DNA of 64,000 nt from Vanrija pseudolonga. Taxonomy: Eukaryota > Basidiomycota > Tremellomycetes > Trichosporonales > Trichosporonaceae. Shown here in pieces: positions 1 to 64,000 of the stretch (the first letter of the stretch is position 1; the number at the start of each line of letters is the position of its first letter). The stretch lies in contig NC_085852.1 in assembly GCF_020906515.1 (NCBI RefSeq), forward strand, positions 558,001-622,000, in the 5' to 3' direction. The translations under genes were made by a program, and so were the position numbers. The notes below the pieces were generated by a model. That model worked only from the letters and a program-made list of their open reading frames with translations, did not search any database and was not told the origin of the DNA.

Positions 1-422
1 ACTTCCTCGTCGTGCAGGTCCTCCCGACCATGGTCGCGTCCATCGGCCACTGGACCTTCTTCCTCTTCTTCGCCGCCAACGTTTGCTTCCTCCCCTTCAT
101 CTACCTCTGGTACCCCGAGACCGCTGGCCGCACGCTCGAAGAGATCGACGTGCTCTATGCCCAGGCACACTTCGAGCACAAGCGCGTCGTCAAGGTCGCT
201 GCCGAGGTGCCCAAGCTCTCGGACCAGCAGATCCAAATCCTGACCGACCGCTACGACATCCACGGCTCCACTGGTGGCCTCGAGGCCGGCGAGGTCGACA
301 CGAGCATCCCCTCTGCCTCGTCGGACGCCGGACACGAGAAGGCTCACGTTGAGGAGTCGTCCGAGGATCCGTCACCCACCCAGACTCGTGTCGGCTCGGT
401 CGACCACGGCAACGAGAAGTAA
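1..422 (+). CDS. MFS sugar transporter, 3' end only
   Basis: The reading frame is open from the window edge (first whole codon at position 3) and ends in TAA at 420-422; the start lies outside the window. The visible part has one last hydrophobic segment (WTFFLFFAANVCFLPFIYLWY) followed directly by PETAGRTLEEID, the signature that follows the twelfth transmembrane helix of fungal sugar porters. The remaining ~95 residues are a hydrophilic, Ser/Glu-rich cytoplasmic tail with no recognisable domain. By family it would be a plasma-membrane hexose or disaccharide transporter; the substrate cannot be read from this fragment. Confidence 0.9.
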   Translation, partial: FLVVQVLPTMVASIGHWTFFLFFAANVCFLPFIYLWYPETAGRTLEEIDVLYAQAHFEHKRVVKVAAEVPKLSDQQIQILTDRYDIHGSTGGLEAGEVDTSIPSASSDAGHEKAHVEESSEDPSPTQTRVGSVDHGNEK

Positions 423-838
423 ACTTGCCCTCTTGTCCTCCAACTGTATCGTTTTAGATGGGCCATGCCCCTGTATAGATTCTAGATGGATGCAGTAATT
501 CGCGATTGAAGGCAGTGCCACACGCCTGGCGTCAGCTTTGGCTACACATGAATCACTCAGCACCTTACCTGCGCGAAGACGATATGTTAACCAGCAAGGT
601 CGACAATGTTTGAGAGATCACGCACGACATCCTCCAACGTGTGAAGGAGGTCATCCACCACTGCCGTAATCTTGCCACAAGGCACAACCGGCTTGGCACA
701 TCAACATCAGCGACTCATCTAGGTACAAATGCCGGCTTTGGGCGTTATCCTCTGTTTCATTCGCCCACTCACCCTCACCTGTGCACTGCACCATCAGGAT
801 CGACGGACGTCAGCAGATCTGGTGTACTGCCCCTCGCA
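423..838. other. Intergenic, no gene seen
   Basis: This 416-base stretch separates the transporter stop from the first copy of the tandem family. I see no ORF with family resemblance, no tRNA and no repeat. It presumably holds the transporter 3' UTR and the remnant promoter of copy A. Confidence 0.6.
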
Positions 839-1884
839 ATGGGAGCTAAGATTGTGAAGGCTCTCTCTCCGGATCACGTGTACAAGGGTGGGCCTGCAGG
901 ATGAGGCTTACACACAACTCTGACTGCTGGCAGGCACATACACCTTTCGGTTCAAGCGGCGCAAGACACTATCGTCCCTCGTCAAGCCCGAGCCGCCGTA
1001 CGAGACCCTCGTGGATGCCCTAACTGAACTCGGCCGCACGTCCAAGCTGCTCAAAGTCAAACACAAGGGCGATACCCTCGAAGCCACGCTCAAAGTTGTC
1101 GCAGCCTGGTATCAGGATGACTACAGGGCAGCGGTGAGAGAGTTCGATGCTCTCATGGCTACGTTCAGCAGCCTCCGCCTCACCGAGCTCGACACCAAGG
1201 GTGTCGATTTTGGCCCTGTGAACTACCGTCTACACAGTTCTCTGCGGCGCATCCGCGCAGACACTCTAGTTTAACTGGCCTTGAGTCCTTTGAATTTTCG
1301 GATCGCGCAAGCTCTTCCATCATGATTTCAGACCTCGACATGTTCCTCAGACGCTTAAAAGCCTGCAACACGCTGGTCAAGCTCTGTCCTCGGCCCCACC
1401 AGCGCCGTTGCGATATCCGCTGTGTTTGCTGGGACCAATTCCGGCTCAAAAGTCCTTGGGACAAGGACAGAGAGAGGTCGCGGTTCCCCGCGACGTATTT
1501 GACAAGATCGCCGCAATCCTGGCCGCGCGCCGGCAGAGGCAGAAGGCGGTTCAAGTTGACGTGCTCGGCATCCTCACTTTTTGCCAGCTGCTCCGCCGCT
1601 CTGCCAGCGGCAGAGGACCAACCACGCTACCTGTCGAGATTGTGAACCTGATCATGGACTTCATCGGCGCCGCCCTGAGCCGTGAGGCTGTGGCCCGCGC
1701 CAAGAAGCTCGCCTTCGACGACGCACACCTGAGCACCCGAGCTCGGGCGCTCCAGGGGATGGAGGAGGAGGAGTTCGCGGTAGCGCTCGAAGAGTGGCTC
1801 GTTGACGAGGGGTTCGTGTACACCCCTCCGCCACCGCTGCGTTCTGTAGAACCCGAAGACGGGGGTGAAGGGGTCGATGGGTAA
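839..1884 (+). pseudogene. Tandem family copy A, decayed
   Basis: This is the first of seven related genes. Exon 1 (839-887, MGAKIVKALSPDHVYKG) and a 46-nt intron (888-933, with CTGAC) are intact and occupy the position used in copies D-G. Exon 2 opens GTYTFRFKRRK, matching the GKYTLILRPH region of relatives, but stops at 1272-1274. Recognisable family sequence then continues in a second frame (CVCWDQF, about 1322-1480) and a third (about 1480-1884: LPVEIVNLIMDFI, then FAVALEEWLVDEGF). One stop and at least two frame changes make it a pseudogene. The C-terminal third is still well preserved, so loss may be recent, or that part may be expressed separately from an internal ATG such as 1408. Confidence 0.75.
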
Positions 1885-3188
1885 ACCTGTTCATACTGTG
1901 AACGCACCTCATGTCCTTCGTCGTCAGGGAGCAGTGCGGTGTGAGGGGTGAGTGACCTTGGGAGCTTCCGAGAGCATTGTCCAAGAGAGAGGACCGTACT
2001 CAGGAGGTCCGTAGAAAGACGAACGGATGTAATGAGGTTCAAAGTCGCACATCATCGGCTTAGCGGGGCTGAAGACACGACCGGCACCTGGCTTCTCGCG
2101 GAGCAAGCTGCACCCGCACGCGTGCCGTGCCAAGCAAAGGAGGGCTACACCCATATCCAGAGGGCCGGGCTGCACTGCTTTCTCTCCAGTTTACCCCGCA
2201 CCGAGTCCCGCCGAATCGGTCATGAGCAAGGTGTTATAGAACAACGACGACGAGCCGGCGGTTAACCCCGCGCGTGAGTGTCGCCGACCCAGCCGAGATG
2301 CACAAAGTCACCCGCCCCTACGCCGGGCTTGGCACACACCTCGGCGCCGGGAGCCTAGCGGAATGACAATAGAGGCGTGTACAGCGTTCAGGAGAGGCCG
2401 AAATCGAGATCGCTTGGTCGTACGGTGCTGTTGCTGGTGCTGCCTGCCACTGTCGCCATCTGCGGGCAAGCGGGCAAGATACGATTTTGATCAGCGGGCA
2501 AGGGCAGCGGGCAAGTTGTCCGGAGTATCGGTCCGCAACTCGTAGCGAGAGAGCGATGCTGTGCACTGGCGCGACAGTGACGGCACGGACCCATGTGTTG
2601 CATGCTCCGCACATCACGGAACGGGACGAGCGAGCGAGTTTGGCGAGGTTGCATGGGTTGTTTGTGGGTTATGCCGGGGAGGTAAACCGGCGATCTCGGC
2701 GACGATTATTTTTTTGTCGGCTGGGCGGATGGTGACTGACACGGCTGGTGGAAGATTCCTGGCAGCCTTCGCGTCGCGTCATTCAGCCCTGACTCCAGCA
2801 CGCCTCTGCACAGGATGAAGGGCCGAGGCCGGGGCTCGCTCGGCATGCACGTTGATGATGGAGGCGCTTCATACACTGTAGCATCTCGCCGCGCTGGACA
2901 CCGGCCGGCCACCGAAGCCGGAGCCGAGCGCCAAGGCCGCCCGCGTGGTGATGCTGTGCTGGGCCGCTGTGGCGATCATGACGCTGCGCCGAGCGTCCGC
3001 CGACTCTCCATGCTTATCGGAGTGTCGTTGGCCGGGCTGCGAGCGGCTGAGAGCGTATAAGAAGCGATTGCGTTCGCCGCTACATATGTAGCCCGCTGAT
3101 ATCCTTGCCCACTGCTCATACGATCTGCCGCGGCAGTGCCACTTCTCCACTTTCACTACCCACCCCACCACAGCACGCACAACTCACC
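1885..3188. other. Intergenic with SUR7-like gene promoter
   Basis: These 1.3 kb hold no ORF that I can link to a family on either strand. A TATA-like TATAA lies at 3056-3060, about 130 bases before the ATG of the next gene, and is a plausible core promoter. The rest is unexplained GC-rich sequence between copy A and the membrane-protein gene. Confidence 0.5.
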
Positions 3189-3967
3189 ATGGGCGTCGGA
3201 GGCGGCTTACAAATGTTCCTGCTGTTCGCAGCTACTGCGATTCTACTGGTCTTGACTCGTAAGTGTGGCTGCTTGGGGGAAATCAAGGCGTCCACTAACC
3301 CACCCAGTGTCAACACCTGTCATCAAGGGGTTGAAGTTTATGGAGATCCAAACCTCCGCAACAACACTAAGGCTCGGTGTCCTGGGATACTGCAACTCGA
3401 GAGGATGCAGTTCCAAGCACATCGGGTACGATCTGTCTGCCGCCCTTCGCGCGGCCACGAACTACAACAACGTCAAGGACTCCTACACGCCCCTCACCAA
3501 GTCGCTTGTCATGGTGCCTATTTCATGTGGTACGTTCATGCTTCATCCCCCGGCAAAAGCTCACACACAATTCAGGCATCACGGGCGTCGCATTCCTCAT
3601 CGCTCTCTTCTCCCAGAAGATGGGATACTGCGTCTCGGGCCTGATCTCCCTCTTCGCCTTCGTCTCCACCCTCGTGGCGCTCATCTGCGAGTCGGTCCTC
3701 TTCGCCGCCCTGCGGGACGACCTGCGCAAGCACACCAATGCGCGCGTGTCCAACTTTGGCATTGCGCATTGGCTCCTCGTCGCTGCCACCGCGTGCGTCT
3801 TCCTCTGCCCCCTCCTCGGCATGATCGAGTGCTGTACCGCCCGCTCGCGGTCGCAGAAGTCCAAGGATGGCCAGGTGTACGACCCCGTCCAGCCGGCAGG
3901 GTATGGGTACAACATGCCCCTGGCGGCGTACCCTCCTCAGCCTCAGCACAGTGGCCACAACGCGTAG
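3189..3967 (+). CDS. SUR7/PalI-family tetraspan membrane protein
   Basis: Three exons (3189-3258, 3308-3529, 3576-3967) encode 227 residues. The first hydrophobic segment (MFLLFAATAILLVLT) is followed by an extracellular loop containing GVLGYCNSRGCSSKHIGYDL, which fits the G-x-C...C...GYD pattern of SUR7/PalI claudin-like proteins. Three more membrane segments follow (ITGVAFLIALF, CVSGLISLFAFVSTLVAL, HWLLVAATACVFLCPLLGM), then a short cytoplasmic tail ending in a Tyr/Pro-rich segment. Family members act at plasma-membrane eisosomes or in Rim101/PacC pH sensing. This gene sits inside the tandem array, between copies A and B, with copy B starting 211 bases after its stop. Assignment to SUR7 versus PalI is not certain. 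Confidence 0.8.
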
Positions 3968-4178
3968 AAGTGAGGCTGGTTTATAGAGTAACGATAGAGA
4001 CGCACACACATGATCATGCACGATATGCCTCGCGTGCCGGCCGTAGTGCTGACAATGTCAGGGCCATGGTGTCGGATTGGCCGCCTTTCGCCGAAACTCG
4101 TCGACGTCATGGACTCGACCAACATTGAACTGCTGCACATCAAAATCTATCCACTCCTTCAACAGTGGGAACACGACC

Positions 4179-5199
4179 ATGGGCAAGCGTAAATGGCACG
4201 GTCCTGTCCCTACCGGAAAGTACACCATCTCAGCGGGCACTCCCAAGCCCAAGATCTCTCTGGGCGGCACAGCCAGCCGGCAAACGAGCAACGAGCTCTT
4301 CACCGAGTTCCAGCTCATCGCGGAGGACTTGGCCTGCGTATCCGTGCCCACGGACGCAGGGGACATGGCGACCATTACCGTCACGGTATCGCCAACGGCC
4401 CAACCTCGTGGGCAAGAGGCCAGAGCCTTGGAGTGGGTGTTGAGCGTTCTGAACCGCGCCAATATTTCCGACCTTGAGATCAGTTGGTGTCCGCACGAGT
4501 GTAAGCCGTACCTCCCGCCCCAGGGCACCGCATTCTTCATGGACCGGCTCAAGACCTCCTCGATTACACATCTACAAGTTCCGGGATTCACTCCTGTCCT
4601 CACCGCTCTCCGGCACCGCCTGAAGGGACTTCGGACCATCGTCGCGACAAGATACAGAGCCGGCACCGCCCTAGAAAGCAAGATAGGCGAAGCGGCCGAG
4701 GCGTTGGAGCTCAGCCCTAGTTTGACGCGTCTGCGTGCGAGGGGAGATAGAGCATTGCCTTCCACGTTGTGTGTGCTGGGACGCGGTCGCCAACGGTGCC
4801 CTCAGGTTCAAGTGGGGTAGCCGCCGCGACCAGCAACAATGGCGCCAGCAGTACGACGGTATCCGCGAGACCATCTCGGCCCGCCAGCGCGCTACAAAGG
4901 CCACACAGATGATGGTCCTCAGCATCATCGCCATCGTGCCCTATGCCCATGCCCTACCACAAGAGATATGGGACATGGTCTGCGGGTACGTGGTGGGAGA
5001 CAGCTTAAGCGCGGGCCAGTTCAGTCACGCCCTCGAGCTGGGGTACGACGCGGCGACCCTCGACAAGCGCGCTGCGGCTATGCGGCACCTGGACGGGAAC
5101 GAGTTCAAAGTGGCTCTCGAGGAGTGGCTTGTATTGGAGGGGTTTGTGGCCTCATCGCCAACGAAAGGAGGCATTCCGGAAAGGGCAGCACAGCGATAG
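4179..5199 (+). pseudogene. Tandem family copy B, one-base frameshift
   Basis: The reading frame starts MGKRKWHGPVPTGKYTIS at 4179, without the first intron of copies A and D-G, and runs as family sequence to about 4730. Just before CVCWD the frame shifts by one base: family sequence resumes in the next frame and runs to the stop at 5199 (LPQEIWDMVCGYV, FKVALEEWLVLEGF). The total span is 1021 bases, one more than a multiple of three, which fits a single inserted base near 4730. No intron fits the short gap. Except for this, the gene has full family length and all motifs. It could be a very young pseudogene, a sequencing or assembly error, or a programmed shift; the first two are more likely. 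Confidence 0.7.
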
Positions 5200-5285
5200 T
5201 CACGGTTCACAAATGACGTCGGCGTCCAAGCATTCCGCAACATCGACACCACATCCTTCACTTCAGCAACACTGTTTTTACCACC

Positions 5286-6356
5286 ATGGGCCGCCGGCCG
5301 TGGCCACTGCGTGCAGGAACATTCACGTTCAGGCTCCGAAAGGCGGCAGGGAAGATCGTCTTGGGCACAGCTGCCAACGAACAAGATAATGTTGCTGCCA
5401 ACAAGCAGGGTAGTACCACTGCCGCCGATCCCAAGGACCATCTTGCGGGGCGTCTTCGTTCCCTGGCCGACCGCTACCGGTTCGTGTCCGTCGCTGAGGA
5501 TGATACAAGCGACTTTGTGACCATCACTATGAAGATAAAACGACAAGAATGGCGGTTCCCGCCCTTGCTCGAGTTGATGGCAATTGTGAACGACGGCGGC
5601 GTCACAGAGTTCGAGATCAGCCATGTCGCCCGCACTGTATCAAACGAAAGGGAGACGGGTCCCGTCCTAGATTTGCTCCATTCGCCCTCAGTTCGACGTC
5701 TCCGATGTCCGTCTGTGTGGTCGCTTGCCTGGGGCCTCTCCCCCTGGCACCGCTCGCGCCTGGATGGACTCCAAAGCGTCGTGTTTACAAGCCCCCTCGT
5801 ACCTGGGGAGATGGAGCTAAGCCACGCGGCGCGGTGCTTCTCCCTGTACAGCGGCTTGAGGAGCATGTGCCTAAGAGACGACCAGTGTCACCGAGCCTCC
5901 CACTGTACGTGTTGGGATGGATTCGACGAGCCCCGTCTCCGGCCAAGCCAAGACCAAGAGCGCACCCCCGACGACTTGAGCACCAAGCTCTGCGCTCTGC
6001 GGGACACCATGGAGAGCCGGCAACGCGCCCTCAGAGTCACACAGCTCACAGCACTCAATGGCCTAGGCGTTGCCGAGTGTGCCAGAGCGGCGCTCCCACC
6101 CGAGATATGGGCCATGGTGCTCGGGCACATCGACTGCCTGACTCCCGCGCAGGTAGCCCGCGCCACCAAGCTAGCTGGGAGCGAGTCTCTCGCGTCGCGG
6201 ACAGCCCAGATGCGGGGCCTCACGGGTGGCAAATTCAACCACGCTCTCGAAGAGTGGCTTGTGGACGAGGGATTCGTTCGCGGACTGGGGGAGAAGGGTG
6301 TGCCTGAGAGAGAAGAAGGGGACTGCGGCTCTCAAGAGGACAGTGGCGATGATTAG
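5286..6356 (+). CDS. Tandem family copy C, intact, intronless
   Basis: A single open reading frame of 356 residues starts only 86 bases after the stop of copy B. It begins MGRRPWPLRAGTFTFRLRK, so the region upstream of the family domain is coded without the intron present in other copies. Family landmarks are all present: the acidic beta-rich segment (VTITMKIK), ISHVAR, CTCWDGF, the RQRALRVTQ helix, the F-box-like LPPEIWAMVLGHI and the C-terminal FNHALEEWLVDEGF. The last ~25 residues are acidic and variable. It is the most divergent intact copy. Function unknown; the LPPExW segment invites an F-box comparison, but there is no Skp1-binding evidence. Confidence 0.75.
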   Translation: MGRRPWPLRAGTFTFRLRKAAGKIVLGTAANEQDNVAANKQGSTTAADPKDHLAGRLRSLADRYRFVSVAEDDTSDFVTITMKIKRQEWRFPPLLELMAIVNDGGVTEFEISHVARTVSNERETGPVLDLLHSPSVRRLRCPSVWSLAWGLSPWHRSRLDGLQSVVFTSPLVPGEMELSHAARCFSLYSGLRSMCLRDDQCHRASHCTCWDGFDEPRLRPSQDQERTPDDLSTKLCALRDTMESRQRALRVTQLTALNGLGVAECARAALPPEIWAMVLGHIDCLTPAQVARATKLAGSESLASRTAQMRGLTGGKFNHALEEWLVDEGFVRGLGEKGVPEREEGDCGSQEDSGDD

Positions 6357-6545
6357 GTCGAGGTCGCTGCATGCATGGGCCCGTGATTGTGTGTGCTGAA
6401 GTGTTCGAGAGCGCGGCATGTCGGCAGCTCGCTAGTCCCCAGGCGTTTGCTGCCAGGCACAGGTCATGCCGAGGCCAAGGTGAGAGACCCAGCCCCCGTT
6501 GGGTGAAACGCTTCGTCAATGTCAACAACCCCGTCCTCCGAGTAT

Positions 6546-7641
6546 ATGACGGCTCGACGGGCAACCATCTCTGTTCACTTTGTCCACTATCCATCACCGT
6601 GCTTGAACTTGGGGCCCCCCAAGAATCCGCTTCCTCCCTTCGTGCCAGAGCGCATAATCCATGGTGCGGCTACAACATGGTCGCGCTGACCTTGCAGGCA
6701 AATATACACTCATCCTTCGGCCCCACGTGCCGAGGCTGGCACTCGGTACCATCGCGGACACCGCCCCAACACTGTCCTTTGAACCACTCACCGCCTTCGA
6801 ATGCGTGTCCGTTCAACAAGATGACGAGAGCACCAGCATCACCATCACCATCACAGAGGCGGACGAGACGGATCCAGGCGAGATCGACGCCTTCGAATGC
6901 GTCATGTCGGCTGTGAACGACGCGCGCCTCGTCGACCTTGAGGTCCGTCACGAGATTGACTCTTGGAAGTTGAGAGGTGGCGGATCCCGGTACTACGAGC
7001 ATGCGGTCTTCCACCGACTCCGGAATCCCAATTTGCGGCGGTTGCGAGCCCAGAGGTTGGACGGCTGCTCAAAATACCTCCCGCGCCCTGTCTCACGAGG
7101 ACTGCAGACCCTCGTGCACCCCCGAGGCAACCACACATACCAGAGGGGTGAATTCGGGTGGGTGGGCAACTACATCGAGGCCTGCCCGAGCCTTTTAGAC
7201 GTTTGCGTCGGGCTTTGCGGCTTGGTGCCGGACGGAAACGTGCGCTGCAAGTGCTGGGACCGCTGGAAGAACGAGTATCGAGAGTTTGGGATGGTCAAGT
7301 ACGACTACGGCAAGTGTGCTCGACATGCGAGGAAGATCTCGAAGGCACATCACCAACGCACCAAACGAACGCAGGTGGCGGCAATGAGCATCCTAGCTCT
7401 TTCCGGTTGTGTTCCACTCCCGCCAGAGCTGTGGGACATGGTAGGCGAGCACCTCGAGGCGAACGGCACCATGGACCTGCGGCAGTTCAGGCGAGCACGG
7501 GAGCTAGTGCCGCTGGCAAATGTGTCTGAGCGTACTCGGGCAATGGGCGGCCTCGAGGGTGAGGAGTTTGTGGACGCGCTCGAGGAGTGGCTGTCGGCTG
7601 AGGGGTTCTCGTATGGCCTCGAGGGCGGGCAGACAGTGTAG
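6546..7641 (+). CDS. Tandem family copy D, ancestral start lost
   Basis: Exon 2 (6698-7641) is intact, with VDLEVRHEI, CKCWDRW, LPPELWDMVGEHL and FVDALEEWLSAEGF. In copy E the protein starts at an ATG that aligns here with TTG (6609-6611), so the ancestral start is gone. Two rescues are visible. An in-frame ATG at 6546 adds about 22 residues and keeps the conserved 34-nt intron (6664-6697), giving 353 residues. Alternatively, ATG at 6661 reads straight through the unspliced intron in frame and gives 326 residues. I prefer 6546 because it preserves splicing, but neither is proven. Copy D is closest to copy E. Function unknown. Confidence 0.65.
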
Positions 7642-7902
7642 GACCGAACAGGGACGGGGATGTGGAGGGCGAGGGCTAGCGAGATTAATGCATGGGCGTC
7701 GAAGCCGGGTGATGGAAATCAGTGGGCCATACCGAGACAAAGACATAGCAGGGCCAAGGCCGAGTGAGTAACCCCGCCCGCCTCCCCGCGTGAAACGCTT
7801 GACGTCATGGTGGAACGTAAACAACAACTTGCGCACCTGTCTTCCTGTAGAACTGATGAGGTTGCATGCTCTGTTCCTTCCACCCACTCACCATGTGTCA
7901 AC

Positions 7903-9005
7903 ATGGCCCGTAAACCAAACTTCCCTCCCTTCGTACCGGGGCGTATCGTCCACGGTGAGTGAGGCTGTGTAATCGCACTGACATACCAGGTAAATACAGA
8001 CTGGTCCTCCGCCCCCATAGGCCGAGCTTCGCGCTCGGCACTGTCCCAGCCGCCGACGCTGGGACATCGCCTTCGCCCTATGCGTCACTCGCCGCCACCT
8101 TTGAGTGTGTGACTGTCGAACAAGATGCCGAGGGCACCACGATCACCATCACCATCTCACAGGCGGAAGAGACCGCCCCAGACGAGATCGAGGCCTTTGA
8201 ACGGGTCATGTCCTCCATCAATGCCGCCCGCTTCGTCGATCTCGAGGTTAGCCATGAGTTCGACGAGTTCTTTGAGGCCGGCGGAAGGCGGTACAAGTGC
8301 TTCGCCATCTTCCACCGCCTTCGCAATCCCACGTTGCGGCGGCTACGGGTCGATGCCCGCTTCCGAGGCTTCGGCTTCTATGACGCTAGGGGTCCATTCC
8401 TGCAGTATCCCGCTTGGCGCGGGCTGCAGACTCTTGTTCTCACAGGGAGTGATGGGTCGCAGAACACTCATCTGTCCCTTGTGCAGACATTGCTCCTCCA
8501 CAGCCGGAGCCTGTTGGCCATTTGCATTGGGCGCTGCGGCGGTGTGCTCCCCGGAAGGGCTTGTACGTGCTGGGACGACTGGGACCGTAAGGAGTTCAAC
8601 TTCAACGGCATGGCGAGGGTGGTCAAGATGGGCTACGGCTCGTTCGAGCACATTTGGCGGATGGTCGCCGCCCACCGGAGAACAATAAAACGGACCCAAG
8701 TCGCGGCGATGAACTTGCTCCTGCTCGCCCATTGGAGTCCGCTCCCGCCAGAGATATGGTCCATGGTGGGCGAGTACCTCGAGGCGGACGGAATCATGGA
8801 CGCGCCGCAGTTCAACCGTGCAAGGGAGTTGGTGCCACTCGCCACCCTGGCGCAGCGGGCGCTCGCCATGCGTGATGTCGAGACAGAGCAGTTTGGGGAG
8901 GCGCTGGAGGAGTGGCTCGCGGCCGAGGGTTTCTCGTATGGCGCTGCAGCAGATCAGGTGACGTCGACGAGTTCTACTGGACCCGTCTCCACCGACCCTT
9001 CATAG
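7903..9005 (+). CDS. Tandem family copy E, intact
   Basis: Exons 7903-7954 and 7990-9005 give 355 residues, starting MARKPNFPPFVPGRIVHGKY. The 35-nt intron has CTGAC and interrupts the same Gly codon as in copies A, D, F and G. The N-terminal half has a run of Thr/Ile-rich beta strands (TTITITISQAEET) and a VDLEVSHEF block, then FHRLRNPTLRRLR, which looks like one leucine-rich strand-turn. CTCWDDW follows, then RTQVAAMNLLLL, the F-box-like LPPEIWSMVGEYLEA and FGEALEEWLAAEGF. It is a complete, typical member and useful as family reference. No signal peptide or membrane segment is seen, so it is probably cytosolic or nuclear. Confidence 0.75.
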
Positions 9006-9206
9006 AAGACGACGACTTGGACATGTATCACAGTGATGATTGCGGAGAACTTGCAGCAGGACCAACTGCTAACGAAGACCCGGCGATGAAACACTCGGCA
9101 TGTACAGCCCGTTTCACACTGATGCAAATCACTTATAAACTAGACCCGCAACCATCTCACGATGTATCTCTTGTTGCCTCCGCCCACTCCACAATCTTTC
9201 ATCACC

Positions 9207-10266
9207 ATGGGTAGGCCACCGCCTCCCTTCGACCCGGAGCGCATAATGCAGGGTGATTCCACTGCCTCCTGAAGCCAGGTGCTGACGTTGAGGCACATAC
9301 GAGTTGACTGTTCGCCCACACAAGCCGAAGCTGGCGCTGGGCAACACCTCAAGGTATACAGCACCGTCCCTTGATTCCCTGGCCGACCTCAAATGGGTGG
9401 TGGTCCGATACAGCCCCGAGAGCACGACCATCACCATTACGGTCACAACGACAGAAAAGACCGACCCCGGCATGGCCGCTGCCTTTAATCACGTCATGTC
9501 CGTCGTGAACGGCCTGCGTCTCGTCGACCTCGAAATAAGTCACGTCTTCACCCATACCGAGTCCGGCGACTCGCGGTATACGGACCATGCTGTCCTCCAC
9601 CGGCTCTCCAATCCCAATGTGCGACGACTGCGTACCAAGAGACGCATGCATCGTGGTCTCGTGCAATGCCTGAACAACAATGCCTTGCGCGGGCTGCAGA
9701 CGATCGTCATGACAGAAGCCGACGGCCGTCAGGCTCCTCAGCTGCGAGACGCTTCGACCTGGATATACTGCAGCCCTAGCCTTCTGAGCATCTGCATTGG
9801 GCGGTGTACCGGCGAGCCTGGGAGACGGTGTACCTGCTGGGACGAGTGGGATCGCTACGAGTTCGACTTGCGCCTCAAGCGCACACAGAAAGTGTCGTTC
9901 GAATACGGCTGCTTCAAGCGCTTCTGGGAGACGTCCGCGGCCCACAGGAAGACCACGAAACGGACTCAAGTGGCGGCGATGAACTTCCTCGCCCTGGCCG
10001 ACAGCTCCCTCCTCCCCCTCGAGTTGTGGGCCATGGTGGGCGACTTCCTCGACGATCTGGACGCTCTGCAATCCAAGCGTGCGAGGGAACTGGTGTCCGT
10101 CGCCGGCGTTGCAGAGCGCACACGTGCGATGCGCGGACTGGAGGGGGTTGAGTTTGTCGACGCGCTCGAGGACTGGTTGGCGGCCGAGGGGTTCTCGTAC
10201 CACCCAGGGAGCATCGACGCAGACGACACAGACAGTGAGGATGGCGACGAAGGGGCGGATACCTAA
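9207..10266 (+). CDS. Tandem family copy F, intact
   Basis: Exons 9207-9252 and 9293-10266 encode 339 residues, starting MGRPPPPFDPERIMQGTYEL. The 40-nt intron keeps the family position but its acceptor is GAG rather than CAG, with CTGAC just upstream. Landmarks are TITITVTTTEKTDPG, VDLEISHVF, LHRLSNPNVRRLR, CTCWDEW, KRTQVAAMNFLAL, LPLELWAMVGDFLDD and FVDALEDWLAAEGF, then an acidic tail with several Asp. It lies 201 bases after copy E and 199 before copy G. Function unknown. Confidence 0.73.
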
Positions 10267-10465
10267 GGTGTGGAGTGGGAGAGGCTGTACTGCCTGTATA
10301 AAAGGACATGTGTATGCTATAGATGAGCACCTGTGGTGTGAACGAGAGGCGGCAGGTCAGACTCTCAAATGAACAACAGTCTTGACGTCATCTCAACAAC
10401 ATTAGTTGACTGAAGTTGACGACCACAACTCGCTCTCCACCTTCACAAACTACCCCTCTGACTGC

Positions 10466-11502
10466 ATGGCACCGCACCCGCGAGCCAGCTCGCCTTTCGC
10501 CCCCGACCGCATCATCCATGGTGAGTGGCAGCTGTAGCCCCGCTGACGCTGGCAGGGAGATACACGTTCAAGCTTCGCGCGCACCAGCCGAAGGTGGTCC
10601 TAGGCTCGGCCGGCGCGTTGGACACTGCAGCCTTCCTACCGCTGGCAGCTCTCAAAAGTGTATCGGTGATGCAGCGGTACGACACCACGACGATCATCGT
10701 AACCGTGTGCACGACTACCAAGCGGGTCCTCAACACCAGACGGCGGGGCCCGACGGCACTAGAGCAGGTCATCTTCGCGCTCAACGCATCGCGCATGACC
10801 GACCTCGAGATCGCGCACGAGGTCGTCGGCGGGTGTGAGTGGTGGGACAGAAAGTACTTGGGCCACGCGGTCCTGTACCGGCTCGACAGCGCCACGCTAC
10901 GGCGGCTAACAGTCGACGGGTTCGGCGGCCATGACGTCCGCTTTCTCCAGGGTCCCCGGGCCGGCAGGATACAGAAACTCGCCGCCCCGGAGCACTGCTA
11001 TGGCTCGACGCACCTCGGGATGCAGAGAGCCGAGGTCGCCATCGCCGCCAGTAAGCGTGTGGCCAGCGTATGCGTGCGCGCGGAGGCCTGCGAGAGGAAG
11101 TGTACCTGCTGGGCCGCGTATCCCGCCTTTGAGCCCCCTCCGCCCGGCTCCAGCTCCAACGAGGCCGACAGCGAGGAGTCCCTCCGCGAGACGTACGGCC
11201 GCCTCGTCTCAACGGCAGAGGAGCACCGCCGCCAGACAAAGGCGACGCAGCGCGCAGCGCTCAACCTCCTCACGCTCGGCGACGCCCTCGGCGAGAGGGA
11301 TCCGCTCCCGCCCGAGCTGTGGGCCATGGTCGGCGACTACTTGGACGCCATGGGCTGTCTCGACGCCGCGCAGTTCGAACGGAGGCAGCTGGCGAGAGGC
11401 GAGGCGAGGCTTGCGCTCCGCGCGCGCGCGATGGCGCACCTTGCCAACGAGGAGTTTGGCACTGGGCTCGAGGAGTGGCTTTCGGCAGAGGGGTTTGTGT
11501 GA
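10466..11502 (+). CDS. Tandem family copy G, intact
   Basis: Exons 10466-10520 and 10556-11502 encode 333 residues, starting MAPHPRASSPFAPDRIIHGRY. The 35-nt intron has a standard GTGAGT donor and the family position. Copy G is the most GC-rich and diverged of the intron-bearing copies: the motif is CTCWAAY, with Asp replaced by Ala, and a Ser/Glu-rich insert (SSSNEADSEESL) follows it. LPPELWAMVGDYLDA and FGTGLEEWLSAEGF are conserved, and the protein ends immediately after the terminal motif. It closes the tandem array. Function unknown. Confidence 0.73.
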
Positions 11503-12367
11503 GGCTTGCCTCGAAGGCATGGTCTGTGATGAGATCAACGCGCTGGACGGGCTGCATGTTGTATGTAGTATGTATCATGAGCAACACTGTGGTAGGATGT
11601 ACGGCAAGTAAGTAAACCGGCATGGCACAGTTGGAGGGAGCATGCCTGCCTCCTGCCGCGCGCCGCACCCCTCGGCGCCGAGCTTGGCGAGTGAGGCTGG
11701 TGTGTGCCGGTGGGACGGCAGGAAGTCCAGGGTGCGCACCAGACATGGCGCAGGTGTGTACGAACCGGTCGTTGTGGGTGTGGCGCAGCAGGCCATGAGG
11801 CACTCCTCGCTCCGAAGCCTGTTCCTCGACGACGATCACCCAGCCCCAACAATCCCTACGACACGACGACGACAATAACCCCCCGCTGCCAGGCGCCAGC
11901 TACTCGATACTCGAACGGCAGCTGCCGACCACAACTGAAACGATACTGATAGATATGGTTGGCTGGGCGGAGCTTCGACCGGCGAGCGGGTATCGCGTAC
12001 CTCAGGGCGCGTGGCACCGAGATCTCGAGTTGGCCGCAATGTCTCCACTGTACGCTGTCGCCCGCTCTATCGACCCTCGTATACGCGATCGAGCTCCGAC
12101 CGTTGCCGCAGCAGCGTCGCCTGCCGCGTCGAAGCTTGCTGCTGCTCATGTGACCTTGCTCCTCATTGATCTCCCCACAACGCACCCCGCGGCGCCCCCA
12201 TCGTCTGCGTCCCGGAAAATCCAGTCGGAACGCTCTTCTCTCTCTGGCTCAGCGCTGCGATACCGGGTACCTCGCGATGAATGGTACACCCGGGCATCCG
12301 AGCTGCAGCTTCCTCTTGATATAAGAGCTGCACCAGGCGGGCTTGCCAGCTGCCGACAACCCACACC
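11503..12367. promoter_or_regulatory. Intergenic; promoter of the permease gene
   Basis: No family-like ORF is seen in these 865 bases. A TATA-like GATATAAG lies at 12318-12325, about 45 bases before the permease ATG. GGTATCGC (near 11988) and its inverse GCGATACC (near 12257) are each followed by GTACCTC; their meaning is unknown. Confidence 0.45.
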
Positions 12368-14323
12368 ATGTCCCAGGCAGATACCAAGACCCAGCAGCGA
12401 GATAGTAAGACCTCGCGCTCGTCCCTCGCCGACGAGAAAGAGCCCAGTGGGGCGGCCGTCATGACGCTCGAGGTGGAGACGCGCGCAGACGTGCACGACG
12501 ACGGCGTGGTGCACCTCGAGCGCCGGTTCAGCTTCATGGCGTGTCTCGGCATGGCGTTCATGATGCTTAACAGTTGGACTGGTGGGTTTAGTTAGGGTGC
12601 GGAGATGTCGCTGACAGGCAGGCATGTCCTCGGCGTGAGTGTGCTGCGTGCTGATGCTCGAGTGCCTCTAACGCCTGCCCCCAGCCTCAACCTCGTCCTC
12701 TCGTCCGGCGGCTCCGTGTCGGTAGTGTACGGCTGCATGGTCTCCGCGGTCGGCGCGCTCGCGACGGGTCTGTCGCTGTAAGCCTGCCCCCCACAACGCC
12801 GCTGACGACCACAGTGCCGAGCTGTGCCACGTCTACCCGGTCACAGGGGGGCAGTACGACTGGATCTGTACGTGTGCACCCCTGCTCCTGCCTAACGACG
12901 CAGACATCCTCGCGCCACAGCGCTTCAAGGTCGGCCTGTCGTTCGTCGTCGGCTGGCTTGCTTCCGCGGGGTGGTGTACCCTGCTCGGCATCTGCGCGGC
13001 CTACTGCGCGAGCATGATCCCGGGGTACGTGGTGTGCCTTCACCCGAGTCTGACCCCCCGCAGCTTCGTCGGGCTGTGGAACCCCGACGTCGAGATGACA
13101 AAGTGGCAGATCTTCCTCCTGTACGTGCTGTTCGCGCTGCTGGGCTTCAGCCTCAACACGTTTGCCGTGCGCCTCCTGCCGATGGTGGAGAAGACGGCGT
13201 TCTACTGGGGCGTGGTGGGGATTATCACCGTGTCTATCACGGTGCTGGCGACTGCTGCGCCCAACTTCCAGCCGCCCAAGGCCGTCTTCGCGACGTTTAC
13301 CAACGAGACGGGGGTGAGTGGCATGCGCGGTGCGCCGTGGCGACGGGACCGCGGCCAAGCTGACACCATCCACCCAGTGGCCATCCGGCGTCGCGTTCCT
13401 CCTTGGCATGATGCAGAGCACGCTCGGCCTGGCCGGCTACGACGCAGTCACGCACATGATGGAGGAGATGCCCGCGCCGTCCAAGAACGCGCCGAAGGTC
13501 ATGTGAGTGGCGTAGCCAGCTCGTCGCGCAGCCATTGACCCCGTCCACAGCATGCTCGCCATCAGCATGGGCGCCGTAACCGCGTGGCTCTTCCTCGTCA
13601 TCCTCCTCCTCTGTCTGCAGAACCTCGAGGAAGTCATGACCTCGCCCATGGGGCCCCTGGTGACAATCTACCTCCAGGCGACGAACAACCGCGTCGCAGC
13701 CACATGCTTGCTGCTGTTCAACTTCATCGCCGTCGTGTTCATGACGCAGGGCGTCGTAACCGTCGCCTCGCGCATGTGCTGGACCTTCTCGCGCGACCGC
13801 GGCTTGGGCCACGTGTCGCCCTTCCTCGCGCCGGTACACCCCAAGCTGCTCGTGCCCGTCGGCTCGCTCATCTTCGTGCTCTGCGTGTCGGTCGTGATCG
13901 GGTGCATCTACCTCGGCTCGGACGTGGCGTTCAACGCGATCGCCGCGTCGGGGCTCACGCTCGTCCAGCTGAGCTACCTCATCCCCAGTAAGTGAGCGCG
14001 CACGGCACCGCTGACGCTGCCCAGTCGCCATGACCTTTATCCGCGGCGAGGCAGCCTTCGACGGCCAGCCACGCACCTGGTCGCTGGGGCGGTACCGCCG
14101 CGTCGTGAACGGCGTGTCTATCGCCTTCCTCGTCGTCACGTGCACCTTCTTCTCGCTGCCGCCCGCGCTGCCGGTCACAGGCCCGGGGATGAACTACGCC
14201 GTGGTGGTGCTCGCGACGGTCGCGATCCTGTCCACGATCGTATGGTTTGCCGACGGGCGCAAGCGATACTTTGGCCCCACAGAGCTTGAGGCGCGTCTGT
14301 CCGAGGGGCGCCGGACGTGGTGA
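12368..14323 (+). CDS. Amino-acid/GABA/choline-type permease (APC family)
   Basis: Nine exons (12368-12581, 12622-12634, 12685-12777, 12815-12867, 12904-13024, 13064-13313, 13378-13502, 13551-13987, 14025-14323) give 534 residues. The second exon is only 13 nt. After a ~45-residue hydrophilic N-terminus come about twelve hydrophobic segments. TGMSSALNLVLSSGGSVSVVYG and AELCHVYPVTGGQYDWI match the first helices of fungal UGA4/HNM1-type permeases, and YDAVTHMMEEMPAPSKNAPKVM is the conserved helix 6-7 loop. The likely role is proton-coupled uptake of GABA, choline or a related amine at the plasma membrane. The substrate cannot be decided from sequence by eye. Confidence 0.9.
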
Positions 14324-14990
14324 GGAGGCTGGCGTGGGCCGTGAGATTTGATTCAGTCATCAGTTGTAGTGCGTAAAATGCAGGTTGCTTGTTAGTAAGG
14401 CCGGCGGTCGTCGCCTCGGTCAGTGCAATGTCCACGTCGTCGTCGAGGCGAGGCTAGCTTTCAAGTTGTATCTCGTTGTTGTCGCGGTGTTCGGGGGATG
14501 CCATGGGTCGTGATCGTCGTTTTGTATGATTTTTTGCTGATGGCATGCCCGTGGCGTGTTTTTTCATTGCCGGTGCCGCTTCTCCGGGTTTGGACCGGCG
14601 GCATCCACCCAGCGTCGCGCCGTGCACAGACATCGGCGTCGGCGTTGAAGTGTCGCCCCCGACGCTGCGCAGCAAGCGAGCAGCATTGATAAGCAAGGCC
14701 GCAAGGCGCACCCCAGCCACCTGCCAGGCTGCATCCCGCCAGCCCAAGCAGTGTCAAGCATGATTTGTGTACACCCCCCTGTCACTGCTGCCCCCTCCCG
14801 CGCCGCTTGATAACCGGGGCCCGTGGCGCTAAGCCGGCTCTCGACTACCCCGGACCGACAAAAGTGGGGGGACCGCAAATCCCGGAGCTGCTAACAGACT
14901 GGCGGCTGCTGCCTCTTAAGGTTGTGCGACAGCTCCATTCACATCCCCCGACCTCACTACCACATACCTGCATACCTGCCTACACACACC
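14324..14990. other. Intergenic, no gene seen
   Basis: This contains the permease 3' end and the promoter side of the oxidoreductase gene. I see no tRNA, no repeat and no family-like ORF. The last ~60 bases before the ATG are CA/CT-rich, as in many leaders in this window. Confidence 0.5.
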
Positions 14991-16492
14991 ATGTCCCTCC
15001 CATCCGCCAACACCCGCGTCGTGCTCGCCAACCGTCCCGAGCGCGGCCCCGTCACGCCCAAGACGTTCAGGAAGGAGAGCGTGCCGCTCAAGACGCCGGG
15101 CGATGGCGAGGTTGTCGTCAAGACCGAGCTGCTGTCGATTGTGAGTTGGCGCGAGCCTGGTCGCCCGTAGGGCGGCCAGGCGAGGCTGTGGGGCGGGGTT
15201 GGCGACAGTCGAGTGGGACGTCCTCTGTGGCGCCACTGCGCCGATCCTCCATCCTCCCCCTCGCCCCACCCCATACCGGCCCGCGCGCTAACGCCCGCCC
15301 AGGACCCAGCCATGCGCATGTGGCTCGTCGACACGCGCTCGTACCTCCCTCCCGTGCAGATCGGCGAGACGATGCGCGCCAACGGCCTCGGCCGCGTCGT
15401 CGCCACCCGTTCCGACAGGTTCAAGGTCGGCGACCTCGTCCACGGCACGCTCGGCTGGCAGGAGTACTGGGTCGGCCCGGCGCGCGTGCTCGAGGCGCGC
15501 GACACACCGCCTGGCGGCAAGGAGATTGACCACTTGGGTTTCTTGGGCGTCAGCGGCATGACGGCGTACTTTGTGAGTCGCGCAGCGGCGAATGCCCGCG
15601 CAGCGGGCATGAAGGGGCGGGGCGGATCGCAGCCCCCTCCCGACGGCAACCCACACGGCCCGCTCGCTGACGCTCGCGCCTAGGGCATCTTCGACGTCGG
15701 CCGCCTCAAGGACGGCGAAACCGTCGTCATCTCGGGCGCGGCCGGGTCCGTCGGCCTGATCGTGACGCAGATCGCCGTCGCCCACCCGCACTGCAAGGTC
15801 GTCGCGATCGCCGGCAGCCAGGACAAGTGCGACAAGCTGCGCGAGCTCGGCGCGCACGTCGTGCTCAACTACAACCAGCAGGGCTTTGCCGGCCGTCTGA
15901 GGGCCGTGGGCAACGTGGACGTGTACTTTGACAATGGTGAGTGGGGTTGTGGGGCGTGAAGCACTGCGCATTGTGTGAGGCGTGCCGAAGCTCTGCTGTC
16001 CATCAGGCCCCAGTGCCCGCCCGCTCGCTTCGCTCACGCGCTGACCCTCTCGTGCAGTCGGCGGCGAGCTCCTCGACGTCATCCTCGCCCAGATCAACCC
16101 GTACGCCCGCATCGTCATGTGCGGCGCCATCTCGCAGTACAACACCAACAAGCCGTACGGGGTGCGCCTCACGCCCCAGCTCATCACGATGAAGGCCACC
16201 ATGCAGGGCTTTATCGCGTTCGACTACGAGAAGCGCTACCCCGAGGCCCGCGCCTACCTCTCCGACCTCGCGGCCAAGGGCAAGCTCAAGTACGACTACC
16301 ACGTCGTTGGCGGCGGTCTCGACGGCTGCGTGCCCGCCATGCAGGAGATGTTTGACGGCAAGAACTATGGCAAGACGTGAGTAGCAAGCGAGCGCAGCGA
16401 GCTCGCTGGGCAGCCGGTGGTACTAGAAGCAGCGCTAACCCCTCCCCAGCGTCGTCGCGTTCGACGAGAAGGACGCCAAGCCCAAGCTCTAA
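14991..16492 (+). CDS. MDR-type NADP-dependent oxidoreductase
   Basis: Five exons (14991-15140, 15303-15572, 15684-15936, 16058-16376, 16450-16492) give 344 residues. The protein is of the medium-chain reductase superfamily, prostaglandin reductase/leukotriene B4 dehydrogenase branch: MRMWLVDTRSYLPPVQIGE, FLGVSGMTAYFG, the dinucleotide-binding ISGAAGSVGLIVTQIA, then YFDNVGGELLDVIL and MCGAISQYN. No zinc-binding cysteine cluster is present, as expected for this branch. It probably reduces activated C=C bonds of enones or enals with NADPH in the cytosol. The first intron (162 nt) is long for this genome. Neighbours give no pathway hint. Confidence 0.92.
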
Positions 16493-16714
16493 GCCTTGTT
16501 GTTGCGTATGGAAGAAGTACCAAAACCTGCGACTATTCTACAGTGATGCATGCGTGAAACAAATGACGATGATGCACGGGTCTTGTCGTGGACGGAGCGG
16601 TTCTAGCTAGCGTTGCTATGCTGGGTATGGGATACACACATGTGGGTTTGATTGACAGTGGTGTTGAACATGCAATGATGGACAATGCGAGAGCCTACGC
16701 GTCTACGCCTGCGT

Positions 16715-18799
16715 TTACTCGTCGTCATCGGAAATGTCGATCACGCGCGCACGGCGGCGGCGCGAGTTCGTGATGGGGGCGGCGGCGGCGGCGGCCGGGG
16801 CAACGGGGGCGTCGTTGGCACTGCAAGAGTTAGCTTGACCCCGGTAATGCAGCTACACTCACGCGTAACGGTTCGCGCGGCGCGCGCGCAGCTCGTCAAT
16901 GGTCGGCTCGTCGGGCTCGGCAACGTCGTCGACCTCGTCCTCCGAGTCGCCGATCTCATCGTGCTCGCCCTCAGAGTCATCGATGAATGACGCCTCGTAG
17001 TACTCGTCACCGTCAGAATCGGCCAAGACCGAGTTGGGGGTGTCGTAACGGCGGCTGCGACCGCGGGAAGCCGGAGGAGCAGCTGCAACAGGCTCGTCGT
17101 CATCCGACTCGTCCATGCACGCGTTGCACTCGCAGTAGGTGCCGTGGCCGTGCTGAGAGCTAGCGTTCGTGCCGAATGAGCTCTCCGATCCGTCGTCGTC
17201 CGAGCCATCGTCGTCTGTCACAGACTCGCTGTCACTACCGTCGGTGTCGGTGTGGACAGCCAAGGCGCCGGCAATCCTCATCTGCGCCTCCCAGTTGGCC
17301 AGTGTCGCCGGAGACCATTCACGATCAGCGGCTAACGCACGAGCGGCCGCAACACCGGGAGCTGCCGCATCACCACCTGGAGCACCGGTCTGGCCTAGAA
17401 CCTGAGCCGCCGCCTCCAGAAGCGCGTCGTCGTCGTCGAGGTCGCTGCCATCCATAACGCTGCCAAGGCTGTCGTCGTCGCTGTCGAAATCGGACTCGCT
17501 GCCGTGGCGCGAGAATCTCTCGTTACACTGTGAGCACTCGCCTTCAGCGATCTCGTGACCGCACCCGGGGCAGCGGTTGACGCCGTCGTCCTCGTCTGGG
17601 ATGGCGTACGACACGGGGTCGGGAGGGAAGATGTTCTTCCATGGGTTATCGTCGGCCGTGATGAGGTCGGGGCTGTTGGTGGGTCCGACCGAGTCCACAA
17701 AGCCAACCGCCTCGAGAACATGCTGCATGACGAACATGCGGATGGGGCGCGTGAACACTGGCGCGCGGCAGAGGTGGCACAGCTTGGTGCGGTACGTGAG
17801 CTTGGTGTCGGGCTGGACATCCTCAATGTCCGAGCCGCGGTAAGCGTTCGGCGAGCGGAACCACTGGAGGAGGCAGCGCTTGCATGCAGCGTGGCCGCAA
17901 GTCAGGCTGAGGTGTCAGCCAAGCTCCTCCTTGCCTTGTCAACCTACACATGTGGGTCGTCTAACGTCTCAAAGCACACAGTGCAGGCCAGCGTCTCGCG
18001 GAGGGCATCGGCGTGGCGATCACGATCCGACAAAAGCTGTATAGATCAGCACCGGTGCTCATCCCTCCCCACCACTTACTGTAGTCTTGGTATTCAGTTC
18101 GTCCTTCTGCGCGTCTAGCTCGCGCGTCTTGTCGTCCAGCGCCGCCTGGTTGGCAGCCAGCGCGGCCTCCTTCTCGCGCAGCTGGTTGCCGAGTTCGGCG
18201 AGCTTGGCCGCCATCTCCTGCTGGGTCTGCATGACGATGCCCTCGGCCTTCTGGACCTTGGCCTCGAGGTCGCGGATCTCCTGGCGCATGCGCTTGTCCT
18301 TGGCATTGTTCGGGTGGGCGTAGGGGTGGGCGCGGGCGTAGGCGTCGTCGGTGGAGGGCTTCGCGGGCGAGCTGGTCGGAGCTTGAGACGCAGCGACGCT
18401 ACCACCGCTTGCTAAGCGCGCATAGATGTCGCCAACGGCCTCCACGCTGCTCATCTTCGCTTTCTTGACCTTCTTGGTGCGCTCCTCCTGGCTGCTCGGA
18501 GCGGAGTGGGCAGGAGCAGCAGGGGCGGTAGCAGGTGCAGGGGCGGGCGCAGCCTCCTCGCCACCGCCTACGGAAGCACGCTCCCTTCTCCGACGCTCAC
18601 GCTTCTCCTTCCTCGTTCCGTCTGACTTGGCTGAGGACGGTGCGGCGGGGTTGGGCATCTTGGGGTGAGTGGACGCAGAGGAAGGCGGGGGTGCTGGAGC
18701 CTTGGCCTCTTCCTTTATACGCTGGTAAGGGTGGGCCGTTGCTCCAGTCGACGACGCCTGCGAGTCTGTCCTATTCTTGCGCTTTGGGGTCTTTGGCAT
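16715..18799 (-). CDS. RING-finger E3 ubiquitin ligase-like protein
   Basis: Four exons on the minus strand (18799-18080, 18036-17948, 17906-16863, 16820-16715) give 652 residues. The N-terminal ~150 residues are basic, Ala/Pro-rich and disordered, then comes a coiled coil (QEIRDLEAKVQKAEGIV onward). Splicing joins exons 2 and 3 to form a C3HC4 RING: CTVCFETLDDPHV, then LTCGHAACKRC, then CHLCRAPVF. A second small zinc motif (CPGCGHEI and CSQC) follows. The last third is very acidic, with repeated DDDGSD runs, and ends RVIDISDDDE. By domain it is a ubiquitin ligase, probably nuclear; the substrate is unknown. The donor before exon 3 is GTAGGT. Confidence 0.85.
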
Positions 18800-19204
18800 T
18801 GTTGAATGCGGTGTTGTTGACAACGAGGAGGAGGATGAAGAGTTGTTGAGTCGATAGATGTTCGTCTTTTGAAACCCCGCGTCAGATAAAGGGAGGGAGA
18901 CTCGAGTGGGTGGCAACAACAGAAATCTAAATCGAATATGACGAGATGCCGAAGCCAGATTAGCGGGAGTATTTTCAGTGGACGTGAAGGTCGAGGAGGG
19001 GGTGCAAAGTCGTGCCAGCCATGCTGCACCAGCAGTCCATTGTGTTGCCATGTTGCCTTGTCGCCACGTCGCCACCGTTACGCACTCCAGATGCTATGAG
19101 TGATGCATGCAGTAGTGCACAGCCCGATACAGAGAGGAGTAGCGTCTCCTCCAGCCAACTATCAAGCGTTTTCCCCCTCCCCTCCGCTCCACGCCCCTCA
19201 TCGC
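18800..19204. other. Intergenic, no gene seen
   Basis: This lies between two minus-strand genes and contains the promoter and leader of the RING gene and the 3' region of the NDUFAF6-like gene. No other feature is supported. Confidence 0.5.
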
Positions 19205-20364
19205 TCAAATCTTGCCAGTCTGCGCGGCCCAGAAGATGCTCGGCGCAAGCCTCCAGTCGTGCTTGAGCAGCTGGGGGCTGAAGACGTCAAAGTCGGCCTG
19301 TTCCAGGCGCTTGAGGTATCGCTCGGCCGGCACGGCGGCAAGGAAGATGGGCAGGCCGGCGGCGGGGACGACCTTGCCGTCGTCCTTTTTCAGATCGCGG
19401 CGGGCGGTGATGAGCTCGTCGATGCCGCGCGTGGCGATCGTGAACGCCGCGTCGCGGAACCCGTCCGCCGCCGCGCCCTTGCGGAAGACCTCTTCGTCGA
19501 CGAGGCCGTGCTGCGCGGCGACGTCGGCAGGGATGTTGAGCTCGCGCTTGGCGACGAGGGCGGGGATGGCGCGCAGCAGCGACGTGACCGTCAACAGGTG
19601 CGCGAGGTGGGAGAGCGTGTGGGCGAGGTGCGGCGTGCCGGCGTCGGTCGGCGCGACGAGCAGCGGCAGGCTGCCTTGCAGCAGCGCGCTGGCGACCTGG
19701 CCCGCCGAGGAGAGGTGCCCCTCGAGCGTGCTCGCCGCTGGGGGCTGGGACACGGCCTTGGCGCGCGCCTCGACCAGCTGCGAGAGGTAGTATTTCTGGA
19801 TTGGGCGGTGCTCGCGCGCGGCGGCGAGCGCGACGACCACGGGGTGCTGGGGGATGGGCTTGGAGCCGTCGGCGGCAAAGATGGCCGACAAGGCGTCCCG
19901 CCAGAACTGGAACCGCATCGCCGCGATGGCGGGCTGTGTGACTGTCGTCGAGACAAGGTGGAGCTCGAGCTGGGGCGGGTCAGCAGGCCGCGTACTGTAC
20001 ACGTCTCGGCACTCACGTTGAAGGCCCGGATCGCCAACCACCACTCCTTCTCCCGCCGCGGCCAGAAGTAGCTGCAAAGCCACGCGTCGGGGTCGAGCTT
20101 CTGTACCAGGCTGGCGCAGTACGCCGCGGCCTCGTGCGGCCCGCCGGACGTCGTGGGCGTGTTGAGCGGCGTGCCGGGTGTGCGGCGGGGGAGTGGCGAG
20201 GCGGCCTGCGACGATGAGGACGAAGCAGGCGTAGCAGGCTCCGGCGCGGGCGCCTTCGCAGGCTGATGCCGCACCGCTGCGCTCGTCGACATGCACGCTG
20301 CGTGCGCTGACGCCGTCGGCCTGAGGGTGCGCACGGCGCGTGTTGTTGTTGCTATTGTGCGCAT
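19205..20364 (-). CDS. Squalene/phytoene synthase-like protein (NDUFAF6-type)
   Basis: Two exons (20364-20017 and 19969-19205) encode 370 residues. The first ~60 residues are rich in Arg, Ser, Thr and Ala without acids (MRTIATTTRAVRTLRP), typical of a mitochondrial presequence. The body has YFWPRREKEWWLAIRAFN and FQFWRDALSAIFA, the fold of squalene/phytoene synthases, but I do not see the DxxxD metal-binding pairs of active synthases. This combination points to the NDUFAF6 group of complex I assembly factors in the mitochondrion. Length matches the family. A Pro/Ser-rich stretch after the presequence is variable. Confidence 0.82.
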
Positions 20365-20678
20365 TTGTGGTGATGGGCGGGTGTGAGTTGACGAGATCAA
20401 CTTTTGATCAAACGTTGTGACGTCGGCGTAAAGTGGACTTGTATGGGGCAAATACGCCGGCGGTGACTGGCTGGCGATCACGACACTGGCGAGACCCACG
20501 CCCAGGCCGACACCGAGACCGACGCCGACGCCGACGCGCATGACGACCTTGCTGCCCAGCACACAGCGAGGCCCGCGCAAACAAGTAGTAATGGTAGTAT
20601 ACATACAGTAGTCTATCGTGCACAAGTATCATGCGTGTGGCCTGCTCGCCAGCCTCCAAGCCCTCCCCCACCACCCGC
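20365..20678. other. Intergenic, no gene seen
   Basis: This holds the 3' end of the DUF4604 gene and the upstream region of the NDUFAF6-like gene. A stretch at about 20475-20540 is rich in GACGCC/GACACC repeats. No gene supported. Confidence 0.45.
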
Positions 20679-21290
20679 TCACGCCTCGCCCTCCGCCTCG
20701 TCAAAGCTCAGCAACCCCTTGACGACCTTCTTCTTCTTGTTCTTTGCCTTCTTGTCCCCGCTCTCCGCAGCTGACGCGACAGCCTCGCCGACAAGCTTGC
20801 GTTTCGCGCCTGCCGGTGTCGGCCTTGCAGCCTTGCTCTTGCCTCCTGCCGCCGCTGGTGCCGCGGGCACCTCCTTGCCCTGCGCCTTGGCTGTGCTCTC
20901 GCCGACCAGCTGCTTGAGGTTATCCAGCGCGTCGCCGCTGCTCTTGCCTGGCGCGTCACCTGTCGGCGTCAGCTGATATCCACCGACTCTCGACTTACCC
21001 TTCCCGCGCGCCTTCTCCACCTCCTCCTTGCTCAGATGCCGCCCCTCCTTCAGCACGACAATCTGCGGCCCGTCGTCCCCGCCGCCAAACTGCGCCTCCC
21101 ACTCGTCTTCTTCCTCGTCGCCCTCGTCGTCGCTGCCTGCAGCCCACTCGCCGTCTTTCGGTCGCGAGGGCAGGTCGCGCGCGTCGCGCCGGCCCTCGGC
21201 TTTGGGCGGCGCGCCAAAGTTTGCCAGGAAGGCGGGCTTCTGCGCGACGTACTCGAGCTTGTTGAGCTGCGCGCGGCTGTGCTGCGACAT
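20679..21290 (-). CDS. DUF4604-domain protein
   Basis: Two exons (21290-20999, 20947-20679) encode 186 residues. The 51-nt intron has GTAAGT, CTGAC and CAG but is a multiple of three without stops, so retention would add 17 residues. The N-terminus LNKLEYVAQKPAFLANF and the block GDDGPQIVVLKEGRHLSKEEVE are hallmarks of the fungal/metazoan DUF4604 family. The C-terminal half is Lys/Ala-rich with a nuclear-localisation-like run (GDKKAKNKKKKVVKG). Function of the family is not settled; a nuclear role is likely from composition. Confidence 0.85.
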   Translation of the reverse strand: MSQHSRAQLNKLEYVAQKPAFLANFGAPPKAEGRRDARDLPSRPKDGEWAAGSDDEGDEEEDEWEAQFGGGDDGPQIVVLKEGRHLSKEEVEKARGKGKSRVGGYQLTPTGDAPGKSSGDALDNLKQLVGESTAKAQGKEVPAAPAAAGGKSKAARPTPAGAKRKLVGEAVASAAESGDKKAKNKKKKVVKGLLSFDEAEGEA

Positions 21291-21693
21291 GGCGTGGGCG
21301 TGCACGTGTGTGGGTGGTGCGCGTGGTGTATAGGTCGGAGGTGTCGGCGATGGGCCCGCAATGTTGTTGTTGACTCGTCGTGGTTGTCGAGTTGTCGAAG
21401 CGACTTACTTCGGCCCTTTCGGAATTGACGTTTATTAATTTCTAATCGACTAGTTTGCCGACTGATGTCCACTTGATTTCGAACGTTATCTCGGCTTCGG
21501 CCGACAAAATGCGATGGAAACACACGCGACAATGACGACGAGATGAGGAGACGACGAGGTGCATGTGGTGCGTGGTGCTGTTCTCCGACATCGGGTGCGC
21601 GATATCGGACAAGCGAGTGCGTGCAGCTGTGTTCTCATCGCGATGAGTACTTAAGAAGCAGCTCGGCCAGCAAGATCGCTCCTCACCAACCTC

Positions 21694-21694
<1 letters not shown>
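21291..21694. other. Intergenic between divergent genes
   Basis: This separates the divergent DUF4604 and methyltransferase genes. It shows an AT-rich patch at about 21425-21455 and otherwise nothing recognisable. It must contain both promoters. Confidence 0.5.

Positions 21695-21769
<75 letters not shown>
21695..21769. repeat. (AC)n microsatellite abutting a start codon
   Basis: About 37 uninterrupted AC units end directly at the ATG of the methyltransferase gene. They therefore form the whole proximal 5' leader of its mRNA. Confidence 0.97.
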
Positions 21770-21771
<2 letters not shown>

Positions 21772-22825
21772 GGCACAGTTCGCAAAGACGTCGTTCGACG
21801 CAGCAGGCTACCTCGCCTCGCGGCCGTAAGTGCCTCCCTCCTCGCCCAGCCCTAACCCCCTCCCCAGAACCTACCCAGCCCGGGCATACGACCTAATTCT
21901 GTCCTACCACCGACAGCGGGGCGGGCGTACCTCGCACGCGCTCGACCTGGGCTGCGGGCCAGGCTTCATGGCGCTCAACCTCGCGCCGCACTTCGAGTCC
22001 GTCACTGGCCTCGACCCGTCGTCCAAGATGGTCGCGGTCGGGGTGCAGCCGCCTTCCGGCCCGAAGATCCGCTACGGCGTCGGCACGTCCGAGGACCTCG
22101 GTGCGGCGGGCATCGCGCCGGCCAGCGTGGACCTCGTCGTCGCGGGCCAGGCGGCACACTGGTTCGACCACGCCAAGACGTGGCCGCAGCTGGCGCGCGC
22201 GCTCCGCCCCGGCGGCAGCGTGGCGTACATCGGGTACGGCGAGCTCACGTTCCCCAAGTACCCCCACCTCAATGCCCTCGTCACGCGGTACCACCACGAC
22301 GGGGCCGGAATCGGGCCGCACTGGTCCCAGCCTGGACGGAGCATCGTCGAGGGCCTGCTGGACCGCGTGCCGTTCCCCGTCACGCCGGACTTTGACGCCT
22401 CGCTCCTGTCGGCCCTGCCAGACATCGAGCACGACGAGCCGGGCGTGCATCCTGTTGCCGACGTGATTGCCGAGCCGGAGGCTACGCCCACGCCCACCGC
22501 GAGCAATGGTGGATTCGAGTGGGACCCTACGACGGCGGTGCGCCTCAAGGCTGGCTCTGAAGGCCCGTGGTTCATCCACCGCCAGTGGACCGCCAAGGAC
22601 TTCGAGGCATACCTCCGCACGTCTTCGGCTGTCGCCGGCTACCAGGAGGCACACCCCGACGACAAGGCGAAGCGGAGGAGCACGGGCGGTGACGGCGACA
22701 TTGTCGACCTGTTTGTTGACGAGGTGCGCGACGCGCTCAAGAAGGAGGGCGTCGACTTTGACAAGGAGCCCGTCCACTGCGCGTACCCCCTCGTCCTCGT
22801 CCTCATCAAGAAGAAGCAGCAGTAG
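21770..22825 (+). CDS. Class I SAM-dependent methyltransferase
   Basis: Two exons (21770-21825, 21868-22825) encode 337 residues. MAQFAKTSFDAAGYLASRPTYP and the SAM-binding motif HALDLGCGPGFMALNLA are typical of the trans-aconitate methyltransferase/CRG1 group of small-molecule methyltransferases. ASVDLVVAGQAAHWFDH and LARALRPGGSVAYIGYG are the post-I motifs. A poorly conserved insert with Pro/Thr-rich sequence (about residues 205-225) precedes the C-terminal part. Probably cytosolic; the substrate is likely a carboxylate but not determined. The ATG directly follows a 75-bp CA repeat, and no other in-frame ATG precedes it. Confidence 0.88.
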
Positions 22826-22897
22826 AAGTACCAACGGAATGGATCTAGTAGCATACAGTACAGTTACAACAGCGGAGGCAGCAGCAAGCACGTGTGT

Positions 22898-25800
22898 CTA
22901 GAGCAGAGATGCGGGCGAGGGTGGGCCGTTGTCTTCTGGGACAGCTGCGGGTGTTGGCTGCCACGAGACAAGCAACTCGCGCAGCTCGGGGCTGATGGTT
23001 CGGCGTGCAGGTCGTGCCTCCACCGCCGTCGAGGACGACGCTGACGGCCCAGCCTCCGAAGATTCATTACCGTGCCGGTTGCGAAGCTCGCTGTGACCGC
23101 CCTCACCAGCCTCCTGGTCAATCTCCTCGACGATCGAGCGGAAGCTGAGGAAGAGCACCTCGGCTTGGGCAAGGGTCGTGTCGAGGTCGATCTGGGTCGC
23201 GGGTTAGAAACAGATGTCGCAAATCACTCGCAGCACTCACGGTTCCACTCAAATCATTGGCATACTTGAGCACCTCGTCAAACTCGGTGAGGTAGCGCAA
23301 GATGACGTCGCGGTGGCTGTGGAGCACAGCCAGCGTGATGAAAAGCACAAAGTTGGTCGAGTAGTAGTTGGTCCACAGAACCTCCCACAGCTTGATGACG
23401 TTCTCAAACTTGAACTCGCGCTTGAACGAGATGAGAATCCAGCGGAAGACGAAGAAGAGGTTGAGCGCTTCCGTCTGTTCTGCGGGGTTAGCACATACCG
23501 CAACTTGGTAACCCACCCAGATGAGCGTAGAGCTCAGGGTCCATGAGCTGGACAAGCTGCTGGAGAGTGCTGAGCTGCCTTCGCATGCCACTCTGGTCGC
23601 GGAGGAAGTGCGATTCCTGAGTGGGTCAGATTGGAAGGACTCCCGTAACCCACCATCATCTTCATCACGCCGACCAAGCCCCAGAAGGCGTCGGCCTCGT
23701 TGGCGTCAAACACGTAGTAGATGGGGCTAAGGAGGTCGGACATGCCTGGGTGGGTTAGAACATCAAACCTTCTCTGGCTACCCACCTTGGACATATCCGA
23801 GCTCGGGAGAGTAGACATGATACGTCATGAGCACAGAGCGGAGAGCCGCGATGTGGGCTGGACTTGTCAGTTCGTTCCTGCGGTATAGCTAGCTCACGAT
23901 TCAAGGACGCATGTCCGCCCTCCTCCTCCTTGTCGTGCTCGCCCCAGATGTCAGAGCCGGCGCCACCTCCCTCCTTCTCCTCGTTTCCAGCCTGAGCAAC
24001 CTCGGGCGTAACTGAGTAGAGGGGCTGTTGGCGATCTGTACGTCGGCAGTCGACCTGTGTGGGTTAGCCTCAAAGCTCCTAAGGTCAAACCCACGTCAAT
24101 TCGGTGCCACTCCTCGCGCCATGCCTCGGGCGCCTCGCCACTGTTGGTCTTCTCCCTCCAGCCCGAAAGCAGGGTGACATACTCGATCCTCTTGTCCTGG
24201 AGAAGAGTCTCACGCGCGGCTTCGCGGTGGTCGCGGGCTCCAGGGCCCGTGGTGATACCTCCAACGTCCCAGGGCACAACACCGAGCAGCACCTCCCAGC
24301 CCTCACGGCGCGTAGCCTGCTGCTCGGGCTCGGGACTGTCGGTGAACCCTCGGCGGAAGATCTCGCGACGGACGAAGAGCTCGTCCCTGCCCTCCTCGAT
24401 GAACTCGGCCCAGTCGGCGGCCGTGATCGGGTGGTTGGGAGTCCTGGTGGTCTTGGGAGCTGGACCCCTCGAGGCGTGGGGAATCACCGAGAAGATCCCC
24501 AGAGAAGTCTCGTCGGTGCCGCTCTCCGAGCCCGGCCGGCCGGCCTGCGCTGCCAGCTCATCGCGGCGCGACTTCTCGCCCTCCTCGGCAACAACGCGAG
24601 CCCAACGAGCGAGGTACAGTCTGGCCGACTCAAACTCGCTGGCAACGTCGGGGGCTCTCTGGGAGCCAAGCTTGGGAGTGAGGCGGGACGAGTTCTCCCA
24701 CTCTCCCGGCGCGTTCACCAGGCTGCGGAAGGCCGGAGGAAGATGAGGCACGACAGGCTTGGCTAACGGGTGGTTGAGAACATTCTGGGCAGTGTGCCTT
24801 GCGATGTTGGTGATGCTCGACAAACCGACAAGGAGTGACTCGCGCGGCGAAGCGGTGCCGACAGCAGCAACGAGACTTGGGTACTGCAGGTGCGGTGGGT
24901 AGTTTTGCTGCTGCTCCTCTTCAGTACCAGACCGGCGGGGTTCCTCGTAGCCTGCCTCGTGAACTTCGCGGTCTGCGCGGCTGGGGTTGATGAGCCAAAG
25001 CTCGCCTCCGCGGTTGTTGCTCGCCGTGATGAGGCGGGAGCGGAGGAGGGTTGCGTGTTGACGGAGGACGTTGAGGAAGGGAGGGAAGCCCCAAGGTGGG
25101 GTGGGAGGGTCCGAGGATCTTGGGGTAGTCACCAGAGGTGTTTGGTCATCGTGGAAGAAGAGGGTTGGGAGGGAGACACCTCCCTGCAGGCTGGAAGGTT
25201 AGCGTCATCTGCCCAAGATCGTAACCTTACTTGAAAGTGGCAGAGCCGTACCAATGTGACAGGCTGGGCTGAGTGGTGTCAGCTGCTAGCCATACAAGAA
25301 TCTCGGCCTAGCTCACAGGATAGACTAAGATGCTGTAGATGTTGGTGACCGGGATGGAGAAGGCATATTTCTCTCCCCTCGGCGCGGGGACCGAAACAAA
25401 CACGTAGCCTTAGAGAGTCAGCGCACATATTCAATGGCGTAGCACCGCCTTGCCTCCCGAGGGAGCAATTCAAGACGCGCAACCTTCCACACCGGCAGAA
25501 CTCACCGTCTTCCTCGGTCGGCGTGCCGGTCGGGCGGCCCTCAACGAGCAGATAACTCTGCTGGTCCTCGCTCGACATGCGCATGAACAGCTCGTCGGGG
25601 ACCCAAACGACGAGGATCTCCTTGGCTGTCGCTGAGCGGGCGCGCGCGCCGTGGTCGGACGTGTCGCCAGGGTTGCGGGGCACGTCGCGGTCCACCTCGA
25701 CGAGGCCGAGCATGCCCGAGATGTTGTCGCGCTTCAGCTGCGTCGGGTGGATAGCGACGTGCGACTTGGCGTAGATGAGGCGCGCCTTCTTGTTGCTGTC

Positions 25801-26026
25801 GTTGGTCGCGGGCGTCGCAGTGCCGGGCGTCGGCGCACCAGAGCCAGAGCCACCGCGCTGGCCCGGGGCAGGGATGTGCTCAAACGACTCGGTCGACGCC
25901 CGCGTCGGCTGCTCGCTCGAGCCTTGGCGGAACGGCTGGGAGGGTTAGATGGGGTCAAGGGCGGCATAACGTCGGTGGCGATCCCGAGGGAAGGCGCCCA
26001 CTCACGTTCTTGTCTGTCCTCGCCAT
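22898..26026 (-). CDS. GYP7: TBC-domain Rab GTPase-activating protein, GYP7-type
   Basis: Eleven exons on the minus strand (26026-26006, 25935-25506, 25408-25317, 25268-25231, 25190-24095, 24054-23898, 23857-23786, 23745-23654, 23616-23517, 23479-23241, 23191-22898) sum to 876 residues. The N-terminal half carries the long non-catalytic region of GYP7/TBC1D15 relatives. The catalytic TBC domain includes WHRIDVDCRRTDRQ with the arginine finger, ELGYVQGMSDLLSPIYY with the glutamine finger, and FFVFRWILISFKREF. It should stimulate GTP hydrolysis by the vacuolar Rab Ypt7. The gene symbol is by family resemblance. Exon 1 codes for only seven residues. Confidence 0.88.
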
Positions 26027-27183
26027 TGTGTTGCCGCTGATCTCTTGTCTTGCCGTGTGCGTGTGTTGAAGAGTGTGCAAGGCTGTCTATGGCTGTCTGG
26101 GCAAAGACAAGGGGGCAGACAAGCAATATGTATGCGAGCGTTGGGCGGTGTGAAGATGCGTCGGAAGAGAGGGAGGGCAGACTGGTCGATCCAGTCACTG
26201 CGACACGCGCGTCATAATCTCAAGCATCGCCGAGAGACGCTGATGGTGCGTGCGGATCACGTAAATGCGTACCCCATTTTAGTGTTGCAGGGTCTCGGTC
26301 CGACAATCTGGGTCAAGGGCCCGGTGATGGACGGACACCCATGACGACATTGCCGGCGCCGACGCGACGCGACGCCGACAACAACAACAACAACACCGAC
26401 GCTCGATGGTGCCGCAGGCATAAACGACGGTGCGTAGAGCGAGTTGGGGAGCAATGGCACGTGGTTGTCAAACAGCGAGCACAGCGACCGACCGAGATAC
26501 TAGGTAACGTGCGGTGACTGACTGACTGACGAGAGCCAGCACCTTGCCACCCACCGCCCACCACCGCCCACCACCACCACCATCAACAACCTTCATTGAC
26601 AACACGCAAAAAATATTCCTGCCTCTGTTGTGTTAATCAGAGCCTGGCCCCAGTAGACCAGAGTGACTATACCACGTCTAACGACCATAAGGAAGCACAG
26701 TTTCAACCAGGCAGTCATCTAGACAGGCCAGACTCAGACACCTAATGAGAACGCTGGCCAGGCCATAGTCGCAGAGCTAGTCATGGCAGTCCTCCACGCG
26801 GAGAGAACGCATAACTCTGGGAGCTAACTTGCAGTGACCAGGAGCGGACTCGAACCGAGGACCCCTGGTTTCTAGCTCTAGGCTTAGAAATGCGCAAGTG
26901 TCAACAGCCGAGCCAGAACCCGTTGCGAAACGGCGGCACTCATAGACAGGATAGTGATCCTGGCTGGGCCTGCCGGTCGCCTTTGAATGGATCTGAGACA
27001 AGTCAGGCGCGGTGCGTCCCTAGCGCATGCTGTGCTTCATTTGGACTCGGTCGCACGCCTATGTGAGTTCTGGTTAGTTGCGCATACAGTTGAGTGCACC
27101 GATGCATGCGCTCGGCGTGGGTGTGTGCACGGTCAACTCCATGTGTGGCACATATCATCACCAAACCTACAACCCACCTCGCA
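26027..27183. other. Intergenic between TBC and beta-galactosidase genes
   Basis: No protein gene is seen. It contains a CAA/CAACAA-rich stretch near 26380-26395, a short GACT tandem repeat near 26515-26530, and a tRNA-like segment near 26845-26925 described separately. Confidence 0.5.
26846..26922 (-). other. tRNA-like segment (A- and B-box remnants)
   Basis: On the minus strand GGTTCGAGTCC (26856-26846) is a perfect RNA polymerase III B box, and TGGCTCGGCTG (26915-26905) resembles an A box about 48 bases upstream. The acceptor arms do not pair and the T stem has only three of five pairs, so I do not call a working tRNA. It may be a decayed tRNA, the head of a SINE-like element, or chance. 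Confidence 0.25.
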
Positions 27184-30237
<3,054 letters not shown>

Positions 30238-30851
30238 GGTGCATGCGTGGGAGCTGGGGCTGGCGCTGCTGGCTCGCAGCTTAAGATTTGTGACTGATAT
30301 TTGTTGTTGCGTCAGTCGTTCGGGCAAATCGCCGGGTGCGGCGGCCACTAGCGCGAACGCTGGCATTGGACTTGCTTCGCCGCGAGATTCCCGTTCATGC
30401 GAGATATTCCCGTTCGCTGCGTAGTGGGCAGGACGGTCCCCCGCCCCCGGGGGGCCGCGGCGCATGGTTTCACGTGTTCCATGATCTGATATCGTGGCAA
30501 TGTAGATGGGTGTAGGGGCTCGCTTGGTGGTGAGACAGGGGTGGGCGGTGGCGTGGGGTGGTGTGGTGGCATCCTCCTCAGACAAAAAATCTGCAGCACC
30601 AGTGTCGAGGACCTGCTTCTTTGCAGGCACTCTGCTGCGCCGTATCCCCACAACTGAGCTACATCTCTGCAACCCATGCACACGATCTCAGCGGACACAT
30701 GTCGCGGATGATCCGACAAGACCCCGCACTTCCCACCATGCCCCGCCCCCCACAACCCCACACCACATGCCACTGATCCGGCGCCAGGCCCGATTTCCAA
30801 AACGTAAGATAAGTCGTGCCGGCCGAAAGATAGTTGCAATCGCATGCAGAG

Positions 30852-30980
30852 ATTCCCGTTCTGTCTCACATGCCGCGGCATGTGGTGTGGAGCGAGATGC
30901 GATCACGGGGTGGGTGTGGCAGCTGTCACCTCACGACATTTGACTGCAACCTCGTGTGGATTCCCGTTCTGTCTCACATG
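30852..30980. promoter_or_regulatory. Two composite motif copies
   Basis: Two exact copies of a 20-nt-plus element, ATTCCCGTTC running directly into TCTGTCTCAC and then ATG, lie at about 30852-30872 and 30960-30980, spaced 108 bases apart. Each copy joins both repeated 10-mers of the region in the same order and orientation. Confidence 0.6.
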
Positions 30981-31064
30981 TTCCTTGCACTAAAGCGCGG
31001 CTATCGGCGGCTTGGCGGCTTGGACTACATCCAGAGGTGTTACTCCACGGCGCTCCAGTAGAGT

Positions 31065-31130
31065 GTGAGACAGACGCGCTCGGTCCTGTGGAGTGAGACA
31101 GATTGGACGGGAGCCGCGGTATGAGACAGA
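31065..31130. promoter_or_regulatory. Triple GTGAGACAGA cluster before transporter
   Basis: Three copies of the GAGACAGA core (31065-31074, 31093-31102, 31121-31130) are evenly spaced, each 28 bases from the next. They sit 64-129 bases upstream of the transporter ATG. Even spacing near 2.7 helical turns suggests a multimeric binding platform. Confidence 0.6.
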
Positions 31131-31193
31131 TAGCAGCACTTAAAGCCGGCTTGTTCGAGGACTGATGAGTGACCCCACACCCCCAAACACACA

Positions 31194-33211
31194 ATGTCTT
31201 TACCCTCCCCTACAGACCTTGACAAGAAGCACTTTGACGCGCACGATGAGGTCGCTGAGCTGCCGGGCAAGAAGCAGCACTTGTCGGTGGGTACCGACGC
31301 TGCCCAGCGCGTCACGCCACTAACATCCGCAGGCTGAGCTCACCGCCGCGCTGGACGGCACGTCCATCCCCCGCTGGTCAGCCGCCGCACTCAAGCTCTA
31401 CAGCAAGTTCACCCCCACAGTACCGCTGACCCCAGTGTCCATCTTTGTCGCGCTATGCTGCTCCTATGCAAACGGGTACGACGGCAGCGTGATGACGGCG
31501 TTGATTGCTGTAAGTGGCGTGGCGCGGGGCAGAGTGGCACAATTCGACTCTTCGTTAACCACCCCACCTCCCCCCAGATGGACCACTTCCAGAAACGCTT
31601 CCACGCCGGCACGACAGGCGGCAAGGTCGGCGCCATCTTCGGCGTGTACAATGCCGGGTGCTTCATCGGCGGCCCGTTCGGCGCGTTCACGATGGACAGG
31701 TTCGGCCGGCGCTGGTGTATGGGCTCGGGCTCGCTCCTCATCGTTGTCGGGAGTGTGCTCACGTCGACCGCGACGACCTTGGTTCAGGTCAGTGGCGCGG
31801 CGCGGGGCAGTTCCAGCGCGGAAAATCAAAAAGAAAAGACGGCTGACCCCGCCAGTTCATCATCGGCCGTTTCGTCCTCGGCTTTGGCATCGCCTTTGTA
31901 CAGATGGCCGGGCCTTCATACACCATGGAAGTCGCCCTCCCGCAATGGCGAGGCCGCTGCACGGGACTCTACAACGTGGGCTGGTATTTTGGGGCGATCC
32001 CGGCCGCGGCGATAACATGTACGTTACGTCCTTGGGAGAGGCGGCCCCACTCACGCCTGCCCAGTCGGCACCAACTACATCAACTCGAACCTGTCGTGGC
32101 AGCTGCCGCTCATTTTCCAGTGTTTCGCCGCGGTGCTAGTTATCGGCCTGAGCCCGTTCATCCCCGAGTCGCCCCGTTTCCTGATGTCGCGAGGTAGGGA
32201 GGAGGACGCCAAGGCCTTCCTGGCCAAGTATCGTGCGTGTGGCGGGAGTGAGGCACGAGCTACAGCTGACTCGCGCCAGACGGCGGAGGCGACGAAAACG
32301 CGCCCCTCGTCAAGCTCGAGCTCGAGGAGATGCGCGCGTCCCTGAGCGCGGTCGACCCCGCCCCGTGGTGGGACTACCGCCCGCTCTTCTCGACCAAGGC
32401 GAGCAGGTGGCGCATGGCGCAGGGTGAGTGAGCGGTCACCTCGCAGCTGACGCCCCCAGTCGCCATGATGTCCATCTTTGGCCAGTTCAGCGGTAACGGC
32501 CTGGCGTACTTCGCCACGGTGATCTACGCCAACATTGGCGTGACGAGCACGACCGCGCAGCTGGGGTACAACCTGCTCTATGCTGCGATGTGTGCGGTCG
32601 GCGCGCTGTCCGGTGCCGCGCTCACCGACCACATGCCCCGCCGTATGGTATTGACATTTGGTACGCTGCTGCTGGCGGTCCTGCTTGGGATCTTCACCGG
32701 GCTCAACTCGATCATCGACAAGGACTTGGTCAGGGGGGTGCCGATTGACGAGGGGGTGGGCAAGGGTGCCATTGCGGTGTAGTGAGTCTCGAGGAGCAAG
32801 AACCACGGCGCTAGTTCACCGCTGACCACCCCCAGCGTCCTCTTCGGCGTCGCCTGCGCATTCACCTACACCCCCCTCCAGGCCGTCGTCCCCGTGGAAG
32901 CGCTGAGCACGAGCATGCGCGCCAAGGGCTTGGCGGTGTCCAACTTCCTCATGCAGGGCATGGGCTTTGTCAACATGTTTGCTGGGCCCGTGGGCCTGGG
33001 CAGCATCGGGTACCGATACATCTTCGTCTTTGTGGTGTGGGACGTGATCGAGGCGGCGTGCTGGTGGTTGTTTGGGTGAGTGGGGCGAGAAGAGGATGTG
33101 GAGGCGCTGGAGCTAACCCGAGGCAGTGTCGAGGCCCGCGGCCGGACCCTCGAGGAACTCGACTGGATCTACGAGCAGCCCAACCCTGTCAAGGCGAGCA
33201 AGAAGCTTTAG
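31194..33211 (+). CDS. MFS sugar transporter, lactose-permease-like
   Basis: Nine exons (31194-31286, 31333-31509, 31578-31787, 31856-32018, 32065-32232, 32280-32423, 32460-32781, 32836-33075, 33127-33211) encode 533 residues. About twelve membrane segments and sugar-porter motifs are present: YANGYDGSVMTALIAM in helix 1, DRFGRRW, PESPRFLMSRGR, and GRTLEELDWIYE after the last helix. The N-terminal ~55 residues are hydrophilic. Position and orientation next to the beta-galactosidase suggest it imports lactose or another galactoside across the plasma membrane. That substrate is inferred from context; sequence alone supports only a disaccharide/hexose porter of the LAC12-like branch. Confidence 0.9.
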
Positions 33212-33955
33212 GCGGTGTTTGTGGCGAGAAGGCGCGAGGTACATAGTGAGCGCCGCGCCAGTTTGTTGGGCCACATGGGGGGCTATGCCACTTTATCCTG
33301 TTCCTACAGTACCAACGAGCCTGTGCCCAGCCTAGTTTCTCTCGATTGAATGAATGCATCGTCTTGTATTATCTCCTACTTGCCTAGTGTCGCCAGATCC
33401 TCAACGAGGCAGATATTTGACCAGTGGGTTGAGGAAGATCTGGGCGCACTGGAGAGCGTGCCGGCACGACGACCGCCACGATAAGTCGCCCCTCTAGACG
33501 CCGCATCAGCCGCTGTGGTGGGTGTCGTCGGAGATGCGAGCTGTCGGATGTAGCCCTGATCTGTAACATCGCACTGGCACTGTCGCATGCAAAAGAGTGG
33601 TCTGTCCTGGCTCTACTCGCATTCGAACACCCTTGCAATAATCCCTGTTGCCTTTTTGTCTCAATGGCTCAGAACCAAGGTTATGTTCTAACACTAACAG
33701 TATACCAGTACAGTGGCCCACGTCATGCTGGGAGCTAGACATGCTGTCCGTCCAGGGGTCATACCCGGGCCACGGGGTGCAGTGTGCAGTGCACTCGCGT
33801 TCGCGCGTGCACAGAGACACCAATAATATCGCTTGTAAAGCTGGGGACACTCCCGCGCATGCATGAATGGTATATCTGACCGTTAGCAATGCCACACACC
33901 CACCCGCTCGCCCGACTCACACAAAATGCTGGTTATACAACTGCCACCTCCGCGT
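33212..33955. other. Intergenic, no gene seen
   Basis: This is a tail-to-tail region between the transporter and VPS51. No ORF or RNA gene is supported. Confidence 0.5.
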
Positions 33956-34741
33956 CTACTTGGCCGCAGAGACATCGACCACCTCCCTCCCCTCGGCGAG
34001 GATCCCATCGATCCCCTCGACATCCCCGTAGCCCTTGATCTCGGCCTCGACGCGCTCCCACGCGGCCGTGACTGCGTCCGGCCCATCGCCAGCAAGCACC
34101 ATGAGGCGCACACGCTCGAGCCCCTGCGCGGCAGCGGCGCGCGCGCGGTCGCCGTCGGCAAGCGGCGCCTTCTCCGTCAACGCGACGCTGTCGGCCAGCT
34201 GGGAGATATCGGAGAACCGCTCCTGCAAAGACGTGACGATGCTTAACAGCTGCGGAGTGCGTGTGTTGAGCTGCGCGATCGTGTCGCCCGCGCTGAAGAG
34301 CTGGTGGTGGTGGTTGTACACCAGGGTATGGCGGGACGAGTGCAGCCGCCCCACGTCGGCAGCGAGCACGGACGTGCTCCCCATCAGCTCGGCGAGGGTG
34401 GCTTTCGCGATCAGGTCCTCGTAGTACTCTGATGGGGAGAAGTTGGGCGACGTGAGGTCGAGCGCACCGTCGCCGCCGCGCCGCTGCTTCCTGCGTGCGC
34501 CGCCGCCGTTGCCGTTGCTCCCACCGCCTGGTGTCGCCGGTGCGCTGCCTGGGCCGGGGCTCGACGCGCCGTCCCGCTTCAAGCCGTAAAAGTCGCGCAG
34601 CTGCTCGCGCCGTGCTGCTCGCCTTGCGTCGGCTGCCGCGTTGTTTGGGGTGCGGGTCGGGCTGAGCACGCGCTCGGGCACCGGTCCGGAGGGCGTGGAC
34701 GGCATCGAGGAGGTCCGTGGTGGTAGTGGTGTTGTTGCCAT
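33956..34741 (-). CDS. VPS51: VPS51 homologue, GARP/EARP tethering complex
   Basis: This is a single exon of 261 residues. A low-complexity, Pro/Gly-rich N-terminus contains EQLRDFYGLKRDG, then LTSPNFSPSEYYEDLIAKAT, LAELMGSTSVLAADVGRLHS and SRHTLVYNHHHQLFSAGDTI, the conserved Vps51/Vps67 coiled-coil block. Yeast Vps51 is similarly small. As part of GARP it tethers endosome-derived vesicles at the trans-Golgi and binds the t-SNARE Tlg1. I took the ATG at 34741 because the sequence upstream in frame is unlike coding. Confidence 0.88.
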   Translation of the reverse strand: MATTPLPPRTSSMPSTPSGPVPERVLSPTRTPNNAAADARRAARREQLRDFYGLKRDGASSPGPGSAPATPGGGSNGNGGGARRKQRRGGDGALDLTSPNFSPSEYYEDLIAKATLAELMGSTSVLAADVGRLHSSRHTLVYNHHHQLFSAGDTIAQLNTRTPQLLSIVTSLQERFSDISQLADSVALTEKAPLADGDRARAAAAQGLERVRLMVLAGDGPDAVTAAWERVEAEIKGYGDVEGIDGILAEGREVVDVSAAK

Positions 34742-36574
34742 GGTTGTGGTGGTGGTGAAACAGGCCGTTGCTGGTCGTCGCCGTTGGTGGTTGTTTAAGG
34801 TGAACTGGACGTGGAGGTCGGGGCGTGGTGGAGGTGGTGGAGAAAGGCGTACAATTGTTGCATGCCTAATTTCCGCGCCTACATTCGCGCCTACCTTCAC
34901 TGGTTGTTGTTGTCAACTTTGTCCATTTGTGCCGATGCGCGATTATGCACAAGGCAATGCATGTCGCTGTCCCAACTCGTACCCCGACGCGTACGCGTCT
35001 CCGAGAAACGCGGTGCACGTCGTCGCCGATCATTTCTCGGCGTCGACGTCGGTCCAAGATCGACGCACCGCAAAATGTAAACAATGGCTGTTGGCAGTGA
35101 CGACATGCGCTGCAGCAAGACGTTTCGGGCGGTGCCTCTTTGTCCCAAGATCGCCTGTTATCAGTCCTCAAACACGCAACGCCGCAGCATTTCATATTCT
35201 TGGTATTCTGGTAGAGCACCGCAACTTGGGGGCTTGCTATAGATATGTCTAATGCGCAGATGGGCGACAAGGCGGTGTGCAGTATGGCAGATCGTGGCAC
35301 TGTTTGCGATCGACTTCGGCAGTGCCTCGTCGACCGAGAGTGACCTCCCCGACCGGATCAGCTCCCCAAGACCCGAAGCGCATGGCCCGAAGTCCTCGAC
35401 CCAGCCTCCACAAGCAGCTAGTCCGACGCCGCGGTGTCGAAATTCCGTCCGCCCAGGCCGGACGCGAGGCGAGACGACGCCCGAAGCGGTCGCTGAGAGC
35501 ACCAGCCAGATCGCGCGACCCAGATGAGATCGCCCACTGTCGCTGCCACCATGCCGGATCTCATTGTCCCATGGCCCACCGATCCACCGAGCCCACACCG
35601 GTGCAGACCCCGTGACGCGACAAGCGCCGTCAATAGCGTTGCTCGAAATCGCGCAGTGGGGAGGTTGGAACCAAACACAGATCTGGGGCTGGACGCGGGG
35701 TGCAGGCAGCGCACGACGGCGCCGCTGCGCTCAGCGACCGAGCCGAGCAGAAGCGCTGCTGCTTGCCTTGTCCGCGCCGCATTCCGACGACTGCACTAGC
35801 CGCGAGTGGGACGAGGCTTGGCATCGGAGTGGTGGTGCTTGACACGGCTCTCAGTGGCGACTGGCTCGGCCGCCGTCGTCGTAAGCTCTGCTTGGTGCAT
35901 TTTGTTGTGTGACGGGCTGTAATTTGTCTTGGCGGGTTGGAGACGGGGCGGCGGCGAGGACGGCATCGTTGACGTAGGTCGCTGCAAGTTGGCCGAATGG
36001 TTGCCGTGGTGCTGCTGCCCTGGTGCCTTCCCTCGGCCGCTGCCAGCTGGTCTGTGCGTCAGGGGCAGCCCTACGGCGCATTCTCCAGTGACGTCGAGAT
36101 AACTCGCTTTTCCCTGACACGACACTGGAGTCACGCCACTTTTGGTGCAGCTGCTGTGCGCCCCTCCATTGCGCCCCCTGCGCCCTCTGCTGTTTTGCCC
36201 GAAACACGCGCCAAAAGCAAAAGAAAGTTGGTCGGAGCCAAGAGCGCAGTCATCTGGCCGTCCTCGTCTTGCTGCCTTTCGCCACCGGCACAGCGAACGC
36301 ACTGCTCTTGCTCCTCCTGCTCCTGCTCCTCTCGACTCACTCCACTTGTTCGGTGCACCGGCCTCACCCGAACAAGCACTACTTAACCAGGCGACGCCAG
36401 ACGCCAGAGCACGTTCCACCCCATCGATCCATCCGAACCACACAACAACGCCCCAGCCAGGCCTCGACGACTTTTTTTGCGCCCAACCCCCTTCTTAAAG
36501 GACTACCAACGCGCCAACACCGCTCAACTAGTCTCCTCGTCTAACAAACCATCGCCACTCGAAACACATCCAAC
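34742..36574. other. Long intergenic, nothing recognised
   Basis: These 1.8 kb separate divergent genes. Several ORFs of 60-200 codons overlap on both strands, which is expected for GC-rich DNA, and none looks like a known family. I see no RNA gene. The stretch just before 36575 is CA-rich leader sequence. Confidence 0.45.
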
Positions 36575-37937
36575 ATGTCCCGTGTCAGCACCATCCACAC
36601 GGCGCTCTTTGCCTTTTGTGCCTTCTGGTCCCTCCTGGTCTGGACAGTGACAGCAGGGTTCCTCAGCAAGATTAACGGCGCTCGTGAGTAAAGGGGGGAG
36701 AGAGGAGCCGGAGGAGGGGGTGCAACATATGGGGCGCGGAACGGGCGGAGGGGTGGGTGCCAGCATAGGGGAGGCGGAGCCGGGTGGAGGGGTGGGTGGT
36801 GGCATACTTCTTGATCGCTTCGCGATCATAGGGGTGGGTGGGCGGGCGATGTCTTGCTCGCGCCAGCAGGGTGGGTGGGTGGGTGGGCGACCTTCCTTCC
36901 TCGCGAGCAACGCTCGAGGGCGGGCGGGTGGGCCACCTTCCTCGGGGCGGGTGACTCAACCGCGAGCGGAGCGAGGGGGAGTGTGGATGAGGGCGGCCTT
37001 GACCTTCCTCGCCTTCCTCGCGCTGTGGCCTTTGGCGATCCAACACGCCGTCGGCTCCGACATCGCACCCACCGTCGACCGCCGCCGCCGCGGTCATGCC
37101 AGCGACCCCCGTTGTGTCCATGAGCAGTGTCTTCCTCCCTCAACCCCAACTTATGCTAACCTCCCCCAGTCAAGGGCTACCGCTACTTTGGCGATGACCC
37201 GTACACCAACTCGGTCAAGGCCATCCTCGCCTGGGGCCTCATCAGCATGGTCTACTTCATTGCCCAGTGAGTCGATGTTTCCTGCCACCGCTACGCGTCG
37301 TGGGGACCTGGTGCCAAGCCTCCTTCTCCTCCCCACGGCTTTGTTTGTCTAAAGGACACACACACACGCGCACACATTTTCCAGATCCAAACAAACAACG
37401 CACGCGCCACCGCCGCCACCGCCGCATGGACCTCTAGCTAACCCTGCACAGCCTTGTCGTGCTCCTCTTCGTCAGCTCGGAGAACATTTTCGTGTCTGTC
37501 ATTTCCGATGTCAGCGCCCTCGGCTTCCTCTGGCTCTTCGGTATCGTCTCGGTCGGCATCCTCTCGCAGTGGGGCAGCCTCTTCTCCGACTACGGAGGCC
37601 CGACTGGCAGGTGAGTGACAACGGGTGACATGTTCATGTCGTGGCGGTGACACGTGCTCACGCGCTTCAGCCTTGGCTCTGCCGTCCTTGGTCTCGGCTG
37701 GATCTTGGTCCTGACTGTAAGTGTGACAGTGCCATCGTGCACTGACAATTCCAGCAAATGGGCCTCCTTGCCTGGGAGCTCATCTACACGGCCATCCACT
37801 ACGGTGGTGCCTTCTCCTCGTGGCGCTCTAGCTTCCACGACCTCAACGACGGTGTCGGCGGCGCGCGCTTCGGCACCGGTGCCGGTGTCTCCAGCGAGCC
37901 CAAGGTCGTCACCGCTCAGGCCCCTCTCTCGGTCTAA
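36575..37937 (+). CDS. Tetraspan (MARVEL-like) membrane protein
   Basis: Five exons (36575-36683, 37170-37266, 37452-37610, 37671-37716, 37755-37937) encode 197 residues. Four hydrophobic segments are clear: TALFAFCAFWSLLVWTVTAG, AILAWGLISMVYFIAHLVVL, VSALGFLWLFGIVSVGIL and AVLGLGWILVLTQMGLLAWE. The C-terminal 50 residues are hydrophilic and Gly/Ser-rich. Topology and size fit MARVEL-type proteins that organise membrane domains, but no diagnostic motif is available to me, so the family name is tentative. Intron 1 is 486 nt, far longer than usual here, and holds G-rich tandem repeats. Confidence 0.75.
36684..37169 (+). other. Long repeat-bearing intron
   Basis: This is intron 1 of the tetraspan gene. 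It contains GGGT tandem units (about 36870-36888) and two imperfect copies of a GGAGGGGTGGGTG block (about 36740-36800). Introns elsewhere in the window are mostly 35-60 nt, so this one is an outlier that may have grown by repeat expansion. Confidence 0.7.
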
Positions 37938-38708
37938 GCGCTGCCGTGTCACGTCTATCTCTGTCATCAAAGTTTACGCTGTCACGGTTACCGGTCTTTG
38001 GTCTATTTCCGCGGCGCTTTGCAAGCGACGCTGGTTCTCTTCGAGTTCTGCCCGGGTGTCCGGATGTCAGTTATACACGTGCTGGCCCAGACACTGCTAA
38101 CGGGATGTGTAGCGTGTGATAAATGAACGTATAATGTGGTGTTGGGGTGTGGCTGCCGGCGCGGAGCGTGGGCGTAGGCGAGAAGTCAGACCCGATGTAC
38201 CGCGGGTGCCACGCATGTGGGAGATCGCGTATGCATCAAGTCGTGAGCGTGTGCACGCGCGGCGACGCGACGAATGCTGGGTGCTGACAGCAGCTTCGCG
38301 GCTGATTGACGACGCCAGCGGAGCACGGCCGCTTATCACCCCGCATCGGTCCTGAACCGGCGCGGGGTCGGCAATGCGCGATACGATAACAATGTCATGG
38401 CGGCCAGCGACCAGCGGGCATACCTCACACATAAGGAGGCGAGGGTGCCGCCGCCTGCGCATTTCGGGTGTCCGCTACAGCCGTCGGGCGACGCGAAACG
38501 CGCCAACCTCAGCATCACGAATCAGCCTGCGCTGGGTGGGTGGAAACAGGCTGAAAGTGAATGTGGACATGTGACCTTCCCGCCGCCGCCACCCAAACAG
38601 CTCGGCTACGTGCTGCCCGGCGAGTCGGTCGTCGTCGCCGCCGTCGCGTGAGCTAAGCCAATCCACACCTGTGCATTCAACACACTGCGGCATCCCCCTC
38701 ACAACACG
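37938..38708. other. Intergenic, no gene seen
   Basis: This contains the tetraspan gene 3' region and the promoter of the small RING gene. No feature supported. Confidence 0.5.
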
Positions 38709-39484
38709 ATGGCGTCCCTCAACCTCCGCTCGCTGGGCGTCGAGCTCGACTCCGTCCGCCGTGCACGCGCGCGCAGTGCAAGCGACGCCGCGGCGTCGCC
38801 TGACGGCCTGGCGCTCCCCGCCCCGCCGGCGATCGAGACGGACGAAGACGACGAAGAGGCGTCCACGTCCTCCGAGGTGCCCGAGTCGCCGCTCACGAGC
38901 CCCGAGACGCGCACACGGCCACTACCGGCGGCGAGCAGCAAGCGCGTCGCCGAGCCCGAGGGGGAGGCACAGCCGCTGCCGCTCTGCCTGCTCTGCTTCT
39001 CCCGCCCGCCCAGCGCAGTCCTACTACCATGTACGCCCTCTCCGCCGCCCGCTGCCAGCAAGCTGACCCTACCCCAGGCGCGCACCTCAACCTGTGCTAC
39101 CTCTGCGCCCCGCTCCTCATGCACAAGAAGGCCAAGGCCGAGTGTTTCCGCGACGCTGCGTTGCCGGCGGGGCAGGCCGAGCCGCCAAACCCCAGAGCGG
39201 GGTACGCCGCTGCGCTGTCGCGCGCGGTCGGGAGCAGCCCGAAGGCCCGCAGGCTGAGTATGGGCGGGTATGTTGCCCCTCGCGAAGGCATGCGCGGGGG
39301 CGAGATGCGCGGGCGGGACCTGCTGTCTGCTGTCGACGGCCCGGCAGCAGCGGGCAGTGGCATCGCGGCCGCGACCGACGCCGACGGGCGCGTGCGGCTA
39401 CGCCTCGAAGGGTGCGGCGCGGGCGCACAGTGCCTCGTGTGCCGCGCCGACGTGTCCGGCTGGCTGAGGGTATATACCGGGTGA
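38709..39484 (+). CDS. Small RING-finger protein
   Basis: Two exons (38709-39030, 39078-39484) encode 242 residues. Splicing completes a RING: CLLCFSRPPSAVLLPCAHLN then LCYLC, and near the C-terminus CLVCRADVSGWLRVY. This matches the C3HC4 type in which the last cysteine pair is followed by hydrophobic residues, as in MUL1/RNF26-type or IAP-type RINGs. About 110 residues of basic and Gly-rich sequence are inserted between the two halves, which is unusually long. Probably a ubiquitin ligase; partners unknown. Its stop lies 16 bases from the stop of the convergent epimerase-like gene. Confidence 0.75.
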
Positions 39485-39500
39485 ATAATGCATGGTGTGG

Positions 39501-40685
39501 CTACGACGTGCGCTCGCGCTCGCAGAGCACCTCGGCGACGTCGTGCGCGATCGAGGCGAGGAAGCCGGCGTGGTCGTTCGCCGGGGTCCAGCCTGCTGAC
39601 CGCGCGTTGGACCCGACCGCCCGGCTCACGGCCGTTTGATACGTCAGCTGTGTGTCAGCGAGTTCGTGGACGGCGCGTACCTCGAGCGCGTACTGCCTCC
39701 GCTCTTCAGGACTGAGCGCAGACGGAGTCGCCGTGCCGAGCTCGCGGACGGCGATCTCGCGCCCGATGGCGTCGGCTACCTCTCGCAGCGTGTAGTACCC
39801 GTTCTCAGCGATGAAGTGTCTTGGCCCTTCCGCGCCGGCGAGAGCACGCGCAAACACGAGCGCGTACAACGCTGCCAGGTCGTCAACGTGCACGTGGTTC
39901 CACGTCCACTGTGCGTCATTGTTGCCGAGCAGAGCTGGCGCGCGCCGGTCGAGCGCGATACGGATGAGGTTGGGCACCTGCCACGACAGGCGCGCGGCGT
40001 GCCCTGCCGCCGCGAACGGGTTGCTTGCTGGGCCGTACACGCACGACGGGAGAAGCGTGTAGCAGCGCACATATCCTGCTGCGTTCGCCTCGTCGATTAG
40101 CGCGTCGTGCGCGCGCCGCGGCGTGTCCGGGACGGCGGAGAGCGGGCTTTGGCCGGGAGGTAGCTCCGCCGCGTCAGTGTACACTGTCAGCTTGGACGGC
40201 GGGCCAAAGTCCACGTCCCACGCCTCGAGGTCACCGGGGCGGAGCACCCGGTCGAGCACGTCACACCCCGATGTGTGGAGGTAGACTAGTCTCTGGCGCG
40301 TGGCCTCGAACTTGTGCCGCGCGGAGGTGAGAATCGCGGAGGTGAGCGTCGGCATCTCGCTCCCGAGGCAGTTGACCACTGCGTCCGAGGCGACCACATG
40401 CTCGGACAGCGCGGCGTCGTCGAGCGCATAGACCGCTGTCGTGATGCTGCCGGCGTGGCCCTTGCTCGCTAGGCTCGCGATCGCGCTGAGGGCTGCGCAG
40501 TTGCGCCCATACAGCGTGAAGCTTGCGTCCCAATGCGAGGCGAGGAGGGCGTGCAGGACCGCCGAGCCGATGAAGCCTGTGAGCGTCAGTCTGCGCGTCA
40601 CACCTCACGCACCCGTCGCGCCGAGGAAGAGGATGCGCTGGGCTGGCGCAGCGCTGGCTTCCGCGCGAGCTGTCGTCTGGCTCAT
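39501..40685 (-). CDS. NAD(P)-dependent epimerase/dehydratase-like protein
   Basis: Two exons (40685-40613, 40576-39501) encode 382 residues. The 36-nt intron splits the Rossmann nucleotide motif: exon 1 ends RILFLGATG and exon 2 continues FIGSAVLHALLASHW, giving GATGFIG. Further features are VVNCLGSEMP, a LLPSCVYGP stretch at the position of the usual YxxxK region, and WNHVHVDDLAALYALVF, typical of the extended SDR group. Probably cytosolic with NAD(P) bound. The substrate is unknown; the relatives I recall are fungal NAD-dependent epimerases of unassigned role. Confidence 0.85.
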
Positions 40686-41095
40686 GGTCGATGACTCAAG
40701 TGTTGAAGGCCGCAACCAAACATGGCCAAGGACGAGGCGGCCAAGGTCTTGGATGACGTCAAGAGTTCGGCCGAGCACTTTGGCAGCAACATTTCCCGCC
40801 GACGCGCGTCGAGCAAACACGAGTATGCAAGTATGCATACCGCCAGCGGTTCGGTGCGCGGGACGCGACACACACGAGACGCATGCACCTCGGTGCGCGT
40901 CCCCGAGGCCGCGTCGGCGCGTCGACGCGCTTCGGGCCTTGGTTGTCGCTGGATCGCTGGTCGCCGCTCCTACCACTTTCGGCCCGGTCCGATGCACCAC
41001 ATGCGACCACGGAGCCGAGTTGCGCGCAAGTCGACTGGAGCTTCATCATCGCGCTTCGTCAGTGTTGGTGGTCACTTATATCTCTGGGCAACACC
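40686..41095. other. Divergent promoter region
   Basis: These 410 bases separate the starts of the epimerase-like gene and the membrane hydrolase. An in-frame ATG at 40883 could lengthen the hydrolase by 71 residues. I prefer 41096 because of its better start context and because the hydrophobic anchor follows at the expected distance. Confidence 0.5.
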
Positions 41096-43391
41096 ATGGG
41101 CACACTGCAGAACATGCCCACGCTTACGCCCACGCCCAGCATGGCCGAGAAGAGCGGGACACGCACTCCTCCGGAGTCGACGCCGGAGCGCAAGCCCGCG
41201 CCTCCGCCGACCCGCGCCCAACGCGCCCTGCTCACGCTGTTCAAGCTCTGCACGTTGCTCATCTGCGCCGTGGCCATCCGCTCGGCCTACAACCCCGAGC
41301 CGCTGCTCCGCCTGCCCGACTTCTTCGGCAAACACAAACACAAGCACAAGCATCCGCACCGATGGGACGCGGGCAAGCCCGTCTTCCGCACGCCGGACGC
41401 AACGCTCGGCTGGCACAAGTGTCCCGACAACCCCGCCAACCAGACCTTTTACTGCGCGTTCTTCGACGCCCCGCTCAACTGGAACGAGGTGGAGGAGAAC
41501 CCCGACGAGAAGGACTGGCGCAAGTGGAAGGGCGGGGACAAGGTCGTCGACACGGCGCGCATCTTCCTGCGCATGTACCCCGCCACGAGCCCAGACCGGC
41601 TCGGCTCGATGCTGTTCAACCCCGGCGGGCCTGGCGGATCGGGCAACGCGTTCCTCTACCGCCTCGCCGAGGAGTTCAGCAACATCACCGAGGGGCGGTA
41701 CGACCTCATTGGGTTCGACCCGCGCGGCGTCAACATGACGAGCCCGCGCATGAAGACGCACGACAACGCGTACGCGCAGGCCCTGTTCAAGGTCGCCAAC
41801 CAGCCGCCCGTGCAGGAGGGCGACCCGACCAACCCCGTCAACACGAGCATCCCGGAGCAGGTGGGTGGTGCAGAGGGAACCGCCAGCTGACGACGCCAGT
41901 TCGACCGCGAGTACGCCCGCCTGGCCAAGATCCAGCAGCTGGGCGAGACGCAGTTCACGCTCGTGCGCAACTTTACCACTGAGAAGGAGCGCAAGTCGGT
42001 CTCGACGCCGTTCATGGTGCGCGACCTCGCGGCGATTGTCGACGCGCTCGGCGACAAGGACCGTCTGCTCAACTACTGGGGCTTTAGCTACGGCACGATT
42101 CTCGGCGCGCACTTTGCGGCCATCAAGCCTGAGCGCGTGGGCCGGCTGGTGCTCGACGGCGTGTCGCGTGAGTAGCAGCTGAAGTGGCGGCAGTGCTGAC
42201 CCCAGACTCGGGCGACTACACCGGCTCGCTTGAGGCCTGGGGCCAGTCGTCCATGACGGACACGTTTAAGACGTATGAGCAGTTCTTCCTCGAGTGTGTC
42301 AAGGCTGGCACGGCGCGATGTGCGCTCGCCGAGCGCGTGCCCGCCAAGCTGGACGACGAGACGGACGAAGCATACATCCCACGCGCGGCCTTCTCGCTCA
42401 TGATCCAGACGGGCGAGTTCTTGAATGCGTTGTGGAAGAAGCCCCTCGTGGTCAAGGAGAGCAAGTACGGCCCCGGGATCGTGACTGCCGAGCAGGTCTC
42501 GCTTGCGGTGAGTAGTTGAGTTTAGAGCTCGCTTGCTGACCCCGGCCAGCTCGGACAAATGCTCTACCAGCCGGTGCGGTGGCAGGGTGTAGCTATCGCG
42601 TTGCACGAGGCCATGAACGGCAACGCGACCCTCGCGCGCGACTACCTCCCGCAGCCGTGGCACGAGGCGCTCGTCGCCGACCCCGAAAAGGCGCGCCGCC
42701 TCGACACGGACAACGTGTTTGGTGAGCCCGTCGCAGAGACAGACTCGGCCATCTTCTCCATCCTGTGCAGCGACCAGCCAGCGATCAACGAGGACGCGCT
42801 CGGCGACCTCGTCCACCTCAGCGGTGATGTAAGCGCCCGGCGTTTGTTTGTGGCAGCACCGCTGACGCCACCCAGCTCCTTCTCAAGAGCCCCCTCGCAC
42901 CCCTGTGGATGCTCATCATGACGCCGTGCACAAAGTGGGCTGACCGCCCGTACGAGCGCTACCCCGGCCCGTGGACGCGCAAAGAGGGCCTGAGGAAGCC
43001 CAAGAACCCGATCCTGTGGATCGGGAACACGTATGATCCGTGGGTATAGATTCCGGCGCGGCGGGCGCGATAGCGCTGACTGACTTTAAAACACAGCGTC
43101 ACGCCACTTGCGTCGGCGCAGCGCATGGTCGAGGGCTTTGGGCCCGACTCGTCCCGCCTGCTCGTGCACGACGGCAGGGGCCACTGCACGTCTGCCGAGC
43201 CGTCGCTGTGCACGGGCAAGGCGCTGTCCGACTTCTTCGTGCGCGGTATCCTCCCAGCCGAAGGCACCGTGTGTAAGGCGGAAGAGGGTTTCATCTTCCC
43301 AGACAAGAATGCCACGCTGGCCGTTGCCGGCGCCGACGCCCAGCTGTATGACGTCTTGCGTCGCATCGCAGAGCGCCAGGCCGAGCACTAG
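41096..43391 (+). CDS. Membrane-anchored alpha/beta hydrolase, TAP-like peptidase
   Basis: Six exons (41096-41860, 41900-42167, 42206-42507, 42550-42828, 42876-43039, 43097-43391) encode 690 residues. A ~45-residue hydrophilic N-terminus precedes one hydrophobic segment (ALLTLFKLCTLLICAVAI), a type II signal anchor, then a His/Lys-rich linker. The hydrolase domain has FNPGGPGGSG (oxyanion-hole region), nucleophile Ser in GFSYGTILG (about residue 318), Asp in GNTYDPVTP (about 592) and His in GRGHC (about 622). This matches fungal tripeptidyl-aminopeptidase-like S33 enzymes. The catalytic part should face the secretory lumen or the outside. Exon 5 is assigned donor GTGGGT because it alone restores DPVTP. 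Confidence 0.9.
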
Positions 43392-43894
43392 GCTCGTAAT
43401 CGTACTCCGCTGGAGCTGCAGCGACCGGGCGCCGTGCATCCCGCCGAGGCAGTGAGAAGCAGCAGCAGTTTATAGAATGATGCAGCGTCACCGACCGACC
43501 GAGCAGGAATGTGGAAAGAGATTGGGTGCCTGCCACTAGCCGAGGCGCGGGGCGGGGCAGGCGCTCGCGTATCGCGGTGTTGCTAAGGTGGGCGCGCTGG
43601 GCGTTGTCTGGGCGTAAGGTAAGCAGCAGAAGTCAGCAAGTGCGCCTTGTATTGTCTCGACGCTTACATGCCCATCGGGCACGGCAAGACAACAGCAGCG
43701 GGGCACAGTGAAAGCACCAAAGTGGCGATTTAGCCGCGCGAGGGGCACAGATCAGCTGATCGCTTCTCGCGATCCTTCGGCGCCCGGCAACGACGACGAC
43801 GCTAACAGATTGTGCCAAGCACAGATCGATACATAAACGCAGGCTTCTCCGCCTTGACTTGGTCAACCATTGTGCTCTGCCTCGTTCCCCCGCG
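43392..43894. other. Intergenic, no gene seen
   Basis: This lies between two plus-strand genes. No ORF of interest. An in-frame ATG at 43859 could extend the next protein by 12 residues. Confidence 0.5.
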
Positions 43895-45226
43895 ATGCAC
43901 TACTACGCCGTCGCCGCCGCCATTGCCGCCCTGCTGGCCGTCCGAGTCTACTCGGTCCGCAGGGTGCGCTTCGACCGATACAAGGCCCTGCACGAGCGCT
44001 ACAAGCACCTCGTGGCCGACCCGAGCAAGATGACGTACCAGGAGTCGGAGGACATTCAGAAGGTCATGCAGAGTTATGTGAGTTGGCGAGCAGCGCGCCC
44101 AAGGTGCGCTGCGCGCGGTTAGTGGTCGCGACGACTCGAGTTCTGCGTGGCGCCTCACCATCAGTCCCCGGCCTGCTAACCCCCACCCAGGACATGCCGT
44201 GGATCGCGGTCCTCTCCCTCTCCTTCGCCCTCTTCAAGACGTACGCGATCCCGACCATCTCGCTGGTCCTCAACAAGTCGGGCCAGCTGTCGGACCCGAG
44301 CGTCGCCGCGCGGCGCGCAGAAGACACGGCGGTGTTCATCGGCGAGTTCCTGTATGGCGGGTTGGACAGCGAGCGCGGGAGCGTCGCGCTCGCGCGGCTC
44401 AACTGGCTGCATGGGCGCTATGGCGCCTTGATCACGCGCGACGACCTGCTGTACACCCTCTCCTTGTTCGTGTTCGAGCCGGCCACCTGGGCGAAGAAGT
44501 ATGAGTGGCGGGAGATGAGCCAGCTCGAGCAGGAGTCGAGGTGAGTGGCCGGGTGGGGAAGGAGCTCGGTGCTCGGCGCTGACGCGCCTGGCTAGGTACA
44601 TCTTCTGGCGCGAGATCGGGGCGCGGATGGGCATCGCCGACATCCCCGCCACACGCGCGGGGCTGTGGGACTGGTCGGTCGCATACGCCGCCAAGGCCGA
44701 GAAGTTTGCGCCGCAGAACAAGGCGGTCGGCGACGCGACGTTCCACGTGCTCCTCAAGCCCATGCCAGCGCTCCTCAAGCCGCTCGGCAAGGTGGCCGGC
44801 ACCGTCTTCCTGCCGGACCGCACGCGCGAGGCGTTCGGGTACGCCAAGGCGCCGCTGATCCTCCGTATTCTTGTCCCCGCGCTGCTCTCCCTCAAAGGCT
44901 TGGTCTGCGGCTACCTCCTCATGCCGCGCACCCGGCCGCCGCCGTACGTCGAGGCCGTGGTCGTCCACGACGAGAACGACCCCAAGGGCGAGCGCCTGGT
45001 GCGCTTCGGCTTCCTCTTCGAGCCGTGGTACTGCGAGCCTGGGAGCACGAGCATCGGCGCGCTCGGCTTCGGTCAGCCAGGCGGAAAGCAGTGGCACGAC
45101 GCCGGGTTCAAGCCCGAGACGCTGGGCCCCGAGAGACTGATGGACCAGGGCGTCGAGCTCGCGATTAAGAACGGAGCGGCGATGCGCACGGCCGGTTTGG
45201 CGTGTCCTTTCTTCCGGCCGCAGTGA
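43895..45226 (+). CDS. ER-bound oxygenase, mpaB-like (DUF2236 relative)
   Basis: Three exons (43895-44077, 44191-44540, 44596-45226) encode 387 residues. An N-terminal hydrophobic helix (YYAVAAAIAALLAVRVYSV) would anchor the protein in the ER membrane. The body has LNWLHGRYGALITRDDLLYT and YIFWREIGARMGIADIP, matching the mpaB/latex-clearing-protein oxygenase group, whose family His residues bind heme. The founding fungal member cleaves a farnesyl side chain oxidatively in mycophenolic acid synthesis, but no such cluster is seen here, so the substrate is unknown. A second hydrophobic stretch (LRILVPALLSLKGLVCGYLL) lies near the C-terminal third. Confidence 0.82.
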
Positions 45227-45587
45227 GGTGGAGGGGAGGAGTCGGCGCGGCGACGGCGGACCGACCGCCACACCGCGAGACACAAGACGAACGACGACGA
45301 ACGATAAGATTGAAAGAAGTATTGTACAAATCAACAAGATGGCAATATGTATGATTTGCGGGAGGCGAGCGATCAAGAGAGCAAGAGCATGGCGTGGCGT
45401 GAGAAGTATCGCATGCGAGCATGCAAGCGAGCGACAACGCCAGGCGCCACGGCACACTGGAAGAGGGGGGCCGAGCAACCTCACCTGCAACCGAGACTGC
45501 AGCCGGCCACAACCCGACCGCCACACCACCCGCTCACACCTCCACACACACTATCCCTTCATAGATGCATGTTAGTCTAGCTATCGT
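45227..45587. other. Intergenic, no gene seen
   Basis: This is a tail-to-tail region between the mpaB-like gene and QCR8. Nothing else recognised. Confidence 0.5.
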
Positions 45588-46518
45588 TTAGTGGCCGGCG
45601 TGCTCAGCCTCGTGGATGGCGTGGTGGCCCTCCTTGGAGTTGTAGTAGGCGTACCTGGGTTTGGTGTGAGTGGTGTCGCAGAGGGGTGGTAGGGAGGAGA
45701 GACAGCAGTTGCACAACAACCACTGCTGTCTCCGCCCAGCCAACGCGCGCGCCGCTTCGCGGTACTCGCGCTCGCGCTCGCAGACTCACTTGTTGTAGCC
45801 CCAGATGTACACAGCGTAGCCGGTCGCGAAGGGGACAATGAAGTAGGGGACCTGCTGGGCGATGCGGCGGAAGCCCCAGAAGATGTAGCCGTTGAGGGCG
45901 CCCTTCATGGGCTTCTGGGCGAAGGGCGAGACGGCTGTGGGCGGGGCGAGCGCGCAAGAGATAGGCGGAGACGAGGAGGAACAAGGGTCGAGAGGGGGAG
46001 GAGGTCGAGTGGGAGGGTCACATTGTCGCGTATTGTTGTCGGATGGGCCGGGTCACACCGAGCAACAGCAGTGAGGAGTCCAGGCGAACGTGAACGCAAG
46101 CACGGCGACGAGCAGGACGATGAAGCGAGGCGAGGCGAAGCACGGCGGGATCGGTGAGAGAAGAGCCGGAAGAGCAAGTCGCACACATCAGTCGCGTCCC
46201 AACCACACCACACCGCAACACGGCACTCACAGTAGGTGTAGATGCCCTTCTGCTTGGGGCCCTTCATGTCACCCCACCAGCCCGACTAGCATCGTCAGCA
46301 CGCGTCCTGCGTTCGTTCCCTCCATCTCCATCTCCATCGCGCCGCCATCGTTGTCGTCGTCGTGTGTCGATCACTCTGCTCCGACCGAACCGCGAATCGC
46401 CCTACTCACCCAGGTCTTGCCTGTTTTTCGTCAGCTCCGCGCCGCCCGTTCCCTCCCCTCCCCCCGTCCCGCACTCACCGGTGGGCATGCCGCTCCTGAC
46501 GATAGTTGTGGGACGCAT
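45588..46518 (-). CDS. QCR8: Ubiquinol-cytochrome c reductase subunit 8
   Basis: Five exons (46518-46479, 46420-46410, 46285-46231, 45934-45790, 45654-45588) encode 105 residues, the usual size of complex III subunit 8. Exon 2 is an 11-nt microexon coding KTW; only with it does the conserved GKTW-x-GWWGDMKGPKQKG block form. VSPFAQKPMKGALNGYIFWG and PYFIVPFATGYAVYIWGYN provide the family signature and the single membrane helix of the inner mitochondrial membrane. The gene is divergent to a small complex-I-like gene with 243 bases between starts. Introns make up about two thirds of the gene. Confidence 0.93.
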
Positions 46519-46761
46519 TTTGTGAGTGGTGTAGAGTGTAGTGGATGTCGTCTACGTCGTTGTCACTACAGCATTAAGCCGGGTCCAATCGGGAACTCTG
46601 TGAATCCAAGCCGCCTCGCCCCGGCGTTTTTGCAAATCTCCGGGGGGCAGCCTGGCGGAGGGAGGCACTGCAGTCACGATCTACAGTGGTGCATGATACA
46701 CTTCGAAGCAAGCATCGACGACGAGCTCGACAACAACAACACTAGCACCTCCAACACAACC
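46519..46761. promoter_or_regulatory. Bidirectional promoter of two respiratory genes
   Basis: Only 243 bases separate the ATGs of QCR8 (minus) and the small complex-I-like gene (plus). Both products are expected in the mitochondrial inner membrane, so shared control is plausible. No known motif is identified. Confidence 0.5.
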
Positions 46762-47355
46762 ATGGCCGAAGTCCCCACAGTCCTCGGATTCGCGGCCTTT
46801 GGCTTCGCTGCCCGCTGCTTCCAGCTCGGTATCCAGAAGCGCCCCATCTTTGCCGGTTAGTCGAATGCACGAGTGGACGTTGGGTCGTGGCTCGAGATGG
46901 CACACCGAGCTCGGCGGCATGCTCGACGCGCCAACTGCAGACAGCCCATGCAGCGAGCACGGCTTGTGTCTGTCTTACCTGCATCTCGACCCGACCCGAC
47001 GCCCAACCCCCTCTCTCTGGACTGCGCGTGCTGACTCCACAGGCCCCCAGGCGCACGTTGCCATCTCGACCATCTTCGGAGGACTGGGATACTACGTCTA
47101 CCACCTCGAGCAGAGGCAGTGAGTGACTAGCGCGAGCGGGCGTCAGCCCGTGCGCGTGGTGTGGCTGCCTGCTCTCCTCCGAGAGGGCTGCGTTCGTGCC
47201 GGCAGAACGGAGCAGACAGCTGCGGCCACGCCACGCGCCGCACCCGGAGCAAGCACACTGACACCCCCAGAAACGTCCTCCTCGCCGAGAAGAAGAAGGA
47301 GCTCAAGGAGAAGCGGGAACGCGAGAGCGCCACCCACGCCGCTGCTGCTGCATGA
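46762..47355 (+). CDS. Small mitochondrial protein, complex I accessory-like
   Basis: Three exons (46762-46855, 47043-47118, 47271-47355) encode 84 residues. The protein has two short hydrophobic stretches (VLGFAAFGFAARCFQLGI and AISTIFGGLGYYVYHLEQRQ) followed by a Lys/Glu-rich helix (LLAEKKKELKEKRERE). FAARCFQLGIQKRPIF, then GGLGYYVYHLEQRQ, resembles a small fungal accessory subunit of NADH:ubiquinone oxidoreductase (the 14-kDa type). The assignment rests on memory of the family pattern and is tentative. Divergent pairing with QCR8 supports a respiratory role. Confidence 0.65.
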
Positions 47356-47720
47356 GCGAGCGCGCAAGAGTGTAGACAAGCAACGGAGACGGGCTAGGCC
47401 CATGGCATGCAGCATATTCTCGGCAGCTGGGGTGGCTTGGGCGACGGGGCGTCGAAGGAGGCATTGGCGCTGCGGGGCGGGACAGGCTCTCTCTACGGGT
47501 CGGGGAAGAGTGGTAGGGATGGCGCGTGGTGAGCAGCGATAGCAGAGAACCGAAAGGAGGGAGCCGACCTGGAGGAGATGTGCCGGACTTGATACAGACT
47601 CTAGTTCGTCAACCCCACGCCGCTCCACCACGCCGGCCGTTCGCTACAACGCAGCTCACGTCCTCACGGCTCGCCTTTTCATCGATGTATGCATGACACA
47701 GCTACACTCCCACTCTACAC
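47356..47720. other. Intergenic, no gene seen
   Basis: This is a convergent region between the complex-I-like gene and eIF3i. No feature supported. Confidence 0.5.
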
Positions 47721-48988
47721 CTAAACCTCAACCTCGGGCTCGAGGTCACCGAACGGCCTGCTCCGGAAGTACGACTCGTCAAACCAGTGGACGCGGACAA
47801 AGCCGTCCTCGGCTCCCGACGCATATGCCCTGCCCTGGGGGTGGACCGCGAGCGTGTTGATGGGACCGAAGTGTCCCTTGACACGGCCGACCTCCTCCTC
47901 GAACAGCTTGTGCCAGAACCGTGACTCGAACTTGCCGGCGCGGCTCGACGTGGTCGTGACGTTCATGGCGTCCTGGCCACCGCCGAGGATGACGTAGGGG
48001 CGGAGAGGGGCGATGCAGGCAGAGTTGAGCGGCGTCTCGGTAGGGTACACCTTCATCTCCTGGAGCGTGTCCGAGTCAAAGATGCGCGCAGTCTTGTCCT
48101 TGGACGACGTGATAAAGTACGTGCCGTCGGGCGAGAGCTGGATGTCGGTGATGGTCGAGGTGTGCGCGTCGTCGACGTAGTTGACCTCCTCGCCCGTCTT
48201 GGCGTCGTACTTGGCGACCTTGCCGTTGTCGTGGCCAGTGAGGATGAACTCGGACAGGGGAGCCCAGAGCGCGACAGTCGCCTTGGAGCCGGTGAGGATA
48301 ATCTCCTTGAGGGGAGTCGACGACGACGCAGCAGGGTCCTCGCGGTTGATCTTGAACGTCCGGATGACGGATGGCTGGCCCGTTCGCTGCTCGGTGATGC
48401 ACAGTGCCAGCTCGTCGTCCTCGCTGCGTTGGGTCAGTTGCTGTTGACGCGCTCTGCGCCGCGCCGCACGGCCTCCAGCCACGCCGCGCCGCTCCTCGCC
48501 TCGCCTCGGCTCACCTCCAGTCCACACGCGTCACAGCCGTCAAAAACTCCCACGTCTTGAGGCACTTGCCCGTCGACACGTCCCACAGCTTCATCGTGTT
48601 GTCCGCCGCGCCCGTCAAGAGGTATTTTGTCTGCGCTAGACTCGGGTCAGTGCCGGCGCCGCGCCACCCAACTGCACTGCAAAACTCACAGTCACAGGCG
48701 ACGGTCCACACCGAACCGTTGTGGCCGTTGAATGTGCCCAGACGCTCGCCGTTGGACGTGAACCACGCATTCACAATCTTGTCCTTGGACGCCGAGAAGA
48801 GCAGGTCGCCCTCGGCGTTGAAGACGATCTGGGTGAGCGAACGCTCGTGTCCTGTAAATGTTAGAACGGGCCCCCCAGGCGCGCGTTTCGCGCGCTTTCT
48901 TCGCGCGACACCAACCTTGCAGGATGATAGGCTTCTGCGGAGCGTGTCAGCGCTGTCTCGGCGTCGCTGTCGGCCTCGTACGCACCAT
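47721..48988 (-). CDS. TIF34: Translation initiation factor eIF3 subunit i
   Basis: Five exons (48988-48986, 48934-48916, 48851-48690, 48635-48515, 48423-47721) encode 335 residues. The first coding exon holds only the ATG; exon 2 adds KPIILQ to give [16 protein letters not shown], the conserved eIF3i start. WD40 repeats follow: [66 protein letters not shown] and [17 protein letters not shown]. The protein forms a seven-bladed propeller that joins eIF3b and eIF3g on the 40S subunit. Exon 4 is assigned acceptor CTAG because it keeps TKYLLTG in frame. Confidence 0.92.
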
Positions 48989-49278
48989 GATGTCGGCCTT
49001 TTTGGGTGTAGTCTAAGTCTATTCAACGTCGTTGACAATAGACCTCGAAATCTGGACAGAGCCAGCAAAGACTGAGTGCGTGGCGGAAAAACGGCGTTTT
49101 CGGGGTCTGTGGCGCAGTTTTCTAATCAACCAGTCCTAATGGTCACGTGGCCGTAATCCTAATCAATCGGATTACAACTCGTTGCTCTCTCCCACATCAA
49201 CCGAATGGGTATCGCATGCACAACAATGAAATACGAGAATGCAAGTCCAAGTAACCTGAGCCCCTCCCCTCCATGCAT

Positions 49279-50483
49279 CTAGAACCGCTGCTTCATCCGC
49301 GCGCCGACAGTCTTCAAGTGGGCATAGACCTTGCCTGGGGGAGTTAGTGGCTATCAGGGAGCGGTTTCAGTAGCCACTCACCAGGAGGAGAACCGAGAAT
49401 GAGCGAGACGACGGCGTCACGCGCAATCTTGATGTTCTGGACCGAACCAAGGATGTGAATTTGGCTGCGGGGTTAGTGCTGCGGTTCACCAGCGCATGAC
49501 AGCACTTACGTCTCGGCGAGGACGATACGTGTCCGGCTTGCGTTCTCGATCGAGAACTTGACCTTGCCGCCTTCACCGGCGATACGGCCTGGGTAGTGTC
49601 AGAATATGTGGTACACACTGCGTTGAGGACGATTGAGAGAGGTGCGAAGCTGACACAGGAGCGAGGCCGACAGCTCCGCCCAGCCCAGCGCCCACCCTTG
49701 TTGACTCACCAATAGCACGCGACAGGTGGTCACCGTGGAGCGTCTTGACATCCTTGACCTCGAACGAGTCGATGTACAGGTCGTCGAGACGGAGGAGGGC
49801 AAGTGCGTCCTGCGACGTCAGCGGGTGTCAAGGGAGACAAGAGGGGATCGTCAATGGCTATGAGCACGGAGCAACAGCCACTCCGACCCCCACCCCACTC
49901 ACGTTAACCTCAAAGCCGAGCGCAAACGCCTTGACAAAGTCGGCACCCTTCTGCACGGCACCCGAGTCGACGGTGTGTCCCGAGCTCTGCGCTCATCAGC
50001 TCGGCTCCCGGTGGGTATCCACAATCCTCCTCCACCCACCTTGATCTCGACGGCGCGGCGCTTGACGTTCATGCGGACCTGGAGGCCGAGCATCTCGACC
50101 AGAGGGGTGTAGATGTTGATCCACTCGCGCTTGAGCGGCGTCATGCGGTGCGGGGGGATGGGCACGCGGCGGAACTCGCCCTTGAGGGTGGTGGATGTCT
50201 CGGCGGCGGACAGGGGGGCGAAGCCAGACGACGAGGCGGCTGTGCCGTCGACCTCCATTGCTGCTGCCGATGCCGCTGCGGGAGTAGACGAGGGGCCAGC
50301 CTGCTGGTTGATGAGGACCTGGTCGTCGTCCGAGAAGCCCTCGCCGTCGACGTCCATCTCGGCCTCGACGGGGGCAGGGGCCGCAACGCCCGCCTTCTTG
50401 GTCTTGGGCTTGACGACTGAGATCTCGCGAGGCGCCTCGAGCTGCGCCTGGAGCGCCTTTTGACGATGTGACTTGTGAGCCAT
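49279..50483 (-). CDS. PNO1: KH-domain pre-40S factor PNO1 (DIM2)
   Basis: Six exons (50483-50040, 49986-49903, 49809-49710, 49588-49510, 49464-49382, 49334-49279) encode 281 residues. An acidic N-terminal ~100 residues precede [60 protein letters not shown] and the highly conserved C-terminus [19 protein letters not shown]1 binds the 3' end of 18S rRNA in pre-40S particles, guards site D from the nuclease Nob1 and recruits the dimethylase Dim1. Nucleolar and cytoplasmic by family. It shares orientation with eIF3i (297 bases away) and lies near RIO2. Confidence 0.95.
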
Positions 50484-51215
50484 GGTGTGTAGGTGTGTAC
50501 GAGTAGAGTAACAGTCGAGAGGTGTAATCTAGCACACTGTGATGATGGGCCTCGTTGATGCGTGCGTTCAACAATCTTGCTCGCAGTGGAGAACTTTTGA
50601 CGGGGGGCCACGTGGGAAACCCTGAAGGTGCGCTTGGTGGCAAAAATTGACTTTTGATTCCGTCGGGGAAGAGAGCTGGTGGAGGTCGTCCAAGAGGGGC
50701 TTGGTGGGTGGGGACAAGGTCGGACGAGATGCAGACGGTGCAACTGTTTGTTGGTCCTCAACGAGCAACAAAGATGCATACTGCAGCTTGGTATATGGGA
50801 GGACATGGAGGATGCTGACATACCCAGGCCGGCGATCCATCAACCTAAGCCGCGACCCTTGGCAGATTCCTGCCACTGAGGGCCGTGCGCTGATGACCAG
50901 TCCCCCCGCGACGTCGTCCTCCAGCTCTCCGAGAAGACTCAGTCACAGCGGCGACTCCTGCCTAAGTCGATGGAGCAGGCATAATGGTTGTTCCCGTCCC
51001 CGCCATGTATGTATTGCAAGCAGGTCAAGGGCGACCATCGGCGTGTCCCACTGCTAGCTTTAGCTCGTCAGGGTTTCAAATGACGTGCTGTGGCGATAAC
51101 AGTCGCTGTCGGCAAATACCCCAGACGACACCCACGTCCAATGCCTAGCTAGCGTCGCCACAATGCAAGGCATGAACAGGCATGATCTCACCTCCGTAAT
51201 TCTACTCAGAACACG
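50484..51215. other. Divergent intergenic region
   Basis: This separates PNO1 (minus) from the 2OG oxygenase gene (plus). Overlapping short ORFs look non-coding. No RNA gene or repeat recognised. Confidence 0.5.
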
Positions 51216-52450
51216 ATGCCCATCGCCGTGACCCCAGCCGAGCCGACAGCTGCCCCGCTGCCAAAATGGCAACGCCCGGCGAAGACGACGACGGACCTTC
51301 CCTGGGCCAAGATCAAGGTGCTCGATCTCGCCAACTTCGACCAGCCGGGCGGGAAGGCACAGCTAGCGGAAGAGCTGCGAGGAGCGGTGAGCTGACAGAT
51401 TGGTTTCCTGCAGCTGACACCAGGTCCACGACACGGGCTTCTTCAGCCTCATCAATACCGGCTTCACGCCTGAGGAGGTGCAGCAGCAGTACGATATCGG
51501 GCAGGCCTTCTTCGCGCTGCCCAAGGATGAGAAGGACGCCCCGGGGCTTCGGTGCGACTTTACGCGGGGGCACTACTTTGGCTATCGGCCGGTATGTTAT
51601 TTACACACAGTCCTCCGCTGACCCCAGGCACACGAGAAGACGCTGCAGGGCACCAACGTGCTCGACAACATCGAGTCGCTGAACATTGCCAAGTTTATCC
51701 CCGCGTACGAGCACGAGCCGTTCCACCCGTTCTTCGAGGCGCACCGCAAGGACATTGAAGCCTTCTCTAGGGTGCGTGGTGCCGAAGGCGGACCAATCCT
51801 GACGCCCGCCGCAGAAATCCCAAGCCCTCGCGGCCAAGGTCTTCACCCTCTTCTCGCTCATCCTAGAACTGCCAGAGGACTACTTCTCCAGCCGGCACGC
51901 GTACGATGACGCGTCGGAAGACCACCTGCGGTACATGATCTACCGGCCGCGCCCGCTCGCAGAGGACGAGAAGGTCGGCCGGACATGGTCGCGCGCGCAT
52001 ACCGATTTCGGCAGCCTTACGCTGCTTTGGAGCCAGGACGTCGCCGGGCTGCAGATCAAGACGGGCTCAGGCGAGTGGCAGTATGTGCCCCCGGTCGACG
52101 GCGGGATCGTGTGCAACGTCGGCGACACGCTCGACTTCTGGTCCGCGGGGTACTTGAAGAGCACGACGCACCGCGTCACCCGCCCGCCAGAGGACCAGGC
52201 GCACATCCACCGCCTGGGACTGTTCTACTTTGTCCGGCCCGGCGACGACGTCGATATCAAGCCTGCCCCGAGCCCCCTCCTTCGGCGCCTGGGACTCATT
52301 GGAGCCGAAGAGGATACCGCAACGGCAGTCCGCGGGATCGACTATGTCCGCGCTCGGGTGAAGAATTACCACGATACCACCGACTACGACGACCGCAAGG
52401 GAAAGACATTCAAGGTCGGTGATCTGGAGATTGAGGACGAGGCGGCGTGA
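51216..52450 (+). CDS. 2-oxoglutarate/Fe(II)-dependent dioxygenase
   Basis: Four exons (51216-51386, 51424-51591, 51628-51771, 51815-52450) encode 372 residues. The fold is of the isopenicillin N synthase-like group: VHDTGFFSLINTGFT in the N-terminal DIOX_N region, RGHYFGYRP, then HTDFGSLTLLWS with iron ligands His and Asp (about residues 223 and 225), THRV with the second His (about 280) and HRLGLFYFV with Arg (about 294) at the 2-oxoglutarate site. It should hydroxylate or oxidise a small molecule in the cytosol. The substrate is unknown; neighbours are housekeeping genes, so no biosynthetic cluster is implied. Confidence 0.92.
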
Positions 52451-52740
52451 GCGGGGTCAGACAGGCTGTAGTGAGATGTTCTCGGCTGCGGGGATTGCTG
52501 TTGCGGTCCTTGTGGTGCGTTCAGCGTTGTATGCAGTGTCATGTATTGTTCAGGATGAGAAGTCGTTGCATCAAGCTCCAAGTCGAGGATATTGGGACGT
52601 CAGGGATTCCATGTGGAAGCCATGCGATTTGAAGCCGGCACGTGACCACCACCATCTCTTGAGATTTCTGTTGTGAGCCTCGACCACCGTCAAGACGCAA
52701 CACATATCGACCACTTGCATCAACAACCCACACGCCCAGC

Positions 52741-54579
52741 ATGAGGCTCGACGCCACCGACCTGCGGTACATCACCGCCGATGAGTTCCGCGTGCTCACC
52801 GCCGTGCGTCGGCTGTCCTCATACCCATTTACGCCCAGCTGACACCACCGCAGACCGAGATCGGATCCAAGAACCACGAGGTCGTGCCCTCGCACCTCAT
52901 CGCGCAGCTGTCCGGCCTGACGGGCGGCAACGTCAACAAGCTCTGTGGGCAGCTCGCCAAGCGCAACCTCATTGCGCGCGTCGTCAACGCGCGGTATGAT
53001 GGCTACCGCCTGACGTACGGCGGCCTCGACTACCTCTCCCTCCGCACCTTTACGCGCCGCAAGCCCGCAAGCGTGGCCAGCGTGGGCAAGAAGATTGGCG
53101 TCGGAAAGGAGAGTGACATCTACCTTGTGCGCGATGACGCCGAGGAGAAGCGCGTGCTCAAGCTTCACCGGTGGGTTGAGGACAGCGGAAACGTCTAACC
53201 CCCCAGTCTCGGTCGTATCTCGTTCCGCGCAATCAAGTCCAAGCGCGACTACCTCGGCAAGCGCTCCTCCGCGTCATGGATGTACATGTCGCGCCTATCG
53301 GCGCAGAAGGAGTTCACGTACATGAAGATTCTCTACGACCACGGCTTCCCCGTGCCCACGCCGATCGACCAGTCGCGCCACTGCGTCGTCATGAGCCTGA
53401 TCGACGCAGACCCCATGCGCGCCGTGATGCAGGTCGACGACGTGGCCGACCTGTACGGCCAGCTGATGGAGCTCATTATGCGCTTTGCGCGCTCTGGCCT
53501 CATCCACGGCGACTTTAACGAGTTCAACATCCTTGTGCCGCGCAAGGGTAAGGGGAACGGTGGCGACCCGATCGTTATCGACTTCCCTCAGATGGTGTCG
53601 ACGCGGCACGAGAACGCCGAGTTGTAAGTGCCTGCCCCGAGACAGCGCTGACACTGCCAGCTTCTTCAACCGCGACGTCAACTGCATCAGGCGGTTCTTC
53701 CGCAAGCGCTTCCGCTTCGAGGGCGCGACGTGGCCCGTGTGGAAGGACGTGCTGGCTGAGGAGGAGGCATACGAGGCGCAGGAGAGGAGACTGAAGGAGG
53801 AGGCTAAGCGGGCAGACGGCAAGGCAGAGGGAGAAGAGAAGGCAGAGGGCGCGGAGGAGGCCACGGAGGAGACGGCGGCCAAGGTCGTCGGTGACGCTGA
53901 GGAGGCAGCTGAGGACGAGGAGCCAGAACTCCGAGTCCGTCTGGATCTCCTGGTCGAGGCTAGCGGCTTTGGACGGCAACTGCAGCGCGAACTCGAGGAC
54001 GTGAGTTGGTCGTGTGAGGTCGTGTGACGTGAAGCTGACAACTGGCAGTACATGCTCGAGATTGGCGACATGCCCAACCCGGAAGTGGAGGACAACGAGG
54101 AGGAGGACAGCGAGGATGAGGATGATGACGAGGAGGAGGAGGAGGATGACGAGGAGGCAGACGCCGCAGCCGCCGACCCCGACGCGGAATCCTCGTCGGC
54201 TGCCGCCAAGCTCGAAGCCCTCCGCATCCACCGCGCGCTCGGCAACGACGGCAACCCCGAGGACGAGCTGCCCGAGGAGACGTACACCGAGTCTGAGGAG
54301 GAGTCTGACAGCGAGTCTGACTCTGGGCACTCTGGCGTCGCCCAGTCCGACTACACGCAGTATGTGCGTGCTCCGCGCGCACCGCGGGCGCGTCCAAACG
54401 TGTCCAAGCTGGGCGCGGTCGACGAGCTGCGCGAGATTGTCGCCAAGGACATTGAGCAGCAGCAGCGCGGCAAGAGCGGGCACCATGCACGCAAGGGCCT
54501 GCGCAAGGTCGGCAACGCCAAGGGACACAAGTGGAAGAGCTCGGCGAGCTACCTCACGGGACAGAACAGCGCGTGGTAG
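52741..54579 (+). CDS. RIO2: Atypical protein kinase RIO2
   Basis: Five exons (52741-52803, 52854-53170, 53207-53623, 53661-54000, 54049-54579) encode 555 residues. The N-terminal winged helix (MRLDATDLRYITADEFRVL, then HLIAQLSGLTGGNVNKLCGQ) marks RIO2. The kinase part has IGVGKESDIYLV (nucleotide loop), SLIHGDFNEFN-type catalytic loop (seen as LIHGDFNEFNILV, Asp about 229) and VIDFPQMVSTRHENAE (metal Asp about 252). The C-terminal ~200 residues are strongly acidic with Glu/Asp runs. RIO2 is an ATPase-like factor needed for cytoplasmic maturation of pre-40S subunits. Together with PNO1 it marks a 40S-related neighbourhood. Confidence 0.95.
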
Positions 54580-57500
54580 ACTTGGCGTTTGTGAGACTGT
54601 ATGCTATCTATTGGGGCTCGCGGCACACCGCAGGCACGGAAGTGTGGCGGACCTTATCGCGAGGTCAATCGTGGAGCAGATTGAAGCGAGGTCTGGAATG
54701 TTGTTTGAAGCAGCATTCAGCCACACGCAGCATGTGTCGCGGCGCACACGGCGCGAAGGGCGAAGAGACAACTCGTCTCGGAACCGTAAGCTGGCCCCGA
54801 CGGAGCGACCGGAGCGACCACGGAGAGGCGCCACTGCTGCGGGCGCCAAGCGCACGCGTCCAGGCTGCGTCGAGAAGGTGGGCGTGGGAGTGGGAGTGGG
54901 AGTGGGAGTGGGAGTGGGCGTGTTGTGGTTCGGAGTAAGCATAAGGCAAGGACCCAAGACTAGGTGTGGGCGCCTCGAAAACTGATTAGGCCAGGAGCTG
55001 ATTGCTTTCTTGCTTTCTTAGTGCTACCGACCCGAGAAATCCCAGTATTCTCGTGTGAGCAGCGGGTTTTCGTTAGCCTCGCCCACGATTTTTCTAACCA
55101 GCAGTTGCCAGTTTTCTAACCCTCGCTCACGCCGTGGGATTTGTTATCCGGCGACTGGTGGCCAAGAGACCAACGGATCGTAGTTAGTATCACAGCCGAT
55201 CAGGCGCTGGGTCAATAGGCCAGGGTGGGTGGGTGGGTGAGGCACTCACTCAAGTCGAGGCGAGGCCTGGCTCTGCCTCTGGATCGGGCAAAGCGTACAG
55301 TAGCCTGGTCTAGTCAATCACGACGCACGAAACATGTCTAATAGGAACACGATTAACTGCTAGAATCGCACAAGTGTCGGCATGTTGCAATTTGGGGCCC
55401 GGTCGCTTTCTCTTGTGGTAGTGTTTCGTGCTCGACGTGGTCATGTGCGACATTGGTGTAGTTGAATGGCGCGAGCTGGCCTCGTCCTTGAATGGCGTAC
55501 GGTGACTGATACGACTCGATCGGCGTGCCTCTACCATTGTAAGTAAGTGTTTCTTACTCTGTATGACGCTCGTGCGAGTCGCTGCTTGCTCGAGTGACAC
55601 CGCTGCCGGCACGCAGACGCCGCGTTCCAGAGCACTGGGTCTCCCGTGCCCCGAGACGAGGGTGGCATACCGCGCTGACGCTGACGCGCTCGGGTTTATC
55701 TCCTCCGTCGTTACCAGAATCCACTGAAGGGCGCTGCGCATCAATATCCCGACAAAATGTAGTCAATGCACTCAAGCACCACCGTCACGACTGCCGAGTA
55801 CTGACATACGCCGAGCGAGCGCCACACACGCACTGGCCTTCCCGAAGAGAACGACGCGTGACGCGTGAGGTGGTGGGCATGGTGGGTAGATGATGACGCC
55901 GAGCGCCACGCGCCGCCCTCAGGCGACCCTCGGCACAATCGGCAGGCAGCCAGCCAGCAGCAAGCACCCTGCCCCCCTTCACGTAGCAGTAGTCACCGCA
56001 CTCCCTGCCCCGGGTCCGAGGTGCCACTGGCAAGTTGCCGAGCGAGCGAGCGGGCGAGCAAGTGAGCGTCGCGTCGCGTCGGCGAGCGCCGCGGTGTGCT
56101 GACACTCATTCGGCTCTCCGGCGGGTCGGAGAGTCAATTGTCGCATGTGGCTGCGCCATATCGTGTGCGGGCAACGACGACGCGACGATTGGAGGCAAGT
56201 AAACACCGGCCCCCGCCGACATGTTCTTGCATAACAAACACCTCACTCTTGCGGGGAAGACGACAGCTCGACCACCGCGCCCAGAGGTATTTCGTACGGA
56301 CGCCCAGCATCCCGCGCCCACCGCAATCCGCAGCGGACAGTGGCCGAGCACGCCGAGGCCTTGGCGTCTTGGCCCGTTTCATCGTCACCACCTCGTCGCC
56401 TTGCCACTGTGTGCCTCTGCCGCCGGTCCGGCGCCCGCTCTCGCCCCGCCCCGCAGGGAGCTCCGTCACAGCGGATGATGGATGACACGGGTTGGCTGAG
56501 TGGGCGTGGGAGCGAGCGGGCGACTGAGAGTGGGTGTGGGAGTGTGGAGGGGAGGTCGCGTGGGAGGGCCAAGCGGTTTCGCCTGATCTGTGGCGGCCAC
56601 TCTCCGCAGCAACGACCGTCTCGGCGCTGCTGCCGAGCGCGGGTGTGTGTGTCGTGTGTCCGTCATGTTTGTTTGCAGCTTACCGGAACACAGAGGCAGT
56701 GCTGCACCTCGCCGCCAAGCTGCGGGGAGCGGCGCGCGGCGCGCGGAGCATTGGCCACCCGCTGCGCGCGCCGCCATGGACCACTACTGCTGCGATAGTT
56801 GTGCCGTAGTTAGCCCATCGCGCGCAAGTATAGCCCCAGCTGGCCGCTTTGGCCGCGCGTTCTGTGCCGACGACGGTCGGCGGCCGGCGTCTTCGGCTCG
56901 GAAGTGCCCCTCTGCGCTGCGCTGCGTGCATTCGGACAGTCAGCCCACCCACCCACACACCATTGGAGATGACGATCCACGTCTACAAATTATTACGAGG
57001 GGGTTGGCCTCGCGTTTGACCCTGGCGTCTGACCCTGCCATTCTGTCTGGGTGGACGGGGGGGCAAGGCAAGGCAAGCAAGCACGAAAAATTGTTCTCCG
57101 CCTGCCTTTGCATTCCCCCTCGGCGCGCTGCTGCTGTGCGCAAGCAGCGCCGCCAGCTCATGCATAGTACCCTTTGCACCGCTTCAATCGCGGGTCAAGC
57201 TCTTCCATGCCCGCGAGCGCGCTTGGCCGAAGCCACCGAACCAGGGTGTGCCGACCTACGGACCTGCGGTGGCACCGACGCGCCTGGAGGATTGAGGGTG
57301 CCTTGCAGGACGGACCCCGGATGGCTTGGTGTGATGTCTATCGACGTCGTCTGCGGGCAGAGCTTGCGGCCGTCTGTGGTCTTGCTGCTGCGGCGCCAGT
57401 CAGCAAGCCAACATGGGCCAGCCTGCACATGTCAACCTCTTATGCTACGCGTTGTCTCGCTTCTGCTTTGCATCTCTGTTCCTCTCATCCTCACGCTCTC

Positions 57501-58254
57501 TTGACGACGGCCACGATCCCATCACTCATTCAACTCCAATAAGCAGCCAGGGCAATCCAAGTCTTGGCATTTGCCTGCAGCAAGCCCGTCGCGGGAAAAA
57601 AACGACGAAACGTACGACACAGTAGAAAACAAGGTACGGCCGTGATTGCGAAGTGGGCTTCGCACGAACTGCGGCGCGCGCGCTAGACGACGAGGGAGCA
57701 ACGCGCCAAGGGTCTAGCGGCCAGCCTCTGCTGCTTGGCACGCAAGTGAGGCTCACTCAGCCTACGCAAGCCAAGGTCAGCTCAGGAGGGTTGCCGTTGC
57801 TTTGCCATCACAACGGCACACCTCCAAGCACCCACACTCCCATAGCCCTGGCGTCACGTTTGCGTTTGGTGTTTCCTTACCCCATCTCTCGCAGCGACTT
57901 CCGTCCTCGTTGTTGTCTAACACACTCCTTCTTAGACCTTACACATTCGTTCATCGACGGCGAGATCGACGTAGAGCGAGACTCTTGTTCTGCTCGCAAC
58001 TTTTTTTTTCTCATTGTCGCCCTCCTCGCTGCTCTCCTCCGGCACAAAGCCTCTGAGCAGCGCACACTAGCGGCCTCGTCCTCGAACGCGACCGCCTGTC
58101 CCTTCCCCCTTGGATAAATCCCACGCCCATCAGTGCTGGTGCACAGACGTGAGTTGATGCGCGCGGGCGGCTTTGCGCAGCACATCCGCCGCTCGCCGCC
58201 GGCAACGACCTCGGTGGCTGACGTGATAGCGAAAAATCCAAGACACCCACCACG
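54580..58254. other. 3.7-kb intergenic region, no gene recognised
   Basis: This is the longest gap in the window. ORFs up to ~300 codons exist (for example around 56590-57504) but overlap others on both strands and show no family pattern. A GTGGGA hexamer array lies at 54884-54919. The last kilobase is likely the promoter and leader of the GMC oxidoreductase, including a T-run near 58003. A non-coding RNA or a fast-evolving gene cannot be excluded. Confidence 0.5.
54884..54919. repeat. (GTGGGA)n short tandem repeat
   Basis: About six near-perfect GTGGGA units lie downstream of RIO2. It is a simple repeat with no obvious role. Confidence 0.9.
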
Positions 58255-60894
58255 ATGCTCCCCACCCTCGCCCTCGCGGCGCTCGCCGCTGCCGTCCCCG
58301 TGCTCGGCAGCAAGGACGACGCGTTCAACTCGCACATGCACCGCGACATCATCCGCCGCGCAGGCATCACCTCGGATGTGACCCAGGTCAGCGGCAAGGC
58401 GTTCGACTTTATCATTGCCGGCGGTGGTCTTGCGGGCCTTGCGCTCGCTGGCCGCCTGTCCGAGTACTCCAACCAGACCGTCCTCGTCATTGAGGCCGGT
58501 AGCGATGGATCAGACTACGCCAACAACATTGACATTCCTGGTGAGTGGTGGTGGTTGGTATGCGACGCGCTCGCTGCCGTACGGCTTGCCATGCCCGCGC
58601 CAGAGCGACGCGTCCGCGCGCGGTCAGGTCCCAGATCTAGCTCTAACTCTCCCTCTCTAGGTTACTCGTACATCAACTCGCTCACCCGCCCGAACATGCC
58701 CACCGACTGGCAGTACCAGACCGTCTCGCAGGCGTCGGCTGGCGGTGTCCAGAAGCGCTGGCCCCGTGGCAAGCTTCTCGGTGGCTCGGCCGCCGTCAAC
58801 GGCCTCTTCTGGTGCCGTGGTGACTCGGGCGAGTACGACGACTGGGCGGCGCTCAACCCCGGCGCCAACCAGACCTGGAACTGGGCCGAGATGCAGAAGT
58901 ACATCAACAAGGCTGAGCAGTTCCATGCTCCCCCTCAGGCTCAGGCGACCCAGTTCAACATGAAGTATGACGCCAGCGTCCACGGCACCTCGGGCCCCAT
59001 CCAGGCCGGCTTCTCTCAGTACATCTACCCCTTCACCTCGAACTGGATCCCCGCTTGGAACGCCATGGGCCTCCCCGCCCATGACCTTGCCGACGGCTCG
59101 ACTCGCGGTGTCATGATCACGCCCTCGACCCTCAACCCTACCAACCAGTCGCGTGTCGACTCCAAGATTGGCTACATTGACCCCCTGCCCCCTCGCGCCA
59201 ACCTCTTCATCCTCACTGGCCAGCAGGTCACCGGCATCGTCTTCAACGGCACCAAGGATGCCTCGGGCAACGTTGTCGCCTCGGGTGTTTCCTTCTCGGC
59301 CGGCTCGGGCCAGACTGTCTACTCGGTTCAGGCTAACAAGGAGGTCATCCTCTCCGGTGGTGTCGTCGGCTCGGCCCAGATCCTCCAGCTCTCGGGTATC
59401 GGCCCCCAGACTGTCCTCCAGCCCCTCGGCATTAACACGCTCGTCGACCTCCCCGTCGGCCACAACCTCCAGGACCACGCCTCGTACACCTTGTACTTTA
59501 ACACGCAGCAGATTGACAACTGGCAGCAATTTGCTAACAACGCGGGCGCGCAGGCTCAGGCCCTCACCGAGTGGCAGCAGAGCTCGACCGGTCTCTGGAC
59601 CTACGTCAACGAGGCTGTCGGTTACATCTCGTACGCCGACATGATGGGCAGCAACGCCTCGGCCGCCACCGCTGCCCAGGCCCTCAACCTCCAGGACATG
59701 GCCAACCAGGTCACCCAGATGCACAATCTCCCCACGAGCGTGCAGGCCGGTCTCGCCGAGCAGTACAAGCTCCTCCAGAGCCGTCTCCAGGACAACACTG
59801 GCCAGCTCGAGATCATCCTCACCATGTGGGGCTCGGGACCCAACAACATTGGTATCCAGATGGGTATCCAGCACCCCTTCTCCCGCGGTACCATCTTCAT
59901 CAACTCGAAGGACGCTTTCACTGCCCCTACCATTGACCCCTCGTACTTCTCAGTCGGCCCCGACGCCCAGATCCTCACTGCTGGCTCCGAGTGGGTCCGC
60001 AACCTCGCCAAGGCTGGTCCCTTTGCCCAGCAAATCACTGGAGAGTCGGGCGCCTCGGTCGGTCTCACCGGCCAGGCTCTGACCACCTACGCTACCACCC
60101 AGGCGGGCACCGAGTTCCACCCTCTCGGCACATGCTCGATGCTTCCCCGCGCCCAGGGCGGTGTCGTTGACACCAACCTGCTCGTCTACGGCACCAACAA
60201 CGTCCGTGTTGTCGACGCCTCGATCATGCCCCTCCAGGTCTCTGCCCACTTGATGGCCTCGACCTACGGTATCGCCGAGAAGGCCGCCGACATCATCAAG
60301 CAGGCTCACTGGAAGCCCCCTCCTCCCCCCCAGTCGTCGACCGCTGCCACGACTACCGAGCAGGAGTCTACCGCTGTCCCCGGCCAGGCCACTGACTCGG
60401 CCGTCGCCAACGCTGAGAGGCCCGCCTCCAAGGGCCTTTCCAGCACTGCCAAGCTCGGCATTGGAATCGGTGTCGGTGTCGGCGTCGGTCTCCTCCTCGC
60501 CATCCTCGCCTTCCTCTGCTGCTGCCGTCGCAAGAACCAGAAGAAGGCCTCGGACGAGAAGGGCTGGTACGCCCAGGGCCAGACCCAGGACAACGGTGCT
60601 TGGGACACTGGCGCTGCCTACCGCGAGCAGGACTCGTTCGCCATGGGCGACGTCCCCGGCCGCCCTCAGCGTCCGTTCTCGACCGCCCCCTCCATCTCTA
60701 CCATGGCGACCCACGACCTGCCTGGCCAGGGTACCATCTCGCGCTCGGGCTCCGAGTACGGCAACCTCGGTGCTGGCGACCTCCCTCCTGGTGCTTCGCA
60801 TGGCACCGACTCGCCCTACCGCGACTACCCTACACCCGGCCAGAACTCTGGCATCTCGACCCCCCAGGGTTACCCCCAGCAGTACCGCGACTAA
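58255..60894 (+). CDS. GMC oxidoreductase with C-terminal membrane anchor
   Basis: Two exons (58255-58540, 58661-60894) encode 839 residues. The 120-nt intron is in frame and stop-free, so retention would add 40 residues. A signal peptide (MLPTLALAALAAAVPVLGS) is followed by the FAD motif FIIAGGGLAGLALAGRLSE, GKLLGGSAAVNGLFWCRG, the active-site GTEFHPLGTCSM (His about 582) and DASIMPLQVSAHLMASTYG. After a Ser/Thr/Pro stalk comes one membrane helix (about residues 693-718, GIGIGVGVGVGLLLAILAFL) then CCCRRK and a ~120-residue Gly/Ser/Gln-rich tail. It should sit on the cell surface with the flavin domain outside. The donor is probably an alcohol or sugar; aryl-alcohol or glucose oxidase-like activity is a guess. 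Confidence 0.9.
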   Translation: MLPTLALAALAAAVPVLGSKDDAFNSHMHRDIIRRAGITSDVTQVSGKAFDFIIAGGGLAGLALAGRLSEYSNQTVLVIEAGSDGSDYANNIDIPGEWWWLVCDALAAVRLAMPAPERRVRARSGPRSSSNSPSLGYSYINSLTRPNMPTDWQYQTVSQASAGGVQKRWPRGKLLGGSAAVNGLFWCRGDSGEYDDWAALNPGANQTWNWAEMQKYINKAEQFHAPPQAQATQFNMKYDASVHGTSGPIQAGFSQYIYPFTSNWIPAWNAMGLPAHDLADGSTRGVMITPSTLNPTNQSRVDSKIGYIDPLPPRANLFILTGQQVTGIVFNGTKDASGNVVASGVSFSAGSGQTVYSVQANKEVILSGGVVGSAQILQLSGIGPQTVLQPLGINTLVDLPVGHNLQDHASYTLYFNTQQIDNWQQFANNAGAQAQALTEWQQSSTGLWTYVNEAVGYISYADMMGSNASAATAAQALNLQDMANQVTQMHNLPTSVQAGLAEQYKLLQSRLQDNTGQLEIILTMWGSGPNNIGIQMGIQHPFSRGTIFINSKDAFTAPTIDPSYFSVGPDAQILTAGSEWVRNLAKAGPFAQQITGESGASVGLTGQALTTYATTQAGTEFHPLGTCSMLPRAQGGVVDTNLLVYGTNNVRVVDASIMPLQVSAHLMASTYGIAEKAADIIKQAHWKPPPPPQSSTAATTTEQESTAVPGQATDSAVANAERPASKGLSSTAKLGIGIGVGVGVGLLLAILAFLCCCRRKNQKKASDEKGWYAQGQTQDNGAWDTGAAYREQDSFAMGDVPGRPQRPFSTAPSISTMATHDLPGQGTISRSGSEYGNLGAGDLPPGASHGTDSPYRDYPTPGQNSGISTPQGYPQQYRD

Positions 60895-61599
60895 ACGACG
60901 CGAGCCAGCGCCGACCTAGACCCCCCAAGACGACGCACGCACGCACGACTAGCAATGCACGGCAGGCGAGGCCGCGGCACGCCAAGGCAAGCCCAGGTTA
61001 AACGCCTAGCCCCCCCCGGACACTCACTCACTCATGGTGACTCCACCCCCATGGACATTGACACTTGTTGTCTCCTCAATCTCTCATCTTTCTCTCTAGC
61101 TCTGATTACGCTCTGCATGGTGCGGCCTCTGCGCACACTTGCCATCTAATGCCTAGACATGCAGTTATACAAGTGGACGATGGTTGCTGCAATGTTGCAA
61201 CTAAGGATTGGCTGACGCCACTGACGCCCCTTGGGTGCTCGCTGTCAATATTTGGCTCGTGACATTTTGTTGTTGTTGCTCCAGTCCACTTTGCTGTTTA
61301 CCATTTCTCATTTCAACACAGGCCCGCCGTCTTTTGGTGGTGGCGAGCAGCTAGGCAACACACTTGTTTCTGTTTCTCATACCCCCTCCTCGTCGTCGTC
61401 TCTGTCTCGCACTCGCTCGCCCCCCACTTGTCACGCACACACACACATCCACTCGACACACACAGCCGCCATCTCCGCCGCCGCCATCTTCTCACCCCCC
61501 GACCGGTCGGCGCCTGCCCCGCAGCAACCCACCCACCCAGCCGCCCACGCCCACTCTCACCACACCACCACTCACACTCACCCCCACCCCACCCACTGC
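60895..61599. other. Intergenic, CA- and C-rich leader side
   Basis: No gene recognised. The second half (about 61430-61600) is rich in CACA and CCCAC runs, like other leaders here, and probably belongs to the promoter and 5' leader of the next gene. Confidence 0.45.
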
Positions 61600-64000
61600 A
61601 TGTCTCTCTCCATTCCATTCCTCTACATAACTCTCTCACTCGCTTCCATAACTCTTCAACTCGCCCAACCACCACTTGCACCAGACCCCGCAGGTACAGA
61701 CGGTGACGACGACGAAGACGACGACACCACCCTCGCCAGTCTGCTCGGTATCGACGCGCCGCCGCCGCCGCCTTCACTCGAAGGCCAGCCGCCGCCGCCG
61801 CACCCCACACCGCCCCTGCCAACCATGCCCGGCGGGTACCCTTACCACCACCACCACTTCCAGCTCAAGGAGATACAAGGTCACTTATCCACCCAGTTAT
61901 GGAACGAAGTGGTTGAAGAGGTGCGCGGCGACTTCTCGCCCGAGGACGTCCTCCTCCCGCCCGAACCCGACGACGAGCATGTCGTCCACTCGCCACCTGG
62001 GCTAGGCGAGTCTCTGCGCACCCTCTCGGACGTGCACACTCAGGAGCAGAGCCTACAGGAGCTGCTCCAGCTCACGTCGCCGCCAGCCGTGCCGCGCCCG
62101 CTTACGGCTTCGCCTTCCCCCGGCACCGAGACGCCACCGTCGAGCGACCCCGCCACCCCGACCGACCTGAGTGACTCGTCGATGCACATTGACCTGAACT
62201 TTGACGACTTCGACGTTGAGGACGTCGACGCGAGTGGTGGCAACGGAATCCTCCTGCCCGAGCCCCGGCCCACTCGCACCCCCTCCCCTCCACACCCACG
62301 CGACTACATGCTCATGCTGGTACGCTTCGGTATCTGCCAGGTTCGCCCACACGAGCACCGCCCAGGCCCTCCTCCCCCACCCGGCCTGAAGCCCAGCATC
62401 ATGGGAAGCGCGTACCTCGCCGACCTCGTCTCGGTGGCGAGCGACTTTTCGGAGGTTCTGCACACGGTAAGTGGAGGCGTGTGTGTGCGTGACGTACCGC
62501 AGTGATCGTCGCGCGCACAGAACACGAGGCCCCTAGATCTGAACTGAGCTGACTCACGCAGAGCCGCCCGAAATCGGCCACAAAGGCTGTGGCATCGAGA
62601 CCTGCAGAGTATGGGGCTGCAGAAGACATTGCCCGTGCCATGGCGCTGGGGCACGCCCACTGCGCCCTGTATGACCTGTTTGACGCGGACGTGCGCATTG
62701 CACCCAACAGCACGTACGAAGAAATAATTGGCGGTCTCTTGTCGGCGCTCGTGGACGGGCCTGTGATGAGTTACTCGTGAGCTCGGGTGGGTGGTGCTGG
62801 GCTGACAACACAGTGCATCGACTGGTACGGGTGTGGCAGTATTGGAGTTGCTTCAGCTCGGCAACTTAATCACCTCTCGCCCGGCGTTGGCGATGGGTGT
62901 GCGTCCTGACTCCATTCGACTTCCTCTGAACAGAGACACGTCCAACAACGAGTCTCAGTGCGGGTGGGATCTCGTTGTCCCGATGCTCAGTGCTGGGGTT
63001 GCGTGGGGCCCATCGCCAAGTGAGTCCATCGGGATTATCTGTTTATGCTTACAATAGACGCCGAATCGGAGGGATGGTTCCCTTGGTTGTTCATCGAGCC
63101 GCTCGGCCTTCGTGGCGACCAGGCGGCCGCAAATGTCCGACTGTTCACTGCCATGCGCGTGGCCCTTGGTATCTACAGCAAGCTCTTCAAAGCCGCCCAA
63201 ACGGTCAAGCCCGTGTTCACCCAGCCACGCGCACATGTTACAACCGTGGTGTACGGCCTCCAGACCTGTGGCGTCATGTGGCGTCTCTTTGCCATGGTCG
63301 ACAAGGACAATGAGACTTTTGTGAGCTTAAAATGTGGAGGCGCCTGGCTGACGTTTTCTTCAGCCCGTCAGCACAATCTGGAGTGGCAACGTTGAGGAGC
63401 CTGAGAGCATGGCCCGTGCCGTCGGAGTACTGCGCAAGATTTCGCACGAAGTCGAGGAGCGGCTCCAGTGCATCCGTAACTGGATCGCCTGCGTGTGTGG
63501 CATTTTCGGCTCCTCGAAGCTAATTACGCCATCTCGCAAGGCGGGCAGTGACGCCTTAGCTGCAATGTTCTCCAGCCCCACCTCGAGGCTCAAGCGTCCT
63601 CCTTCGGCTGTTCGCATCACAGAGCCCATGCCTCTTCGCTCTCCGATTGCTGCGGCAGTCCTGAAGAAGTCTCCCGAGTTCGGCCCTCCAGGTTTTCCCG
63701 TCACACTCAAGCATTCCCGCGACAACTCGACATCGACGCCTTTGTCTCTGGCCCCAGGTTCTCCCATTCCTTCTCGCCAGGACAGTCCTGCTGAGAAGAA
63801 GTTCAGGCCATGGGTTCCGCCGTTTCAGCCCCGTGCCGCCTCGGCTGCGCCATCCTTACCGACACGTCAGCCCGTCCGCCCTCCGCCCGGGTTTGAGAAC
63901 GTCTTCTCCCACCCCCCACCTCCTCCTCCGCCCCCTGGCCTTGTTGGGCACTGGGCTCCCGCACCTGTCCTGTACATGGCTTCAAACGTCAACTGGTCCA
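61600..64000 (+). CDS. Unknown proline-rich protein, 3' end outside window
   Basis: Five exons join in frame (61600-62466, 62562-62776, 62814-63019, 63058-63320, 63364 to the edge) and the last is still open. The start is uncertain: ATG at 61600 adds a hydrophobic and acidic leader (DGDDDEDDDTTLASLLG), while 61825 begins MPGGYPYHHHHFQLKEIQGH. The first exon is Pro/Ser/Asp-rich and disordered. Exons 2-4 look globular (ALYDLFDADVRIAPNSTYEE, WDLVVPMLSAGVAWGP, TTVVYGLQTCGVMWRLFAMV), and exon 5 has HEVEERLQCIRNWIACVCG, then basic Ser/Pro sequence and a run of eight prolines. I do not recognise the family; the middle part resembles fungal proteins of unknown function. Confidence 0.6.

Follow-up and report, generated by a model that had tools for sequence, protein, structure and literature searches.

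A tandem array of seven related genes in Vanrija pseudolonga belongs to a large, diverged superfamily of probable leucine-rich-repeat proteins with a likely F-box-like C-terminal domain

The window analyzed here is a 64,000-nucleotide stretch of the genome of the yeast Vanrija pseudolonga, a member of the Trichosporonales (positions 558001 to 622000 of contig NC_085852.1, hereafter C4, in assembly GCF_020906515.1, which comprises 24.87 Mb in 9 contigs). At positions 839 to 11502 it carries seven homologous genes, A to G, in tandem on one strand, an arrangement proposed in a first-pass annotation and confirmed at those positions by profile and genome searches. Our array-type profile was built from 11 proteins: copies C to G, three from a second cluster, and three from a relative. 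Searched against the window frames, it matched copies C, D, E, F, and G, themselves part of the profile, at E values of 6e-110 to 1e-136. Of the two copies outside the profile, B was matched in two frames (E values of 6e-48 and 3e-23) and A in three (2e-32, 1e-6, and 1e-6). No other window frame fell below an E value of 0.25 with this profile, and the best such frame reached 0.063 with a wider superfamily profile (A3). With copy E as the genome query, all seven copies were recovered at E values from 5e-5 to 1e-183. A reversed superfamily member (the first of three superfamily queries discussed below) gave 0 genome matches at E ≤ 10, with no candidate past the first look.

Four copies (C, E, F, and G) are open, as is the main exon of D; the coding sequences of A and B are each broken across different frames, in agreement with the suggestion that some members have decayed. 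Copy A (839..1884, plus strand, as are all seven) has a first exon at 839-887 and an intron at 888-933; its exon-2 frame ends in a stop at 1272, the C-terminal part lies in another frame at 1294-1881, and the copy is a probable pseudogene. Copy B (4179..5199) is intronless; its N-terminal frame opens at 4179 and meets a stop at 4818, and its C-terminal frame is open at 4726-5196. Copy C (5286..6356) is a single intact exon encoding 356 amino acids. Copy D (6546..7641) has a main exon open from 6698 and a possible intron at 6664-6697. It carries TTG at the position matching the start ATG of E, and an in-frame ATG is available at 6546 if the intron is spliced or at 6661 if it is not, the latter being the prediction for its counterpart in the relative, P0006. 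Copy E (7903..9005; exons 7903-7954 and 7990-9005, intron 7955-7989) encodes 355 amino acids, and its spliced product is identical to a public record, uncharacterized protein LOC62_04G005461 of V. pseudolonga. Copy F (9207..10266) consists of exons 9207-9252 and 9293-10266 around an intron at 9253-9292, and copy G (10466..11502) of exons 10466-10520 and 10556-11502 around an intron at 10521-10555. A short first exon followed by an intron of 35 to 46 bases at the same site is thus common to A, E, F, and G, and possibly D, and is lacking in B and C.

The spacing of 86 to 261 bases originally reported for B to G holds for B-C (86), D-E (261), E-F (201), and F-G (199), but that of C-D is 189 or 304 bases depending on whether D starts at 6546 or 6661. 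The gap between A and B is 2.3 kb and contains a gene for a SUR7/PalI-like membrane protein (window 3189-3967), one exon frame of which scores 20.7 against SUR7, below the Pfam cutoff of 29.6. Elsewhere in the window, 30-422 encodes the C-terminal part of a sugar transporter (Sugar_tr), and there are long open frames matching a GH2 beta-galactosidase (27187-29784, minus strand) and a GMC oxidoreductase (58222-60891, plus strand).

The array proteins share a layout of an N-terminal beta segment, degenerate leucine-rich repeats (LRRs), a CxC motif, a long helix, and a helical domain marked by LPxE. The motif order described in the first-pass annotation is present in C to G, and in A and B when read across frames, but the letters are looser than described; VDLExxHE, for instance, is strict in D and E only. 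Across eight aligned proteins from the array and the neighboring cluster, invariant residues include RRL, C...CxCW, LP.E, Q..R, and F......W...E. The single LRR-like block that had been assigned to each protein is, in a structural model of copy E, one of several beta-alpha units, which occupy residues 81-200 (8178..8537, plus strand); the long helix and LPxE helical, F-box-like C-terminal domain follow at residues 232-337 (8631..8948, plus strand). A Foldseek search with this model gave no match at E ≤ 0.001. The C/CxC motif between the LRRs and the long helix, is found in 19 of 30 members of the superfamily alignment (A3) and is absent from a founder-like member, L069, which lies at 2797 kb of C4; the motif might bind a metal or cap the LRRs.

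Neither copies C to G nor four frames of A and B matched any Pfam model above its cutoff, and searches of the array copies against Pfam, NCBIfam, and PDB sequences returned nothing significant (best PDB E value, 0.16). The earlier statement that no described family accounts for these genes therefore stands for the whole protein, but the superfamily to which they belong has relatives among the LRR proteins. Its profile hits RNI-type LRRs in PDB (NLRP1 and RNase inhibitor) at an E value of 9e-7, and L058 and a relative, P0008, both exceed the LRR_6 cutoff; this LRR match applies at the superfamily level, with no Pfam LRR match for array copies taken singly. A founder-like member with clear RNI-type repeats also matches RNI-type LRR proteins. 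Since the superfamily profile matched RNI-type LRRs, the notion of a categorically new family was dropped, and LRR descent of the superfamily is well supported. Profile and founder-like member alike recall RNase inhibitor, the LRRs of NLRP proteins, and RanGAP. Unlike NLRP-type proteins, however, they show no NACHT domain by Pfam in the scanned ORFs, and the array repeats are strongly degenerate. Pfam scans of the ORFs of eight array-type proteins and of 30 members of the superfamily, exclusive of separate upstream exons, gave no NACHT or NB-ARC match, and a reading of these proteins as NLRs was abandoned because no NTPase domain was found in those ORFs.

The LPxE-type domain lies C-terminal to the LRR region in all 30 aligned members, which were chosen by that profile, and the order of N-terminal F-box followed by LRRs was not encountered among them. 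In P0008, PF13013 (F-box-like_2) matches across the C-terminal domain with a score of 30.5 against a cutoff of 21.6; the founder-like L069 scores 14.5, below the cutoff, and no Pfam F-box model matched the array copies (C to G and four frames of A and B). The three PF13013 matches among those listed for the genome all fall within the superfamily. A Foldseek search with a model of the C-terminal domain gave nothing at E ≤ 0.001, and no F-box chain appeared among the 50 matches listed per fold list, a scope that does not exclude unlisted families. The C-terminal domain is likely a diverged F-box.

Members of the superfamily extend well beyond the array. A genome search with copy E found a second cluster of three members on the opposite strand at 487 to 491 kb of C4, about 70 kb away. 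Among them, a short frame ending in FSVALEEWL, the family's C-terminal motif (L009:5218-5283, minus strand), is apparently the remnant of a lost copy. A second-cluster query gave weak matches elsewhere in the genome (E values of 0.004 to 0.08). When the 11-protein profile was searched against ORFs at five places with such weak matches, ORFs on C3 and C4 matched over most of its length (4e-15 and 3e-12) and a place on C7 matched weakly at first (0.007); one at 312 kb of C2 was unconfirmed as a family locus (best E value, 1.9). Three superfamily ORFs used as genome queries yielded 91, 74, and 51 matches at E ≤ 10. Merged with the array matches, these give 77 loci at E ≤ 0.01 with gaps of up to 450 bases, a list in which B and C form one locus, some genes are perhaps counted twice, and fragments are included. 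Nine settings (cutoffs of 0.01, 0.001, and 1e-5, with varied gap) gave 55 to 78 loci, the underlying match counts being lower bounds.

Judged by similarity of sequence, the seven-copy array is one tandem branch of this superfamily of roughly 55 to 78 loci related by common descent; it is no local oddity. About three quarters of the loci are on its own chromosome (57 of 77, in tandem groups). Ten of the 17 physical groups genome-wide are on C4, which makes up 13.8% of the genome, a share with a probability of 2e-5 under random placement, although adjacent groups are perhaps not independent of one another. Identity to copy E is 26 to 52% among members of the two clusters, and divergence across the superfamily is far greater. 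Current domain models, Pfam included, scarcely detect the superfamily, and domain-based surveys of this fungal genome, assembled nearly to chromosome scale, would overlook its several dozen genes.

We compared the array with five proteins encoded on one contig of the relative, listed at 32,963 bases: P0005, P0009, P0006, P0003, and P0002, which resemble B, C, D, E, and F, respectively. The tree joins each of D, E, and F to its own counterpart (support of 100/99 to 100/100; 72 to 78% identity), so at least these three predate the species split. P0009 is the closest protein to copy C (51%). Copy B falls in a weakly resolved group with C, P0005, and P0009; reading of the sequences suggests that P0005, one open frame of 411 amino acids, is likely the counterpart of B, and B and C thus probably have counterparts as well. 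For A and G the searches showed no counterpart in the relative, but their recall is so low that this proves nothing: a protein search with a profile holding C and D missed both P0006 (78% identical to D) and P0009, which other searches returned, and another gave three matches without its own query members. Given this poor recall, we do not conclude that the superfamily is restricted to Vanrija. Pairwise among D, E, F, and G, a simple count gives dS of 1.1 to 1.6 and dN/dS of 0.35 to 0.58, rough values because dS is high, which suggest constraint, though of a loose kind. With such dS between paralogues and counterparts of D, E, and F conserved as they are, the rapid birth and death once suggested is not apparent for the array. 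Conservation against the counterpart is higher in the C-terminal domain than in the LRR part for D (0.84 versus 0.75), F (0.81 versus 0.68), and C (0.61 versus 0.48), and barely so for E (0.73 versus 0.72).

On balance, we lean toward the view that the array is a branch of an expanded LRR superfamily with a C-terminal F-box-like domain whose members act as SCF-type ubiquitin ligase adaptors. The degenerate LRR solenoid would bind a partner or target and the C-terminal domain, should it truly be akin to the F-box, would dock on Skp1, so that the bound target would be brought to an SCF ubiquitin ligase and ubiquitinated. More receptors on an unchanged adaptor would widen the set of targets, as PMC8665587 proposes for nematode F-box genes, and the copies would then be variable receptors for targets that may be foreign, selfish, or internal; the array proteins may, as first suggested, have a role in recognition or conflict. 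FBXL (F-box/LRR) substrate receptors of SCF ligases similarly combine an LRR recognition region with a helical domain starting LPxE, and P0008 matches both F-box-like_2 and LRR_6. The usual FBXL order, however, is an N-terminal F-box and then LRRs, whereas in the superfamily the LRRs come first and the F-box-like domain last, with the C/CxC motif between them in 19 of the 30 members, and the array copies match neither an F-box nor an LRR model. The lack of an F-box match in the array copies, the failure to find an F-box fold with the domain model, and the independence of LRR descent from the F-box question would also suit a family of LRR proteins whose helical C-terminal domain is unrelated to the F-box and which bind proteins as scaffolds or in the manner of RanGAP or an inhibitor, with no link to ubiquitin ligases. 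We consider this less likely, given that P0008 exceeds the PF13013 cutoff across the domain and that the listed PF13013 matches in the genome all fall in the superfamily.

A separate question is whether diversity of the copies was selected. An old adaptor family could grow and decay by genomic drift, most copies being redundant, a course we hold possible but on the whole not probable. The frame breaks in A and B, the altered start of D, the low identity to E within the two clusters and beyond, and the crowding of loci into tandem groups on one chromosome are what such drift might leave; dN/dS below 1 among D, E, F, and G, rough as it is, and the retention of D, E, and F, and probably of B and C, in the relative speak against it. 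That the open copies are unexpressed relics seems very improbable: copy E is the only protein of the array named by NCBI among the protein-search matches, but five main exons are open, the intron site is conserved, and the relative's counterparts are open too.

Returning to the adaptor reading, one close parallel is the F-box genes of Caenorhabditis, which, according to PMC8665587, form species-specific tandem expansions in clusters concentrated on few chromosomes, show dN/dS values under 1 in almost every pair of paralogues, and were proposed by the authors to recognize foreign proteins. The Vanrija genes share the tandem clusters on few chromosomes and the low dN/dS, but the Caenorhabditis F-box described there is N-terminal and recognizable whereas the Vanrija domain has diverged and stands at the C terminus, and V. 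pseudolonga has several array copies in common with its relative. It is conceivable, though we think it quite unlikely, that Vanrija has a large intracellular repertoire of dozens of fast-diverging LRR receptors, each on a constant C-terminal F-box-like adaptor, that mark foreign or selfish proteins (of viruses, transposons, or a mating partner that is non-self) for degradation, which would parallel in a fungus the F-box immunity proposed for nematodes. No description of the family appeared in titles and abstract openings of open-license literature among the matches listed; in two papers on Trichosporonales genomes, the main text of PMC7026411 as available contains neither "F-box" nor "leucine," and the available text of PMC12820176 lacks "F-box," "leucine-rich," and "ubiquitin," while that of PMC10406608 mentions F-box once, in a legend. 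The founder-like gene, the reversed layout of LRRs and F-box-like domain, and the set of copies offer a system for asking whether ubiquitin-ligase adaptors are multiplied for recognition in fungi, as they are in nematodes and plants. Outside the LRR superfamily, apparently tandem groups of PF12937 F-box-like genes lie at 4.13-4.20 Mb of C3, 1.573-1.588 Mb of C5, and 2.19-2.22 Mb of C7, and the V. pseudolonga genome seems to be generally rich in F-box genes.
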